The translations under genes and the position numbers were made by a program. Under the pieces are notes generated by a model, which saw only the letters and a list, made by a program, of their open reading frames with translations, was not told where the DNA came from and did not search any database. This document shows positions 1 to 60,460 of a stretch of DNA of 60,460 nucleotides, piece after piece. The first letter of the stretch is position 1, and each line of letters opens with the position of its first letter. This stretch comes from Candidatus Rifleibacteriota bacterium. GTDB taxonomy: Bacteria; Riflebacteria; Ozemobacteria; Ozemobacterales; Ozemobacteraceae. The stretch covers positions 1 through 60,460 of the forward strand of contig JAKQOH010000064.1 in NCBI GenBank assembly GCA_029565415.1, written 5' to 3'.

Positions 1-51
1 CGCCTACTCGATTTCGAGTCGAGCGCTTTCGACCAACTCAGCCATCTCTCC
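1..51 (-). tRNA. tRNA-Ser (anticodon CGA), 3' part cut by window edge
   Basis: Read leftward, the segment starts with GGAGAGATGGCTGAG, a typical tRNA-Ser acceptor and D-arm. It continues into an anticodon stem-loop with CGA at positions 34-36. The variable arm, T-arm and 3' end lie outside the window. It is the last visible member of a leftward tRNA cluster. Identity is firm because stem, loop and anticodon are all visible; only the length is unknown. Confidence 0.9.
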
Positions 52-63
52 AAAATAAAACAG

Positions 64-138
64 CGCGCCTGAGAGGACTCGAACCTCTGGCCACCAGATC
101 CGCAATCTGGTGCTCTATCCAAACTGAGCTACAGGCGC
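64..138 (-). tRNA. tRNA-Arg (anticodon GCG)
   Basis: A complete cloverleaf can be drawn. The acceptor GCGCCTG pairs with CAGGCGC, the D-arm is GCTC/GAGC, the anticodon stem is CCAGA/TCTGG around loop TTGCGGA, and the T-arm is AGAGG/CCTCT with TTCGAGT. Positions 34-36 are therefore GCG, decoding CGC/CGU. CCA is not encoded. Most bacteria read these codons with tRNA-Arg(ACG), whose A34 is deaminated to inosine by TadA, so a G34 version is unusual. Confidence 0.92.
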
Positions 139-149
139 ATAATAAGCGG

Positions 150-241
150 CGGAGAAGGCGGGATTCGAACCCGCGGTAGAGCTTTACGGCCCTACGACGG
201 TTTAGCAAACCGTTGCCTTAAGCCAACTCGGCCACCTCTCC
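150..241 (-). tRNA. tRNA-Ser (anticodon GCT)
   Basis: This is a class II tRNA with a long variable arm. The acceptor GGAGAGG pairs with CTTCTCC (one G-T pair), and the anticodon stem ACGGT/ACCGT encloses loop TTGCTAA, giving GCT (AGC/AGU codons). The T-arm carries GGTTCGAATCC. The discriminator base is G, as expected for Ser, and no CCA is encoded. It lies between tRNA-Arg and tRNA-Ser(TGA). Confidence 0.95.
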
Positions 242-254
242 AAAACTACTGGCA

Positions 255-337
255 CGGAGGAAGCAGGATTCGAACCCGCGAACCTTTCGGTTTCCGGTTT
301 TCAAGACCGGCGCCATCGACCACTCGGCCATTCCTCC
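255..337 (-). tRNA. tRNA-Ser (anticodon TGA)
   Basis: This is a class II tRNA. The acceptor GGAGGAA pairs with TTCCTCC, and the anticodon stem CCGGT/ACCGG encloses loop CTTGAAA, giving TGA (UCA codons, possibly other UCN). A long variable arm and a GGTTCGAATCC T-arm are present. It is the first gene of the leftward tRNA cluster, directly downstream of the ftsB-like gene. Confidence 0.95.
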
Positions 338-412
338 ACGGCGGTCGTGAGGAACACTATATCACAGGTACACCCGAAATGCAAGCCCTCCGCCGAAACC
401 CGTGATTTATTT

Positions 413-802
413 TCAGCGCTCCCGGGCAGGGGACTCCTGATCGCCTCCGGAGCGTATCTCCGGGGTTCCGCTCGCGGTGACGGTGGGAATGACCAACTCT
501 TCGGGCCGGACGAGGCCGAGCCGCTCCCGGGCCAGCCGTTCGATGCCCTCGGGGGTCGAAAGGGTATCGAGATTCTGCTTCAGACGCCGGTTTTCCCGTT
601 CGAGCGTCTCGATTTTCAGGTTCAGCTCGCCCTCTTTGATCAGAAGGCTGCGGATCGTCGAGTACCGCGAGAGATAGATCACCGAGAGCGCCACGCAGAA
701 TACGACGGAGAGAATGAACATGATCTCGGTCGAGAACCGTACCCGGCGCCGCTTTCCCGTGGAACCGACGGTGTGGGTCTGTTGCTGGTGTTCTTCTGCC
801 AT
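413..802 (-). CDS. FtsB/DivIC-like septum formation initiator
   Basis: The 129-residue protein has the bitopic layout of FtsB/DivIC cell-division proteins. A short basic cytoplasmic N-terminus (GKRRRVRF) precedes one transmembrane helix at about residues 27-45. A heptad-rich coiled coil follows at about 52-85, and then the family's conserved ERLARERLGLVRPEE motif. In known systems FtsB bridges FtsL and FtsQ at the divisome. The C-terminal tail of about 25 residues is polar and variable. The gene follows gyrA with an 80-bp gap holding an inverted repeat (GCCTGGCC at 845-852, GGCCAGGC at 866-873). Assignment rests on architecture and the C-terminal motif; it could equally be called DivIC. Confidence 0.85.
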   Translation of the reverse strand: MAEEHQQQTHTVGSTGKRRRVRFSTEIMFILSVVFCVALSVIYLSRYSTIRSLLIKEGELNLKIETLERENRRLKQNLDTLSTPEGIERLARERLGLVRPEELVIPTVTASGTPEIRSGGDQESPARER

Positions 803-883
803 TCGCCCCGCTCCTGTACCCGGCCCGGGCCGGGGGTTCTCCGTGCCTGGCCATCCCGGTCGGACGGCCAGGCCGGATGCGTC

Positions 884-3586
884 TTACTTCGCCACTTCCT
901 CGACGGCCGGGATCCGGGCCACCGACATGACCCGGTCGCCCTCGTCGAGGGTGATCAGCTTCACGCCGGATGCGGCGCGGCCGGTCGAGCGCACTTCGTC
1001 GGCGTTCAGGCGCACGACCTTGCCCTTCGTGGTGACGATCATCAGCTCGTCGCCTTCGAACATGCGCTTGATCGAGAGCACCTCGCCCGTCTTTTCCTTG
1101 ACCACGAGGTTGATGACGCCCTTGCCGCCGCGATGCGTGACACGGTACACGTTCACGTCGGTCTGCTTGCTGAAGCCCATCACGGACACCGTCAGAAGCA
1201 TCCCCTCGAACGGGATATACTCGGTCGGAATCGTCTCATCGCCGGGCTCGACCGTTTCGGAAACGGCAGCCATCGCTTCTGCAGGAACGATCGCAGCAGC
1301 CTGCTCGCCGCCTTCCTGGCCTGGAACCGGGGACTCGCCGGGCTGTGCGGCCGGCTGACCGGAGCGGGTGAAGGCTTCCATACCGATGACCACGTCGGCG
1401 GGATCCTTGAACGAGATCGCCTTGACGCCACGCGCCGCGCGCCCCATGCACCGGATCTCGTCCTCGGGGAACCGGATCGCATACCCGCGCTGGGTGGCGA
1501 TGACGACGTGTTCGCCGCCCTTGATCGTCTTCACGCCGACCAGTTCGTCGTTGTCGTCGAGGTTGATCGCGATGATGCCCTTCGAACTCGGCCGCGAGAA
1601 GGCCGACAACTCGACCATCTTGGCAATGCCGCGCCGCGTCACCATGAAGATGCGGCGCTGGTCGTCGAACGTCTTCACCGGCAGGATGGCCGTGATCTTC
1701 TCGCTCTCGGACAGGTTCAGCAGGTTCACGATCGCACGTCCGCCGGCCTGACGGCCGCCTTCCGGGATCTTGTAGCCCTTCAGCCAGTGGGCCTTGCCGG
1801 TGGAGGTGAAGATGAGCAGATACGAGTGCGTCGTCGCGAGGAACATGTGCTCGATGACGTCGTCCTCCTTCACGCCCATGGCGAAGCTGCCCTTGCCGCC
1901 GCGGGCGATCTGCCGGAACGTGTTCGGAGGAATGCGTTTGATGTAGCCGTTGCGCGTGACCGTGATCACGATGTCTTCTTCCTGCATCAGGTCTTCGATG
2001 CCGAGTTGCTCGGCTTCGGAGTAGCTGATCTGGGTGCGGCGCTCGTCGCCGTATTTGTCGCGGATCTCGATCAGTTCGGTTTTCACGATCTCGCGCACCT
2101 TGGTGTCGCTGGCGAGAATACTCTTGAGTTTCTCGATCAGCGCGAGGGTTTCGTGATACTCGTTCACGATTTTGTCGCGTTCGAGTCCGGTCAGCCGCTG
2201 CAGGCGCATCTCGAGGATCGCCTGAGCCTGGCGCTCGCTCAGCATGAAGGCGTTCATCAGGCCTTCCTTCGCCTTCGCGGGATCCGCGGCTTCCTTGATC
2301 AGCTGGATGACCGCGTCGAGATTGTCGAGGGCGATGGTCAACCCTTCGAGGATATGGGCTTTTTCCTCGGCTTTCCGGAGCTGGAACGTCGTCCGGCGCC
2401 GGATGACGTCGCGGCAGTGGTCGACATAATGGCCGAGCACCGTCTTGAGGTCGAGCACCAGCGGCCGGTTATCGACCAGGACCAGCATGATGACCCCGAA
2501 CCCGGACTGCATCGGCGTGTGCCGGTACAGCTGGTTCAGGATGACCTCGGTGTTGACGCCCTTGCGCAGCTCGATGACGACTCGCATGCCCTCGCGGTTC
2601 GACTCGTCGCGCAGGTCCGTGATGCCGTCGATCTTCTTGTCGCGGACCAGGTCGGCGATCTGCTTGACCAGCCTGGCCTTGTTGACCTGGTAGGGTAGTT
2701 CGGTGATGACGATGCGTTCGCGGCCGCGCGCGAACTCTTCGGTGGTCGTGACCGCGCGCACCGTGATGCTGCCGCGCCCTGTGCGGTAGGCCGCCTCGAT
2801 GCCTTCGCGGCCCATGATCGTGCCGCCGGTTGGGAAGTCGGGGCCGGGAATCATCTTGATCAGCTCGCCGATGTCGACCTCGGGCTCGTCGATGAGCCGG
2901 ATGGTGCCGTTGATGACCTCGGTCAGGTTGTGGGGCGGAATGTTCGTCGCCATGCCGACCGCGATGCCGGCCGAACCGTTCACGAGCAGGTTCGGGAACT
3001 TGCTGGGCAGAACGACCGGTTCCTGGAGCGAACCGTCGAAGTTCGGCATCCATTCGACCGTTTCCATCTCGATGTCGCGAAGCATCTCATCGGCGAGCTG
3101 GTCGAGACGCGACTCGGTGTAGCGCATCGCCGCGGCGCTGTCGCCGTCGATCGAGCCGAAGTTTCCATGGCCGTCGATCAGCGGATACCGAAGGCTGAAG
3201 TCCTGTGCCATGCGCACGAGCGTGTCGTAAATCGCTGAATCGCCGTGCGGATGGTATTTACCAAGCACTTCGCCGACCGTGCGGGCGGATTTCACGTAGG
3301 CTTTCTTGCTCGTGAATCCCTGATCGAACATCGCGTAGAGAACGCGGCGGTGAACCGGCTTGAGGCCGTCGCGCACGTCGGGAAGGGCGCGGCCGACGAT
3401 GACGCTCATCGCGTAATCAATATAGGACGATTTCATATCGTCTTCTATATTTACGTATACCTCGCCCTCATCGGGTGGCGGCGGAGGCGGGGGGACGGCC
3501 GCTCCCGACGAGGCGGCGTCCGTGCCGGCGGCTTCGGTGTTTTCCGGGGTGATATCGTTCGTGTTTTCGGTGTTTTCGGTAACCAT
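884..3586 (-). CDS. gyrA: DNA gyrase subunit A
   Basis: The 900-residue protein is the breakage-reunion subunit that, with GyrB, introduces negative supercoils. The quinolone-resistance region reads [10 protein letters not shown] with the sensitive-type Ser (117) and Asp (121). The catalytic tyrosine is in AAAMRYTE (Tyr156). The C-terminal pinwheel contains several blades and a GyrA-box-like HRGGKG. Two oddities stand out. There is a Thr/Glu/Pro-rich N-terminal extension of about 45 residues before the conserved start, and a Pro/Ala/Glu-rich insertion of about 50 residues in the C-terminal domain (encoded near 1240-1390). Eight bp separate it from gyrB, so the two are almost certainly cotranscribed. 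ATG 3586 is the first start and keeps the extension; a later start would remove conserved sequence. Confidence 0.98.
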
Positions 3587-3594
3587 TCGGCGCC

Positions 3595-5898
<2,304 letters not shown>

Positions 5899-5905
<7 letters not shown>

Positions 5906-6885
5906 TCCCCATCCTCCTTCGGGGCTTCCGGGGAGGCGACATCGAGCAGGGCTTTCCAGGCCGGGGGAAGCATCGCATCGATGGTCTCGGGGGTCATCAC
6001 ATCCGGACGGGTACCCGTCTCGAGGATGATGGCGCGCACCATCTCGAGCCGCAACCGCGGAACCAGGTTCGCATCCGCCGTATCCCGCACCTGCTCACCA
6101 AGCACCTCGACGGAGTTCCGGATCTCGCCGAGCAGATCGCTTTTCACCGCCTCGAGCTCGACGAGGGTGAGGGAAGGAATCTGTGATCGGGCCTCTTCCA
6201 GGCTCATCCAGGGGGTTTCGTCGAGCAGCGTGCGCAGCCGGGTTCGCTCCCCGATTCGTGCGGCATGCAGACAGACGGCGCAGGCGGTCGTGCCGGCCCG
6301 GACGGTGACACCGCCGCACGTGGGGCAGGGAACCATTCCTTCACCGGCGAGTGCTTCGCGGCGGGCCTGAAGTTTTGCCCGGCACTGTGCGATCACGCTT
6401 CGCAGCGCATCGTCGGCGATGGCCGGCAGATCACCCAACCGGACGTTCCGCCAGTCTGGCCACGAAGGCGGAAGCGCAACCGGCGACGTGGCGGGCATCT
6501 TCCCGATCTTCGTGACCACGGTCTGGATCTCTTCTCCCGGACAGAGCTCGTTGACGCGCTCCAGAACCTGGCTCCGGACGAAGCTGAACGTCTGCATCCA
6601 CGGAGAATCCTCGCAGAGTACGAACAGCTTCTTCTGGAACAGCCGCTCCGGGGCCGTGTGCGACGCGAGGTCCGGTCCGACGATCGATGGCCATGCCTTT
6701 CGGAGCCGGCCGATGCGCAGCATCTCGGCACCCGCCGCCCGGGCTACCTTGAGCGAAAACCCCCGCCCGCCCTGCTGCCCGTAGCGAGCCTCCCAGACCT
6801 GGCGACGGAAATCCGTCAACACGTCGGGGAGAAGGCTTCCGAGAGGTCTGATGCCGCCTCTTGCCCTGCGGGGGGTGTCTGCCAT
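5899..6885 (-). CDS. DciA/DUF721-like helicase-loading protein with zinc-ribbon tail
   Basis: The 328-residue protein has a DUF721/DciA domain at about residues 45-125, with the typical W-P-x-I-V-G-P-x-L pattern near residue 65. DciA is the ancestral loader or recruiter of replicative helicase DnaB. The protein is about twice the usual length. After the domain comes a four-cysteine motif, CPTC at 187-190 and CAVC at 202-205, and a helical C-terminus with no match I recognise. I chose ATG 6885 (MADTPRR) because a good promoter lies 84-112 bp upstream (6969-6997), whereas longer frames would start upstream of it. Proximity to dnaA supports a replication role. The zinc-binding reading is inference. 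Confidence 0.8.
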
Positions 6886-6968
6886 GTCGGTTTCGAAACC
6901 TCTGCCGCTATCTGCGGGATGGATGAATGATGCGCAAAACGCGTTCGGAATGCGATGGGGTGCGGAAT

Positions 6969-6997
6969 ATGATACCCCGAAATTCCCCCGGACGCAA
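6969..6997 (-). promoter_or_regulatory. sigma70-type promoter for dciA-remB-gyrB-gyrA
   Basis: On the minus strand, TTGCGT (6992-6997) and TATCAT (6969-6974) are separated by exactly 17 bp. The start codon of the dciA-like gene is about 84 bp downstream. No other gene starts here, so it probably drives the gyrase operon. Confidence 0.65.
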
Positions 6998-7047
6998 GTG
7001 ACCCGCAGGAAGCCGGACATGGCCCGGCGGGGCCTGGGTGGCGCAAT
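6998..7047. repeat. Diverged single copy of the GC-rich 60-bp repeat family
   Basis: The stretch with GTGACCCGCAGGA, GGCCCGGCGGGGCC and GGTGGCGCA matches, with scattered changes, the unit tandemly repeated three times at 38535-38702. The similarity is clearest when both are translated on the minus strand: each gives an LRHPG-x-AG-P-x-PASCGS pattern. It lies in the dnaA-dciA gap and ends against a perfect hairpin at 7048-7077. Confidence 0.6.
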
Positions 7048-7077
7048 ACGACCGGCATCCAGACGGATGCCGGTCGT
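7048..7077. repeat. Perfect 13-bp inverted repeat after dnaA
   Basis: ACGACCGGCATCC (7048-7060) and GGATGCCGGTCGT (7065-7077) form a perfect stem with a 4-nt loop, 21 bp beyond the dnaA stop. There is no T-tract on the dnaA side, so it is not a classical intrinsic terminator for dnaA. It may be a weak terminator, an mRNA-stabilising hairpin or part of the adjoining repeat. Confidence 0.7.
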
Positions 7078-7098
7078 TTCGGATCGACGGGAACGGGG

Positions 7099-8493
7099 TT
7101 ATCGGCCCTTCGGGTCAACCCACCTCAGCAGCCGCTCGAACTCGGCCGCGAATGTCGGATCGCCTGCCACGCGGTCACGGATCTTTTCGCAGGAGTGCAT
7201 GACCGTCGTGTGATCACGGCCGCCGAAATGCGCCCCAATCTGGTTCAGGGAAGAATCGGTCAGTATCTGGGAAATGCGCATCGCGACCTGGCGTGGCAGG
7301 ACGAGGTTCGCCGAACGCCGCTTGCTGGTCATTTCGGCTTCGGGAATGTCGTAATACTCGGCCACGCGCTTCATGATCCAGGAGATGGAAACCTTGCCCG
7401 GTGTCTGTTCGCGGAAGATGTCCTTCAGCACCTGGTCGACCAGATCCTTGTCGATCGGCTTCTGAACAACGCTCGCGTAGGCGACGACGCCGTTGAAGGC
7501 CCCCTCGAGCTGACGAACGTTCGAAACGACGCCTTCGGCCAGGTACATCAGGATGTCATCCGAAACCTTCATCACCGAGCGGGCGGCCGCCTTCTTGAGG
7601 ATCGCTACACGCATCTCGAGATCGGGCGGCTGGACGTCGCACACGACCCCCATTTCGAACCGCGACACGAGACGCTCCTCGAGGCGCTGGATCTTTTTCG
7701 GGGGGGCATCGGAGGTGAGGATGATCTGTTTCTTGTTCTGGAACAGTTCGTTGAAGGTATGGAAGAACTCCTCGATGACCGAATCTTTTCCGGCGAAGAA
7801 CTGGACGTCGTCGATCAGAAGGAGATCGCGTCTGCGGTATTTCGCGCGAAACTCGTTCGTCTTCCTGTCCTTGAGGGCTTCGATGAACTCGTTCGTGAAG
7901 GCTTCCGAGGTGAGGTAGGCCACGCGCAGCTTGGGGTTGGTCTTCAGAACCTCCTGGCCGATGGCCTGCATCAGATGCGTTTTTCCAAGCCCCGACCCGC
8001 CGTAGATGAACACGGGATTATAGGCGGTGCCAAGCGGTTTGCTGGCAACGGCCTGACAGACGGCATGAACGAACTGGTTGCTCTTGCCGACCACGAAGGT
8101 GTCGAAGGTGTATTTCCCGTTGAACTGTGTCATGACGGGGGCATACGGCTTTTCGGCCGGCGCTTTTTCAGGAAGGGCGATCGGAACCGATGGCCCGTTG
8201 ATCGCTGGAAGACACGGCTGTACCGGCGGGCTTTTCCGGATATCTTTCCGGGTGCGGGTGACGAAGACGCAGGAAAGAGGCGGAGTCGACCCCTGAAGGA
8301 TCTTCTGGATCATGGTCTGATAGCGGCGTTCAACCCAGTCCCGGCACACATCGTTCAACGCTTCGAGAACCAGCGTCTCCCCTTCGATGCCGACCGGATT
8401 GATCGAATTGAGGAAGATCTTGAGGTTCGCTTCGTTGACCTGGGCTTGTATTTCACCGGTAATGCGTGACCACAACTGGTTTACGGCTTCCAT
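7099..8493 (-). CDS. dnaA: Chromosomal replication initiator protein DnaA
   Basis: The 464-residue protein has all four DnaA domains. The N-terminal helicase-interaction domain begins MEAVNQLWSRI, and a variable Pro-rich linker follows at about 85-120. The AAA+ core has Walker A GGSGLGKTH and Walker B LLLIDDVQFF. The C-terminal helix-turn-helix domain carries the DnaA signature around GAHFGGRDHTTVMHS. DnaA binds 9-mer boxes at oriC and opens the duplex. ATG 8493 is preceded by AAGAGGA. A promoter at 8586-8614 and box-like sites in the adjacent gap suggest autoregulation. dnaN does not follow; the next gene downstream is dciA-like. Confidence 0.98.
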   Translation of the reverse strand: MEAVNQLWSRITGEIQAQVNEANLKIFLNSINPVGIEGETLVLEALNDVCRDWVERRYQTMIQKILQGSTPPLSCVFVTRTRKDIRKSPPVQPCLPAINGPSVPIALPEKAPAEKPYAPVMTQFNGKYTFDTFVVGKSNQFVHAVCQAVASKPLGTAYNPVFIYGGSGLGKTHLMQAIGQEVLKTNPKLRVAYLTSEAFTNEFIEALKDRKTNEFRAKYRRRDLLLIDDVQFFAGKDSVIEEFFHTFNELFQNKKQIILTSDAPPKKIQRLEERLVSRFEMGVVCDVQPPDLEMRVAILKKAAARSVMKVSDDILMYLAEGVVSNVRQLEGAFNGVVAYASVVQKPIDKDLVDQVLKDIFREQTPGKVSISWIMKRVAEYYDIPEAEMTSKRRSANLVLPRQVAMRISQILTDSSLNQIGAHFGGRDHTTVMHSCEKIRDRVAGDPTFAAEFERLLRWVDPKGR

Positions 8494-8585
8494 GCGTCAT
8501 CCTCTTGCTGTGTACACACCTGAAATCCCGGGATGTACGAAACGATGCGGCTTATGGGGGGTTCGGGTGGGTGAAAGTGGTCGTT

Positions 8586-8614
8586 AGGATAGCAGAATTC
8601 GGGGGCCGCCGCAA
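8586..8614 (-). promoter_or_regulatory. sigma70-type promoter for dnaA
   Basis: On the minus strand, TTGCGG (8609-8614) and TATCCT (8586-8591) are spaced by 17 bp, about 93 bp before the dnaA start. The -35 hexamer is identical to that of the divergent accB promoter. Confidence 0.65.
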
Positions 8615-8986
8615 GGGTGAAAAATCAACAAACATCTGATAGGAAGCCGTTTTTTCCACGGGAATAACCTGTGGAAAACCTCGGGAAAACCCCAACATCC
8701 CTTCGACCGGTGGAACATGTGGAAGACCCCGGGGTTCCCTCCACAGGATTTTCCCGAGGGCTTTCACAGACCAGGACCAACATCCACAGAGTTTTCCCCC
8801 ATTTCAACAAGCCTACGAATACAACTACGATCTTCTATAAACAAGGATCGTACATCGTCAAGAAGGCGTTGCCCGCGAATCCCCTCCCATGAGCCCCCAA
8901 GCGTTGTACCGCAGGAAACAGCCTGTAAAAGGTCCTTTTCACGGACGATCGTTCCAATTGTACCCCACTCCCGGGGAATGCGGCAA

Positions 8987-9015
8987 TTGCGGAACCTGTC
9001 TGCGTTTGCTATACT
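8987..9015 (+). promoter_or_regulatory. sigma70-type promoter for accB-lpd
   Basis: TTGCGG (8987-8992) and TATACT (9010-9015) are separated by 17 bp. The accB ATG lies 36 bp beyond the -10, with AGGAGG at 9034-9039. The spacing of promoter, ribosome-binding site and start fixes the accB start at 9051 rather than at upstream codons in the same frame. Confidence 0.75.
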
Positions 9016-9050
9016 GCGACGATTTCAGCAGGCAGGAGGTTTCAGGCATT

Positions 9051-9647
9051 ATGGCAAAAGCACGGCGGCAGCAGAAAACGACGGACCAGCCTTCTTCCCA
9101 GGCGACATCCGATCCGGCCCTTTTCACGGAGGTGGCCGACATCATCCGTCTCATGGGCGAAAGCGGTCTGGCCGAACTCGATCTCGAGACCCCGGACCTG
9201 AAAATCGCCCTCCGACGGCAACAACTGGCCCGAAACAACGGCAACACCTCCGTCACCACCAATGGACATCCCGTTGTCTCCTCTGCTGAACAGCCGAACG
9301 CTCAACCGCTTCCAACTCCTGCCCCAGTCACGCCTGCTGCGGTGGTCTCTCCCGCTCCTGTTCGTCCCACCGCTCCGGCAAAGCCCACAGCACCTGAAGC
9401 GACGCATCACAGGATCGTTTCACCGATGGCGGGCACGTTTTATCGCTCTCCTTCCCCATCAGCACCGCCATTCACCAAGGTTGACGACGACGTGAAAGCC
9501 GGCCAGCCGGTCTGTATCGTCGAAGCCATGAAGCTGATGAACGAAATCAAGGCCGACAAGGCGGGAAAGATTGTCCAGATCCTCGTCGAGAACGGCAAAC
9601 CCGTCGAGAAGGGAACGCCCCTTTTCGCCATCGAACCCGGAGCGTGA
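9051..9647 (+). CDS. accB: Biotin carboxyl carrier protein of acetyl-CoA carboxylase
   Basis: The 198-residue protein has the AccB layout. A conserved N-terminal helix-strand region spans about residues 20-60, a Pro/Ala linker about 85-118, and a C-terminal biotinyl domain carries EAMKLMNEI. Lys161 in this motif is the biotinylation site, and the biotin is carboxylated for malonyl-CoA synthesis. ATG 9051 has AGGAGG 11 bp upstream. Longer reading would run back over the promoter. accC does not follow; instead lpd starts 2 bp downstream, an uncommon pairing. Confidence 0.93.
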
Positions 9648-9649
9648 AT

Positions 9650-11020
9650 ATGAACCACTTCGATCTCGTCGTCATCGGAGCCGGCCCGGCCGGCTATCCG
9701 CTTGCCGGTGCAATGGCCCGCCATGGCTGGAAGGTTGCCGTCGTCGAGCGCGACGCATCGGGCGGCACCTGTCTCAACCGCGGCTGTATTCCCACCAAGG
9801 CTCTGCTGGCCTCTTCGAGGCTGTTGCACCAGGTTCGGCATGCGGAGCAGTGGGGAGTGAAAGCCGAAACCATCGGATTCGACTGGACCGCCGTCATGAA
9901 CCGCAAGACGAACGTCTTGAACGGACTTCGCCAGGGCATCGACAAGATGCTTCAGGCGGCCGGCACCACAATGTTCAAGGGAACGGCGAGCCTGCTGCCG
10001 GGAAAACGCGTGCGTGTGGAAACCGGGGAAAACCCGGTTGAAATATCGGCCGATCGGATCTGTCTTGCAACCGGCTCGGTGCCGGCCGTTCCGGCGGGAA
10101 TGCCGTCGGATCGCACCCTGTTCTGGACAAGCGATGAAGCCCTTGCGGCGACCGCGGTTCCCGAATCGCTCCTGATCGTCGGAGGCGGTGTCATCGGTCT
10201 CGAGTTCGGCCAGGTGTTCGCCACATTCGGGGCGAAGGTCACGATCGTCGAGATGATGCCGCAGATCCTGCCGGGACTCGATACCGCGACGGCAAAACGT
10301 CTGCTTCCCGTTTTCAAGAAAGCCGGTCTCGAGATCTTCACCGGCCAGAAGGTCGAGGGTCTGGGCAGCGAAAACGGGCAGGTCGTCGCAACGATCGCCG
10401 GCCAGAAGCGTGTCTTCGCAAAAGCTCTCCTGGCAATGGGTCGCCGGCCCGACCTTTCGGTGCTCGTCTCGGGAGGCGTCACCCTTCGCATGGATGGTCG
10501 GTTCATCGGCGTGGATGAGAAGTTCGAAACCAGCGAGGCCGGCGTTTTCGCCGTTGGAGATGCGATCCCGGGGCCGATGCTTGCCCACAAGGCAACGGCC
10601 GATGCGATTGCTCTCGCCGATCACTGGCGCGGTCGCGCGGTCAGCCACTCGTATGATGCCGTTCCAGCCTGTGTTTATACCCATCCCGAGATTGCCTGGG
10701 TCGGTCTTTCCGAAGAGGAAGCCAAGGCGAAGGGGCTGCAGTTCACGGTGGGCCGAAGCCTGTTTTCAGCCAACGGAAGAGCCGTGGCGGCCGGAGACGC
10801 CGACGGACAGGTGAAAACAATGACGGACGAGAACGGACATCTGCTCGGCGCCGTCATCTGGGGACCCGAAGCCTGTAACCTGATCGTCGAGCCGACGATG
10901 CTTCTCGAGCTGAAAATCACTGCCGGCGAAGCCCGCCGCGTCATCCATCCGCATCCGACGTTGTCCGAAGCCTTCGCCGAAGCCATGGCGGCGGCCTCGG
11001 GCGATGCGGTTCACGGCTGA
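9650..11020 (+). CDS. lpd: Dihydrolipoamide dehydrogenase
   Basis: The 456-residue flavoprotein is in the class I disulfide oxidoreductase family. It has an FAD-binding GAGPAGYPLA motif at the N-terminus and the redox-active CLNRGCIP (Cys41, Cys46). It also has an NAD-binding GGGVIGLEFG motif, a second FAD motif ending FAVGDA, and the dimer-interface HPHPTLSEA with the catalytic His. It reoxidises lipoyl groups of 2-oxoacid dehydrogenase or glycine-cleavage complexes. No E1, E2 or lipoyl protein is encoded nearby, so the partner complex is unknown. ATG 9650 is preferred over the in-frame GTG 9644, which overlaps the accB stop. Confidence 0.93.
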   Translation: MNHFDLVVIGAGPAGYPLAGAMARHGWKVAVVERDASGGTCLNRGCIPTKALLASSRLLHQVRHAEQWGVKAETIGFDWTAVMNRKTNVLNGLRQGIDKMLQAAGTTMFKGTASLLPGKRVRVETGENPVEISADRICLATGSVPAVPAGMPSDRTLFWTSDEALAATAVPESLLIVGGGVIGLEFGQVFATFGAKVTIVEMMPQILPGLDTATAKRLLPVFKKAGLEIFTGQKVEGLGSENGQVVATIAGQKRVFAKALLAMGRRPDLSVLVSGGVTLRMDGRFIGVDEKFETSEAGVFAVGDAIPGPMLAHKATADAIALADHWRGRAVSHSYDAVPACVYTHPEIAWVGLSEEEAKAKGLQFTVGRSLFSANGRAVAAGDADGQVKTMTDENGHLLGAVIWGPEACNLIVEPTMLLELKITAGEARRVIHPHPTLSEAFAEAMAAASGDAVHG

Positions 11021-11035
11021 GAACGGCTCTTCCCG

Positions 11036-12271
11036 ATGGCGACACCCGGTTTTCTGAATCTCCCGGGGCAGCAGGATGAGCTGCGGGCCTCGCTCGAGCG
11101 TCTCGGACTGAGCGAACTGACGCGCCGGCCGGTGCTTGGCGGCGAGAATGCCGAGAGGCCGTGGGCGACGCTCGAACCGTCGGAGTTCTTCGCAGTGGTT
11201 GACACCGGGTTTCACTTTTCGGAGCGGCGGCCGCCGCCCGACTGGACGCCCTGGGTCATCACATCGGACGCGGGAACCGCCAACACCCGCCTGGAAAACG
11301 GCCTGGGCAGCCAGACCGGTCTGCGCGGGGCGATCGGCGGCACCTTCCCGTTCCTCGATATCTGCGGAACGAACGTCTTCCTGCCGACCCCGCGGCGCCT
11401 GCTTGCGATGACCGACGGCATTGCCGGCTTCATCCTCACGGAAATGGAGCAGAGCGGCCGGTCGCTCGAAGAGGCCGTTCGGGAGGCCCAATGGCAGGGG
11501 ATCGCGCCGGGAAACGTCACGCGGCACCTGCACGCCCTTGCCGCGCGTGAACGGCTTGCCCTGCTTGCTTCGGCGGTTTTCGGCATCAATCTGACGGCCG
11601 AACGCATTCTCGCCGAAGGATTCGGCCAGCTCGAAGCCCGGGATGTGGCCATCGCCCGTTCTCTCGGATATGCCGTCCGTCTCGTTGGCGCCGTCGAGGC
11701 ACATGAAGACGCCTTCGAAGCCTGGGTGCGGCCGTGCCTGCTGCCTTCCCGGTATGTTCTGGCCCAGGTCCGCGGCGGCTCGGAAGCGGCCTATATGCAG
11801 GGTGCCGACGGCAGTTCCCAGATCTTCGTCGGTCCGGGGACCTCGTTCGAGGTTTCCCTGCGCGGCATGCTTCGCGATTATCAGCAGTTGAGAGAGAAGG
11901 GTACCCTCGGGGCGGCCCCATTCGCGACCTGCGCCCTGATTCCTTCCCATCGCCAGGTATCCGGATGCTATCTGCGTCTGCGGCTGGTCAACCCCATGGC
12001 GACTCTTGCCCAGGTCACCAAAGTCTTTGCAGAAGCTGGAGTGGAGATCCGGTACATTGTACAGCCCGATCCCGAGATTGTTTCACAGGAAACAGCCCCG
12101 GGAAACATCGCCTGTAAGCGGATATCGCAGGTTCCTCAGACGACGGGCAACGAGGAGCTCGTGTTGTTCACCGCTCCCATCGAGGATGGGATCCTGCATG
12201 GCGCCATCGAGCAGATCCGGGTCGAGGTGAAACTGGCGGCCGTGAAATGCTGTCTGAGATACGAAAGCTGA
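11036..12271 (+). CDS. Degenerate homoserine dehydrogenase-like protein with ACT domain
   Basis: The middle of this 411-residue protein follows the homoserine dehydrogenase catalytic domain. It has a GGTFPF-type strand, then MTDGIAGFILTEM in place of the usual GTTN-FIL segment, an EEA-x5-GI helix, and LALLASAVFG. Residues of about 315-395 form an ACT domain (CYLRLRLVNPMATLAQVTKV). Two things are wrong for an enzyme. The N-terminal NAD-binding glycine motif is absent. The stretch holding the catalytic Asp and Lys (normally D-x3-K before LAIL) reads A-x3-R. The gene ends 6 bp before aspartokinase, so it may regulate that enzyme or bind an amino acid. Family membership is fairly clear; lost activity is inference. 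Confidence 0.7.
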   Translation: MATPGFLNLPGQQDELRASLERLGLSELTRRPVLGGENAERPWATLEPSEFFAVVDTGFHFSERRPPPDWTPWVITSDAGTANTRLENGLGSQTGLRGAIGGTFPFLDICGTNVFLPTPRRLLAMTDGIAGFILTEMEQSGRSLEEAVREAQWQGIAPGNVTRHLHALAARERLALLASAVFGINLTAERILAEGFGQLEARDVAIARSLGYAVRLVGAVEAHEDAFEAWVRPCLLPSRYVLAQVRGGSEAAYMQGADGSSQIFVGPGTSFEVSLRGMLRDYQQLREKGTLGAAPFATCALIPSHRQVSGCYLRLRLVNPMATLAQVTKVFAEAGVEIRYIVQPDPEIVSQETAPGNIACKRISQVPQTTGNEELVLFTAPIEDGILHGAIEQIRVEVKLAAVKCCLRYES

Positions 12272-12277
12272 CAGGCC

Positions 12278-13492
12278 ATGTTCCAACCCGGCGAACTCCT
12301 CGTCCAGAAATTCGGCGGCTCTTCCATGGCAGGGCCCGAACGCATCACGCGTGTCGCGGAGCGGATTGCCGAGCAGGCACGTTCCGGAAAACGCCTGGCA
12401 ATCGTCGTTTCCGCGATGGGCGATACGACCGATGATCTGATCGCGCTGTTGCATCAGATCACCACCGACCCCGACCCCCGGGAACTTGACCAACTGATGG
12501 CGACGGGAGAGATCGTGAGCTGCTCGATGGCGGTTTGCGCGCTCCAGAAGCTGGGGATCCAGGCGAAGTCATACAATGCCTTCAACCTCGGCATTCGCAC
12601 CGATGGCCGGTTCGGATCGGCCGAAATCACCGCATTCGAACATCTTCCCGATCTGGCCCGGTTTCTCGAGCCCGGTCATGTCGCCGTCGTCGCCGGGTTC
12701 CAGGGAATCACCGACGCAGGCGATCTGGTGACGCTGGGCCGCGGAGGCTCCGATATCACGGCGGTCGCTCTGGCCCGTGATCTCGGCCAGAAGGTCTGCG
12801 AAAAATACACCGACGAAGACGGTATCTACACCGCCGATCCCCGCGTCATTCCGACGGCGAAGAAGGTCTGGCATCTCGATTATGCCGAGATGGAAACCCT
12901 GGCCCGGTACGGAAACGGCATCCTTCACCCGCGCTCCATCGCCTATGCGAGGGAATCCTCGATCCGTATCCATGTGCGCTCGAGTTTTTCGCGCGACGAA
13001 GGAAGCGTCGTCGGTCCCGACGGGGATCCCTCGATTCCGATCAAAAGCATCGCTGCCGATCGGAAACAGGCGGTCATGGTCATGGATGGGGTGCGTGGCC
13101 CCTGTGATCTCGCCGGCATCGGCGCCGGCCCCGACGGATTCACGGCCACGGCCCGCGAATGGCGGTCTTTCGACGGCATCCGCGGCAGCATCCGGGCCGG
13201 GTTCAAGACGGCCGAGTCGTTCAACGCCGTGCCCTGGATGTGGCAGGAGGCAGCCCGGTTGTCGGCGGAGGAGGTCCGGTTCAGCTCGCGCGTGGTGTTT
13301 CTGACGCTTGCGGGGGCGGGGTTCCGCAACGATGATCGGCATGTCGGACTGCTTCGCCTGAGGCTCGAGGAGATCGGAATCGTGCCCCACCTGGTGGAGC
13401 ACGACGGAGACCGTCTGACGATCGTGGTCGATGCCGACCAGTCGGCCGAGGCCATGCACCGGCTGCACGCCGCTCTTCTCACTGCCGCCTGA
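12278..13492 (+). CDS. lysC: Aspartate kinase
   Basis: The 404-residue protein phosphorylates aspartate, the first step to Lys, Thr and Met (and diaminopimelate). The N-terminus has the family signature VQKFGGSSMAG, followed by VVSAMGDTTDDL and the nucleotide/aspartate site GRGGSDITAVALA. YTDEDGIYTADPRV marks the end of the kinase domain. The C-terminal half (about 265-400) has the place and size of the paired ACT regulatory domains, though the first one is atypical. It starts 6 bp after the homoserine-dehydrogenase-like gene. The symbol is given by family; isozyme type cannot be told. Confidence 0.9.
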   Translation: MFQPGELLVQKFGGSSMAGPERITRVAERIAEQARSGKRLAIVVSAMGDTTDDLIALLHQITTDPDPRELDQLMATGEIVSCSMAVCALQKLGIQAKSYNAFNLGIRTDGRFGSAEITAFEHLPDLARFLEPGHVAVVAGFQGITDAGDLVTLGRGGSDITAVALARDLGQKVCEKYTDEDGIYTADPRVIPTAKKVWHLDYAEMETLARYGNGILHPRSIAYARESSIRIHVRSSFSRDEGSVVGPDGDPSIPIKSIAADRKQAVMVMDGVRGPCDLAGIGAGPDGFTATAREWRSFDGIRGSIRAGFKTAESFNAVPWMWQEAARLSAEEVRFSSRVVFLTLAGAGFRNDDRHVGLLRLRLEEIGIVPHLVEHDGDRLTIVVDADQSAEAMHRLHAALLTAA

Positions 13493-13680
13493 TTCACCCC
13501 CTCTCCCCTCTGTTTTCCTCTTCTGAAGCTGTTTTCCTTCTGCCGACTGGTATTTTCGGGGCAGGAAGCCGATAAGCTTATGGTGGGCCATCTCATCGGT
13601 GGCTCGCGCATCTGTTTGTCCGGTTTCGGTCCGATACTGCCGGGATCGGTGGGAGAACTGCTTGCAAACCGCTGGGTTCC

Positions 13681-15729
13681 ATGATTAGACGCCCGATCAT
13701 CCGCACGTGGCTCATGCGCCTGATGGCGTTCGTCGCGCTCTGGGCCGCCACCTGTCTGCCCGCGGCCGGGTTCGGCATGCCCGAGATGGACTCCCAGAAG
13801 TTTCCCGTCGAGGTTTACGGCGACTATCTCGAGTTCCGCTCGAAGGCGAACCAGGTGGTGACGAAGGGCCGCGCGTTCATCACCTACAAGGATATGCGTA
13901 TAGCGGCAGATACAATACAGGCTAATACAAAAACAGAGGACATGTTCGCGCAGGGTTCGGTCGATTTCTGGAAGGGCTACGACCGCACCACGGGCGATTT
14001 CCTCGTCTACAACATGAAGACCGGCAAGGGGTGGATGCGGGATGCCGAGATCCGTCGCAACCGCAACTACTTCCGGGCAAAGGATGTGTTCGTCAGCCCT
14101 GCCTACAGCATCGCCCACGACGTCCTGCAGACGACCTGCGATGACGAGAAGGATCCGCATTACAGCCTCGAGGCGCGCGAGGTCGAGATCATTCCGGGCC
14201 ATCAGATGACGATGCGCGACCTGGCGCTGCGGTGGCACGGCCGCACCCTGTATCGCAAAGGTCTGGACCGCTCGAGCCTGTTCGAAAAAGACAAGTTCTT
14301 CACGACCCGCCAGGGCATGTCGCAGATCGACGGCATCTACTTCAAATTCGCCACGGATCTGGCCATCACCCCCGAATCCAAGGGCAATTTCAGTTACGAT
14401 TACTTCCAGAAGCGCGGATACGGGGTCGGCATGACGGGCAGCTTCGGGGCCGGCTCGAACAGCAACGGGACATTTTCCCTGTACAGCCTGAACGAGACCC
14501 AGCGCGGCCACAAGAACACGCAGATGAACCTGTCGCACAGCTACCGCTCTTCCCGGGGCGACTCGGTCTCGACGAGCGTCGCGTATACCGGCGACAAGCT
14601 GACGGGCCTCTCGGAAAACCAGGATCTGAACGTGCAGATGAACGTGACGCCGGTCATGCAGCGGATGACGATGAACATCACGGCGAGCAAATTCTTCGAT
14701 CTCGACGGGAACAAATACACCCTCGACTCGGGGTATCAGATCCTGAACCGCGTCCCCGAGGTGAACTTCTCCTTCCCCGCCTACACGACGCCCGGCGTGC
14801 CGCTCACGATGAACGTTTCAGGCATGTATGGCCTGTATGAGGAAGGGAATCTGGACAACAAGAAAAACACGACCAAGCGCGAGATCCGGTCGAACTTCAC
14901 GGTTCCCACGGTGCAGGTGAATCGGCGGTTCGACTTCACCCCCTCCTACAACTTCGACAAAAGCTGGTACAGCGAGGGCATCGAACGGGAAAATGGCGCC
15001 ACGACGGTGCGGGCGAATCAGAAGTTCTCGAAGGTGACGAATCTCGAGTTCAACTACAACATCTCGACGCAGAAGGGGAAATCCCCGTTCCAGTTCGACT
15101 CATTCACCAGCACTGACGTGTTCTCGACCCGACTGCGGTTTGCCGAGAACACCTGGAACCTCAACCCCGTGAACTTCAACTACAACCGGGTTACGCAGCG
15201 GCTTGAGCAGGTCTACTGGGACTACTCGCGCCGGTCGCGGTCGGATGCCTACCGCACTTGGGAGTTTTTCATGCGCCGGGATTACGTGCCCGACCCGGTG
15301 CCGTTCGGCAAGATGGACATGACCCGCCTCACCCCGGGCAACATGAACATGCGGTATCGGCTGGCAAGCAGCCTCTGGTCGTTCGACACGAGCATCACGT
15401 ATCCGCACGAATACCGGCGCATCACGAACACCTCGATGAACTACCGCGCCGTCATCCGGCCGCTGTGGGAAGTCACGGCGAACGGCAACTACAACCACCT
15501 GAACAAGAAGTTCAGCCCTCTCACCGTGGGCATCGTCCGGGATCTCCACTGCTGGGAGGCGCGGGCCGAGTACAATCTCGAACGCGAGGAGTTCTGGATC
15601 GAGTTCTACCTCAAGGCGTATCCGCAGGACACCGGCCGGTTCCGGTACGGAGCCGACACGAAGCGGCTCGAGGCGAAACTCGCCGCGTATGACCAGCTCA
15701 CCCAGCGGTATGACACGTTCCGGCGGTGA
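13681..15729 (+). CDS. LptD/OstA-like outer membrane protein
   Basis: The 682-residue protein has a signal peptide (about residues 1-31, basic start, Leu/Ala core, AAGFG cleavage region). An OstA/LptA-like N-terminal domain follows (VYGDYLEFRSKANQVVTKGR, then about 90 residues). About 500 residues then alternate polar and aromatic positions in the manner of a large beta-barrel, with no cysteine-rich segment. The layout matches LptD, which inserts lipopolysaccharide into the outer membrane, though it is at the short end of the range and could be an LptD paralogue. An AT-rich codon pocket lies at 13895-13935. It is separated by 190 bp from lysC and probably starts a new unit. Confidence 0.75.
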   Translation: MIRRPIIRTWLMRLMAFVALWAATCLPAAGFGMPEMDSQKFPVEVYGDYLEFRSKANQVVTKGRAFITYKDMRIAADTIQANTKTEDMFAQGSVDFWKGYDRTTGDFLVYNMKTGKGWMRDAEIRRNRNYFRAKDVFVSPAYSIAHDVLQTTCDDEKDPHYSLEAREVEIIPGHQMTMRDLALRWHGRTLYRKGLDRSSLFEKDKFFTTRQGMSQIDGIYFKFATDLAITPESKGNFSYDYFQKRGYGVGMTGSFGAGSNSNGTFSLYSLNETQRGHKNTQMNLSHSYRSSRGDSVSTSVAYTGDKLTGLSENQDLNVQMNVTPVMQRMTMNITASKFFDLDGNKYTLDSGYQILNRVPEVNFSFPAYTTPGVPLTMNVSGMYGLYEEGNLDNKKNTTKREIRSNFTVPTVQVNRRFDFTPSYNFDKSWYSEGIERENGATTVRANQKFSKVTNLEFNYNISTQKGKSPFQFDSFTSTDVFSTRLRFAENTWNLNPVNFNYNRVTQRLEQVYWDYSRRSRSDAYRTWEFFMRRDYVPDPVPFGKMDMTRLTPGNMNMRYRLASSLWSFDTSITYPHEYRRITNTSMNYRAVIRPLWEVTANGNYNHLNKKFSPLTVGIVRDLHCWEARAEYNLEREEFWIEFYLKAYPQDTGRFRYGADTKRLEAKLAAYDQLTQRYDTFRR

Positions 15730-15799
15730 GCGGTGCCTTGAATCCTGATTCCCCGGCATGTATATTGGCGGCGGACCAGCACAACCAGAGGAGAACACC

Positions 15800-16231
15800 G
15801 TGAAGATCTACACCGGTTCGGACCACGCGGGGCTGTCGCTGAAACGCCGGTTGATCCGGCATCTGCAGGAACACGGCCACGAGGTCGTCGATCTCGGTAC
15901 CGACTCGGATGCCTCGTGCGACTACGCCGATTTCGCGCATGCCGTCGCGGAGCGGGTGACGGCCGATCCGGCCGCCCTCGGGCTGCTGACCTGTGGCTCC
16001 GGCATCGGGATGTCGATCGCGGCGAACCGGCACCGCGGAGTGCGCGCGGCCCTCTGCCACAACTCGCTCGAGGCGGGACTTTCCAGAAAGCATAACAATG
16101 CGAATATATTGGTCCTGGGCGGACGGATCATTGGCGAAGAGCTGGCGATCGACGCCCTGGATGCCTTCCTGAACACCGGCTTCGAAGGCGGCCGCCACGA
16201 GCGGCGCATCGGAAAGATCGAACGCCCGTAA
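15800..16231 (+). CDS. rpiB: Ribose-5-phosphate isomerase B
   Basis: The 143-residue RpiB/LacAB-family protein interconverts ribose-5-phosphate and ribulose-5-phosphate. Signature elements are GSDHAG at the start, the active-site loop [15 protein letters not shown] with the catalytic Cys, and [13 protein letters not shown] chose GTG 15800 because AGAGGAGAA lies just upstream and the family starts exactly at the [10 protein letters not shown] segment. It is followed by upp after 19 bp, making a pentose/pyrimidine salvage grouping. Confidence 0.93.
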
Positions 16232-16250
16232 CCGAAGAAAGGAACCGAAG

Positions 16251-16880
16251 ATGGGCAATCTCGTCGTTGTCGACCACCCGCTGATCAAGCACAAGATGAC
16301 GTTTTTGCGGTCGAAATTCACCGACGTCCACATGTTCCGCGAACTGATGCGCGAACTGTCGATGCTGCTGGCCTACGAGGCCACCCACTCGATCCCGGTC
16401 GAGGAGACCTACTGCGAGACGCCCCTGATGAAAACCAAGGGCTATATGATCTCGGGCCAGCTGATCGCCCTGGTGCCGATCCTGCGTGCCGGCCTCGGGA
16501 TGGTCGAAGGGCTGCTCAGCTTCATGCCGATGGCAAAAGTCGGCCATGTCGGCCTGTATCGTGATCATGAAACGCTTCAGCCCGTCGAATACTACTGCAA
16601 ACTGCCGGCGAACATCGCCGATATGGACGTATTCATCCTCGATCCGATGCTCGCGACCGGTGGCTCGACGGCAAAAGCAATCGAGATCGTCAAAGCCAAG
16701 GGCGCGAAGCGGATCCGGTTCATGTGCATCGTCTCCTGCCCCGAAGGCATCGCGGCGCTGCAAAAAGCTCATCCCGACGTCGACATCTACACCTGCACCG
16801 TCGACGAGAAACTGAACGAGCACGGCTACATCCTGCCGGGCCTCGGCGATGCCGGAGACAGACTGTATGGCACGAAGTGA
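16251..16880 (+). CDS. upp: Uracil phosphoribosyltransferase
   Basis: The 209-residue type I phosphoribosyltransferase makes UMP from uracil and PRPP. It shows the PRPP-binding segment [16 protein letters not shown], the family motif [12 protein letters not shown], and a C-terminal [11 protein letters not shown] that forms the uracil site. The length is exactly typical. AAGAAAGGA precedes ATG 16251. Its 3' end overlaps the start of the deaminase gene by 14 bp. Confidence 0.97.
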
Positions 16881-17481
16881 GAAGGCGACCGTGAAAGCCC
16901 GGAAGACGAACTCCTCCGCCCCGAAGACGGCGAAAGCCGCTCCGAAACCCCGGGCGATCACCGAGAAGGCCGGCAAGATCGCGCGGCTCGCCTCGGTGGA
17001 GGCGGTGCGGGAGCCTTCGAAGGTCGCCGCGCGCCCATCCTGGGACACCTACTTCCTCCGCATCGCCCAACTGGTCGCGACACGGGCCACCTGCCTGCGC
17101 CGCACGGTCGGGGCCGTGATCGTGCGCGACAAGCGCATCCTCGCGACCGGCTACAACGGCGCGCCGAACGGGGTTCCCCACTGTTTCGAGCTGCCGGGCG
17201 GCTGTCTGCGCGAGGCGATGCATATTCCCTCGGGCCAGCGGCAGGAGCTGTGTCGCGGCCTCCATGCCGAGCAGAATGCCATTCTCCAGGCATCGGCATT
17301 CGGCGTGTCGCTGAAGGGAAGCGAGATCTACGTTACCCACCAGCCCTGCGTGACCTGCGCGAAGATGCTGATCAACGCCGGAATCACGCGGGTGGTGTTC
17401 ATCGGCTCGTATCCGGACGAGCTGGCTCTGGAAATGCTCCGCGAAGGGAACATCAAACTCGAAAGGATCGGGGTCGACTGA
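16867..17481 (+). CDS. dCMP deaminase (ComEB-type) with basic N-terminal extension
   Basis: The 204-residue protein carries the zinc deaminase motifs LHAEQNAI (ligand His and proton-shuttle Glu) and PCVTCAKML (two Cys ligands), and the ComEB-type spacing with [12 protein letters not shown]. Deoxycytidylate deaminase makes dUMP for dTMP synthesis. The first 50 or so residues are Lys/Ala-rich, unconserved and probably disordered. ATG 16867 overlaps the upp stop; an ATG six codons earlier is also possible. Context (upp, rpiB, murA) agrees with nucleotide metabolism. Confidence 0.9.
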
Positions 17482-17484
17482 ATC

Positions 17485-18762
<1,278 letters not shown>

Positions 18763-18778
18763 AGACGGAGGTGCGGGG

Positions 18779-20500
18779 ATGACGAGGCAGCATGAGGCCA
18801 GACGGTATGCGGGAATTCTCGAACGACTTTCGAGCCGTGATCGGGCGGAAAAGCTTCTGGCCATTCAGGCGCTCGGAATTCTCCGGGTTTCGGAGCATGC
18901 CGACCAGCTGGTCGATCTGCTGGCCTCGCCCGACGAGGAGATCGTCGGGGCCGTCCTCGAGTCTCTCGGCCGTATCGCCAATCCGCGTTCGGTCAAATAC
19001 GTGCTCGAGTTCGTCGGGGCACCGAAAGCCAGCCTGGCCGATCGTGCCCTGAACGCCCTCGCCGGGTTCGAGCTGACCCCCGTTCTCGATCTGATCCTCA
19101 AGGCCGCCGATACCGAGAAGCCGCCCCTGCTGCGCCGGAGGCTGCTGACCCTCGTTTCCCACATCCGGGACCCGCGGGTCGCCTCGGTGATGACCGAGAT
19201 CATTGGCCAGACCCAGGATCCGGGGCTGCTGGTCGAAGCGTGCATGTATTTCGTCCGGTTTCCCTCGACCGAGCGGCATACGCTGTTGAAAATGCTCGGA
19301 AACAACGGCCAGTGGGAAGTGGCGATGTCGGCTCAGTTGGCACTTTCCCGGCTTGGTGACGAGGGCGCGCGCGGCCATCTGAAGCGGCTGGCCAAGTCCC
19401 CGGCGCATCCGATCCGGCTGGCCCTCGTCCAGGGACTGGCCCGGCGGCCGATGATCGAGGATCGCGAGCTCTACGAGATCTTCAGCCACGATCCGCACCC
19501 GCAGGTGCGGCTGGTTGCGATCCAGGGCCTTTCGCTGTTCAAGACCGACGAACGGGCCCGGATCCTTGCCGAGTGGCTCGGCCGCGAGCGCGACGAGACC
19601 GTTCTGCCGGCCCTGCTCCACCGTGCCGCTGCCGAGAAGCATCACGGTTTGTATCCCGAGTTCTTCAAGCTGCTCACCTCGGGCAACCCGGGCTTCAAAG
19701 CCCTTGCCGTCGAGGCTCTCGTGGGCATGGGCGAATCGATCGTCGATCGCATCGTCAAGGCGTTCCCGAAGCTGCCGATGGCGGCCCGGGAGCAGTTGCT
19801 GATCGTCGCCGGCGGGATCGGCGGAGCGACGGCGAAACGGCTCGTCGAGGAGCATCTGCGCGACCGGGAACGATGGGTGCGCATCAACGCCATGGAGGCC
19901 CTCGCCCGCCTCGGAGCCCGCGACGCGCTTCCCCTACTGATGGAAATGGCCGACGCGGAAAAGGATCCCTGGGCGCGCGCCTCGCTGATCTCCGTGCTCA
20001 GCCGGCTGGGTGGGCCCGAGCAGGTCCCTGTATGTGAAGCCGGCCTGACCTCGCCCGATGCCCGTGTGCGTGCGAACGCGATCGAGGGGCTGCTGCGCCT
20101 TGGCGTGCGCGATCGTGACTGGCAGAAACGCATCGAACCCCTGTTGCGCGATCCCAACGACCGGGTGCGCGTGAACGCCGCCATCGTGCTTTCGAAGATG
20201 GGCGATCAGACGGTCATGCCGACCCTGATCGCGATGACGCGCGAAGCGACCAAGTGGCTGCGGGCTTCGGCGGCATTCGCCCTCGGGGAGATCGCCGATA
20301 GGGAAGGCGTTCCGGCCCTGCTGACCCTGCTCGACGACAAGGAAGACGTCGTCTACCGGAACGCGCTCCAGGCGCTCGGCAAGATTGCCGACATCCGCTC
20401 GCTCATTCCCATCCTCCAGGAACGTTCCAAAGACCGGCTGCCCGGGGAGTTTTTCGACGAGCTCCTGGCCGGATTCCACGCCGACACCCCACGCACCTGA
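18779..20500 (+). CDS. HEAT-repeat protein
   Basis: The 573-residue protein is built almost wholly of helical HEAT-type repeats of about 30-38 residues, with the D-x-R/V-R-x-x-A-x-x-A-L pattern throughout (for example DARVRANAIEGLLRLG, WVRINAMEALARLG, WLRASAAFALGEIA). There is no signal peptide or membrane segment, so it is probably a cytoplasmic scaffold. ATG 18779 is chosen because GGAGG lies 9 bp upstream; an earlier in-frame start would overlap murA. It follows murA by 16 bp. No specific function can be assigned. Confidence 0.85.
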   Translation: MTRQHEARRYAGILERLSSRDRAEKLLAIQALGILRVSEHADQLVDLLASPDEEIVGAVLESLGRIANPRSVKYVLEFVGAPKASLADRALNALAGFELTPVLDLILKAADTEKPPLLRRRLLTLVSHIRDPRVASVMTEIIGQTQDPGLLVEACMYFVRFPSTERHTLLKMLGNNGQWEVAMSAQLALSRLGDEGARGHLKRLAKSPAHPIRLALVQGLARRPMIEDRELYEIFSHDPHPQVRLVAIQGLSLFKTDERARILAEWLGRERDETVLPALLHRAAAEKHHGLYPEFFKLLTSGNPGFKALAVEALVGMGESIVDRIVKAFPKLPMAAREQLLIVAGGIGGATAKRLVEEHLRDRERWVRINAMEALARLGARDALPLLMEMADAEKDPWARASLISVLSRLGGPEQVPVCEAGLTSPDARVRANAIEGLLRLGVRDRDWQKRIEPLLRDPNDRVRVNAAIVLSKMGDQTVMPTLIAMTREATKWLRASAAFALGEIADREGVPALLTLLDDKEDVVYRNALQALGKIADIRSLIPILQERSKDRLPGEFFDELLAGFHADTPRT

Positions 20501-20625
20501 GGATTTCCTCGAGGAGAGGTTCGGTTCTTCCCGCTCTTTGCCGATCAGTACTGCCGAGGTGTCGAACGGCGTCCACCGGATGCCCTTTTTCACCCGCGTT
20601 CTGAACACGAGGAGACGGAAGCGAG

Positions 20626-22062
20626 ATGAACTGTTTCGGGCGGACCGGCAGGAACCCCTGTCTGGCGCTTCTTGCACTGTTCATGACCGGTCTGACGGCG
20701 GTCTGTTCCGCGGGGATCGAGACCCGGACGAAAAACCTCGCCGTCAACCTCCGAAAAGAGCCATCCCTCAAGTCCGAGGTGCTGATGAAGCTGCCGCCGG
20801 CTTCGAAGGTCACGATTCTCGAGGAGTGTATCTACTGGTACCGCGTCAAATACGACGACAAGACCGAGGGATACGTTTACTACGACCTTCTCGAACGGTG
20901 CCTGCCGATCGTGCGGCGTGCCCCGAAGAAGAAAGCCCGCGTGGCGGCCGCGAGCCGGTCCCGACCCCGGCAGGAAAAGGACATCGCTCGCCAGCAGGCG
21001 ACGTTCGCCTTTGCCGATCGGCGGTGGCAGGAAGTCGTTCGGATTCTCGCCGAGGATACGCCGGCGGCAAAGCTGACGACCACCGAAGGCTACATGCTCG
21101 GAATCGCGTGGCGCGAGCTCGGTCGGACCGACAAGGCGGAAGAGGCCCTGATGCGTGCGCTGGGCCATCCCGAGCGAGCCTGGGACGCAACGAGCGCCGA
21201 GATCTACCGGCAGTTGCTCGAGATCCAGCGCACCCAGGGGCGGTGGGCCGATCTGCTGGTGACCGTGCGCCGTGCGGAGAAGCACGCGTCGTCTGTATCC
21301 TGGGTCGCGCATGCCCGGGCCGAGGCGTATCTGCATCTGAAGCGGCCGACCGAGGCCCTGTCGGAGTTCGAGGCGATCGCCGGACATGATCCGCAGGATG
21401 TGAAGGCACTGGTCGGCATGGGCCGCGCGAAGGCGAAGCTCGACGATCTCACCGGCGCCGAGAAGGATTTCCGGGCCGCCATCGCCCGTCCGGCCACCTG
21501 TGAGGAAGCATATCTCTGCCTGGCCGGGCTCCAGGCGCGGCGCGGGTATACGAAAGCCGCCGAACTCACCCTCCAGGATGGACTGCGGCGGCTGCCGGGA
21601 TCGACGGTGCTTGCAACACGGGTGGGCGAGATTCAGGCGAGGCAGAAGGTTGCGGATGAACATGCAGAGCTGCTGAAGAAGCAGGACCGGCTTCTGAAGC
21701 TCATTCAGGATGAGGGAATCGCGATCCGTGCATTCACGGTCGTGGCCCAGTTGAAACCGAAGCTGTACGAGATCCGGCTGGGGGGCACGGAGGCGGCGTT
21801 TCTCCAGACCTCCCGCTCCTTCTTCGCGGGCCGGGGCGACCATGAGATGCCGCTCAAGGACGGCGGAACGATTCCCGTCCGCCTCTCCCCGAAAAACGGC
21901 GGATTCCTGCAGCAGGCACGTCTGCTGAAGGAGCTGACGGATGCCCAGACGGTGACCTATCACGCGATGACGCTCGAACTGAGCGACGTCAATCAGGCGC
22001 TCGAACTCCTCGACCGGGAGCAGAAGCGCCTCGAGGCGGCCGTCGAGCCGCTCCTGGAATGA
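20626..22062 (+). CDS. Exported SH3b-TPR protein
   Basis: The 478-residue protein has a signal peptide (about 1-28), then a bacterial SH3 domain (about 32-90: KNLAVNLRKEPSLKSEVLMK and YWYRVKYDDKTEGYV), a basic linker, and TPR-like helical repeats (about 115-330). The C-terminal region near 345-478 is unrecognised. SH3b domains commonly bind cell wall, so a periplasmic peptidoglycan-linked role is plausible. Its stop overlaps the next gene's ATG (ATGA), implying cotranslation with the barrel-like protein downstream. Confidence 0.8.
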   Translation: MNCFGRTGRNPCLALLALFMTGLTAVCSAGIETRTKNLAVNLRKEPSLKSEVLMKLPPASKVTILEECIYWYRVKYDDKTEGYVYYDLLERCLPIVRRAPKKKARVAAASRSRPRQEKDIARQQATFAFADRRWQEVVRILAEDTPAAKLTTTEGYMLGIAWRELGRTDKAEEALMRALGHPERAWDATSAEIYRQLLEIQRTQGRWADLLVTVRRAEKHASSVSWVAHARAEAYLHLKRPTEALSEFEAIAGHDPQDVKALVGMGRAKAKLDDLTGAEKDFRAAIARPATCEEAYLCLAGLQARRGYTKAAELTLQDGLRRLPGSTVLATRVGEIQARQKVADEHAELLKKQDRLLKLIQDEGIAIRAFTVVAQLKPKLYEIRLGGTEAAFLQTSRSFFAGRGDHEMPLKDGGTIPVRLSPKNGGFLQQARLLKELTDAQTVTYHAMTLELSDVNQALELLDREQKRLEAAVEPLLE

Positions 22063-23165
22063 GCAGCGCCATGCATCGAACCCTTCTTCGCGCGTTGACC
22101 CGATTTGGCATCATCGCCGGATCCCTCGGGATGATCGCCCTTCTCCTGGCCCCGAGCGTGCAGGGTGACGACACGTTTGACCGGCTCGCCCTGGTGCTCG
22201 GCGCGGTCGAGGCGCCCCGGGCCGAGGCTCCGGGAGCGGCCGGCGTGAAGCGGAACGAGAAGAGCTTCGCCACGACGGAGAAGGGCGGCCGTCACGAGCC
22301 CCTGTTTGTCGATGCCGACTATAGGCTTCCGGATGACTCGGGGGACGGAGAGGGGATTCCCTACGGCGCGACGAACCGGGGCGGCTTCGGCCTGTTCGAC
22401 ATCGAAACCCCCTTCGTTCCCGACGTTCCGGCCTGGTATTTCGGGTTCCAGTATAAATATGATAGTTATAAGTATATAAATGGCGGGAAGGGACGGATCA
22501 AGGGAAACCAGATGTTGTTCCCCATCAGCGTGGTCTACAACCGCGACGAGTGGGCCTACGGACTCGTGATCCCCTTCCAGAACTGGGAAGTCACGAGTGC
22601 GAACGGGAATACGCGGACGGCGGATCTTTCCGGCCTCCACGACGTCGAACTGCGCGCCACGCGAAGGATGTGGGCGAGCGAAGACGGCACGCAGGCGGCG
22701 AATGCCCACGTATCGGTGAGCATTCCGGGCGGCAACTATCATGTGCCGTATGCCGACTTTTCCGGTGCCGGTCGGCCGGGAGCCGAAATCGGGCCGGCGG
22801 GCGCGACGCGGGGAAGCCGCTTCGGGATCGGCGGGGCCTATTCCCGCCGGATCGATGCCAACTGGATGTCGCACCTGAATCTTGCGTATGTCCACGATGG
22901 CCGTGATCGGATCGGCCGTCTGGCCTACGACGGGGCGCTCGACTACCGCATCGGCCGGAATCTGGCGCTCACGGGCCAGCTTCTCGGAACCTACTGGATG
23001 GCGGACAGCGGGCCAGACGGCGGCGTGATCGACTTCCTGCTGGGAGCCGTCGTGTTCAATGATCGCTGGCAGGCCAGCATCGGGATTCCCGTGAGTCTCC
23101 AGCACGAATGGGGCTACGGGCACGATCTCGGGTTTGTGGGCGGCATCAGCACCCACTGGGATTGA
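22059..23165 (+). CDS. Predicted outer membrane beta-barrel protein
   Basis: The 368-residue protein has a signal peptide (basic start, Leu/Ala core to about residue 38). A mature part follows whose many short amphipathic strands alternate aromatic/aliphatic and polar residues (AWYFGFQYKYDSYKYI, EWAYGLVIPFQNWEV, LNLAYVHDGRD, ALTGQLLGTYW) and end in an aromatic-capped strand, as in small porin-like barrels. No named family is certain. Codons switch sharply to AT-rich synonyms at 22445-22490. ATG 22059 overlaps the upstream stop; ATG 22071 is an alternative. Confidence 0.65.
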   Translation: MSSAMHRTLLRALTRFGIIAGSLGMIALLLAPSVQGDDTFDRLALVLGAVEAPRAEAPGAAGVKRNEKSFATTEKGGRHEPLFVDADYRLPDDSGDGEGIPYGATNRGGFGLFDIETPFVPDVPAWYFGFQYKYDSYKYINGGKGRIKGNQMLFPISVVYNRDEWAYGLVIPFQNWEVTSANGNTRTADLSGLHDVELRATRRMWASEDGTQAANAHVSVSIPGGNYHVPYADFSGAGRPGAEIGPAGATRGSRFGIGGAYSRRIDANWMSHLNLAYVHDGRDRIGRLAYDGALDYRIGRNLALTGQLLGTYWMADSGPDGGVIDFLLGAVVFNDRWQASIGIPVSLQHEWGYGHDLGFVGGISTHWD

Positions 23166-23383
23166 ACGAAATCCATTTGCTTTTTGCATATCGGCCGATT
23201 TAACATCAGGAACGGATGCGATCGGCCTCGAGTTGTCGATTTTAAGAAGAAACGACAACCCGGATTCCCCTTTCTGCCGGTCGCGGCAGGGGGCCCTGTT
23301 CCGGATCATCGCGTGTCTCCCTGCCGGATGTGAATCGGTCCGACCGCCGGTCGGTCCTATCTGGCTTGTCTGGAGAGTTGTCG
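23166..23383 (+). promoter_or_regulatory. Structured leader of the TonB-receptor operon
   Basis: The 218-bp gap holds perfect hairpins: GTTGTCG/CGACAAC (23232-23238 and 23253-23259), CTGCCG-GTCG-CGGCAG (23274-23289), and CCGACC/GGTCGG near 23340. A TTAA-rich patch near 23200 may hold the promoter. None of these matches a riboswitch I know, and no cobalamin-riboswitch core was seen. The spacing suggests a regulated 5' UTR, but this is inference. Confidence 0.35.
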
Positions 23384-25390
23384 ATGCGAGCAGGAATCAG
23401 GGAAATGATCAGGAACTGGGTGGTTCTTCCGATGCTGATGCTGGGAATGGCCGTTCCCGCGATGGGGGCCGATCCCGAGCTGGAGGCTCTCTCGCTGCTT
23501 TACGAGCCCGAGACGGTCGTGACGGCCACCAGGATGCCCGAGCCTGCCATCGAGTCTCCGGCCATCATGTCGGTGTTCACGGCGCAGCAGATCCAGGCGC
23601 TGGGAGTGGACACGTTGCCCGAACTGCTCCAGTTCGTTCCCGGGTTCAATCCGTGGCGCTCGATCGCCGGGGACTGGTGGCCCGGACCCCGCGGCATCCT
23701 GGATTCGAACCGTAGTTTCATGGTCATGATCGATGGTGTCAGCATCAACAACCAGTTTCTCGGCTCCCCCTACTGGACCTGGGATTTGCTGGACCTGTCG
23801 CGATTCGCTCGCATCGAGATCATGCGCGGTCCCGGCTCGGCCGTGTATGGGGCGAACGCCTTTCTGGCCGTCATCAACTGCATCACCGACGATCAGGGGG
23901 CCGGAACCGGGTATCTGAAGACGACGCTCGGCTCGTTCGAACGCCGGGGAATCGCGTTCGGACGGGCGTTCCGGGCCAGCGAAACCCTCGTCGATCTGAA
24001 TGTTTCGGGCGAGTCCTCCGACGGCCAGAGCCGGTATATCGGTGCGGATATCAATGGCAGAAGCGGTCTCACCCACGATGCCGGTACGAAAAACGACCTG
24101 ATGCTCAAGGTGACCAACCCGCACGGCCTGACGTTTCTCGCCCACCACGTCGAAGGGGATCGCGACGGGTATATCGGCTATTTCAATAACGTGAACGATA
24201 AAACCAGGTTTCGCCGGTCGAACGATCTTCTGACCCTGAAGTATCACCGGAATCTGAACGATCAGGCCGAGATCACCGGCCGGGTGTTCTACAACAGGTT
24301 TCTCGACGCCGAAATAGCCGAGGCCGTCAGCCCGGGGGCGCTCTTCCCGCCGACGAACACCGTCTATCCTCTCGGGGTGATGCGACATGATCACTCCCGC
24401 GACGCGGTCTGGGGGGCGGATGTCCTGTTCAAGGCCGCACCGGCCGGTCGGCACCGGTTCTCCATCGGGGGCGAACGGACCTTCATCGACCTCGCCGAAT
24501 CCGCGGTTCATGCTTCCTCCGGCTCCCCGGCCGATCCGACAGCCTTGGCGTTCATTCCGGGAGAATATCCGGAGCCGGGTCGCATGAACAACACGTCGGT
24601 GTTCGCGCAGGATGACATCTTCCTTGCGGAGCGGCTCCGGCTGGTGATCGGGGCCCGATACGACGACCACTCCGCGTTCGGCAGCACGTGGAATCCGCGG
24701 GCCGGCCTGATCTACCGTCTGAATCCGCGGTGGACCGGCAAAGTGTTGTATGGTAAGGCATATAGAAATCCCGATTTCCACGAGATGGCCGGAAATCCCG
24801 GTCTGAAAAGCGAGAACATCCGGACTACCGAGTTCCAGTTGCTCGGCGAGCCGTTCCACGGCTGGTTCACGAAGATGAATCTGTTCGTCAATCAGCTTCG
24901 GGATCGCATCCAGAGCACCGACAGCCTGGTCTACACCAACGTCGGACGCACGACCTTCGACGGCCTCGAGTTCGAGACCCGCAAACGGTTCGGAGGGGGC
25001 CAGGAGGTATTCGGGAACGTCTCGACCTTCCGACTGCGCGAGCTCTCCTCGCCCATCGCTATCGCTCCCGACCTGCCGCACAACAAGCTGAATCTTGGCT
25101 ACTCGTTCCGGATGCGGGAATACGAGACGTGTCTGTGGGGCACGATGACGTCGCGGCGGCCCCGCAACGCCGCCGATTCCCGGGATGCCCTGCCCGGCCT
25201 GAACCTGGTGAACATGACCATCCAGAAATCGGGATTTCCGGGACCTGCCGACCGCATCATCCTGCGGGTGAAAAACCTCCTCAACGCCGAGCATTCCATG
25301 ACGCCAGTCTATATAGGTGATGGTATATTCGATGAATTTCCACAGGCCGGAAGACAGATCAGCCTGGAAATGGTCTGGGATCTGAAATGA
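23384..25390 (+). CDS. TonB-dependent outer membrane receptor
   Basis: The 668-residue protein has a signal peptide, then a plug domain (about 40-160: ETVVTATRMPEPAIESPA, LPELLQFVPG, RIEIMRGPGSAVYGANAF) and a C-terminal 22-strand-type barrel ending QISLEMVWDLK. The EVVVTA-like start resembles a TonB box. Such receptors import chelated metals, cobalamin, or other scarce ligands. Operon neighbours are a substrate-binding protein and a sensor kinase, so the imported or sensed ligand may be shared. ATG 23384 has GGAGAG just upstream. The stop overlaps the next ATG. Confidence 0.92.
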   Translation: MRAGIREMIRNWVVLPMLMLGMAVPAMGADPELEALSLLYEPETVVTATRMPEPAIESPAIMSVFTAQQIQALGVDTLPELLQFVPGFNPWRSIAGDWWPGPRGILDSNRSFMVMIDGVSINNQFLGSPYWTWDLLDLSRFARIEIMRGPGSAVYGANAFLAVINCITDDQGAGTGYLKTTLGSFERRGIAFGRAFRASETLVDLNVSGESSDGQSRYIGADINGRSGLTHDAGTKNDLMLKVTNPHGLTFLAHHVEGDRDGYIGYFNNVNDKTRFRRSNDLLTLKYHRNLNDQAEITGRVFYNRFLDAEIAEAVSPGALFPPTNTVYPLGVMRHDHSRDAVWGADVLFKAAPAGRHRFSIGGERTFIDLAESAVHASSGSPADPTALAFIPGEYPEPGRMNNTSVFAQDDIFLAERLRLVIGARYDDHSAFGSTWNPRAGLIYRLNPRWTGKVLYGKAYRNPDFHEMAGNPGLKSENIRTTEFQLLGEPFHGWFTKMNLFVNQLRDRIQSTDSLVYTNVGRTTFDGLEFETRKRFGGGQEVFGNVSTFRLRELSSPIAIAPDLPHNKLNLGYSFRMREYETCLWGTMTSRRPRNAADSRDALPGLNLVNMTIQKSGFPGPADRIILRVKNLLNAEHSMTPVYIGDGIFDEFPQAGRQISLEMVWDLK

Positions 25391-26286
25391 AACCGGGCAT
25401 CCTGGGGTGGCGGCCGCCTTCGGTCGCAACTCTCCTGATCGCGGCACTTCTGGCCTTGGTTCTTCCCTGTTTCGGTGAAGCCGAAACCTGGGTATTCCAC
25501 CGATCCGACATTCCTCTGTATCCGGCCGTCATGAAGCAGCTCGAGACGCGCCAGAAAAAGGAGTTCGTGAGCTGCCCGATCGAGAAGACCAGCTCGAGTT
25601 TCATCGACAGCCACCCGCCACGGATGGCGATCGCCTTCGGCGATGCCGCCCTCCAGCGGGCTCTGACGATGACCTGGGATGTGCCGATCCTGGCGTTGTT
25701 CACCGAAAAGCCGGTCACGGACCGCCGGGTGACCGAGATCGAGATCCCCCAGCCCCACCACCTGCAAATCGAGCTGTTGAAGAAGATCCATGGCGGGCTC
25801 GAGACGATCTGGTATCCGTTCGTCGGGGAGGCCTTCACTCCCCCCGCAGCCCTCGGAAAGGCCGCGGCGGCGGCCCGCCTGAACCTGGTCACGGATCGGC
25901 TCGACAACCCGCGGGAGCTGCCGAAATCCCTCAAAATCCTGCATGATCGCGGCACGGCCACGATCCTCCCCCCGGATCCGGCGCTGATGAACGATGCGGT
26001 TATCCGGCCGGTGCTGCTTGCCGCATTCCGCTCACAGACGGCCGTCGTCGGCTTTTCCGAAGGACTCGTCCGGCAGGGCGCGGCGTTCGCCTATGTTCTG
26101 ACTCCTGAGCAGCTCGGGGAATACCTCGCCGATCTCGTGACCCGGGCCGAGATCGAAGACGCCCGGCTGCGCTCGCCGGTTCCGCCCTTCGCCGGCTGGA
26201 ACCTGATCCTCAACGTCACGATGCTCGACAAACTTCAGCTTTCGCCGTCCGCCGAGGTGAGAAACGCCGCGGCAAAACGGTACTGA
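25387..26286 (+). CDS. Periplasmic ABC-type substrate-binding protein family member
   Basis: The 299-residue protein has a signal peptide (to about residue 32) and the two-lobed layout of the ABC_sub_bind family. Its first lobe includes MAIAFGDAALQRALTM and VPILALFTEKPV, and later segments are LPKSLKILHDRG and QTAVVGFSEGLVRQGAAFAY. No ABC permease or ATPase is encoded nearby. The gene is fused by overlap to a TonB receptor upstream and sits 18 bp from a sensor kinase. It is therefore more likely to present a ligand to the kinase than to feed a transporter. Confidence 0.8.
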   Translation: MKPGILGWRPPSVATLLIAALLALVLPCFGEAETWVFHRSDIPLYPAVMKQLETRQKKEFVSCPIEKTSSSFIDSHPPRMAIAFGDAALQRALTMTWDVPILALFTEKPVTDRRVTEIEIPQPHHLQIELLKKIHGGLETIWYPFVGEAFTPPAALGKAAAAARLNLVTDRLDNPRELPKSLKILHDRGTATILPPDPALMNDAVIRPVLLAAFRSQTAVVGFSEGLVRQGAAFAYVLTPEQLGEYLADLVTRAEIEDARLRSPVPPFAGWNLILNVTMLDKLQLSPSAEVRNAAAKRY

Positions 26287-26304
26287 CCGGGAAAGGCGCC
26301 ACCG

Positions 26305-27774
26305 ATGTCCTCTCTGCGGATCCGTATTCTGGTCTCGTTCATGACGGCGATGCTGCTGTTGGGCGGCGGCCTGGGGCTGTGGCATTACCGGTACATGACG
26401 TGGCTGCTCGAAACCCGGTTCGAACAAGCGGCCCAGACCTTTGCGCGACAGATCGCCCAGCAGGCGGTTCCTTCCGTCTTCGCCGAGGATACCGATCAGC
26501 TCCAGGCGCTGGCGACCCAATCCTCGAGCATTCCCTCGCTCCGGTTCATCAGCTTCCGCAACCAGGTCGGCATGACGATCCTCTCTGCGGTGATGCCGAC
26601 AACCGGTATGGGCGCGGGACCGGCAATGATCCCCCTTCCCACCCGGGGCACGGCGACGTTCACCGTCGTCACGCCGCTTCCGGACGGCCTGATCGTCGAG
26701 GAGCCGGTGTTTTTGACCAGCTTCTCCCCCGGATCCCTCGAACCCGTCGCAAAGCGATTCATCGGAAACGTCATCCTGGGCTTTTCCCGCGACGAGATCG
26801 AACAGCAGCTTGCCGCAACGAAGCGGATCATCGTGATGTCAGGGGCGTTTTTCGCGATCATGGGCCTGGTGGTGATGGCCCTCCTCGAACGCTGGGTCAC
26901 CACGCCCCTGATCCACCTGATCGAAAAAATCCGCGATATCGCCCGCGGGGATCTCTCGATCCGGATCGATGCCCCGGGCACGACAGGCGAGATCAACATC
27001 CTGTGCCAGTCGGTCAACCAGATGGCCGACGCCCTCCAGGAGCACACGGCGAATCTGGAACAGCGCGTGCGGGACCGCACCATCCAGCTCGAGTCCGCCA
27101 ACCGCGAGCTCGAGTCGTTCGCCTACTCGGTGTCGCACGATCTGCGGGCTCCCCTGCGGGGCATCGACGGCTGGAGTCTGGCTCTGCTCGAGGATTACGA
27201 TGGCAAGCTGGACGACCAGGGGCGGCAGTATCTGAGCCGTGTCAGAAGCGAAACCCAGCGGATGGGCCAGCTCATCGACGAGCTGCTCCAGTTGTCGCGC
27301 GTCAACCGCGCCCCCTTCCAGCTCGAAACCGTCGATCTGTCGGAACTCGCCCGCGGCATCACGGAACGGCTGCGGGAGCGGGATCCCGACCGGAAAATCA
27401 CGTTCGTCATCGAACCCGGGATGACGGCCCGGGGCGATCCGCCTCTGCTCGAAATAGCACTTCACAATCTGCTCGATAATGCGGTAAAATTTACCCAGCC
27501 TCGGTCCGAGGCTCATATCGAATTCGTGCGTACGCTCGTCGACGGAAAGCCCGCATTCGCCGTCCGGGACGACGGGGTCGGGTTCGATATGGCATACTAT
27601 AAAAAATTGTTCGGGGCGTTCCAGCGTCTCCACAAGACGTCGGAGTTCCCCGGAACGGGAATCGGTCTCGCGACGGTCGCCCGTATCATTCACCGCCACG
27701 GGGGGCGCATCTGGGCCTCGTCCGAACTCGACAAGGGCGCGTCCTTCCAATTCACTCTCGAGGAAAGCCTGTGA
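26305..27774 (+). CDS. Membrane sensor histidine kinase with HAMP
   Basis: The 489-residue protein has a first transmembrane helix at about 9-28, an extracytoplasmic sensor region of about 150 residues, and a second helix near 175-198. A HAMP domain ([20 protein letters not shown]) and a coiled coil follow. HisKA contains VSHDLRAPL (phospho-acceptor His278), and HATPase has N (NLLDNAVKF), G1 (DDGVGFDM) and G2 (GTGIGLATV) boxes. The kinase core is of the type that signals to small stand-alone receivers. Its stop overlaps the GTG of the next gene, a receiver. Confidence 0.93.
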
Positions 27775-28217
27775 AGCAAAAAACCATCCTGCTCGTGGAA
27801 GACAATCCGAACGATATCGATCTGACCCGGCGCGCGTTCGAAAAGTGCCGGATCTATAATGACCTCGTCGTGAAAGAGGATGGCCGGGAGGCCCTCGATT
27901 ATCTGTTCGGACCCGATGGACAGTCGGGGGCCGCGAACGATGTGCTGCCGATGCTGGTGATGCTCGATCTGAAACTGCCCCGCATCGACGGCTTGGAAGT
28001 GCTTCGGAAGATCCGCCAGGACATGCGCACCCACCGCATGCCCGTCGTGATCCTGACTTCTTCGAAAGAGGAGGAGGACGTGGCCGCCAGCTACGATCTG
28101 GGAGCGAACAGCTACATCCGCAAGCCCGTCGATTTCCAGCAGTTTGCCCAGGCCGTCCAGAACCTCGGTCTCTACTGGCTGGTGCTGAACGAACCGCCGC
28201 CAAAAGTGAAGAAATGA
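27771..28217 (+). CDS. Stand-alone response regulator (Rcp1-like receiver)
   Basis: The 148-residue protein is a single receiver domain without an output domain. The acidic pair is in [12 protein letters not shown], phospho-acceptor Asp66 in [11 protein letters not shown], the Thr/Ser in [11 protein letters not shown], and the conserved Lys in IRKPVDF. The NPNDIDL start is typical of Rcp1/CheY-like partners of phytochrome-type kinases. It starts with GTG (GTGA overlap with the kinase) and ends overlapping the hybrid kinase (ATGA), so the three are translationally coupled. Confidence 0.93.
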
Positions 28218-30166
28218 CCATTCTGCGTTGTCTGCAGGTCGAGGACTCCGAGAGTGATGCGGCTCTCATCCGCCGGCTTCTGCAGAAATCGGGATTCGAC
28301 ATCCGGAGTGAACGGGTCGAGAATGCCGAAGGGATGCGGGCAGCGTTGCGTTCCCAACCCTGGGACGTCATCATCGCGGATTACCAGCTCCCCGCCTTCG
28401 ATGCCCCGGCAGCTCTGGCCGTTCTGATCGAAACCGGCCTCGATATTCCCTTCATCGTCGTTTCCGGCCTCGTCGGCGAGGAAATCGCCGTCGAGATGAT
28501 GAAGCGGGGTGCGGCGGATTATCTGACGAAAGAGCGCCTCTCGCGGCTCGCCCCGGCCGTCGAACGGGAGTTGCGGGAAGCCGAGGTCCGGCGGGAGCGG
28601 CGGCGTGCGGTCGCGGCGCTGGCCGACGAGAAAGAGCGACTGCTCGTCACGCTACGCAGTATCGGAGAAGGGGTCATCACGACCGACATGACCGGTCGGA
28701 TCACTCTGATGAACCCGATCGCCGAAGAGCTCACGGGGTGCCCGGCGGACCGGGCGTCCGGCAGCCCCTTTCCCGAGATCTTCCGGCTCCATACGGAACC
28801 GGAAAACCCTCCGTGCCTCGATCCCGTGCGCCTCGTGGTGGAATCGGGGGAACGACGCGAGTCGGACACGCCCTGCACCCTCACGGACCAGCACGGGCGG
28901 CACCGGCCGGTGGCATACACCGCTTCGCCGATTCGCGATGCCGCCGGGCAGATCATCGGGGTGGTCGTCGTGTTCCGTGACCTCACCCGGGAACAGAAAA
29001 TCCAGGAGCTGTTGCAGAACGCCGACAAGCTTCAGTCGATCGGCGTGCTTGCCGGCGGTATCGCGCATGATTTTAACAATCTGCTGAGTGGTATATTTTG
29101 CTATATAGAAATAGCCCGGAATGCCTGTCGGGCCGGCGCGACGGACAAGGCCATGGCCCGCCTGGGAGCCGCGATGGAAGTGTTTTCCCGGGCCAAGGAC
29201 CTGACGCGGCAGCTTCTCACCTTCTCCCGGGGCGGACAGCCGGTTCAGCGCACCATGTCGCTCGAACCGATCCTGCGACGGTCGCCGACGTTCATGCTGA
29301 GCGGATCGAACGTGTCGTGCGAGGTGCGGATTCCGGCGGATCTCTGGGCCTGCCACATCGATGAGAACCAGATTGCCCAGGCGGTCGACAACCTCGTTCT
29401 CAATGCCCGTCAGGCAATGCCCGAAGGCGGCCGGATCACGATCGTCGCCGAAAACCTGGCGGCCGGGTCCCCGGAGCTGCCTGCCTCGGTGAACCGGGAC
29501 TGCGTGCGCATTTCGATCCGGGATACGGGCCCGGGCATCGATCCGAAGCTGCGAACCCGGATTTTCGACCCGTTTTTCACGACAAAGCCGGCCGGAAACG
29601 GGCTGGGACTCTCGATCGTCTACTCGATCCTCAAGCGGCACGGGGGCCTGGTGGATTTCGACTCGTCGCCGGGAAGCGGGACGACGTTCCGCCTGTATCT
29701 GCCACGGGCGGAGCGGGGGGGCCGTGAACCGGAACTTCGTGAAGCCGGATCGGCGGATCAGGAGCGGCCCTTGATGAGCGGCCGGGCCCTCGTCATGGAT
29801 GACGAGGAATTCATGCGGGACATCTGCCGCGAGCTCCTCGAGGAGTGCGGATTCACCGTCACCACCGCCGAAGGCGGGGAAGAGGCGATCCGGGTGTTCC
29901 GGGCCGCGCGCGAGGCCGGCGAACCGTTCGTGCTGGCCCTTCTCGACCTGACGATCCCCGGAGGGAAGGGCGGCTGCGAGACGGTTGCCGAACTGCGGCA
30001 CATCGATCCCTCGATCTGCACGATCGCGGCGAGCGGCTACTCGGCCGACCCGGTGATGGCTTCGCCGGCCGGATACGGATTCTCGGCCTGCCTGGTCAAA
30101 CCGTTCAAGCTGGAGGAGCTGTTTCGTGCCCTCCGGGCCTGCCCCACGCTCCCAAAATCCGCCTGA
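28214..30166 (+). CDS. Receiver-PAS-histidine kinase-receiver hybrid protein
   Basis: The 650-residue cytoplasmic protein starts with a receiver domain (1-125, LQVEDSESDAAL and VIIADYQLPAFD). A PAS domain follows at about 145-265, then HisKA with LAGGIAHDFNNLL (His285) and HATPase (NARQAMPEGG, GNGLGLSIVYSI). It ends in a second receiver (about 520-650, LVMDDEEFMRDI and LLDLTIPGGKGG). It completes a phosphorelay with the upstream kinase and receiver. Its kinase core is clearly homologous to the large hybrid kinase at 42049-45227. An AT-rich codon pocket occurs at 29070-29115. Confidence 0.92.
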   Translation: MTILRCLQVEDSESDAALIRRLLQKSGFDIRSERVENAEGMRAALRSQPWDVIIADYQLPAFDAPAALAVLIETGLDIPFIVVSGLVGEEIAVEMMKRGAADYLTKERLSRLAPAVERELREAEVRRERRRAVAALADEKERLLVTLRSIGEGVITTDMTGRITLMNPIAEELTGCPADRASGSPFPEIFRLHTEPENPPCLDPVRLVVESGERRESDTPCTLTDQHGRHRPVAYTASPIRDAAGQIIGVVVVFRDLTREQKIQELLQNADKLQSIGVLAGGIAHDFNNLLSGIFCYIEIARNACRAGATDKAMARLGAAMEVFSRAKDLTRQLLTFSRGGQPVQRTMSLEPILRRSPTFMLSGSNVSCEVRIPADLWACHIDENQIAQAVDNLVLNARQAMPEGGRITIVAENLAAGSPELPASVNRDCVRISIRDTGPGIDPKLRTRIFDPFFTTKPAGNGLGLSIVYSILKRHGGLVDFDSSPGSGTTFRLYLPRAERGGREPELREAGSADQERPLMSGRALVMDDEEFMRDICRELLEECGFTVTTAEGGEEAIRVFRAAREAGEPFVLALLDLTIPGGKGGCETVAELRHIDPSICTIAASGYSADPVMASPAGYGFSACLVKPFKLEELFRALRACPTLPKSA

Positions 30167-30470
30167 GCCCTCCTTTCCCCGGCGAGTGAAAATACGGAAA
30201 CCGCTTTACCACAAGGAATACCATTGCGGATTGTAGGGGCGGGTTTCAAACCCGCCCGGGGATTTGCGATTCCCACGGAACATCATCCCCAGATGACACA
30301 GATGCCGCAGATGAACGTGTTCTGTTCTGAACGGTATCTGTGTCATCTGTGATATCTGTGGATCGTTTTCCCTGTCCAGATGAACCCTCTTGGAGGGGGA
30401 AGGCTTCGTGAACGGGCTGTTTGCGCCGATACAAGACTCATAGGGTTTTCAGATATGAGGAGCGCAAACG
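30167..30470. repeat. 304-bp gap with two dispersed-repeat-like elements
   Basis: No gene is visible. The first element, TGTAGGGGCGGGTTTC with perfect arms GGGCGGGTTT (30237-30246) and AAACCCGCCC (30248-30257), belongs to the same TGTAGGGGCG palindrome type as 51753-51777. The second has a perfect 13-bp inverted pair, AGATGACACAGAT (30291-30303) and ATCTGTGTCATCT (30336-30348), inside longer CAGATG/CATCTG-rich sequence. Both look like small non-autonomous interspersed repeats placed between operons. Confidence 0.6.
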
Positions 30471-31364
30471 GTGTCCGATCTGCTGGAGCAGTATCTGGCG
30501 TATCTGGCCGTGGAGAAAGGGCTTCGCCCGAAATCTCTCGAGGCCTATCGTCGTGACCTGCTCGATTACCTGACCTTTCTCGAGGAGAAAGGCCGCCGCC
30601 CCGACGAGCCGGGGGCGGACGGCCCGCTTGCGCTGTTCATGGTGCATCTGCACGGCCGGGGCCTCTCGCCGCGGTCGATGGCGCGCAAATCCTCGACCCT
30701 GCGCGGGTTTTACCGGTTCCTGCGGCGCGAGAACAAGATCGCGGTCGACCCGACCAAGATCATCGAGCCTCCGAGACTGGGCCGGCCGCTTCCGAAAGTG
30801 CTCACCATCGCCGAGATCGAGGCGATGCTGGCTGCGCCGGCCACGGATGGGCCGCTCGGCCTGCGGGATCGGGCGATCCTCGAGGTGCTGTATGCCACGG
30901 GCATCCGCGAATCCGAACTGATCGCCCTCGAGCTCGGCAGCATCAACCGCGAGGGACGGTTCGTCCATGTCGTCGGAAAGGGTGGCCGTGAGCGCGTCGT
31001 GCCGATCGGGGTCTATGCCCTGAACGCGATCGAAGCCTATCTGCAGGATGGCCGTCACAAGCTGATCGGCGGCAACATCACCGAGCGCACCCTGTTCCTG
31101 AATCCGTTCGGCAAGCCCCTTTCGCGCATGGGGCTGTGGAAAATCGTCCGGAAATACGCCGTGGCGGCCGGCATCACCAGCCTGGTTTCGCCCCACGTCC
31201 TGCGCCACTCGTGCGCGACACACATGCTCGAGGGCGGGGCCAGCATTATCGCTGTGCAGGAGATGCTCGGCCATGTCGACGTCTCGACGACCCAGATCTA
31301 CACCCACCTGACCGGCCAGGATCTCAAGCGGATCCACGGCCAGGCCCACCCCCGGGGTCGGTGA
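30471..31364 (+). CDS. Tyrosine recombinase XerC/XerD
   Basis: The 297-residue protein has the N-terminal SAM-like core-binding domain (about 1-90) and the catalytic domain. Arg146 (ATGIRESEL), His242/Arg245 (HVLRHSCATHML), a later His in LGHVDVST and the nucleophile Tyr277 (TQIYTHL) are all in place. Xer proteins resolve chromosome dimers at dif. No phage genes are nearby, so a housekeeping role is more likely than phage integration. XerC and XerD cannot be separated by eye, although the HSCATHMLEGGA pattern is closer to XerD. GTG 30471 follows GAGGAG. Confidence 0.9.
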   Translation: MSDLLEQYLAYLAVEKGLRPKSLEAYRRDLLDYLTFLEEKGRRPDEPGADGPLALFMVHLHGRGLSPRSMARKSSTLRGFYRFLRRENKIAVDPTKIIEPPRLGRPLPKVLTIAEIEAMLAAPATDGPLGLRDRAILEVLYATGIRESELIALELGSINREGRFVHVVGKGGRERVVPIGVYALNAIEAYLQDGRHKLIGGNITERTLFLNPFGKPLSRMGLWKIVRKYAVAAGITSLVSPHVLRHSCATHMLEGGASIIAVQEMLGHVDVSTTQIYTHLTGQDLKRIHGQAHPRGR

Positions 31365-31369
31365 CGCAG

Positions 31370-34300
31370 ATGACCCACCGACGGCGGTACCCGGCCGGCC
31401 TCGCGCTCATCCTGCTGTTCGTCGCAACGGCGATGTGCGGCCGGGCCGATCTGGGCACGGCGCGCGTTCCGGTGCCCCCCGTTGTGGAAGCCGCCCGCCC
31501 GATCCCAGCCCCGGCCGTGACCGCACCTCCGGCGTCGATCGCGTCGGAGCCCGTTTCCGGAGCCCTTTCAGCCGTCCCCGCCGTCTCCTCCGACAGCGCG
31601 GTTCCTCCCTGCGCATCCCAGGCCATCACCACCGGCTCTCTCCCCCATGATGTGGGAAGTGAGCCGGCTGTCGCCTCTGAAGCGGACGGCCTTGCCGCCG
31701 TGACGCCGTATGTTGAAAATCTGCATGATATTATAAATAATTATATAAATACCGCCCGCGCAGGTCTGGGCGTGCTGACCGCGAAACCCGCGGAAACGCC
31801 CGTCCAGCCTTCCGAGGCGCCGGCCCCCGGCCCGATGGAGGTGCCCTCGGATGCCGAGGCTTCGGCTCCGGGAATGGTGGCGGCCGCCACGGTTCCGATT
31901 TCCGGGGCGGTCCGGGCGGACCCCGGGGCGCCCCCGCCGCCGGTGCCGCAGCGGTTCAAGGCCTGGAAATCCCCGGCCGTGGCCCGCGCCTATTTTGCGA
32001 GCCGGGTGCCGGCGATCGATCCGGAGGTGTTCCGCCGTTCCGCCAGTTCCACGGGACGGATCCTTTTGCCGCCCCATCATCCGAGGCTGCCCCTCACCAG
32101 TCCGTCGACTCCGAAAATCCCGCCGGCATCCGATCCGGCGGTCGTTCCGTTTTCGACGGCGAAAAAACCGGCTCCGGCCGCCCCGCCCACGCCCGGCGAG
32201 ATCGCCGTGGCGCTGCAGAGCCAGCCCGGGCTGGCCGCGCTGCCCCCGTCGCCGTTTCCCGACGATCGGTCCGGTGACGGCGAGGAGGACGGGGAGGAGC
32301 GGAAGCTGAACATCTCGGGCACCAAGACGTTCGAGATGAAGAAAGCCGATGTGAAGGGCGATCTCAGCCACTTCTCGACCGAGAACTACGACTCGATCCC
32401 CGGCTTCCATCTCGACCAGAGCATGCATCTCGAGATCGACGGCAACGTCAGCCGCAACGCGAAGGTCAGCGCCGTTCTCGACGACAAGGAGGACGAGGAC
32501 CGCCGGTTCACGATCAACCTCGACGGCCCGACCTGGGATCTCACGATGGGCGATTTCCCGCTCGGCCTCGCCGACACCGAGTTCCAGCTGTTCCGCAAGG
32601 AAGTGCGCGGCATCATGGCGCAGGGCAAGGTCACGGACCGGGTGCAGGCGATGTTCCTGTATTCCCAGTCGAAGGGGCGCTCGCGGCGCGAACAGTTCCG
32701 CGGCGCGGGCCAGCAGCAGGAGTTCCGGCTGGCCGCCCAGCCCGTCGTCCAGAACTCGGAAAAGGTGACGATCGACGGCCGGATCCTGACGCGGGGCACC
32801 GACTACCTCGTCGATTACGAGGACGGCGTGGTCAAGTTCCTGGCGCATATCCTGCCCATCGAAGTGACGAGCTGGATCGTCATCGAGTATGAGGTGAACG
32901 ACGAGAAGATGGCGTTCAAGCGCAATCTCTACGGCACCCGGCTCCAGGCGCAGCTCGCCGAGGGTCGCCGGATCGGCCTGACCTGGCTGCGCGAGCTGGA
33001 TGCCGATACCCCGAAGGCCGGCGTCGGCTCCTCGAGCGTCGTGCCGATGCAGCACGATCTGGTCGGCCTCGATGCCGACTGGCGTCTCAGCGGCACCCTT
33101 TCCCTTTCCGGGGAAACGGCGCTTTCGCTGTATGATCCGAACCGGCTCTCCGACACGGCTTCGTCCGACCGGGTGATCGACGATCTGGCCTCCCGGTTCC
33201 AGTTGAAGGCCAAGAACGAGACCCTGAGCGGCGAGCTCGGCTTCCGGCGCGTCGGGAAGGAGTTCCGGATGGTGGGCCGCGAGGGCGGGGTGGCCGAACT
33301 CGGCGAGCGCGGCCTGGCGAATGATCTGCTGAAGGGAACCGGCCGCGTGACCTGGAAGGCCCGGCCCGACCTGCAGCTGTTCGCGGGGCTCGAATCGTCG
33401 AAGACGAACCTGTCGAACGACCCGGCCGTCTCGCGCATCGAGTTCCGGGATCTCAACGGCGGCGCCGCGTTCACCTTCCGGGAGCGGTCGCGGCTGGAGG
33501 CCCGGTATGGTGTCCAGTCGGACGAGGAGCGGCTCGCGGGGCCGGTGACGGACATGGACAAGAAGGTCGGCACCGTCGTCTGGGACCACGAGCTGGGGCC
33601 GGTGTTCACCCAGAGCAAGCTCGAGCACACGACCTACGACGACTCGCTGCACGATGCCTCGGGCTCGCGGGTGTTGAACCTCTCGACCAGCATCGGCAGC
33701 GATCGCGACAGGAAGCTGACCTGGACGGCCGGGGCCGCGCGCGTGACGGTCGACGACGACATCGACCGGACGCAGCTGCGCTCGGATACCAGGAACTATA
33801 CATTGGATCTGAACTACGAGCCGACCCGCGTGCTCAACGCCCGCGGCATTCTCGAGTGGCGCACCGAGGACGATCTGCTGGTGAACACGCGCCAGGATGG
33901 GCAGATCGCCGACTCGCGGATCCGGTATCAGCCGAACCGTGACTGGACGAGCCAGTTCAAATATAAAGTTGAAAATACATCTAAAGTCATTCGTGACGCG
34001 TCGCTCGACCCGACCCGGTATGTGAAGCCGACGAGCCTGCCGCAGACGGAGGACGAGAAGGATGACGTGCTGACGCGGTTCGAGAACCCGGTGCAGAAGA
34101 CCACCTCGAACTTCACCACCTCGTGGCATGCCGGCGACAAGGTCGAGACGACGTTCGACTGGAAGCGGCGCGACCTCAAGGACCGCGCGACGCGCACGCT
34201 CGTCTCGCTGAATGACCGCACGAGTTACGAGGTGCGGTACACGCCGATCCGGCAGCTGAAGCTGACGGGGGAGTATGAGGACGGCGAGTCGATGGCGCTG

Positions 34301-34792
34301 TCGCCGCAGACGAAGCTGTTCGACACGGTCCGTCGGTTCCAGATCCGGAACGAGTTTTTCGAGGGGTATATCATCGACACGCTGTGGGAAGACCGGGATG
34401 AGAACGATGTCTGGACCGACGAGAATGACCGGCGCACGATCGGCAAGGCCGTCGATTTCCAGAGGGTGTTCTCGCCGATGGCCACGCTCGAGGCCGGTGT
34501 CCAGAGGAACGTGATCCGGTCGCGCCAGCCCAGCAAGGAGTGGGAGACGCGGGCGGCGTTCGTGCTCACCCCCTCGGCGCGGAACCAGCGGTATCGGTTG
34601 TTTTTGACGAACAAGGAGATCGACTCGGCCGTTCCGGGCACGCATCGCGAGGGCGGGCTGAGCTTTTCCCAGTTCATCGGCAGCGACAGCCTGGTCGAAG
34701 GCGAGATCAAGCGGGTCGAATCGACGGCCGGCCTTCTGGGAGCCGGGTATGAAGGCACCGTGGCGAATGCCAAGATGGTGATCACCTTCTGA
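31370..34792 (+). CDS. Large exported beta-barrel-like surface protein
   Basis: The 1140-residue protein starts 5 bp after the recombinase gene; ATG 31370 gives a clear signal peptide (RRRYPAGLALILLFVATAMC). A Pro/Ala-rich disordered region of about 250 residues follows. A folded region then begins (KKADVKGDLSHFSTENYDSI) with a segment of type LTRGTDYLVDYEDGVVKFL, reminiscent of outer-membrane SprA-like repeats. The last 600 residues alternate charged and hydrophobic positions as in a very large beta-barrel. Signs of local codon switching occur at 31715-31755 and 33955-33990. I cannot name a family with confidence. It lies just upstream of the giant RNA gene. Confidence 0.65.
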   Translation: MTHRRRYPAGLALILLFVATAMCGRADLGTARVPVPPVVEAARPIPAPAVTAPPASIASEPVSGALSAVPAVSSDSAVPPCASQAITTGSLPHDVGSEPAVASEADGLAAVTPYVENLHDIINNYINTARAGLGVLTAKPAETPVQPSEAPAPGPMEVPSDAEASAPGMVAAATVPISGAVRADPGAPPPPVPQRFKAWKSPAVARAYFASRVPAIDPEVFRRSASSTGRILLPPHHPRLPLTSPSTPKIPPASDPAVVPFSTAKKPAPAAPPTPGEIAVALQSQPGLAALPPSPFPDDRSGDGEEDGEERKLNISGTKTFEMKKADVKGDLSHFSTENYDSIPGFHLDQSMHLEIDGNVSRNAKVSAVLDDKEDEDRRFTINLDGPTWDLTMGDFPLGLADTEFQLFRKEVRGIMAQGKVTDRVQAMFLYSQSKGRSRREQFRGAGQQQEFRLAAQPVVQNSEKVTIDGRILTRGTDYLVDYEDGVVKFLAHILPIEVTSWIVIEYEVNDEKMAFKRNLYGTRLQAQLAEGRRIGLTWLRELDADTPKAGVGSSSVVPMQHDLVGLDADWRLSGTLSLSGETALSLYDPNRLSDTASSDRVIDDLASRFQLKAKNETLSGELGFRRVGKEFRMVGREGGVAELGERGLANDLLKGTGRVTWKARPDLQLFAGLESSKTNLSNDPAVSRIEFRDLNGGAAFTFRERSRLEARYGVQSDEERLAGPVTDMDKKVGTVVWDHELGPVFTQSKLEHTTYDDSLHDASGSRVLNLSTSIGSDRDRKLTWTAGAARVTVDDDIDRTQLRSDTRNYTLDLNYEPTRVLNARGILEWRTEDDLLVNTRQDGQIADSRIRYQPNRDWTSQFKYKVENTSKVIRDASLDPTRYVKPTSLPQTEDEKDDVLTRFENPVQKTTSNFTTSWHAGDKVETTFDWKRRDLKDRATRTLVSLNDRTSYEVRYTPIRQLKLTGEYEDGESMALSPQTKLFDTVRRFQIRNEFFEGYIIDTLWEDRDENDVWTDENDRRTIGKAVDFQRVFSPMATLEAGVQRNVIRSRQPSKEWETRAAFVLTPSARNQRYRLFLTNKEIDSAVPGTHREGGLSFSQFIGSDSLVEGEIKRVESTAGLLGAGYEGTVANAKMVITF

Positions 34793-34869
34793 CGGCAACG
34801 TCCGGATGCGGCTTTGGCGCTGCGCAAACACCCTCGGACAACGGAAGATGAAAAAAGACAAAATAGTAT

Positions 34870-34898
34870 TTGACAGGTTGGGGTTTTCTGAATATATT
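34870..34898 (+). promoter_or_regulatory. Consensus sigma70-type promoter of the giant RNA
   Basis: TTGACA (34870-34875) and TATATT (34893-34898) are separated by 17 bp, close to perfect consensus and the best promoter seen in the window. The predicted start, 7 bp beyond the -10, is A34905, the first base of the RNA's terminal helix. No reading frame follows. Confidence 0.85.
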
Positions 34899-34904
34899 GG
34901 TTTT

Positions 34905-36035
34905 ACTGAGTGACTGATTCTTTGACAAGCGAACTGGTAGCCGCAAGGCGTATACTTCCGGACTCCGGTCGGTCCTTGATACGGGTGTCCGAAGCGGGTT
35001 TTCTATCGTACGGTGACGTTCGTGCCAAACCCAAGGGGAATCCATAACCCAGGTATCCCACAGGTCCTCACCGGAAGCATACGTCAGAAGGCAAAAACTT
35101 CAAGAGGGGAGGACATCCCTCACCGGATGTCCATCGTCGACTGCAGAAGAACCCTGTAGCGGTCTTGAACCGCAGGAGGGGGTGGTCCAGACCAGGGCGG
35201 TCGATCGAGAAAAACCCTGAAGGAGAGAAGGCCAAGAGAGCTGCTTTCGCCCTTGGAGGGTGAAACTTCCAAGTGTTCTCGAGGCGCGCGTGATCGGGAG
35301 TAACGCTCCAGGATCGATCCAAGTCCAGGATGGAAGCCGGCTGTTTTCGGACAGCGAGGTGTCTGGCATCGAACAGGTCGAACGTGGGTAAAACCCTTCG
35401 GCCGGGCGGGTGGTGCCGCCAGCGATGTCAGAAAGGAAGCCATGAAGGACGGACAACGATGAAGGAGCAAGGGTTCGGAAACGGTATCCATATCGATCAC
35501 GAGTGAAGCTCTGAAGGCCCCAACCCTCGGAGTGCCTGCGGGGTGGAATAAACCCGCAAGCCGAATCGGAGAGTATCTCTGTCAAGAGGTTGAGAAAACC
35601 TGCAGATGGAGAGCATCGGGTGTGAAAACCCGAATGTCCTGTCCGGTCGGTGATGGCGCTGAAAGGGATGAAACCCAGGGAGGCTCCGGCGTTCCAGCCG
35701 GTGTCGACCGATGATCAAACCTTGAAGTCGGCTGAAGCTCACAAGAGGATGATTTGACACGTTGCATCACGCATGTGTTGTGGCTGTGGCGAGGGCCTCG
35801 TGGACGTCGAAACGTCTGAGGCTTGACGTAATCCATGCGCGTCATAGCGCAGCCATTCCAAAACTCTAAAGAGCAGGTAACGACACGAAGGTTCGAAGCG
35901 AGGCGGTGACGTTGCGCTTCGATTGTCGGTCCATAGGTCTCCAGCAGGGAAAGCCAGTTCGCTGATGCTCTGAATTCGGTCACTCAGTCTTTTTAGCTCA
36001 TTTTTTCGCCCCGCGCAGATCGCGCGGGGCGTTTT
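34905..36035 (+). ncRNA. Giant structured noncoding RNA, about 1.1 kb, unassigned family
   Basis: The RNA has its own promoter (34870-34898) and an intrinsic terminator (36007-36035). Its ends pair over more than 1 kb. ACTGAGTGAC (34905-34914) pairs perfectly with GTCACTCAGT (35979-35988). TGATTC (34915-34920) continues with GAATTCG (35972-35978) around one bulge. After an internal loop, AGCGAACTGG (34928-34937) pairs perfectly with CCAGTTCGCT (35954-35963). Inside are many stems: 34950-34961 with 35071-35082 (one mismatch), 35111-35118/35125-35132, 35159-35173, 35252-35273, 35537-35558, 35617-35632, 35803-35816, 35836-35851 and 35893-35900/35915-35922, the last enclosed by CGACA/TGTCG. A GNRA hairpin GCC-GCAA-GGC lies at 34940-34949. 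No reading frame here looks like protein. Size and style recall OLE, GOLLD or ROOL, but I cannot place it; rRNA, tmRNA and RNase P signatures are absent. Confidence 0.85.
36007..36035 (+). terminator. Intrinsic terminator of the giant RNA
   Basis: CGCCCCGCGC (36007-36016) and GCGCGGGGCG (36022-36031) form a perfect 10-bp GC stem with loop AGATC, followed by TTTT and a further T-rich run. Two upstream T-runs (35990-35994, 36001-36006) separate it from the closing helix of the RNA. Confidence 0.92.
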
Positions 36036-36060
36036 GCTTTCGGCCGGTTTGCCTGCCCGC

Positions 36061-36252
36061 TCAGCGGGGCTTGCAGTCGAACCGGACGGTGAGTTTCTGC
36101 GCGTCGCAGGCGCCGATGCCCACATCCGTCCGGGCATCGGAGAGATGGTCGATCACGGTGTCTTCCAGGCCGCCGTCGACCAGATACGTGAAAAACTTCC
36201 GAGCCATCTCCTGGGCCCGGTCACCTTCGAAGGAAATCGTGACGCTGTTCAT
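36061..36252 (-). CDS. Small protein of unknown function (63 aa)
   Basis: The predicted product is 63 residues, starting MNSVTISFEGDRAQEMARKF and containing a DTVIDHLSDARTDVGIGA segment. It appears soluble and mixed alpha/beta, with no signal peptide or membrane segment. ATG 36252 has AAAGGTG about 5 bp upstream, and an AT-rich, TATA-containing region at 36268-36290 could be its promoter. It converges on the giant RNA, ending 26 bp from the RNA's terminator. I recognise no family. Reality is supported by the ribosome-binding site and codon use but is not certain. Confidence 0.6.
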   Translation of the reverse strand: MNSVTISFEGDRAQEMARKFFTYLVDGGLEDTVIDHLSDARTDVGIGACDAQKLTVRFDCKPR

Positions 36253-36314
36253 GGGCTTCACCTTTCAATGTATATAGTATACGATATTATCGTCTGCTGG
36301 GTGTGCAGTCGCAA

Positions 36315-37919
36315 TCAGCGTGGAGGCGGAGGAGGCGGGACGGAAGGCCGGTTCGGGGTCACGATTTCCTCGCCGTCCGGGCCAATGAAGAAGGCGTTCT
36401 GACCCTCCAGCACTTCCGCGGCGCCGTTCCTGAACGGATGGGCTGTCGTGAAGCGGCAGGGTATGACGAGCTCGCCGGCGGGGTTCATATACCCCCACAG
36501 GCCATCCTTTTTCACGGGAATCAGCCCGCCCGAGAACGTCTTGAGAAGAACACCCCGGTCGCTCGAACAGACATCCTCGAACTGCGGCTGGACAGCCATC
36601 TTCCCTGACGGATCGATGAATCCCCAGAGGCCGTTCTCGGTTTTGACGGGGGCCAGGCCTTCGCCGAACTCGCCGGCCCGGTTGAAGGTTGGAGGAACGA
36701 CGATCTGGCCTTTCTCATCGATGAAGGCGTGTTTGTCCCCGACGGTGATCCGGCACCGGTTCTGCCGGAACGGGCCTGCCGAGTCGGCCTCCACCCGGAA
36801 GAGGAACTTTCCATCCGGGCCGATGAAGCCTGATTTCGCATTGGTCTTCACGAAGGCTTTCCCCTCGGAAAACTCATCGGCATGCACGAAGCCGGGCTCG
36901 ATCTTCCACGCCCCTGTCTTGTCGATGAACCCCCAGAGCCGGCCTTTCATCACAGCGGCGACTCCTTCCGAGAACGGCTTGCCGCGCTCGAAGGACGGCG
37001 GAATGACCTCGCTGCCGGACAGGTCGAAATATCCGGTCAGGCCTTCCCGCGTGAAGCCGCACATGCCGTCCCGGATGACCGTCACCCCGCCGATCGAATC
37101 GGCTTCCGGGCCGTTCACCACGATGTCCCCGGTACGTCGGTCCTTCAGTTTCATGGTGCCCTTGCTGAGCATAACGATCAGCTCTTCCTCTTCGGGGGCT
37201 GACGTGGTTGGCGCCGGAGTCAGTGTTTTCGGCGCGACGGGATTCATTCCGGTAGGCGCAGCCGGCACCTGGCCGCCGGGCATCGGATTCCCGGTATCGA
37301 GCTTCATTTCCAAGGGCGGATGATGCGGGCAGGTGATTTTCGCGATTCCATCCGAGAAGGCGACCGTTATCTGGCCGTCCGTTGGGCAGGTGTAACGCTC
37401 CTTGAGCAGGCCATCAGCGAGAAGCGTCGCCTGAATGTCCCCCGACAGCGTCGCATCGGAATGATCCATGAAATACATCTCCATGGCGCCAAGGAGAATC
37501 TTTTTCCGGGCTGCGCAGGCTTTCTGCCGTGCATCCGTCGCTGCGAGCCTCAATCCGGCCGTGAGCGATCCGATGGCCGTTTCCTTCGCCGGGAGCTTTT
37601 CGAGCTCTCCGCGAAGCTGCGCGGCCTTGGCGGGGTCTGACGGTTCGAGCCGGGAAACGACCGCCCGGGCGTCGTTCAGCCGCCCCTGTCTGGTCAAGGC
37701 CAGGCCGTAGGCATACAGGGCCCGGACGTTTCCGGGGTCCTGCTTCAGAGCCAATTCAAAGATATTGGCGGCTTCCGCATACTGCTTCTGCCGGCCGAGC
37801 TCGGTTCCCTTCTTCACCAGCTCCTCAACTGTTTCAGCCAGAGCCGGTGCAGGGGCTGCCAGCACCAAGGCGAGAGCTGCGGCACCCATGAGCAGCCGGG
37901 TATGATTCATGTCCCGCAT
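36315..37919 (-). CDS. Exported TPR and WG-repeat protein
   Basis: The 534-residue protein has a signal peptide (about 1-28), a TPR segment (about 30-95, KKGTELGRQKQYAEAANIF), a middle region with CPTD and CPHH cysteine pairs, and a Pro/Thr linker. The C-terminal third is WG/KWG repeats (LWGFIDKTGAWKIEPGF, LWGFIDPSGKMAVQPQF, LWGYMNPAGELVIP). These repeats form beta-propeller-like surfaces of mostly unknown role. AGGAGG lies 5 bp before ATG 37919, deciding this start over an upstream in-frame ATG. It ends in a poly-Pro tail. Confidence 0.85.
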   Translation of the reverse strand: MRDMNHTRLLMGAAALALVLAAPAPALAETVEELVKKGTELGRQKQYAEAANIFELALKQDPGNVRALYAYGLALTRQGRLNDARAVVSRLEPSDPAKAAQLRGELEKLPAKETAIGSLTAGLRLAATDARQKACAARKKILLGAMEMYFMDHSDATLSGDIQATLLADGLLKERYTCPTDGQITVAFSDGIAKITCPHHPPLEMKLDTGNPMPGGQVPAAPTGMNPVAPKTLTPAPTTSAPEEEELIVMLSKGTMKLKDRRTGDIVVNGPEADSIGGVTVIRDGMCGFTREGLTGYFDLSGSEVIPPSFERGKPFSEGVAAVMKGRLWGFIDKTGAWKIEPGFVHADEFSEGKAFVKTNAKSGFIGPDGKFLFRVEADSAGPFRQNRCRITVGDKHAFIDEKGQIVVPPTFNRAGEFGEGLAPVKTENGLWGFIDPSGKMAVQPQFEDVCSSDRGVLLKTFSGGLIPVKKDGLWGYMNPAGELVIPCRFTTAHPFRNGAAEVLEGQNAFFIGPDGEEIVTPNRPSVPPPPPPR

Positions 37920-38063
37920 GTCATCCTCCTGGGAGGGTTGTTCTTCACCGGGATGATACATCGGCCGGGACGGGCGTGCGACGACTCTGATGAAGCGAAT
38001 GGCCGGCCGTTCGCAATGTGGGCCAGGTGACAGAAGGAATGGCCGCAGCAGATCTGGAGCGGG

Positions 38064-38507
38064 TTACCGGCCGCCCGCCCCATGAGGGATCACGCGGATG
38101 GAATTCTCCCGGGCCCGGATTCCCGCAAGGTATCTCCAGCCGGAGAAGCGCCCTGTGACGATGCGGGCATCGACCAGATCACCGTTGTGGAAATCCCGGA
38201 TACTTGTCCCTCCGATATCCGTGATCGTCCCGCGGAGACTGGATCCCCCCGAGGGATCCGCGAGCATCACGTCATACTGGATCGAACGGAACCAGGCATT
38301 GATGCTGTCTTTGTCGACCTCTTCCCGGGTGATCGAGGAGAGACGCCAGGCGGCCGTGGCTTCTGCGCCAAGGTAATAATCGCCGAGATAAAACAGAATT
38401 CCCGCGAAGACGATCAGGGAGACGGCTTTCCAGAGACAGCCGCCCTGCCCTTTCCCCCCGATTTCCAGAACGATCGGCCTGTCATCTCCCTGATTTGATC
38501 TGGACAA
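38064..38507 (-). CDS. Single-pass membrane protein of unknown function
   Basis: The 147-residue product has a polar N-terminus, one transmembrane helix (about 28-47, VSLIVFAGILFYLGDYYLGA) and a C-terminal domain with short beta-strands (SLRGTITDIGGTSIRDF, LVDARIVTGRFSGWRYLAG). No family is recognised. It is followed by the WG-repeat gene 145 bp downstream on the same strand. A cluster of GC-rich 60-bp repeats lies immediately upstream. Confidence 0.7.
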   Translation of the reverse strand: MSRSNQGDDRPIVLEIGGKGQGGCLWKAVSLIVFAGILFYLGDYYLGAEATAAWRLSSITREEVDKDSINAWFRSIQYDVMLADPSGGSSLRGTITDIGGTSIRDFHNGDLVDARIVTGRFSGWRYLAGIRARENSIRVIPHGAGGR

Positions 38508-38901
38508 GCTTTATCTCCCACACATCAGATGATTCGACCCGCACGAGGCGGGAAGTGGGCCGGCGGCGCCCGGATGGCGCAGTTCAGCCGGACCCGACCC
38601 GCACGAGGCGGGAAGTGGGCCGGCGGCGCCCGGATGGCGCAGTTCAGCCGGACCCGACCCGCACGAGGCGGGAAGTGGGCCGGCGGCGTCCGGATGGCGC
38701 AAGAATACCACACGGATCCGGGGCATCCAAATAGTGGGTGCGTTTCGAGACGATTTGAAATACCGTTCTGTATACATTCATCCGGTTGCAATGTGTCTCC
38801 CTTCGGCGGCTCTCATTCCACGGAAGTGGTATATATGTGGAGAATGTATCGGGAATCCCTGCGCAATCAGATGAAGGGGGTTCAATCGATTGGAGGATTC
38901 A
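38508..38901. other. 394-bp gene-free gap with tandem repeats
   Basis: The first half is the 3-copy 60-bp repeat (38535-38702). The rest (38703-38901) is non-repetitive, with an AT-rich TATATA patch near 38828-38834 that may hold the promoter of the rightward HEXXH gene. A ribosome-binding site (TTGGAGG) lies at its end. No gene or RNA structure of note was seen in the second half. Confidence 0.6.
38535..38702. repeat. Three tandem copies of a GC-rich 60-bp repeat
   Basis: The unit starts CGACCCGCACGAGGCGGGAA and ends CAGTTCAGCCGGACC. Copies one and two are identical; the third has one C-to-T change and is cut short at 38702. Each contains CCCGC-ACGAG-GCGGG and other short inverted repeats, so single strands would fold. 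A diverged copy is at 6998-7047 and a fragment (ACCCGACCGGCACGAGGCGGGA) at 41779-41800, so it is an interspersed family. Confidence 0.9.
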
Positions 38902-40485
38902 ATGAGAGCTCTGGTGCTGGTTCTGTGTGTGCTCGTTTCGGCAACGGCCTACGCAGGAGGATTTTCCTCGTTCTGGAAGAAAAACGTCGAACAGCCCTGG
39001 AAAAAAGAGGTCCTGGGAAAAAAGGACAAGAAACCCACCCCCGCCTCTCCGGCGCCGGCTCCCGCTCCAGTGGTGACTCCCCAGGCACCGGCTGCAAACC
39101 AGCCGCAACAATTCACGCCCCATCAGCAGAAGGCGATCGATTCCATCGTCGGCTTCTATCGCAGATTCGAAGGTGAATCCGCCGCGACGGAGCTCCGCAG
39201 TCGCTTCGATACGGGGAAAATCCGGGTCGGTCCCGTGGAAGACAACGACAATGCGGATACCAATGTCGATACCAAGGTCATCACCCTGAACGAAAAAATG
39301 GCCGAAGAGGTCATTACGGGCTCGAGCCGTAGCCAGGACCCGGGAACGGAAGACTTCAAGGCCACGGCGGACTGGGCGGCAACCATCAAGCATGAATATG
39401 TCCACGCCGGGCAGAAAGCATCGCTCATCACGCGCTCCACGGCCCAGTGGGAGATGACCGGGACGGGGTATCCCTCCGAGGTGGAGGGCTGGCAAGCCGG
39501 ATTTCAGTCGTATCTCACATGGCTTTCCATGGTTCGGGGCAAGCTGAATTCCAACCTGGAATCCGAACGTGAAGACGCTGCCGCCGAAGTGAAGGACCTG
39601 TGTGAAGGTTTCCTGAACTATCGTCAAAACTATAATACGAGATACGGCGCCATCGCGCTGACGAGCTGTGAACAGGACAAGGATCGGGTGACCCTCGATG
39701 AGGCAGCCCGCGAAGTCGAGGATCTGAAAGCGAGCGCGGAACGGATTCTCGATCGGACCGGCTTCAAGGTGTTCACCAATCCGAGGGTGTGCAACCCCCA
39801 GGAGGGGCAAGTATACGAATTGAAAGCCTCCCTGCGGGGAAGGGAAGCGAAGGATATTCTTCACTATCGATGGTATGTCGATGGCGTCAGGATGGAGCCG
39901 ACCGGCCCTGTCTTCCGACGCACCGCCAAAAAGACCGAATCCGTCCGGCTCGAAGTTACCGACAGCTTCTGCTCGAAGCGTGATTACACCTGCCATGTCA
40001 CGGTGAAACCGAAGGCGGATGAGCCGAAAACGGAGCAGCCGAGATCTGCTGCCCCGGCCGGCGGAAGCGTCAACGGTGTCGCCGAGTGGGGATGCCACCA
40101 TATCAAATACACCATCTCCGGCGCGGAGCTGGTCACCCCCCCCACGTTGACGTCACCGAAATTCTGGGATGTGTACTCGTATTCCGGGAAGGTCCATCAT
40201 GTTGGGATCGTCACCATCTCCGGAAGCGCCATTTCGGACAATCCCTCGAACTCCGAGGCGTTCTATTACGGAATCGAGGTGTCCCTCACCATCGGAAAGA
40301 ACACCAAAACCTTCAGCTACAAGGCGCCACCCGGCGAGAAGCTGAACAAGCCGTTCAACCTGTCCGTTGCCATTCCGGAAGGGGCGGTCGGAGGAACGTT
40401 CAACATGACCCTGACCCAGGTCAATCCCCTGTATGGCAACCGTGGCGTGGCCGTGGAGGGCAATCTGACGGTCCAGAGGGATTGA
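38902..40485 (+). CDS. Exported HEXXH-containing protein with beta-domain tail
   Basis: The 527-residue protein has a signal peptide (1-19), a Pro/Ala linker (about 45-70) and a helical region with the zincin motif HEYVH at 164-168. The surrounding sequence (ATIKHEYVHAGQKAS) is what a metallopeptidase active helix would look like. A downstream third ligand is not evident. Two beta-rich parts follow: a PKD/Ig-like one (YRWYVDGVRMEPTGPVFRRT, about 315-370) and an unnamed C-terminal one (about 400-527). TTGGAGG decides ATG 38902. Peptidase activity is inference. Confidence 0.75.
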   Translation: MRALVLVLCVLVSATAYAGGFSSFWKKNVEQPWKKEVLGKKDKKPTPASPAPAPAPVVTPQAPAANQPQQFTPHQQKAIDSIVGFYRRFEGESAATELRSRFDTGKIRVGPVEDNDNADTNVDTKVITLNEKMAEEVITGSSRSQDPGTEDFKATADWAATIKHEYVHAGQKASLITRSTAQWEMTGTGYPSEVEGWQAGFQSYLTWLSMVRGKLNSNLESEREDAAAEVKDLCEGFLNYRQNYNTRYGAIALTSCEQDKDRVTLDEAAREVEDLKASAERILDRTGFKVFTNPRVCNPQEGQVYELKASLRGREAKDILHYRWYVDGVRMEPTGPVFRRTAKKTESVRLEVTDSFCSKRDYTCHVTVKPKADEPKTEQPRSAAPAGGSVNGVAEWGCHHIKYTISGAELVTPPTLTSPKFWDVYSYSGKVHHVGIVTISGSAISDNPSNSEAFYYGIEVSLTIGKNTKTFSYKAPPGEKLNKPFNLSVAIPEGAVGGTFNMTLTQVNPLYGNRGVAVEGNLTVQRD

Positions 40486-40637
40486 TCTCCGAAAGGCGTC
40501 GCCGATGACGAATGACGACTCGCTTCGAGAAGTGAAGGGATTTCATTCGCTTGAAATCCTGCAACCGGGGACATGCTGTAATACTGTGATCGAAAATAGA
40601 TAACCCGTTCGCGGGATAACATTGACGGGAGGATGAA

Positions 40638-41393
40638 ATGCTGTTGCGACTACTGTTTCTTGCCCTGTTCGCCCTGAATCTCTGCTTGGGAACCGACTCG
40701 ATCGCCCGGGCTGCGGAGCCTGACTCGTTCCCGGTCGACGTGATCCCGACCTCTGCCGGGGAACTTGGGATCACGTTCATCGGCCATGGCACCCTGATGC
40801 TCCGGTTCGGCGGCCGCGTGATGCATATCGATCCATATAGCTCTCTCGCCGACTATGCGACTTTGCCGAAAGCCGATCTCGTTCTGCTCACCCACCATCA
40901 TCCCGACCATCTCGACCCGAAGGCGCTCGCCCCCATCCGGACCGATGCCACCGTCATCATCGGCACCGCATCCTGTGCCGGGGCACTTCCCGGGATCATC
41001 GTGCTGACGAACGGCGACACGCATGCGGCCGACGGCTTCACGGTCGAGGCCGTTCCCGCCTACAACCTGATCCACACGCGGGAAAACGGGCAGCCGTTCC
41101 ACCCGAAGGGGGAGGGGAACGGGTATATCCTGACCTTCGGCTCCACCCGGGTCTACGTTGCCGGCGACACCGAGAATACGCCCGAGATGAAGGCTCTCGG
41201 AAACATCGAGGTGGCCTTCCTGCCGATGAACCTGCCCTACACGATGACGCCGGAGATGGTCGCGGACGCCGTCCGCGCGTTCAAGCCGAAGGTGTTGTAT
41301 CCGTATCACTATGGAGATACCGACACCTCGCGGCTGACCGCTCTGCTTGCCGGCCTGGACGGCACCGAGATCCGGATCAGGCCGATGAAATGA
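40638..41393 (+). CDS. Exported metallo-beta-lactamase-fold hydrolase
   Basis: The 251-residue protein has a signal peptide (about 1-26) followed by an MBL-fold domain of the UPF0173/L-ascorbate lactonase-like type. The metal motif is THHHPDHLD, with later ligands in AGDTEN and PYHYGD. The GHGTLMLRFGGRVMHIDP start is typical of this group. The substrate is unknown. GGGAGG lies before ATG 40638, and a CCCG-TTCG-CGGG hairpin sits just upstream (40603-40614). Its stop overlaps the next start (ATGA). Confidence 0.88.
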   Translation: MLLRLLFLALFALNLCLGTDSIARAAEPDSFPVDVIPTSAGELGITFIGHGTLMLRFGGRVMHIDPYSSLADYATLPKADLVLLTHHHPDHLDPKALAPIRTDATVIIGTASCAGALPGIIVLTNGDTHAADGFTVEAVPAYNLIHTRENGQPFHPKGEGNGYILTFGSTRVYVAGDTENTPEMKALGNIEVAFLPMNLPYTMTPEMVADAVRAFKPKVLYPYHYGDTDTSRLTALLAGLDGTEIRIRPMK

Positions 41394-41779
41394 CGTTCTT
41401 TGACTCCGGCGCTCCCTGCGCCAACCATCCCCGGCAGGAGTCTGTCGGAGTCTGTGCCTCGTGCGGCAAGGCCCTGTGCGCCGACTGCCTCGTCGAGCGT
41501 GGCAGCTATCGCTACTGCCGTGAGAGCGGTTGCGCGGAACGCGGACCGGGAGCGGCAGAACGGGATCGGACCAGCCGGCTCGCCCACGCCCGGCGGGAAG
41601 ACGGCAAGGCGGTGAAACGCGAAGGGCTGGGCTGTCTCCTCGGCGGTCTCGGGGATCTCCTGACCGGCGGCTGGTTCGGCCGCCCGGAAATGGATGCCCT
41701 GGGCATTCTGACCCCCGACAAGAAATCCCCCGATGCCTCATCCCGCACAAAAACCCGCAAACGCCGGCGACGGAAGTGA
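41390..41779 (+). CDS. B-box-type zinc-finger protein
   Basis: The 129-residue protein starts with a Cys/His cluster (C-x2-H, then VCASCGKALCADC and YRYCRESGC) like bacterial B-box zinc fingers that often precede membrane domains. A weak hydrophobic segment (GCLLGGLGDLLTGGWFG) and a strongly basic Lys/Arg tail follow. It is translationally coupled to the MBL-fold gene. The role is unknown. Confidence 0.7.
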   Translation: MTFFDSGAPCANHPRQESVGVCASCGKALCADCLVERGSYRYCRESGCAERGPGAAERDRTSRLAHARREDGKAVKREGLGCLLGGLGDLLTGGWFGRPEMDALGILTPDKKSPDASSRTKTRKRRRRK

Positions 41780-41839
41780 CCCGACCGGCACGAGGCGGGA
41801 TATGATCAAATCATCCCGATGGAAAGAAGGAGACCGTTG

Positions 41840-42031
41840 ATGAAGGCGAAGGTTAACCCTGAAATCTGCATTGGTTGCGGTATGTGCGTGGGAACGTGCC
41901 CCGAGGTTTTCCACATGGAAAACGACAAAGCCGTTGTCGTCGTTGAAACCGTTCCCGCCCCCTCTTGTGCTGCCTGTCGCCAGGCTTGCCAGGAATGCCC
42001 CGTCCAGGCGATTGAACTACAGGAACCCTGA
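41840..42031 (+). CDS. Ferredoxin (4Fe-4S)
   Basis: The 63-residue protein starts MKAKVNPEICIGCGMCVGTC, which carries three cysteines of a 4Fe-4S cluster. The distal pattern (PSCAACRQACQECPVQAI) supplies the fourth and possibly a disulfide, as in single-cluster ferredoxins of the Thermotoga/Desulfovibrio kind. ATG 41840 follows GAAGGAGA. It converges tail-to-tail with the hybrid kinase 17 bp away. It is an electron carrier of unassigned partner. Confidence 0.9.
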   Translation: MKAKVNPEICIGCGMCVGTCPEVFHMENDKAVVVVETVPAPSCAACRQACQECPVQAIELQEP

Positions 42032-42048
42032 CAAGCTGATTCCGGTGT

Positions 42049-45000
42049 TCAACGTATTTCCCGGCTCTTCAGATGCCTGCTCAGTAAATCCGCCAGATCC
42101 TTGAGCCGATAGGGCTTCTGAATGCTGTCCGTAAAGCCGAAATCTTGTGGCCAGGCCATCGCCGGATCATCGGAATACCCGCTTGCGACGAAGACCGGCA
42201 GGTCGGGAACCATCTTGCGCACTTCTCTGATCGCTTCTTTGCCGCCCATGGAGCCGGGGATCGTCAGATCGAAAAAGGCCGCGCAGAACGGTTCCCCCTT
42301 CTCCCGTGACTCCTCGATCAGACCCAATGCTTCACGGCCGTTCTCCGATTCGACAGGAGTGTATCCCATGGTTGCAAGCATGGTGGCCATGACGTCCCGG
42401 ATGAACTCCTCGTCATCCATGATCAGGATCCTTCCGGTTCCCTGGTGCGTCGCGATGCTGACAGGCGCCCGCTCCGCAATCGCCTGGTCTGACGCAGGGA
42501 AGTAGAGATGGAAGGCGGTTCCTTTTCCCGGCACGGAATCGACCCCGATGAATCCTTCGTGCTTCTGCATGATGGAATGGCACATCGAGAGGCCGAGCCC
42601 GTTTCCCTTCGGCTTGGTCGTGAAAAAGGGATCGAAGATCCGGACGAGCAGATCCCCGGGAATACCGATGCCGGTATCGGCGATGGACACGTTCACGTAT
42701 TTGCCGCCCGGCAGCGAGGGAATCTCCCCGTCTTTGAGAATGAGGTTATTCGCCGATATTTCGATGTTGCCGCCCTGAGGCATCGCCTGCTGGGCATTGA
42801 TGACGATGTTGTCGACCACCTGCCCGATCTGGTTCTCGTCGAAATCGCAGAGCCAGAGATCCCGGGCGAGGCGATACTCGCACCTGACATTCGATCCTGA
42901 AAGGGCGAACGCCGCACTCTGCAGGATCACCGGGGATAACGGAACCGTTTTCCGCCTTGGCGCTCCCCCCTTGGAAAAGGTGAGGAGCTGCCGGGTCAGA
43001 TCCCGGGCCCGGCTGAAGACGCCAAGGGCCTCATCGAGATGTTTCTGTGCGTCCGGATTTTTCGTGCTGTGCATGCGAGCCAGGTCCAGATGGCCGAGAA
43101 TCCCGCACAGAAGATTGTTGAAATCATGCGCGAGGCCGCCGGCCAGGATACCCAGGGAATCGAGCTTGTCCATGCGTCGAAGGATGTCCAGGAAACGCTG
43201 CTTTTCCGTCATGTCGCGAAAAGCCAGGGCCACCCCGGTGATGGTGTTGCTCCAATCCCTGATGGGAGCTCCGCTGTAGGCCACCACCCGCTCGGTTCCT
43301 TCCTGCGATATCAGCACCGTGTGACCATCGATTTCGACGATGTCACCTGTCGCAAGAACCTTGTTGAACGGGCTCTCGCACGGCTGGCGGTTGATTTCGT
43401 CGATGATATGGAAGACGTCGGAAAGCGGTTTTCCCCGGGCTTCCTCCTGCTTCCAGCCGGTCAGAAGCTCGGCGACATTGTTCATGATCTCGATCCGGCC
43501 ATGGGTGTCCGTCGTGATGACCCCGTCCGCGATGCTGCGAAGGGTGATGGCCAGCCGCTCTTTCTCGGCGGCAACCGCGTTTTCCGCCAGCTTCCGGTCG
43601 GTGATGTCTATGGCATATCCGGCAATATAGCGGGGTTTGCCTTCCAACATGATGGGAAATCGGATGGTGCTGTACCAGCGTCCGTGCAATTCAGACTCGA
43701 TGACGATCGTCTTCCCTTCGGAAAAAGCCCGTTGTTCCTCCGCATGCATTTCCCTGGCCAGCTCGGGCGGGAAGAGGTCTTCCACGGTCTTCCCGATCAA
43801 TTCCTTCCTGGGCTTTCCCACCAGCTCGGCATAATTGCTGCTCATTCGGAGATATCTGCGGTTTTCATCTTTGAAAAACACATAAATAGGGCTGCGGTCC
43901 ATGAAATGTCTGAATATCTCCTCGGTCTCCCGCAAGGCGATATCGGCACGAAGGCGCAATACGGTTTCGCCGATCTGAATCGCGATGGTTTCCAGCGCGC
44001 GACGCGATTCAGGGGGAATGGAATCGAAGAGGTGTGACGCCAGATTGAGAATGCCCAGCAATTGTCCCTGGCACATAATCGGGATGCTGACGATGGCGCG
44101 CAACCCCTCCGTATTCGTTGGAGGGATGCCGGGAATATGCATGTCGTCATAGGCTCCATACCATGCTTCCCCTCTCTGATACCGCGATAATTTGGGGGAA
44201 TTCACAGGGATATGCGCAACGGCTGCCGTGAACTCGCTCGATAGCCCGTGATGCGCGATCAGGTCGAGCGATCCATCTGCGGAATTGGGGAAGTAAAAAC
44301 CCCCACAGTCGACAAAATCGAACTGAAGGATGGCATGAAGGGCTTTTTCCGCCCCGTCGCGCAAATTGCTGCAAGAGAAAAGGCTGATGACAACTTCATG
44401 AAGGATCTGCGCCATACGCTCGGCCTGGATACGCTCGGTCACATCCCGATCCGATCCTCGATATCCGCACATCTGCCCGGTTGCGTCGAACATCGGTTTC
44501 GCATTGCTTTCGAGAAATCGATAGGTTCCGTCCCGGTGACGCCAGCGGACGATCCAGCCGCGCCAGCCCCGCTTTTCGGCAAGAAGTCGGGGTAGTTCCG
44601 CTTCGACGGTTGCCTGGTCATCCGGATGCATGAAGGAAAAGGCCGATTTCCCGAGAAATTCCTCGGGAGGAAACCCGAGGATGGTCGTGAGAACCCCGTT
44701 GGAAGCCGTATGGTTCCCGGCACGATCCAGTTCCCAGATCCACTCTCCGGTCAGTTCTGCAACGGATCGGTATCTCTCCTCGCTCTCGCGCAGTCGTTGC
44801 TCGGTTTGCTTGAATTCCGTGATGTCGTAGCCCGTCCCGCGAAATCCGATGCGTGTCTCGTTCTCATCTCGCAGGGCAGTGGCATGAAAAGCCAGATGGA
44901 CGCGGTTGCCGGATTTTCCGACAAGAACCGTTTCTATAGACGGACACGTTTCTGCTTCGAGAGAGCTGAGAAATTCCTGTTTCAGAGGGGACACGGAATC

Positions 45001-45227
45001 TGGAGGTTGAAACTCGGAAAATGTCCGCCCCAGCATTTCATGACGAGAGTATCCGAGCATTTTTCCCAGGCCGGATTGAGAAAGGTGAACCGCCCCTGGG
45101 AATCGACTTGCCAGACGAGAACCTGCAGCGTCTCTACGAGATCCTTGTAAAACTCGGGAGATTCGGTGGCCACAGATGTGCCGTCCGACATGGATGTCGT
45201 CGGCTGGCTTCCCTTTTCCTCTCCCAC
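42049..45227 (-). CDS. PAS-PAS-GAF-PAS-PAS hybrid histidine kinase, frameshifted near its start
   Basis: The long product (about 1060 residues) has tandem PAS domains, a GAF domain (GEAWYGAYDDMHIPGIP region), two more PAS domains, then HisKA (LAGGLAHDFNNLL) and HATPase (NAQQAMPQGG, GNGLGLSMCHSI). It ends in a receiver (LIMDDEEFIRDV, FFDLTIPGSMGG). The first PAS domain is split. The natural start, GTG 45227 with GGGAGG upstream, reads into VDSQGRFTFLNPAWEK and then goes out of frame in a run of five T (45060-45064). One extra base would join it to MLGYSRHEMLGRTF. Either a real mutation or a homopolymer error explains this. It is probably soluble, with no transmembrane helix. Confidence 0.88.
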
Positions 45228-45345
45228 TCACCGCCTCCCGGTGAATTCCAAGGATTCCTCACGCAGACACACCATTTCCGTTCAAGATATCAAATCAGGG
45301 AACATGGCGCCATCGACATAGCTAGCCGGCATGCGGCAGGGGGGG

Positions 45346-45446
45346 CTCAGATACAGCGGCTAGGCGAGCACGGTGGTGTCCTTGATGCCGAAGACCGGGG
45401 CGCCCGAAATCTCGTAGGAGGACCAGAACGAGTCGAGGGTGTTGGT
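45346..45446 (-). pseudogene. Scrambled remnant of an M3-like peptidase gene
   Basis: Three short blocks match the intact gene at 46445-48532 in the same orientation: 45346-45365 to 46655-46673, 45366-45402 to 46695-46732, and 45403-45446 to 46851-46893. Two deletions (about 20 and 118 bp) have collapsed about 240 bp to 101 bp, with a few substitutions. The remnant stops 1 bp before the toxin-antitoxin operator. Either the toxin-antitoxin locus inserted by recombination beside it, or a tandem duplication decayed. Confidence 0.8.
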
Positions 45447-45447
45447 C

Positions 45448-45482
45448 AGCATGATTGCATGTTTACTAAATCATGCTATCAT
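45448..45482 (+). promoter_or_regulatory. Promoter and inverted-repeat operator of the toxin-antitoxin pair
   Basis: AGCATGATT (45448-45456) and AATCATGCT (45469-45477) form a perfect 9-bp inverted repeat. It overlaps the hexamers TTGCAT (45455-45460) and TATCAT (45477-45482; 16-bp spacing). A ribbon-helix-helix repressor such as the antitoxin would block the promoter by binding here. Confidence 0.7.
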
Positions 45483-45524
45483 TCTTATTGAGAACGCAAT
45501 TTTGTTTGCAAAGGGGGGCTTTCC

Positions 45525-45773
45525 ATGAAAACGCTTACGTTGCGGCTGACGGATGAAATGCACAAGGAACTGAAGATCCTGTCTGCCTCCACCGGAATAG
45601 CGATGTCCGATCTTCTCATGAAAGCCGTTCAGATCATCACGAAACAAAAAGGAATCGAGGAAACGACCTTTGCCGAGGCCTTCGAGAAATCTCTGTCATC
45701 TGCCGAGGAAAAAGAGATCCGCCGGTATACCAGGAAACAGCTCGATGAATTTGCCGAGGAAGATCGTATCTGA
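45525..45773 (+). CDS. Ribbon-helix-helix antitoxin
   Basis: The 82-residue protein starts MKTLTLRLTDEMHKELKILS, the beta-strand and first helix of a CopG/Arc-type DNA-binding fold, and continues with GIAMSDLLMKAV as the second helix. The acidic/basic C-terminus (SSAEEKEIRRYTRKQLDEF) would wrap the toxin. The start has AAGGGGGG upstream. Its stop overlaps the toxin ATG by one base. It should bind the inverted repeat at 45448-45477. Confidence 0.85.
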   Translation: MKTLTLRLTDEMHKELKILSASTGIAMSDLLMKAVQIITKQKGIEETTFAEAFEKSLSSAEEKEIRRYTRKQLDEFAEEDRI

Positions 45774-46276
45774 TGCCGATTCCCCTGCGATTGTTTCTTG
45801 ATGCCTGCATCCTGGTCACTGCCGCTAATTCACCGGAGGGCGGAAGCGCCCGCCTTCTGAATATCGCGGCTGAAGGCAAGGTCCGGCTTTCCGCAACCCG
45901 TCTCGTCATGCACGAGGCCAAGGCAAATATCAAAGATCTTCTCGGAAGGCCTTTATGGGTCTGGTTTTGCCGTATCATCGGGCCTTTGCGCCTGTCGCTG
46001 TGCGATTCTCCAACCGCCGCTGAAAAGGCCAGGTGGGCAAAGGTTACTTCCCCGAAAGATACACATGTCCTGGCCGGCGCCATCAAGGCGAAAGCCGACA
46101 TCCTCATTTCTCTCGACCGTCGCCATATTCTGAACCAGTCGGTTCAGGAGGCATTTCCCATCCCGATCATGTCTCCCGGCGAATTCCTTCAAAAATATGG
46201 TTTTGTTGAGCCCAGGCCGAGTGACCACCCCCCGAAAAAACGGCCGCTCACGGAATCGGTGCGCAAAAAAAGGTGA
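45773..46276 (+). CDS. PIN-domain toxin
   Basis: The 167-residue protein has the PIN nuclease pattern: FLDACILVTAAN with the first Asp, E in VMHEAKANI, D in SPKDTHVLAGAIKAKAD, and a last Asp in LISLDRRHIL. PIN toxins cleave tRNA or mRNA using these acids to hold Mg2+. It is preceded by an RHH antitoxin, the usual order. The basic C-terminal tail (PPKKRPLTESVRKKR) is unusual. Codon use is more AT-rich than in neighbours, suggesting acquisition. Confidence 0.87.
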   Translation: MPIPLRLFLDACILVTAANSPEGGSARLLNIAAEGKVRLSATRLVMHEAKANIKDLLGRPLWVWFCRIIGPLRLSLCDSPTAAEKARWAKVTSPKDTHVLAGAIKAKADILISLDRRHILNQSVQEAFPIPIMSPGEFLQKYGFVEPRPSDHPPKKRPLTESVRKKR

Positions 46277-46393
46277 CCGATGAATCGAAGAACGCGAAAA
46301 AAACGCCATGTCGGGGAATATCAGGAACTCGCTTGATATATATAATAATATTTATTTGCGAATAGATGGCAGCGTTGTGACCTGTGAATGAAA

Positions 46394-46429
46394 CATCCCC
46401 CATCGCCATGGGTCTGGCGACGGGGGATG
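46394..46429 (-). terminator. Terminator of the M3-like peptidase gene
   Basis: CATCCCCC-A-TCGCCA (46394-46408) pairs with TGGCGA-C-GGGGGATG (46415-46429), 14 pairs with one mismatch and a 6-nt loop. It is followed on the minus strand by TTTC, 16 bp after the peptidase stop. Confidence 0.75.
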
Positions 46430-46444
46430 TGGTTTGGGGCGAGG

Positions 46445-48532
46445 TTAGAGCCAGGTCTTCTGGAGGGCGGTGACGGCTTCGTTGGCGGCCTTGATGAGGG
46501 CGGCGGGGGAGATGTCGCTGCCGACGCCGCCGATCATCCACTGGCGGGGGGTGAGGCAGCCCTGCTTGCAGATGCGTTCCATCTCGGTGCCGATGTTCTT
46601 GCCGCGCATGAACTCGTCGATCTGGAAGCTGATCATGTAGCCGAGCGGGTAGTCGCTGAGATACAGCGGGTAGGCCAGCATGTGCGAGTAGATGCCGAGC
46701 ACGGTGCTGTCCTTGATGCCGAAGACCGGGGCGTAGTAGGCGTTCCAGACGTCCTTCGCGATCGTGATGACGGCTTCCTTCAGCTGGGCCGGGGTCGCGT
46801 CGGGGTGGTCGTAGAGCCAGCGCCAGACGCGCAGGTCGACGAGGGCGACACCCGAGATCTCGTAGGCGGACCAGAACGTGTCGAGGGTGTTCCGGTGCTG
46901 GACGGCCGGATCGTCGAGCTTCATGCCGATCACGTCCATGTCGCGGCTCTGGAACAGGAACGCGAAGCACTCGGTGCAGGCCGTGTTGGGCACGTCGCCG
47001 AGCAGGTAGTGGTCGGCCCCGTACAGCGAGAGCACCTGCTCGGTGCAGTGGCCGAGCTCGTGCATCGCGGTGTTGAAGCCCTGGTAGTCCATGCCGCCCT
47101 TGGGAACGCGGGTGCGCAGGTGGGACCGGTCGGTGCGCATCATCGCGGGCGTCGCGTGGCCTGCGCCGCGGGCCGGCTCGACGGCGATGCGGCCGGCGAT
47201 GAACTTCGCCTTCTGTTCCTCGAAGCCCATGAACTTCAGGATGTTCGGGATGTCGCGGGCAAACGCCTGCAGGTTCGGATACGCGTCGCGGACCTTCTGG
47301 TTCAGCTCCTTCTCGGGCAGCTCGCCGGCGACCTTGAAGCCGGAATACCACAGATCGAACGGGCGCAGCTTGCGGCCGATCTTCTTCGAGATCAGTTCAC
47401 CGGTGCGGGCCGCGGCGTCTGACGAGATCAGCGAGACGAGCAGCTTCTCGACCTCGGCCTCGGGAATCTGGCGCATCAGGTCGAAGCGGCGGTCGATGTA
47501 GCGCGGATACTTGGGATACAGCGGGTCGACCAGGCGCTGGGCGTGGAAGTTCACCAGCATCTTCGCGTAGCGGGTGTCGGGCTCGGGCGCGGCCTCGATC
47601 TGCTTGAACCCGTTACCGGCCTTCTCGAACACGGTGTTCGCGACGGGGTCCCAGTAGACGGGCTTGTTGACGACCATCTGCGGGATCGACTGGTCGATGA
47701 CCCGCTCCATCACCTTGAACAGCATCTCCTGGCCGATCAGGCCGTCGGCCTGGGCATACAGGGTCGAGAGGTGGTCGCGCAGGCCCCAGTGGCTGATCAG
47801 CTTGAGATCGTTCGAGAAGATCGTCTTCTTTTCGGAGTTCAACAGGTAGCTGGCGAAAATATTATAGTCATTCACATACGCCTCGGCCTCGATCTCGGCG
47901 TCGTTGACTTTCTGCCGGACCGCTGACGGGACGCGGGCCGAATACGAGTCGCAGAGGCGGGTGCGGGCCCACTCCTCGCGGGTCCAGGACGGGCCTTTCC
48001 CGAGTTTTTCGGCCAGCGTCGTCTGCGGGAAGTTGAGCAGAGTGATGAAGGCGATCTTCACCCGGAACAGGTCGTCCTGCAGATGGTTCGACGGATCAAG
48101 CTTGGCGAACGCCTCGTCGAGCGGCAGACAATCACCGATATCGAGATCGAGCGGCCGCTTCAGGTCACGCGTCAGCCGGTGGAAGTAGCCGTTGATCGAC
48201 TCGAAGTTCTCCTGGAGCCGGTCGAACGTCTCTTTCAGGACTGCCGGGTCGGCGACGAACTGGTCGAGGCAGAACGTCACGAACTCGTCGTGAGAGCCGT
48301 CCTCGGCGCGCCAGAACGGGGCGGCCTGGGCCACGCCGGCTTCGATCCGGGCGCGGTGCGTTTCCCCGTGTTTCTTGACCAGCCCGGCTACGGCGCGGGC
48401 CTGGACGTCGGCGGGGATGCCGGCCGTGTCGACGGCCTCCGTGGCTGCCGGCTTCGAGGCCGGGGCCGGGGTGGCTGCGAAGGCCGGGCAGAGCGAGAAC
48501 GTCAGGGCGGCGATCAGGAACAGACGTTTCAT
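46445..48532 (-). CDS. Exported M3-like zinc metallopeptidase
   Basis: The 695-residue protein has a signal peptide (about 1-20, MKRLFLIAALTFSLCPAFA) and a largely helical body with the gluzincin site HELGH (491-495). The third ligand is Glu521 in NTACTECFAF. This spacing is typical of family M3 (oligopeptidases). The body is longer than oligoendopeptidase F and diverged, so family placement is moderate. ATG 48532 has GAGGA close upstream. Downstream is a decayed partial copy of its own 3' region (45346-45446). It probably degrades peptides in the periplasm. Confidence 0.82.
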   Translation of the reverse strand: MKRLFLIAALTFSLCPAFAATPAPASKPAATEAVDTAGIPADVQARAVAGLVKKHGETHRARIEAGVAQAAPFWRAEDGSHDEFVTFCLDQFVADPAVLKETFDRLQENFESINGYFHRLTRDLKRPLDLDIGDCLPLDEAFAKLDPSNHLQDDLFRVKIAFITLLNFPQTTLAEKLGKGPSWTREEWARTRLCDSYSARVPSAVRQKVNDAEIEAEAYVNDYNIFASYLLNSEKKTIFSNDLKLISHWGLRDHLSTLYAQADGLIGQEMLFKVMERVIDQSIPQMVVNKPVYWDPVANTVFEKAGNGFKQIEAAPEPDTRYAKMLVNFHAQRLVDPLYPKYPRYIDRRFDLMRQIPEAEVEKLLVSLISSDAAARTGELISKKIGRKLRPFDLWYSGFKVAGELPEKELNQKVRDAYPNLQAFARDIPNILKFMGFEEQKAKFIAGRIAVEPARGAGHATPAMMRTDRSHLRTRVPKGGMDYQGFNTAMHELGHCTEQVLSLYGADHYLLGDVPNTACTECFAFLFQSRDMDVIGMKLDDPAVQHRNTLDTFWSAYEISGVALVDLRVWRWLYDHPDATPAQLKEAVITIAKDVWNAYYAPVFGIKDSTVLGIYSHMLAYPLYLSDYPLGYMISFQIDEFMRGKNIGTEMERICKQGCLTPRQWMIGGVGSDISPAALIKAANEAVTALQKTWL

Positions 48533-48661
48533 ATATTCCTCGTGATAGAAAGTTTTCCCGGAGCGGATGTCCGGATCAGAATGGTGATTGATGAAATGAC
48601 CGGAAGAACGATACCATGCCCGGGAAGGAATTTCCTTCCATCCTGCAAGCGGGAGGCGGTC

Positions 48662-49603
48662 ATGATCGATTTGCTGAAGGTGTTCGCGGGGAGATCGAAC
48701 CAGAAGTTCGCGGAAGAGGTGACCGAGCATCTGGGAATCCGCCTCGGGAAGCTCGACATCTCGACGTTCTCGAACGACAACATCTCGGTCCAGATCCAGG
48801 AAAACGTGCGCGAGCGCGACATCTTCGTCATCCAGTCGTTCACCGAGCCGGTGAGTGACCACATCATGGAACTGTTCATCCTGCTCGATGCCCTGCGGAG
48901 CGCTTCGGCCAAACGCATCACGGCCGTGATCCCGTATTTCTCCTACGCCCGCTCGGACAAGAAAGACGCGCCCCGGATCTCGATCACCGGCCGGCTCATG
49001 GCCGACCTCCTGCAGACCGCCGGCGCCGACCGGGTTCTGACGATGGATCTGCACTCGGACCAGGTGCACGGCTTCTTTTCGATCCCCGTCGATCATCTGA
49101 GTGCGATCCCGACCCTCGCCGAGCATGCCCGGAAGACGATCGACCTGGGCAACGCCGTGGCCGTGGCGACCGACGCGGGCGGCGGCAAGCGCGCCGGAAA
49201 GTTCGCCGAGCGGCTGGGCATCCCGATGGCCATCATCGACAAGCGCCGGATCAACGACGAGAAGGTCAAACACGGCCTCGTGATCGGTGAGGTGAGCGGC
49301 AAGGACGCGATCATCTTCGACGACGAGATCGCCGCGGCCAGCACCATCGTCTCGACCGTCGAAACCCTGCGCAAGGCCGGGGCCCGGAAACTCTATGCCG
49401 GCGCCACGCACGCCGTGCTGTGCGGCCCCGCGATGGAGCGGCTGAAAGCGCTGGATCTGACCGCCATCATGGTGTCCAACACCGTCGAGGTGCCCGAGGC
49501 GAAAAAACTGCCCAACCTCCAGATCCTGTCGGTGGCCCAGTTGTTCGCCAAGGCCATCGACCGCATCCATACCGGCGAGAGCATCGGCGCCCTGTTTTCC
49601 TGA
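48662..49603 (+). CDS. prs: Ribose-phosphate pyrophosphokinase
   Basis: The 313-residue enzyme makes PRPP from ribose-5-phosphate and ATP. It shows the family patterns NVRERDIFVIQS, PYFSYARSDKK, TMDLHSDQVHGFF and VATDAGGGKRAGKFA, and the PRPP loop IIFDDEIAAASTIV. ATG 48662 has GGGAGG upstream. It is divergent from the peptidase gene with a 129-bp shared gap. Confidence 0.96.
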   Translation: MIDLLKVFAGRSNQKFAEEVTEHLGIRLGKLDISTFSNDNISVQIQENVRERDIFVIQSFTEPVSDHIMELFILLDALRSASAKRITAVIPYFSYARSDKKDAPRISITGRLMADLLQTAGADRVLTMDLHSDQVHGFFSIPVDHLSAIPTLAEHARKTIDLGNAVAVATDAGGGKRAGKFAERLGIPMAIIDKRRINDEKVKHGLVIGEVSGKDAIIFDDEIAAASTIVSTVETLRKAGARKLYAGATHAVLCGPAMERLKALDLTAIMVSNTVEVPEAKKLPNLQILSVAQLFAKAIDRIHTGESIGALFS

Positions 49604-49768
49604 GACCACGGGCTTTCTGTCAGACATGCGAAAAAAATGCCAGATCCCTCAAGCAGTTCAGATTCGATCGAGGTGTATCCGTCATTTTTGAGCTGCCAAA
49701 TCGGCATAATTGTGGTATATTATAAAATATATGATTGATTTCAATGCACAAAGGAAAACTTCACTTCG

Positions 49769-50188
49769 ATGAAACCGCTCTTGATGCTCATTTCATTTTT
49801 CGTCTTGTGTGGCCTTTTCCTGTTGTGCAGCCATTATGAGAGTCAAAGAAATCTGGCAGGATTCAAAGAATTTCATCGCACTCTCAATAAGAACTTTTCC
49901 ATCGATGAATTTTCTTCTGTTGCCAAGAATTTCAAACATCGAATTACTCTTGAAAAACCGAATGGTGAAAGAGTTGATGATGCAAGCAGTTCGAATCTCA
50001 AGGAACTCGTCATGCAAAAAGACCATGGGGTCGTCGTTTATTTTTACGCTGTCGAGTTCAATTATTTCAAATTCAATCAGACATGCTATTCCTTTGAGGT
50101 GAGACTTCAGCCTCCAGGTGTAGTAGATCATATTGATCCCATCCGGGAAATTACGATGGATATATCCGGTGCCCCCCTGCATCCTTGA
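49769..50188 (+). CDS. Small exported orphan, AT-rich
   Basis: The 139-residue product has a signal peptide or single membrane anchor (MKPLLMLISFFVLCGLFLLC) and a basic/acidic mixed domain (about 30-139) without known motifs. Its base composition is clearly more AT-rich than the neighbours, with AAA, AAT, TTT and ATT codons prevailing. A promoter-like AT stretch (TATATT, TATATG near 49715) lies upstream. This suggests recent acquisition. I recognise no family. Confidence 0.7.
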   Translation: MKPLLMLISFFVLCGLFLLCSHYESQRNLAGFKEFHRTLNKNFSIDEFSSVAKNFKHRITLEKPNGERVDDASSSNLKELVMQKDHGVVVYFYAVEFNYFKFNQTCYSFEVRLQPPGVVDHIDPIREITMDISGAPLHP

Positions 50189-50257
50189 TCCGGGTGTCGG
50201 AATGGGTTACCATGGATCCAGAAGTTCTCAGAGAGATATTAGATGATGGAGGATCCA

Positions 50258-51634
50258 GTGAGAAAAACCATCGGTATTGCTTTATGCTGCCTGTTTGCCG
50301 GCCTCGGGATCGGTTGGGGAGGAACCCAGACGGTTCTGGACCAGCCCCGGGAATCGAGCTTCGCCCCGACGAGCGTTGCCGAGCCCTTCGAGGCCACCAT
50401 GGAGAAGGACATCGCCCGGAAACCCATGGTGATGAAAGAGCACATGGACTACCTGAACGCGCGGTTCGACCTGTCGCGGCGGGTCGATCCCCGGGCGACC
50501 ATGTCCCGTGGAAAGCCGCTTCCGGTCGGCCCGACGGCCCGTCTGCCGGAAGGGATGACCTTCGATAAGCTGGCGAAGCTGACGCCCGAAGAGATCAAGT
50601 CGCGCGGCATCTTCCCTTACAAGCCGCTCGCGTTCATCGAGCACTCGGTCGGCGGCATGACGTTCCCGAAACACGTGATTCGGGAGCTTCCGCGGCTGGA
50701 GCGGTTCGATCTCGATTATGACCTGCCCGAGCAGTTCCTGCCCGAGTTCCCGCCCCCGATGTATCTGACCACCCACAAGGAAGCGGGCGACGTTTCGCAG
50801 GGAAAGCTCGTGACAATCGACAATTATTACGAACTGTTCAACGGCCTGCTGAACCCCAAGCAGCTCGAGGGGCTCCGGCTCCTGGTGACGCAGTTCCCGC
50901 AGCAGCAGTTCAACGCCACGGATGACCGCAAGACCGTGAAGCCGAGCCTTGGCGTCACCTGCTTCGACTGCCATGCCAACGGCCACACGAACCGCGCGAC
51001 CCACCTCGTCGGCGATATCCGGCCTCAGGCCCACCGGAACCGCATCAACACGCCGTCCCTGCGCGGCGTCAACCAGCAGCGGCTGTTCGGCTCGCAGCGC
51101 GCGCTCAAGACCATCGAGGATTTCACCGAGTTCGAGCAGCGGGCCGCGTATTTCGACGGGGACCCCTGCATTGCCACGAAAAAGGGCGTCAACGTGCTGG
51201 AACGGGCCAGCCAGGTGCATTTCATGGCCGAGTTCGAGGCGCTGCTCGACTTCCCGCCGGCCCCGAAGCTCGACATCTACGGAAAGCTCGATCCGAAGAA
51301 GGCCACGGACGACGAAATGGCCGGTCAGAAGATTTTCTTCGGCAAGGGAAAGTGCCTCGAGTGTCATTCCGGGCCGGCCTACACCGACAACATGATGCAC
51401 GATCTGCAGGTGGAGCGGTTCTATGCCTCCGAAATGGTTCACAAGCAGTATATCCGGCCGGAAGGGGCGATCAAGACCTTCCCGTTGCGCGGGGTGAAAG
51501 ATTCGCCCCCCTATATGCATGACGGCCGCTGCCTGACCCTGGAAGACACGGTCGAGTTCTTCAACCTCATCCAGCAGCTTCGCCTCACCGCGAAGGAAAA
51601 GAAGCAACTGGTCGCCTTCCTGCGTCAGCTCTGA
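50258..51634 (+). CDS. Di-heme cytochrome c peroxidase-like protein
   Basis: The 458-residue protein has an N-terminal signal peptide (RKTIGIALCCLFAGLGIGWG) and two c-type heme sites, CFDCH at about residue 235 and CLECH at about 366, in the CcpA/MauG superfamily. It is longer than classic peroxidases, with an extra N-terminal part. GTG 50258 is preferred because GGAGG sits 5 bp upstream; ATG 50243 is the alternative and would weaken the signal peptide. A strong terminator follows. Confidence 0.85.
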   Translation: MRKTIGIALCCLFAGLGIGWGGTQTVLDQPRESSFAPTSVAEPFEATMEKDIARKPMVMKEHMDYLNARFDLSRRVDPRATMSRGKPLPVGPTARLPEGMTFDKLAKLTPEEIKSRGIFPYKPLAFIEHSVGGMTFPKHVIRELPRLERFDLDYDLPEQFLPEFPPPMYLTTHKEAGDVSQGKLVTIDNYYELFNGLLNPKQLEGLRLLVTQFPQQQFNATDDRKTVKPSLGVTCFDCHANGHTNRATHLVGDIRPQAHRNRINTPSLRGVNQQRLFGSQRALKTIEDFTEFEQRAAYFDGDPCIATKKGVNVLERASQVHFMAEFEALLDFPPAPKLDIYGKLDPKKATDDEMAGQKIFFGKGKCLECHSGPAYTDNMMHDLQVERFYASEMVHKQYIRPEGAIKTFPLRGVKDSPPYMHDGRCLTLEDTVEFFNLIQQLRLTAKEKKQLVAFLRQL

Positions 51635-51651
51635 CCGGGCCGAGATCCACG

Positions 51652-51684
51652 GAGCGAGGGGAGGATTCTCCCCTCGCTCTTTTT
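51652..51684 (+). terminator. Intrinsic terminator after the di-heme peroxidase gene
   Basis: GAGCGAGGGGAG (51652-51663) and CTCCCCTCGCTC (51668-51679) form a perfect 12-bp stem with a 4-nt loop, followed by five T. It is a textbook terminator. Confidence 0.95.
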
Positions 51685-51752
51685 ATTCCGATGAAAATAG
51701 AACAACGTTCGGCATTGCCGGACGTCGTGAGGGGCTGAAGATCCTGCCAGGC

Positions 51753-51777
51753 GGGCGCATCGCGATGCGCCCCTACG
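51753..51777. repeat. Dispersed palindrome, TGTAGGGGCG type
   Basis: GGGCGCATCGCGATGCGCCC (51753-51772) is a perfect 20-bp palindrome followed by CTAC. Read on the minus strand it is GTAGGGGCGCATCGCG and so on, the same head as the element at 30231-30257 with a different arm sequence. It lies between converging genes. Confidence 0.7.
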
Positions 51778-51825
51778 GCCTGTCGTTGCTCCAATTCCCC
51801 GGGTCGTGCGGGGCGAGGTCGGGAT

Positions 51826-52737
51826 TTACGGGAAGAGTGCGGCGAGGGAGCCGACGTTGTCGAGGGCCGCGACGCCGAGGAAGGCCGGGAAGAGCACGTA
51901 GAGGGAGCCGTTGCGGACGCAGATGCGGGGGGTGGAGGTCTCGATGAGGATCAGGGCCGTTTCCCCGACGAGATACAACACGCCCCGCGTCGTCGAGACG
52001 AGGAGGCCCTTGACGGGGTGGAGCGCCAGCCCCGTGATCGGGTGCTGCACGTCGGCCATGACCGGCGTTGCGCTCTGCGTGGCCGGGTTCACCTCGTAGA
52101 TCCGGCGGGCTGTCGCGGCGAAGATGCGGGTTTCATTCGCGGCCACGGCCGTGATCTCGCCGTCGATCTCGAGGAGCTTCTCGAAGCCTTTCAGGATGGC
52201 GCCCTTTTTCAGCCGGTACAGCTCGTTCTTGCCGCCGGGACGGGAGATGGCGACGAACAGGGTGTCGCCGGCGCCGGCGAACAGGCGGCCGTACAGGGCC
52301 GGAAGCTGGGCGATCGGCTGGAAGGGGACGATCGGGAAGTCGGTTTCTTCATTCGCCGCCGGTGCCGGCGTCGTGAGGAAGCCGAGTTTGGTGACCGTCG
52401 AGACGATCATGGCGCCGTTGTCGAGATGGACGAAGCCGGTGAACGGCACCGATGTCCTGGCCCGGAACCCGTTCGCCGGGCTGACGATGCGGCGATCGTC
52501 GAAGCCGATCCAGGGGTTGCCGTTCGCGTCGACGGAAAAACGCATCTCAGGGATGCGCAGTTTCGCCTGCTCCGCGGCGGTGTGACCCAGCGGCGGCTGG
52601 ACCCATCGCACGGCGATGGGGCAGGATGCCGGAATGGCGAGCGTGGTGTTCAGGAGAGCCTCGGTCCCTGTCTGGGCCAGAACGGCCGGCGAGAGAGCGA
52701 GAGACAGCAGAAAAATACCTGTAAGAATATACTTCAT
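51826..52737 (-). CDS. Exported protein with beta-propeller-like repeats
   Basis: The 303-residue protein has a signal peptide (YILTGIFLLSLALSPAVLA) and a body of short beta segments resembling propeller blades (RIFAATARRIYEVN, GLLVSTTRGVLYLVG, PWIGFDDRRI). It starts 2 bp after the upstream TPR gene ends; ATG 52737 is preferred over the in-frame ATG 52752 inside that gene. Function is unknown. It is probably made together with the Ser-rich TPR protein. Confidence 0.7.
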   Translation of the reverse strand: MKYILTGIFLLSLALSPAVLAQTGTEALLNTTLAIPASCPIAVRWVQPPLGHTAAEQAKLRIPEMRFSVDANGNPWIGFDDRRIVSPANGFRARTSVPFTGFVHLDNGAMIVSTVTKLGFLTTPAPAANEETDFPIVPFQPIAQLPALYGRLFAGAGDTLFVAISRPGGKNELYRLKKGAILKGFEKLLEIDGEITAVAANETRIFAATARRIYEVNPATQSATPVMADVQHPITGLALHPVKGLLVSTTRGVLYLVGETALILIETSTPRICVRNGSLYVLFPAFLGVAALDNVGSLAALFP

Positions 52738-52738
52738 G

Positions 52739-54160
52739 TTATTCTTTTCCACCGGGTCCTCCGATCCATTCCATGACGCACTTCTGGCCCGTGGACATCT
52801 GGCCTCGCAGGGACTCCCAGAATGCCTTGCGGTCGAACGTGCCGCCGACGGCCCGGGTCGAGTCCTCCATGAACTTGTTCAGGGCGGTGAAGGCGGTATT
52901 CGCGTAGATGCGGCCGCCATCGACGGCAAAGGATGCCTGGGGCATCCCCAGTTTGCCGATCACGATATCGATCCCTTCCTTTACGGCGCCGGCGGTGTTG
53001 CCGCCCTGGAGCTCGACGGTGACCTTGCCCAGGCCGAGCACGTTTTCATACTGGTTGGCGATGGGCTCGGGAACGAGGTTTCCGACGGTCCGCTCCCCCA
53101 GCATCTCGGCACCGGCCGCGGCGCGGTCGGCGTTGAACCGGGCGAGCATCTGCTCGAGATCCTTGTTTTCGCCGTAATACGGCTCCTGGGGCGTGGCGGG
53201 CGTGTCATCCCGTCCGAGAGAGAGGGGTTTGCGGCCGTTCTCGTCGCTCTCCCGGATGGGGATATCGAGCTGGAGGCTTTCCCGGTCTTTTTCGGAAAGG
53301 TCGTTCCGGGTGATGGCCTGGGCCCAGGTGGCGGCGTATTTCGCGATCAGGGTGTCGATATTCTGGAGCGATCCGGCCTTCCGGAGGGCGTCGATGCGCG
53401 ACTTGATGTCGCGCAGGTTCGAGCGGGTCTGCGTGGCGGAAACGAACGGATCCGGCTGGGCCGTGATGACCGGAACCGGCCTCGGCTTCGGCGTGGAGGG
53501 CCTCAGCTGGGGCGGCAGCGGGGGAGGGGACGGCTTCTTCTGTGCCGTTTCGCGCTGGCGACGGCGGTTCCGCTCCTCGCGTTCCTTTTCCGCCCGGCTG
53601 GCGGCGAGAGAGCTTTCGGCGCGCTGGAGTTTGCGCAGCAGCTCCGCATCGAGCGGGGTGTGCTTGAGGGCGCGCTTGTAGTATTTGACGGCGTCACGGT
53701 AGTTGCCGCGCTCGTAGGCCCGGTCGGCGCGGGTGCCGATCTCGGCTGCCTTCTTCACGTGATCGACCGGTTTCGCCTTGAACAGGTTGAAGAAGCCCTG
53801 GAAGGGAACGCCGGTTCCGGTTCCCGAGCTTTCCGAGCCGCTGTCGGAGCTCGAATAACTCGACCCGCTGTCGGAGCCGGAGCTGCTCTCGTAGCCCGAA
53901 GAGGTGTCGCTGCTCCCCGAATACGAGCTGCCGGAGGAGGAGCTGTCGGAAGAGGAGGAGCTGCTGCCGGAATCCGAGCTGCTGGAGTCGTCGTAACTCG
54001 GCTGCGGCTCGACGGGCGTCGGGGGTGAGGGCTCCGGCACATTGCCGGGCTGGCCGCCGATCTCGATGAGCTGGTCGTAGGCGCCGGCCGTCGCTGTGTC
54101 CGGGGCTCCGAACGTCAGGGCGGCGAGCAGGAGCGGGACGAGGAGGGTGTGTCGTTTCAT
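52739..54160 (-). CDS. Exported Ser-rich TPR protein
   Basis: The 473-residue protein has a signal peptide (about 1-25), then a serine-rich region of about 65 residues (SSSSDSGSSSS pattern) like flexible surface linkers. A TPR segment (about 140-185, RGNYRDAVKYYKRALKHTP) follows, then a charged coiled coil and Pro-rich piece, and a C-terminal domain without recognisable family. The gene encodes no lipobox. It is coupled to the propeller-like protein downstream. Confidence 0.75.
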   Translation of the reverse strand: MKRHTLLVPLLLAALTFGAPDTATAGAYDQLIEIGGQPGNVPEPSPPTPVEPQPSYDDSSSSDSGSSSSSSDSSSSGSSYSGSSDTSSGYESSSGSDSGSSYSSSDSGSESSGTGTGVPFQGFFNLFKAKPVDHVKKAAEIGTRADRAYERGNYRDAVKYYKRALKHTPLDAELLRKLQRAESSLAASRAEKEREERNRRRQRETAQKKPSPPPLPPQLRPSTPKPRPVPVITAQPDPFVSATQTRSNLRDIKSRIDALRKAGSLQNIDTLIAKYAATWAQAITRNDLSEKDRESLQLDIPIRESDENGRKPLSLGRDDTPATPQEPYYGENKDLEQMLARFNADRAAAGAEMLGERTVGNLVPEPIANQYENVLGLGKVTVELQGGNTAGAVKEGIDIVIGKLGMPQASFAVDGGRIYANTAFTALNKFMEDSTRAVGGTFDRKAFWESLRGQMSTGQKCVMEWIGGPGGKE

Positions 54161-54229
54161 GCGGTTTCCCTTTCGAACAGGAAGTTTCCCTGTGATATCA
54201 CGTCAACGGCCGGTTCCGAAACCGGATTG

Positions 54230-56176
54230 TCAGAGTTCGATCTGGCAGCCGAGCTCCAGCACGCGGGTGGGCGGGATGCCGAAAAAGGCGGTCGCTTCGC
54301 GGGCGTTGCGGGACATGAACCGGAACAGCCATTTGCGCCAGTGGGGCATGTCGGACTGGCCGGTCAGCAGCAGGGATTCGCGGCCCAGGAAGAAGCTGGT
54401 GTCGAGCAGCTTCACCGGATGGCCCGTTTCCCCGGCGGCGCGGAAAATCTCGGGCACGCTGGGGGTTTCCATGAAGCCGAACCGGGCGACCATCTTCCAG
54501 AAGCCGTGGCCCATGTCGCGGATCTCGATGCGCCGTTCGTGCGGCACTTCGGGAATATGCTCAGATATAATAGATAAAAATATAACTCGTTCGTGCAGGA
54601 TGTGGTTGTGCTTGAAATGATGCAGGAGGACGGGTGGGACGACGTCGACGTTGGAGGTCATGAAGACGGCGGTGCCTTTCACGCGCATCACGCCGACTTT
54701 CTCGACTTCTTTCAGGAATCCGTCGACGGGGAGGAGGGATTTCTGCAGTTCGTAGGAGAGGGCGCGCCGGCCTTTGTTCCAGGTCGACATGAGGATGTAC
54801 AGGAAGCTTCCGACGAGGCAGGGCACCCAGCCGCCGTGGAAGATCTTGCCGATGTTGGCGGCGAGGAAGGGCAGGTCGACGGCGAGGAAGAGGCCGGACA
54901 GGAGCAGGGCTTTGTAGCGTGGCCAGTTCCAGGTGTCGACCATGACGCGGTACAGCAGGAGCGAGGTGATGACCATCGTGCCGGTGACGGCGAAGCCGTA
55001 GGCGGCGGCGAGGTTGGAGGATTCGCGGAAGACGAGGACGAAGGCGACGCAGGCGAACATCAGCAGGATGTTGATTTCGGGCACGAAGATCTGGCCGTGG
55101 GCCTGGCTGGAGGTGTGGCGAACGGTGAGGCGGGGCGAGTAGCCGAGGTGCATGGCCTGCTGGGTGAGGGAGAAGGCGCCCGAAATGAGGGCCTGGGATG
55201 CGATGATCGTGGCGGCCGTCGAGAGAAGGACGAGGGGAATGACGAGCGCCTGCGGGGCGAGGCTGAAGAACGGGTTGTCCTGGAACTGGCCGCCGTGGAC
55301 CAGAAGCAGGGCGCCCTGGCCGAAATAGTTCAGGAGCAGGCAGGGGTAGGCGAACCAGTACCAGGCGATGACGATGGGCTTGCGGCCGAAGTGGCCCATG
55401 TCGGCGTAGAGGGCTTCGGCGCCGGTGACGCACAGGACGACCGAGCCGAGCAGCAGGAAGCCGTGGAAGCCGTTCCGGAGGAAGTGGTTCAGGGCGTGCC
55501 AGGGGTTGATGGCTTCGAGGATCGCGGGGCTGCGGATGACCCAGGCGAGGCCCAGGAGGCCGATCGTCCAGAACCAGGCGAGCATGATCGGGCCGAAGAT
55601 GCGGGCCACGCTGCCAGTGCCGCGTTTTTGGATGAGGAACAGGGCAAGCAGGATGCCGATCGTCAGCGGGAGGATGAACGGCCGGAACACGGGTGTGGCG
55701 ATCTCGAGGCCCTCGATGGCGCTCAGGACGGAGATGGCCGGGGTGATCATGCCTTCCGACAGGAGCAGGGAGGTGCCGAAGATCGCCATCTTCAGCAGGA
55801 GGCTCGACGAGATGCGGGTGGCGGCCAGCTTGCCTTTGACCAGGGCCATCAGCGACATCATGCCACCCTCGCCGTCGTTGTCGGCGCGCAGGACGAACGT
55901 GACGTATTTCACCGAGACGATCAGCGTGAGGGTCCAGAACACCAGCGAGATGATGCCGAGAATGTTCTCGGGCGTGACCGGCAGGCCGGAGTGCCTCGAG
56001 AAGCACTCCTTCACCGAATACAGGGGCGATGTGCCGATGTCGCCGTATACGACGCCCAGGGCGCCGATGGCGAGGGTGAACAGCTCGCTTCTCGGGTGAT
56101 GGGGGTGAGGGTGGGAGTGCGCTGGTGGCGGTGATGCCGGGGGGGTGTGGGCGGGTGCCGGCGTTTCCGCGGACAT
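54230..56176 (-). CDS. kup: Potassium uptake protein Kup
   Basis: The 648-residue KUP/HAK-type potassium transporter has the N-terminal signature ALGVVYGDIGTSPLYS and about 12 transmembrane helices. It has the conserved GxxxGDxG pattern in helix 1 and the C-terminal cytoplasmic domain of about 180 residues. A His/Pro-rich N-terminal tail of about 30 residues precedes the first helix. ATG 56176 has AGGAG just upstream; longer frames would overlap the divergent promoter region. An AT-rich codon pocket occurs at 54559-54595. Confidence 0.95.
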   Translation of the reverse strand: MSAETPAPAHTPPASPPPAHSHPHPHHPRSELFTLAIGALGVVYGDIGTSPLYSVKECFSRHSGLPVTPENILGIISLVFWTLTLIVSVKYVTFVLRADNDGEGGMMSLMALVKGKLAATRISSSLLLKMAIFGTSLLLSEGMITPAISVLSAIEGLEIATPVFRPFILPLTIGILLALFLIQKRGTGSVARIFGPIMLAWFWTIGLLGLAWVIRSPAILEAINPWHALNHFLRNGFHGFLLLGSVVLCVTGAEALYADMGHFGRKPIVIAWYWFAYPCLLLNYFGQGALLLVHGGQFQDNPFFSLAPQALVIPLVLLSTAATIIASQALISGAFSLTQQAMHLGYSPRLTVRHTSSQAHGQIFVPEINILLMFACVAFVLVFRESSNLAAAYGFAVTGTMVITSLLLYRVMVDTWNWPRYKALLLSGLFLAVDLPFLAANIGKIFHGGWVPCLVGSFLYILMSTWNKGRRALSYELQKSLLPVDGFLKEVEKVGVMRVKGTAVFMTSNVDVVPPVLLHHFKHNHILHERVIFLSIISEHIPEVPHERRIEIRDMGHGFWKMVARFGFMETPSVPEIFRAAGETGHPVKLLDTSFFLGRESLLLTGQSDMPHWRKWLFRFMSRNAREATAFFGIPPTRVLELGCQIEL

Positions 56177-56360
56177 CGGCGGGCTCCTTGATATGGTAAA
56201 ATATATAAATACTAAAATAATTACATTCCGCCCGAAGCCGGCCGGAAAGCCCCCCATAGATAGCATGCCGGGGCAGTCTCGCGCAACGGCAACCGGGTTT
56301 CCGTGTTATCCTGCCTCCCGTGGCGTAGGCACGTTTGGAAACAAATGGAGGGACCAAGAC

Positions 56361-57374
56361 ATGCGTGGACGGATCCGCTCGATGATAGCTCCAATATTGT
56401 TCATATCGGCACTTCAGCCGGTGATTGCCGGCGATCTTCCGAGGGGGGGAGCAGACGCGGCGGTTCCTGAGGCGGCCAAGCCGGCGGCGTTCGAGACTCC
56501 GACGATGTATGCGATGAACTCGAAAACCGCCCTCGATCGGATCCGTAAAGGATTTTTCGACCAGGTCTACCGCGGGTTCGGAACGCGCAAGGCTGACCGG
56601 ATCGGTCGGGACGAGCTGCTTGGCTTTCATTTTCTGATCGACACCGACTGCCAGTCACACGGCCTGCGCTCGCTCATCAAGAAACACGAGATGGCCGGGC
56701 GGCCGACGGCGGAGGCGCTGGATCTCGCACGGCGGGAGCATGTCCAGGTGCTGCGCCGGACGTTCGCGAAGCTCGAGTCGCTCAAGAACCTGTTCGAGAA
56801 CTACAAGGGCAAGGCCGAGATGCTGGAAAAGACAGGCATGCCCGATCCCGAGTCGCATTTCATCTTCACTTCGCCGAACCTGTCGGTGGCGAAGTTCTAC
56901 GGCCCGATCGTGCTGGTCATCGAGGAAACGCGGCCGCGAGGGATGGATCTGAACAGCATCGCCCGCGACTCGAAATACTACACGGTGGCCCGGTTCCTGA
57001 AGAACCTGGCCGAGTTCCAATTCCGCTCGATCCTGTCGGATTACGTGGCCGACCGCGACGAGTACGTGCTGCCGTCGTATCTTTCGCCGAACGACGTGAA
57101 GGGGCTGATCGTGTATGATCCGTCGCCGGTCGTGATCGCGAATCGGCTCGTGATCCCGCCGCCCCCGGTGCGCCGCGTCTACCGCAAGCAGTTCGAGAAA
57201 GGCGCGATGGCGATCGACGTGTATGACGCGAAGGACCGGCTGATCGCCCGCCTCTGCGCAAGCCCCTCCGCCGCGGCTATAGATGCATCTATTGAACGAT
57301 CTCCCGAGAAACTCCCCGACGAGATCCAGGCTGCCTGGAATGCCTACGCCGAGAAACTGCGCCGGCGCCGGTAA
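56361..57374 (+). CDS. Exported protein of unknown function
   Basis: The 337-residue product has a signal peptide (about 1-25) and a mostly helical, charged body with aromatic patches (KFYGPIVLVIEETRPRGMDL, YTVARFLKNLAEFQF, LIVYDPSPVVIANRL). ATG 56361 follows GGAGG with 9-bp spacing and sits 185 bp from the divergent kup gene. No family is recognised. It ends before a strong bidirectional terminator. Confidence 0.75.
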   Translation: MRGRIRSMIAPILFISALQPVIAGDLPRGGADAAVPEAAKPAAFETPTMYAMNSKTALDRIRKGFFDQVYRGFGTRKADRIGRDELLGFHFLIDTDCQSHGLRSLIKKHEMAGRPTAEALDLARREHVQVLRRTFAKLESLKNLFENYKGKAEMLEKTGMPDPESHFIFTSPNLSVAKFYGPIVLVIEETRPRGMDLNSIARDSKYYTVARFLKNLAEFQFRSILSDYVADRDEYVLPSYLSPNDVKGLIVYDPSPVVIANRLVIPPPPVRRVYRKQFEKGAMAIDVYDAKDRLIARLCASPSAAAIDASIERSPEKLPDEIQAAWNAYAEKLRRRR

Positions 57375-57400
57375 CGCCGTGTGAACGGATGAGAGCCCGC

Positions 57401-57442
57401 AAAGCCCGAACGGATGCATCGGCTGATCCGTTCGGGCTTTTC
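57401..57442. terminator. Bidirectional intrinsic terminator
   Basis: AAAGCCCGAACGGAT (57401-57415) and ATCCGTTCGGGCTTT (57426-57440) form a perfect 15-bp stem with T-tracts on both sides. It serves the rightward orphan gene and the leftward Ig-repeat gene. Confidence 0.95.
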
Positions 57443-57459
57443 CATCGGCACCGGCAGGT

Positions 57460-60400
57460 TCAAGCCGGCCCGGCGCTGATGAGGAGCAGGTTGGCGGTGT
57501 TCCCGGACAGGTCGGTGACGTCACAGTAAATCGGAGCGGTGATGACCACCGGGGTGTTCACCATGAACGAGAAGACCGTCCGGTTCGCATTCCAGGATGA
57601 AGTCATGTTCGGTGAGCCGACGATCGCGGCGATGGCTTCCCTGACCGCGAGCTGGCTTGCCGCATCCACCGGTTCGCTGAACGCGAGATCGACGACGGTC
57701 TGATTGACGGTGTACGGCCCCGTTGTTCCGAGGGGAGACACGGTCGGGGGTGTCGTGTCGGCGATGATCAGCGGCAGATCGGCGGCGGAGTTCCCGGCAA
57801 GATCGGTCAGGAGCGGTACCGAGACGTCCGTCGTCCAGGAGGCGGTTCCGGTGGTCGGGCCGAACCGGAGCGTGCCACCCAGCCAAGTGAAGCCGAGCGC
57901 GGCGGTTCCGCTCTTTGCGGCGTTCAAGGCGTTCTGGACATCCGTTCGGCCGGTCGTCGTGAGGGGTTCCGAGAACACGAGATCGGCGGTGCCGGGGGCG
58001 GTGAGATTGACCGGGCCGTCCAGAGAATTCACCGACGGCGGTGTTGCATCCGCTCCGGTATCGATGATGGTCAGGGTGGCGGCATTCCCGGCGATATCCG
58101 TGACCGTGACGGTGATATCGCTGGTGAAGGTGCCGGAAGTGCTTCCGGAGAACCAGAAGTCTTTCCGGCCTTCCACGTACCCGAAGTTCAGAGTGGAGCC
58201 CCACGCGCTTTCGAGGGCGTTCCTGAGGATGGTGACGCTTTCGGGTGACAACGGCTCGCTGAAGAGCACGGACTGCAGCGAAGCGGATACCTGGTAGGGG
58301 TCGACCCCGTTTCCCAGAACCGTCGAGACCGTGGGGGGCGTGGTATCCACGGGGGCATCGATCAGGAGCAGTTTGGTGGCGACATTGCCGAGCCCGTCGG
58401 AGACATCGGCTTTCACGTCATACAGAACGCCGATCGGATCCGAGCCTCCCGCGTTGAGCGTGAGGGTCATGCTGTCTGCGCTCCAGACCGTGGGCATGAC
58501 GGTCATGCCGCCCGTCACGATCTGGATGATTTCGGCCTCGATCGCGCTTTTTCCCGCTGCGCTCACGGGCTCGGAGAACACCAGCGATGTTCCGGTGATG
58601 GGCAGGACGACGGCCGTGGTTCCGTCGCCGATTTTGGCGACGGTCGGGGGCTGGGTGTCATACGTCACGGAAGCGGCCGTTACGTCGACCGTGAGCGGAT
58701 TCCCGGCCTGGTCGGTGAGGCCCGTGGGATTGAGGGCGGGGAGAACGGTTCCCTGGCCCGTGATGCTGGTGGCTCCGATCGTGAAGATCCGCAGGTCGGG
58801 GTCGGATGTTGTGGAGACCCAGGTGACCGGCCCGGCCGTTCCGGTGTTGGAAAGGTTGGCTGCCCAGTTGCCCTGGATGGACTCGCTGAAGGTCAGGCCG
58901 AAGAAGACCGGGGTGGTGCTGGCCGGGTTCGACTGGGATCCCTCCGTGGAAATGGTTGCCAGGGGCGCGACCGTATCGCGGGTTACCGACACGCTCGCGG
59001 AGGGGCCGGCGTTCAGGTTTCCGGCCGCATCGCTGGCGACGGCCGCCGGAATCTGGACGGTGTAGGCGCCATCTTCCACCATTGCGGTGAGGACCACCGT
59101 GTAAGTCGAAGGAGAGATCGCCGTGACCGAGATGCCCGGAACGACCGGCCCGCTGACCGTGATATCCGCGAGGTTGTCGCCGAAGCCCGTCACGCCCTCG
59201 GAGAAGGTCACCGTGAAGCTGGCGGTGTCGACGTTCATCAAGGCGGGCTGGCCGGGCGCGAGAGCGACGCTGACGCCGGGGCTGTCCGTGTCGAGGGTGT
59301 AGAGGCCGGGGAAGCTGCCGGCGGAGTTGCCGATGCCGACCTGGTCTGCCACGACGTCAGCCGCGATCAAAACGTCGTAGCTGCCGGTCGCGGAGATCGC
59401 ATCGATCGTCACGGTGTAGGTCGTGGGTGAGACGGCGACGAAAACGGGGGTGCCCGTCAGTCCCGGGCCGCTCATCTGGAAGTCTGCAGCGGCGTCGCCG
59501 AACCCGGTCACGGCCTCGGAGAACGTGACGGTGAAGGTGGCCGCGGAGCCATTGGAGAGGGCCGGCTGGCCGGGCGCGAGGGCCACGAGCGCCGTCGGAA
59601 CCGTCGCATCACGTGTCACCTGGGCCGGCGCGGCGGCGGTGTTGGCCAATCCCGCCGTGTCGCTGGCCGCTCCGGCCGGCACGGTCACCTGGTAGATCCC
59701 GTCGGCGGTCATGCCGGAGAGGGTCACGGTGTAGGTCGTGACCGAAACCGGGGTGACTGTCTGAACAGTGCCCGCGGGGCCGGTCACGATTATATCTCCA
59801 GCTATATCACCGAAGCCGGTCACCGGTTCGTCGAAGGTCACGGTGAAGGTGGCGGCCGATGCCGAGGCGAGGGCGGGCTGGCCGGGCGCGAGAGCGACGC
59901 TGACGCCGGGACCGGTGGCATCGCGGGTCACAGCGGCGGCTGCGGGGCCGGTGTTACCGTTTCCGGCGGAGTCGGCGGCCGCCCCGGCAGGCACGGTCGC
60001 CGTGTAGAGCCCGTCATCCGGCATCGTCAGAAGGACGGAATAGGTGGTCGGGGAAAGGGCGGCGACGGTCACGGTCGGGGGGGTGACGGGGAAGGCGGTG
60101 ATCACGTCGGCGGCAGTGAAGCCGGTCACCGGCTCGCTGAACGTCACGCTGAAGCTGGCCACGCTGCCCGAAGACGTCGCGACCTGGTCGACCGCCCGCG
60201 TCATCACGACGCCCGGGATCGAGGTGTCGAGGGTGACTTCGTTGTCGATGGTGTTGAGCGAGGAGGGCACATTGCCGTTCCCGACCGCGTCGAACATCAT
60301 ACCGCCCGGAATGCTTGCAATCACGGTACCGTCGGCCGAGACGCCGGATACCGCGATCGTCCAGGTCAGGGCGTCGAGCTGCGTGAGGGTGCAGGTGGTG

Positions 60401-60460
60401 GGATTGGCGGTTCCGCCCAGCGAGACATCGGATGGGGTGAAGCCGACGACCGGCTCGTTG
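57460..60460 (-). CDS. Surface protein with bacterial Ig-like repeats (5' end outside the window)
   Basis: The last 1000 residues of a leftward gene are visible; the frame is open to the window edge, so the start lies beyond it. It consists of repeated domains of about 85-100 residues of two kinds. Both contain a short F-S-E-P motif (VTFSEPVTGFGD; VFSEPLTTTGRTDVQNALNA) typical of bacterial Ig-like domains. At least five of the first kind and about four of the second are present. No anchoring motif is seen at the C-terminus. A large exported adhesin-like protein is likely. Confidence 0.85.
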   Translation of the reverse strand, partial: NEPVVGFTPSDVSLGGTANPTTCTLTQLDALTWTIAVSGVSADGTVIASIPGGMMFDAVGNGNVPSSLNTIDNEVTLDTSIPGVVMTRAVDQVATSSGSVASFSVTFSEPVTGFTAADVITAFPVTPPTVTVAALSPTTYSVLLTMPDDGLYTATVPAGAAADSAGNGNTGPAAAAVTRDATGPGVSVALAPGQPALASASAATFTVTFDEPVTGFGDIAGDIIVTGPAGTVQTVTPVSVTTYTVTLSGMTADGIYQVTVPAGAASDTAGLANTAAAPAQVTRDATVPTALVALAPGQPALSNGSAATFTVTFSEAVTGFGDAAADFQMSGPGLTGTPVFVAVSPTTYTVTIDAISATGSYDVLIAADVVADQVGIGNSAGSFPGLYTLDTDSPGVSVALAPGQPALMNVDTASFTVTFSEGVTGFGDNLADITVSGPVVPGISVTAISPSTYTVVLTAMVEDGAYTVQIPAAVASDAAGNLNAGPSASVSVTRDTVAPLATISTEGSQSNPASTTPVFFGLTFSESIQGNWAANLSNTGTAGPVTWVSTTSDPDLRIFTIGATSITGQGTVLPALNPTGLTDQAGNPLTVDVTAASVTYDTQPPTVAKIGDGTTAVVLPITGTSLVFSEPVSAAGKSAIEAEIIQIVTGGMTVMPTVWSADSMTLTLNAGGSDPIGVLYDVKADVSDGLGNVATKLLLIDAPVDTTPPTVSTVLGNGVDPYQVSASLQSVLFSEPLSPESVTILRNALESAWGSTLNFGYVEGRKDFWFSGSTSGTFTSDITVTVTDIAGNAATLTIIDTGADATPPSVNSLDGPVNLTAPGTADLVFSEPLTTTGRTDVQNALNAAKSGTAALGFTWLGGTLRFGPTTGTASWTTDVSVPLLTDLAGNSAADLPLIIADTTPPTVSPLGTTGPYTVNQTVVDLAFSEPVDAASQLAVREAIAAIVGSPNMTSSWNANRTVFSFMVNTPVVITAPIYCDVTDLSGNTANLLLISAGPA

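What the first reader, a model, noticed from the sequence alone, without database searches (positions are those of the whole stretch)
34905..36035. A 1.1-kb autonomous structured RNA of unassigned class
This stretch carries a near-consensus promoter, a perfect intrinsic terminator and paired ends over 1 kb apart. It is filled with perfect local hairpins and contains no credible protein. Autonomy (own promoter and terminator) argues against an intron. Known families of this size (OLE, GOLLD, ROOL, tmRNA, rRNA, RNase P) have signatures that I do not find or cannot match. It is the best candidate in the window for an undescribed system.
Basis: partly seen in the sequence, partly recalled or inferred. 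Interest (0 to 1): 0.95.

Follow-up and report, generated by a model that had tools for sequence, protein, structure and literature searches.

The report
Giant folded RNA of Riflebacteria
A stretch of about 1.1 kilobases in a Riflebacteria chromosome is predicted to be a gene for a large folded RNA that makes no evident protein; related copies turned up in 28 of 39 genomes searched from that phylum, the sequence matches no family in the RNA library searched, and it likely works as a free-standing RNA scaffold whose job is still unknown.

Summary
Window 34905-36035 has an 11-of-12 sigma-70-type promoter, 13-bp paired ends over 1 kb apart, a 10-bp terminator and no credible ORF; it folds 7.6 sd better than dinucleotide shuffles. 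It matches no Rfam 15 family. It is not unique: three RNA models together find it in 28 of 39 genomes of the Riflebacteria phylum, with no credible match in 383 genome look-ups outside it. Among 23 aligned copies, 222 of 310 predicted pairs show compensatory change. The shape is a six-way hub: closing stem plus five branches. Branches II+III (421 nt) and IV+V (426 nt) look like a tandem duplication, and the four arms inside them like copies of one module. Branch I has a similar layout but no detectable sequence kinship. Neighbouring genes vary, no phage, plasmid or viral copy was found, and RNase P is encoded separately. I read it as a new family of large free-standing structured RNA, likely a repeat-armed scaffold. 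Transcription and function are untested.

The parts
34870..34898 (+). sigma-70-type promoter TTGACA-17-TATATT, predicted start about 34905
   Evidence: 11 of 12 consensus bases; 27 of 31 copies have 9 or more of 12 in the 80 bases at the 5' edge, 16 of 31 at shuffle p 0.05 or less; the -35 boxes nearly share columns in the 23-copy alignment
34905..34917 (+). P1, 5' strand of the outermost stem
   Evidence: 13 pairs with 35976-35988
34929..34938 (+). P2, 5' strand of the stem that closes the central hub (pairs with 35953-35962)
   Evidence: 10 pairs, 93% of cells paired, 7 with compensatory change
34940..35092 (+). branch I: stem, very short hairpin, stem, two hairpins; GNRA-type loop at 35013-35016
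   Evidence: covarying helices; no sequence kinship to the other branches
35099..35224 (+). branch II, short arm of unit 1
   Evidence: covarying helices; hit by model R3 of branch IV and, more weakly, by R2 of arm A
35230..35519 (+). branch III, long branch of unit 1: stalk, hairpin 35250-35275, arm A, hairpin 35471-35489
35305..35468 (+). arm A (module copy)
   Evidence: model R2; 36 of 45 pairs with double change; hit by model R1 of arm B
35524..35667 (+). branch IV, short arm of unit 2
   Evidence: model R3; 26 of 42 pairs with double change, 97.3% of cells paired
35674..35949 (+). branch V, long branch of unit 2: stalk, hairpin 35685-35702, arm B, hairpin 35895-35920
35720..35891 (+). arm B (module copy); its first hairpin, about 35750-35779, is variable and inferred
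   Evidence: model R1; 28 of 47 pairs with double change; the variable hairpin
35953..35962 (+). P2, 3' strand
35976..35988 (+). P1, 3' strand
36007..36035 (+). intrinsic terminator, 10-bp G-C stem and TTTT
   Evidence: a perfect stem of 5 or more pairs and T-run in 19 of 31 copies by a strict script, one of the 31 lacking its 3' end

Best explanation
Window 34905-36035 is predicted to be a free-standing gene for a noncoding RNA of about 1.1 kb, from a family that matches no Rfam 15 model and has related copies in 28 of 39 Riflebacteria-phylum genomes searched, and it likely acts in trans as a folded RNA scaffold. Shown by sequence: promoter, terminator, paired ends, a conserved and covarying hub with five branches, and similarity among four arms (II, A, IV, B). 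Inferred: nested duplication. An ancestral double-three-way-junction arm was likely doubled into a short-arm plus long-arm unit, and that 420-nt unit was likely doubled again. Inferred and untested: the four like arms would offer four equivalent docking sites, either for copies of one protein or for RNA-RNA contacts through the conserved A-rich loops and junctions, so that the RNA would hold several copies of one partner or pack into a pseudo-two-fold particle. My odds: new RNA family 0.95; unit duplication 0.85; scaffold as the way it works 0.4.
For: Family: four full-length nhmmer hits, 66-70% identical by BLASTN, downstream of xerD; BLASTN matches in 16 of 16 relatives; models R1 25 of 39, R2 adds G017, R3 adds G038 and G039, these three confirmed with R1. 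Fold: 222 of 310 pairs with compensatory change; 0 of 500 shuffles and no slid control reach the covariation score in three branches. Duplication: the arm A model hits arm B in 10 of 17 loci, best E 7e-12 in 83 kb, and the arm B model hits arm A in 9 of 13 loci at E 0.02 or less, best 6e-8; the branch IV model hits II at 23 bits, E 2e-4; all six pairs among II, A, IV and B at 14 of 300 permutations or fewer, U1-U2 0 of 200, branch I pairs 30-194 of 300. Autonomy: own promoter and terminator, varied neighbours. RNase P is a separate gene.
Against: No transcript data. My all-pairs covariation test found 0 significant pairs; the test limited to predicted pairs found 29 of 310. 11 of 39 phylum genomes gave no accepted match. 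The outer stem search beat the 95th percentile of shuffles in only 18 of 27 copies, and in some the duplex found was P2. A 9-of-12 promoter score is often chance. Model E-values are for small searches and rough calibrations; R2 hits on branch II (16-18 bits) are no stronger than its best chance hits genome-wide (18 bits), so there the shared place is the argument. No conserved kissing or palindromic loops and no conserved partner gene, so nothing positive points to scaffold over ribozyme.
Confidence: 0.6

Rival explanations
1. A large ribozyme: the hub and A-rich junctions would form an active site that cuts, joins or modifies RNA or another substrate in trans.
For: Size, conserved unpaired purines and GNRA- and T-loop-like hairpins resemble large catalytic RNAs (the motif names and the comparison are recalled). 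One match in 23 of the 28 genomes.
Against: No Rfam intron, RNase P or other ribozyme model matches. Conserved loop residues are spread over repeated arms rather than one core.
Confidence: 0.15
2. An RNA-only assembly like GOLLD or ROOL: several copies would join into a shell or other homo-oligomer.
For: Ornate and free-standing; GOLLD, ROOL and OLE form homo-oligomers (PMC12286853: abstract and sections 4, 8, 9 read).
Against: No covarying loop-loop or palindromic contact beyond weak excesses; no phage or viral link. A-minor contacts cannot be tested by covariation.
Confidence: 0.2
3. A sponge for a CsrA-like regulator, in the manner of CsrB: repeated arms would titrate an RNA-binding regulator.
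For: Repeated arms.
Against: ANGGA motifs are not enriched: 240 against 241 expected in 27 copies.
Confidence: 0.1
4. A mobile or selfish element rather than a cell function.
For: G025 has four, G024 three, and G034, G012 and G017 two matches; two G034 copies lie about 2.3 kb apart.
Against: One match in 23 of 28 genomes; shared place downstream of xerD in close relatives; no mobile-element domain among 30 neighbouring proteins, 7 of which had no Pfam match at all.
Confidence: 0.05

Closest known systems
OLE RNA
   Same: Large free-standing structured bacterial RNA, about 600 nt, function not settled (abstract starts of PMC9723947 and PMC12265935, seen in the listing)
   Different: No Rfam match here; nearly twice as long; in a different phylum; no conserved partner gene found; apparent internal unit duplication
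GOLLD and ROOL RNAs
   Same: Giant ornate RNAs with extensive covarying secondary structure (PMC12286853, sections read)
   Different: No Rfam match; chromosomal; no phage or viral copy found; no kissing-loop covariation found
raiA motif RNA (ModT)
   Same: Conserved structured bacterial RNA (abstract start of PMC11706538); a monomer in PMC12286853 (section 8)
   Different: No Rfam match; size difference recalled
Tandem riboswitches
   Same: Repeated RNA domains in one transcript (abstract start of PMC9481103)
   Different: Cis-acting before a gene; here the RNA has its own terminator and the next gene with known domains runs the other way
CsrB-type sponge RNAs
   Same: Repeated structural elements in a free RNA (recalled)
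   Different: No ANGGA enrichment

Membership tests
Any of 4227 Rfam 15 families | Covariance-model score at or above the gathering cut-off | tested here: not met
   Only tRNAs in the window; 7 weak matches at E up to 10, all below cut-off; in 10 homologue loci 4 matches, none inside the RNA
RNase P RNA | RF00010 match | tested here: not met
   No match here; an RNase P match elsewhere in 38 of 39 phylum genomes, 37 over cut-off
tmRNA | RF00023 or ARAGORN match | tested here: not met
   No match; a tmRNA over cut-off in 27 of 39 phylum genomes, 19 of the 28 that hold the RNA
Group I or II intron | Intron model match | tested here: not met
   No intron model matches here; own promoter and terminator
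OLE, GOLLD or ROOL | Rfam covariance model of that family | tested here: not met
   No Rfam match; that these three are in the library is recalled
OLE RNA | Conserved protein partner genes nearby | tested here: not met
   No partner shared across loci; the feature itself is recalled
GOLLD or ROOL | Phage or prophage association | tested here: not met
   No blastn match in 50,697 phage records; pattern scans of viral contigs gave no family member
GOLLD or ROOL | Covarying or palindromic intermolecular loop contacts | tested here: inconclusive
   None found in 23 copies; the scan did recover the first hairpin of arm B that the fold model had missed, 14 of 23 against 7.5 expected; A-minor contacts not testable
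GOLLD or ROOL | Homo-oligomeric RNA cage | not testable with these tools
   Needs mass photometry or cryo-EM
CsrB-like sponge | Enriched ANGGA sites | tested here: not met
   240 observed, 241 expected in 27 copies
5' UTR riboswitch or attenuator | Lies before a co-directional gene it controls | tested here: not met
   The next gene with known domains (TPR, WG repeats) is 36315-37961 on the minus strand; a + strand ORF at 36034-36402 starts just after the terminator stem and has no Pfam match

The most novel reading that the evidence does not exclude
The first natural giant RNA seen to be built by nested domain duplication: one arm doubled into a short-plus-long pair, the 420-nt pair doubled again, giving a pseudo-two-fold, four-armed RNA particle around a six-way hub that holds or encloses several copies of one partner as a core machine of the Riflebacteria phylum.
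Probability: 0.3. Interest if true: 0.95.

Novelty: new variant of a known kind. Interest (0 to 1): 0.88.

Why it matters
Few bacterial RNAs over 500 nt are known outside rRNA and introns (recalled), and the functions of OLE, GOLLD and ROOL remain poorly understood (PMC12286853, section 4). A 1.1-kb RNA with no Rfam match, found in most genomes searched of one phylum and with strong covariation, is a ready target for cryo-EM. The internal duplications, if borne out, would show that large RNAs can grow by copying domains, as repeat proteins do, and would make the evolution of big RNA folds directly testable. They also predict several equivalent binding sites, which is a sharp experimental question.

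Tried and rejected
Known class: Rfam at gathering and at E up to 10 gave nothing. Stand-in for RNase P or tmRNA: RNase P is over cut-off in 27 of the 28 genomes with the RNA, tmRNA in 19 of 28. CsrB-like sponge: no ANGGA enrichment. Phage, plasmid or viral RNA: no blastn match; a 17-base pattern hit 4 viral contigs, none with an HMM match; two further patterns gave none. Protein: a GTG frame through branch IV is closed within 28 codons in 15 of 22 copies; sister copies G005 and G006 have longest ORFs of 185 and 147 codons that begin at about the same place, not shared by the rest. Occurrence outside the phylum: R1 in 0 of 40 genomes, R3 in 1 of 198 and 0 of 145; at least two genomes were looked at twice, searches used stricter filters, and the tool warns that an empty answer without a known positive shows little. 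The one hit is a simple GGTTTAATTGG-type repeat with no R2 support, so rejected. Four extra genomes at R2 E 0.18-0.48 (G019, G020, G026, G035) were not counted. G035's single 26-base BLASTN match had no HMM support. Five equal modules: layouts agree, but branch I shows no sequence kinship and its first hairpin is only 2-3 pairs, so I claim four. A first 40-permutation run gave A-B 0, II-A 0, II-B 0, I-B 0, II-IV 2, A-IV 2, IV-B 4, I-II 7, I-A 11 and I-IV 25 of 40; one search repeats it with 300. Both used 21 of 23 copies (G021 and G025 left out). Kissing or palindromic loops: none. Partner gene: none constant among 30 neighbours at 20 loci; the repeats seen were a solute-binding protein and a kinase/FGE protein in G009 and G013, and an FGE domain near one G024 copy.

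Full report
Observation. A TTGACA-17-TATATT promoter sits at 34870-34898 and a 10-bp all-G-C terminator at 36007-36031. The ends pair: 34905-34917 with 35976-35988 and 34929-34938 with 35953-35962. The predicted start, about seven bases after the -10 box, coincides with the first base of that stem. No + strand ORF of 100 aa or more lies inside, and five ORFs that overlap or touch it have no Pfam match. Among 27 copies the longest + strand ORF runs to 38-185 codons; a shared GTG in branch IV is followed by a stop within 28 codons in 15 of 22 copies. The fold is 7.6 sd more stable than 60 dinucleotide shuffles.

Origin. The window carries gyrA, gyrB and xerD. Its XerD is closest (87% over 255 residues) to a Candidatus Ozemobacteraceae MAG; of the next 15 relatives (66-71%) 12 are labelled Riflebacteria, Rifleibacterium, Ozemobacter or Ozemobacteraceae. 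So this is a bacterial chromosome of the Riflebacteria phylum. No whole genome is held for the window itself.

Known families. Rfam 15 gives only tRNAs in the window. At E up to 10 in 34700-36200 there are seven matches, all below their cut-offs. In ten homologue loci four matches appear, none inside the RNA.

The family. A single-sequence nhmmer search of the 80 loci finds four full-length copies at E 6e-101 to 8e-129, all downstream of xerD, 66-70% identical by BLASTN. BLASTN finds matches in 16 of 16 relatives and in 22 of 39 phylum genomes, one of them (G035) a 26-base match that did not hold. Covariance models of three separate regions reach further: R1 (arm B) 25 of 39 at E up to 0.1, all at 5e-6 or better; R2 (arm A) adds G017 at E 2e-8; R3 (branch IV) adds G038 and G039 at E 6e-10 and 3e-10. 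R1 confirms those three. The union is 28 of 39. R3 alone gave 26 of 39 and missed G021 and G034. At the R2 threshold of E up to 1 the raw tally was 32; the four extra genomes (G019, G020, G026, G035) score about 13 bits or less and are not counted. The 11 without an accepted match are G018-G020, G026, G029-G033, G035 and G036; gaps in draft genomes cannot be told from absence. G025 has four matches, G024 three, and G034, G012 and G017 two each; some lie on short contigs, so assembly redundancy is possible.

Outside the phylum, R1 matched 0 of 40 genomes at E up to 1, and R3 matched 1 of 198 and 0 of 145 at E up to 0.001 under stricter filters; at least two genomes were counted twice. The single hit is a simple GGTTTAATTGG-type repeat without support from R2. 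I found no copy in the phage and plasmid records or, by pattern scans, in viral contigs.

The fold. On 23 aligned copies (46-97% identity) RNAalifold gives 310 pairs; 91% of cells are standard pairs and 222 pairs show compensatory change. A tree-based null of my own found 29 of 310 predicted pairs significant; an all-pairs version found none, which I put down to low power with 23 sequences and 1166 columns. On better aligned pieces, pairs with a double change number 26 of 42 (branch IV, 21 copies), 28 of 47 (arm B, 23 copies) and 36 of 45 (arm A, 22 copies); G008, near-identical to G011, was left out of A and IV, and G021, which lacks most of it, out of IV. In all three the covariation score beats 500 of 500 shuffles and every slid control. 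The alignments were made by MAFFT without structure, but the structures were derived from them, which favours them over the slid versions. The outer stem search alone beat the 95th percentile of shuffles in 18 of 27 copies; in several others the duplex found was P2.

Anatomy. P1 and P2 close a hub with mostly A-rich linkers. From it radiate branch I (34940-35092), II (35099-35224), III (35230-35519), IV (35524-35667) and V (35674-35949). Each arm has the order stem, hairpin, stem, two hairpins, with two cautions: the first hairpin of branch I is only 2-3 pairs, and that of arm B is variable and was recovered by a separate scan. III and V are longer: stalk, hairpin, stem, arm (A or B), hairpin. 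A 3x3 internal loop of the type ANG facing GNA recurs at 35101, 35233, 35309 and 35326, in part of the copies at 35527, and reversed at 35723. Loops GTGA at 35013 (20 of 23), GTGAAA at 35260 (20 of 23) and GTGGAAYAAA at 35543 (18 of 23) are well conserved; their naming as GNRA- and T-loop-like is recalled.

Internal duplication. The arm B model, searched in 32 sources, also hit arm A of the same RNA in five. With filters off in 17 loci, R2 hit arm B in 10 of 17, best 38 bits, E 7e-12, and R1 hit arm A in 9 of the 13 that hold it at E 0.02 or less, best 43 bits, E 6e-8. R3 hit branch II over the whole model in four loci at 23, 20, 17 and 14 bits, E 2e-4 to 0.05, with short hits in II in five more. 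R2 hit branch II over the whole model in two loci at 16-18 bits; chance hits of R2 in the 39 genomes reach 18 bits, so only the matching place speaks for those. A column-permutation test on 21 of 23 copies, with structure held fixed, gave 1 of 300 for A-B, 1 for II-IV, 4 for II-B, 7 for II-A, 12 for IV-B and 14 for A-IV, and 0 of 200 for the whole units. Branch I gave 30, 70, 108 and 194 of 300 and serves as a negative control. The units II+III (421 nt) and IV+V (426 nt) are nearly equal in length. I infer nested duplication: arm first, then unit.

Autonomy. Of 31 copies with a 5' end, 27 have 9 or more of 12 promoter bases and 16 reach shuffle p 0.05 or less; a strict script found a perfect-stem terminator in 19 of 31, one of the 31 lacking its 3' end. 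The -35 boxes nearly share columns in the 23-copy alignment. Close relatives share the upstream xerD and a large ORF, but farther ones do not, and 30 neighbouring proteins at 20 loci, 23 with a Pfam match, share no partner. RNase P is over cut-off in 27 of the 28 genomes with the RNA and tmRNA in 19 of 28, so the RNA does not replace RNase P, nor tmRNA where that is seen.

How it likely works. A free-standing, ornate RNA with four kindred arms and A-rich junctions points to an RNA that acts as a folded body in trans. My best guess is a scaffold with several equivalent docking sites. CsrB-like titration lacks its motif. RNA-only assembly as in GOLLD and ROOL (PMC12286853, abstract and sections 4, 8 and 9 read) is possible, but the loop covariation that supports it there was not found here. 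A ribozyme is not excluded.

Print. Searches for Riflebacteria with noncoding RNA, Ozemobacter, large RNAs and duplicated RNA domains listed no title or abstract start that describes this RNA; only open-licence PMC papers are held. In PMC11109978 I saw passages only.

Noticed in passing
L204:4994-5266 (minus strand), beside the G034 copy at about 5390-6480: A group II intron (RF02001, RF01998) lies just downstream of one RNA copy, as terminator-targeting introns do (recalled).
   Followed up: no
L204 (G034), L197-L202 (G025, G024): Extra copies: two in G034 about 2.3 kb apart, four matches in G025, three in G024, some cut by contig ends.
   Followed up: partly
L131 (G021): The G021 copy lacks a stretch equal to window about 35485-35620, most of branch IV and the 3' side of the branch III stalk; real deletion or assembly fault is open.
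   Followed up: no
L201 (G024 copy): This copy lacks most of branch I (window about 34966-35088).
   Followed up: no
L003 (record titled Candidatus Methylomirabilis): XerD (68%) and the RNA place this MAG among the Riflebacteria; the genome collection lists it in the same phylum, so its title looks wrong or outdated.
   Followed up: no
46445-49627 minus, 1060 aa: A long ORF with high GC3 (0.81) and no Pfam match.
   Followed up: no
31136-34792 plus, 1218 aa: Large ORF just upstream of the RNA with no Pfam family; relatives of it lie upstream of the RNA in close relatives.
   Followed up: partly
L227:3770-3857 minus: A selenocysteine tRNA (RF01852) about 1.2 kb from the G038 copy.
   Followed up: no
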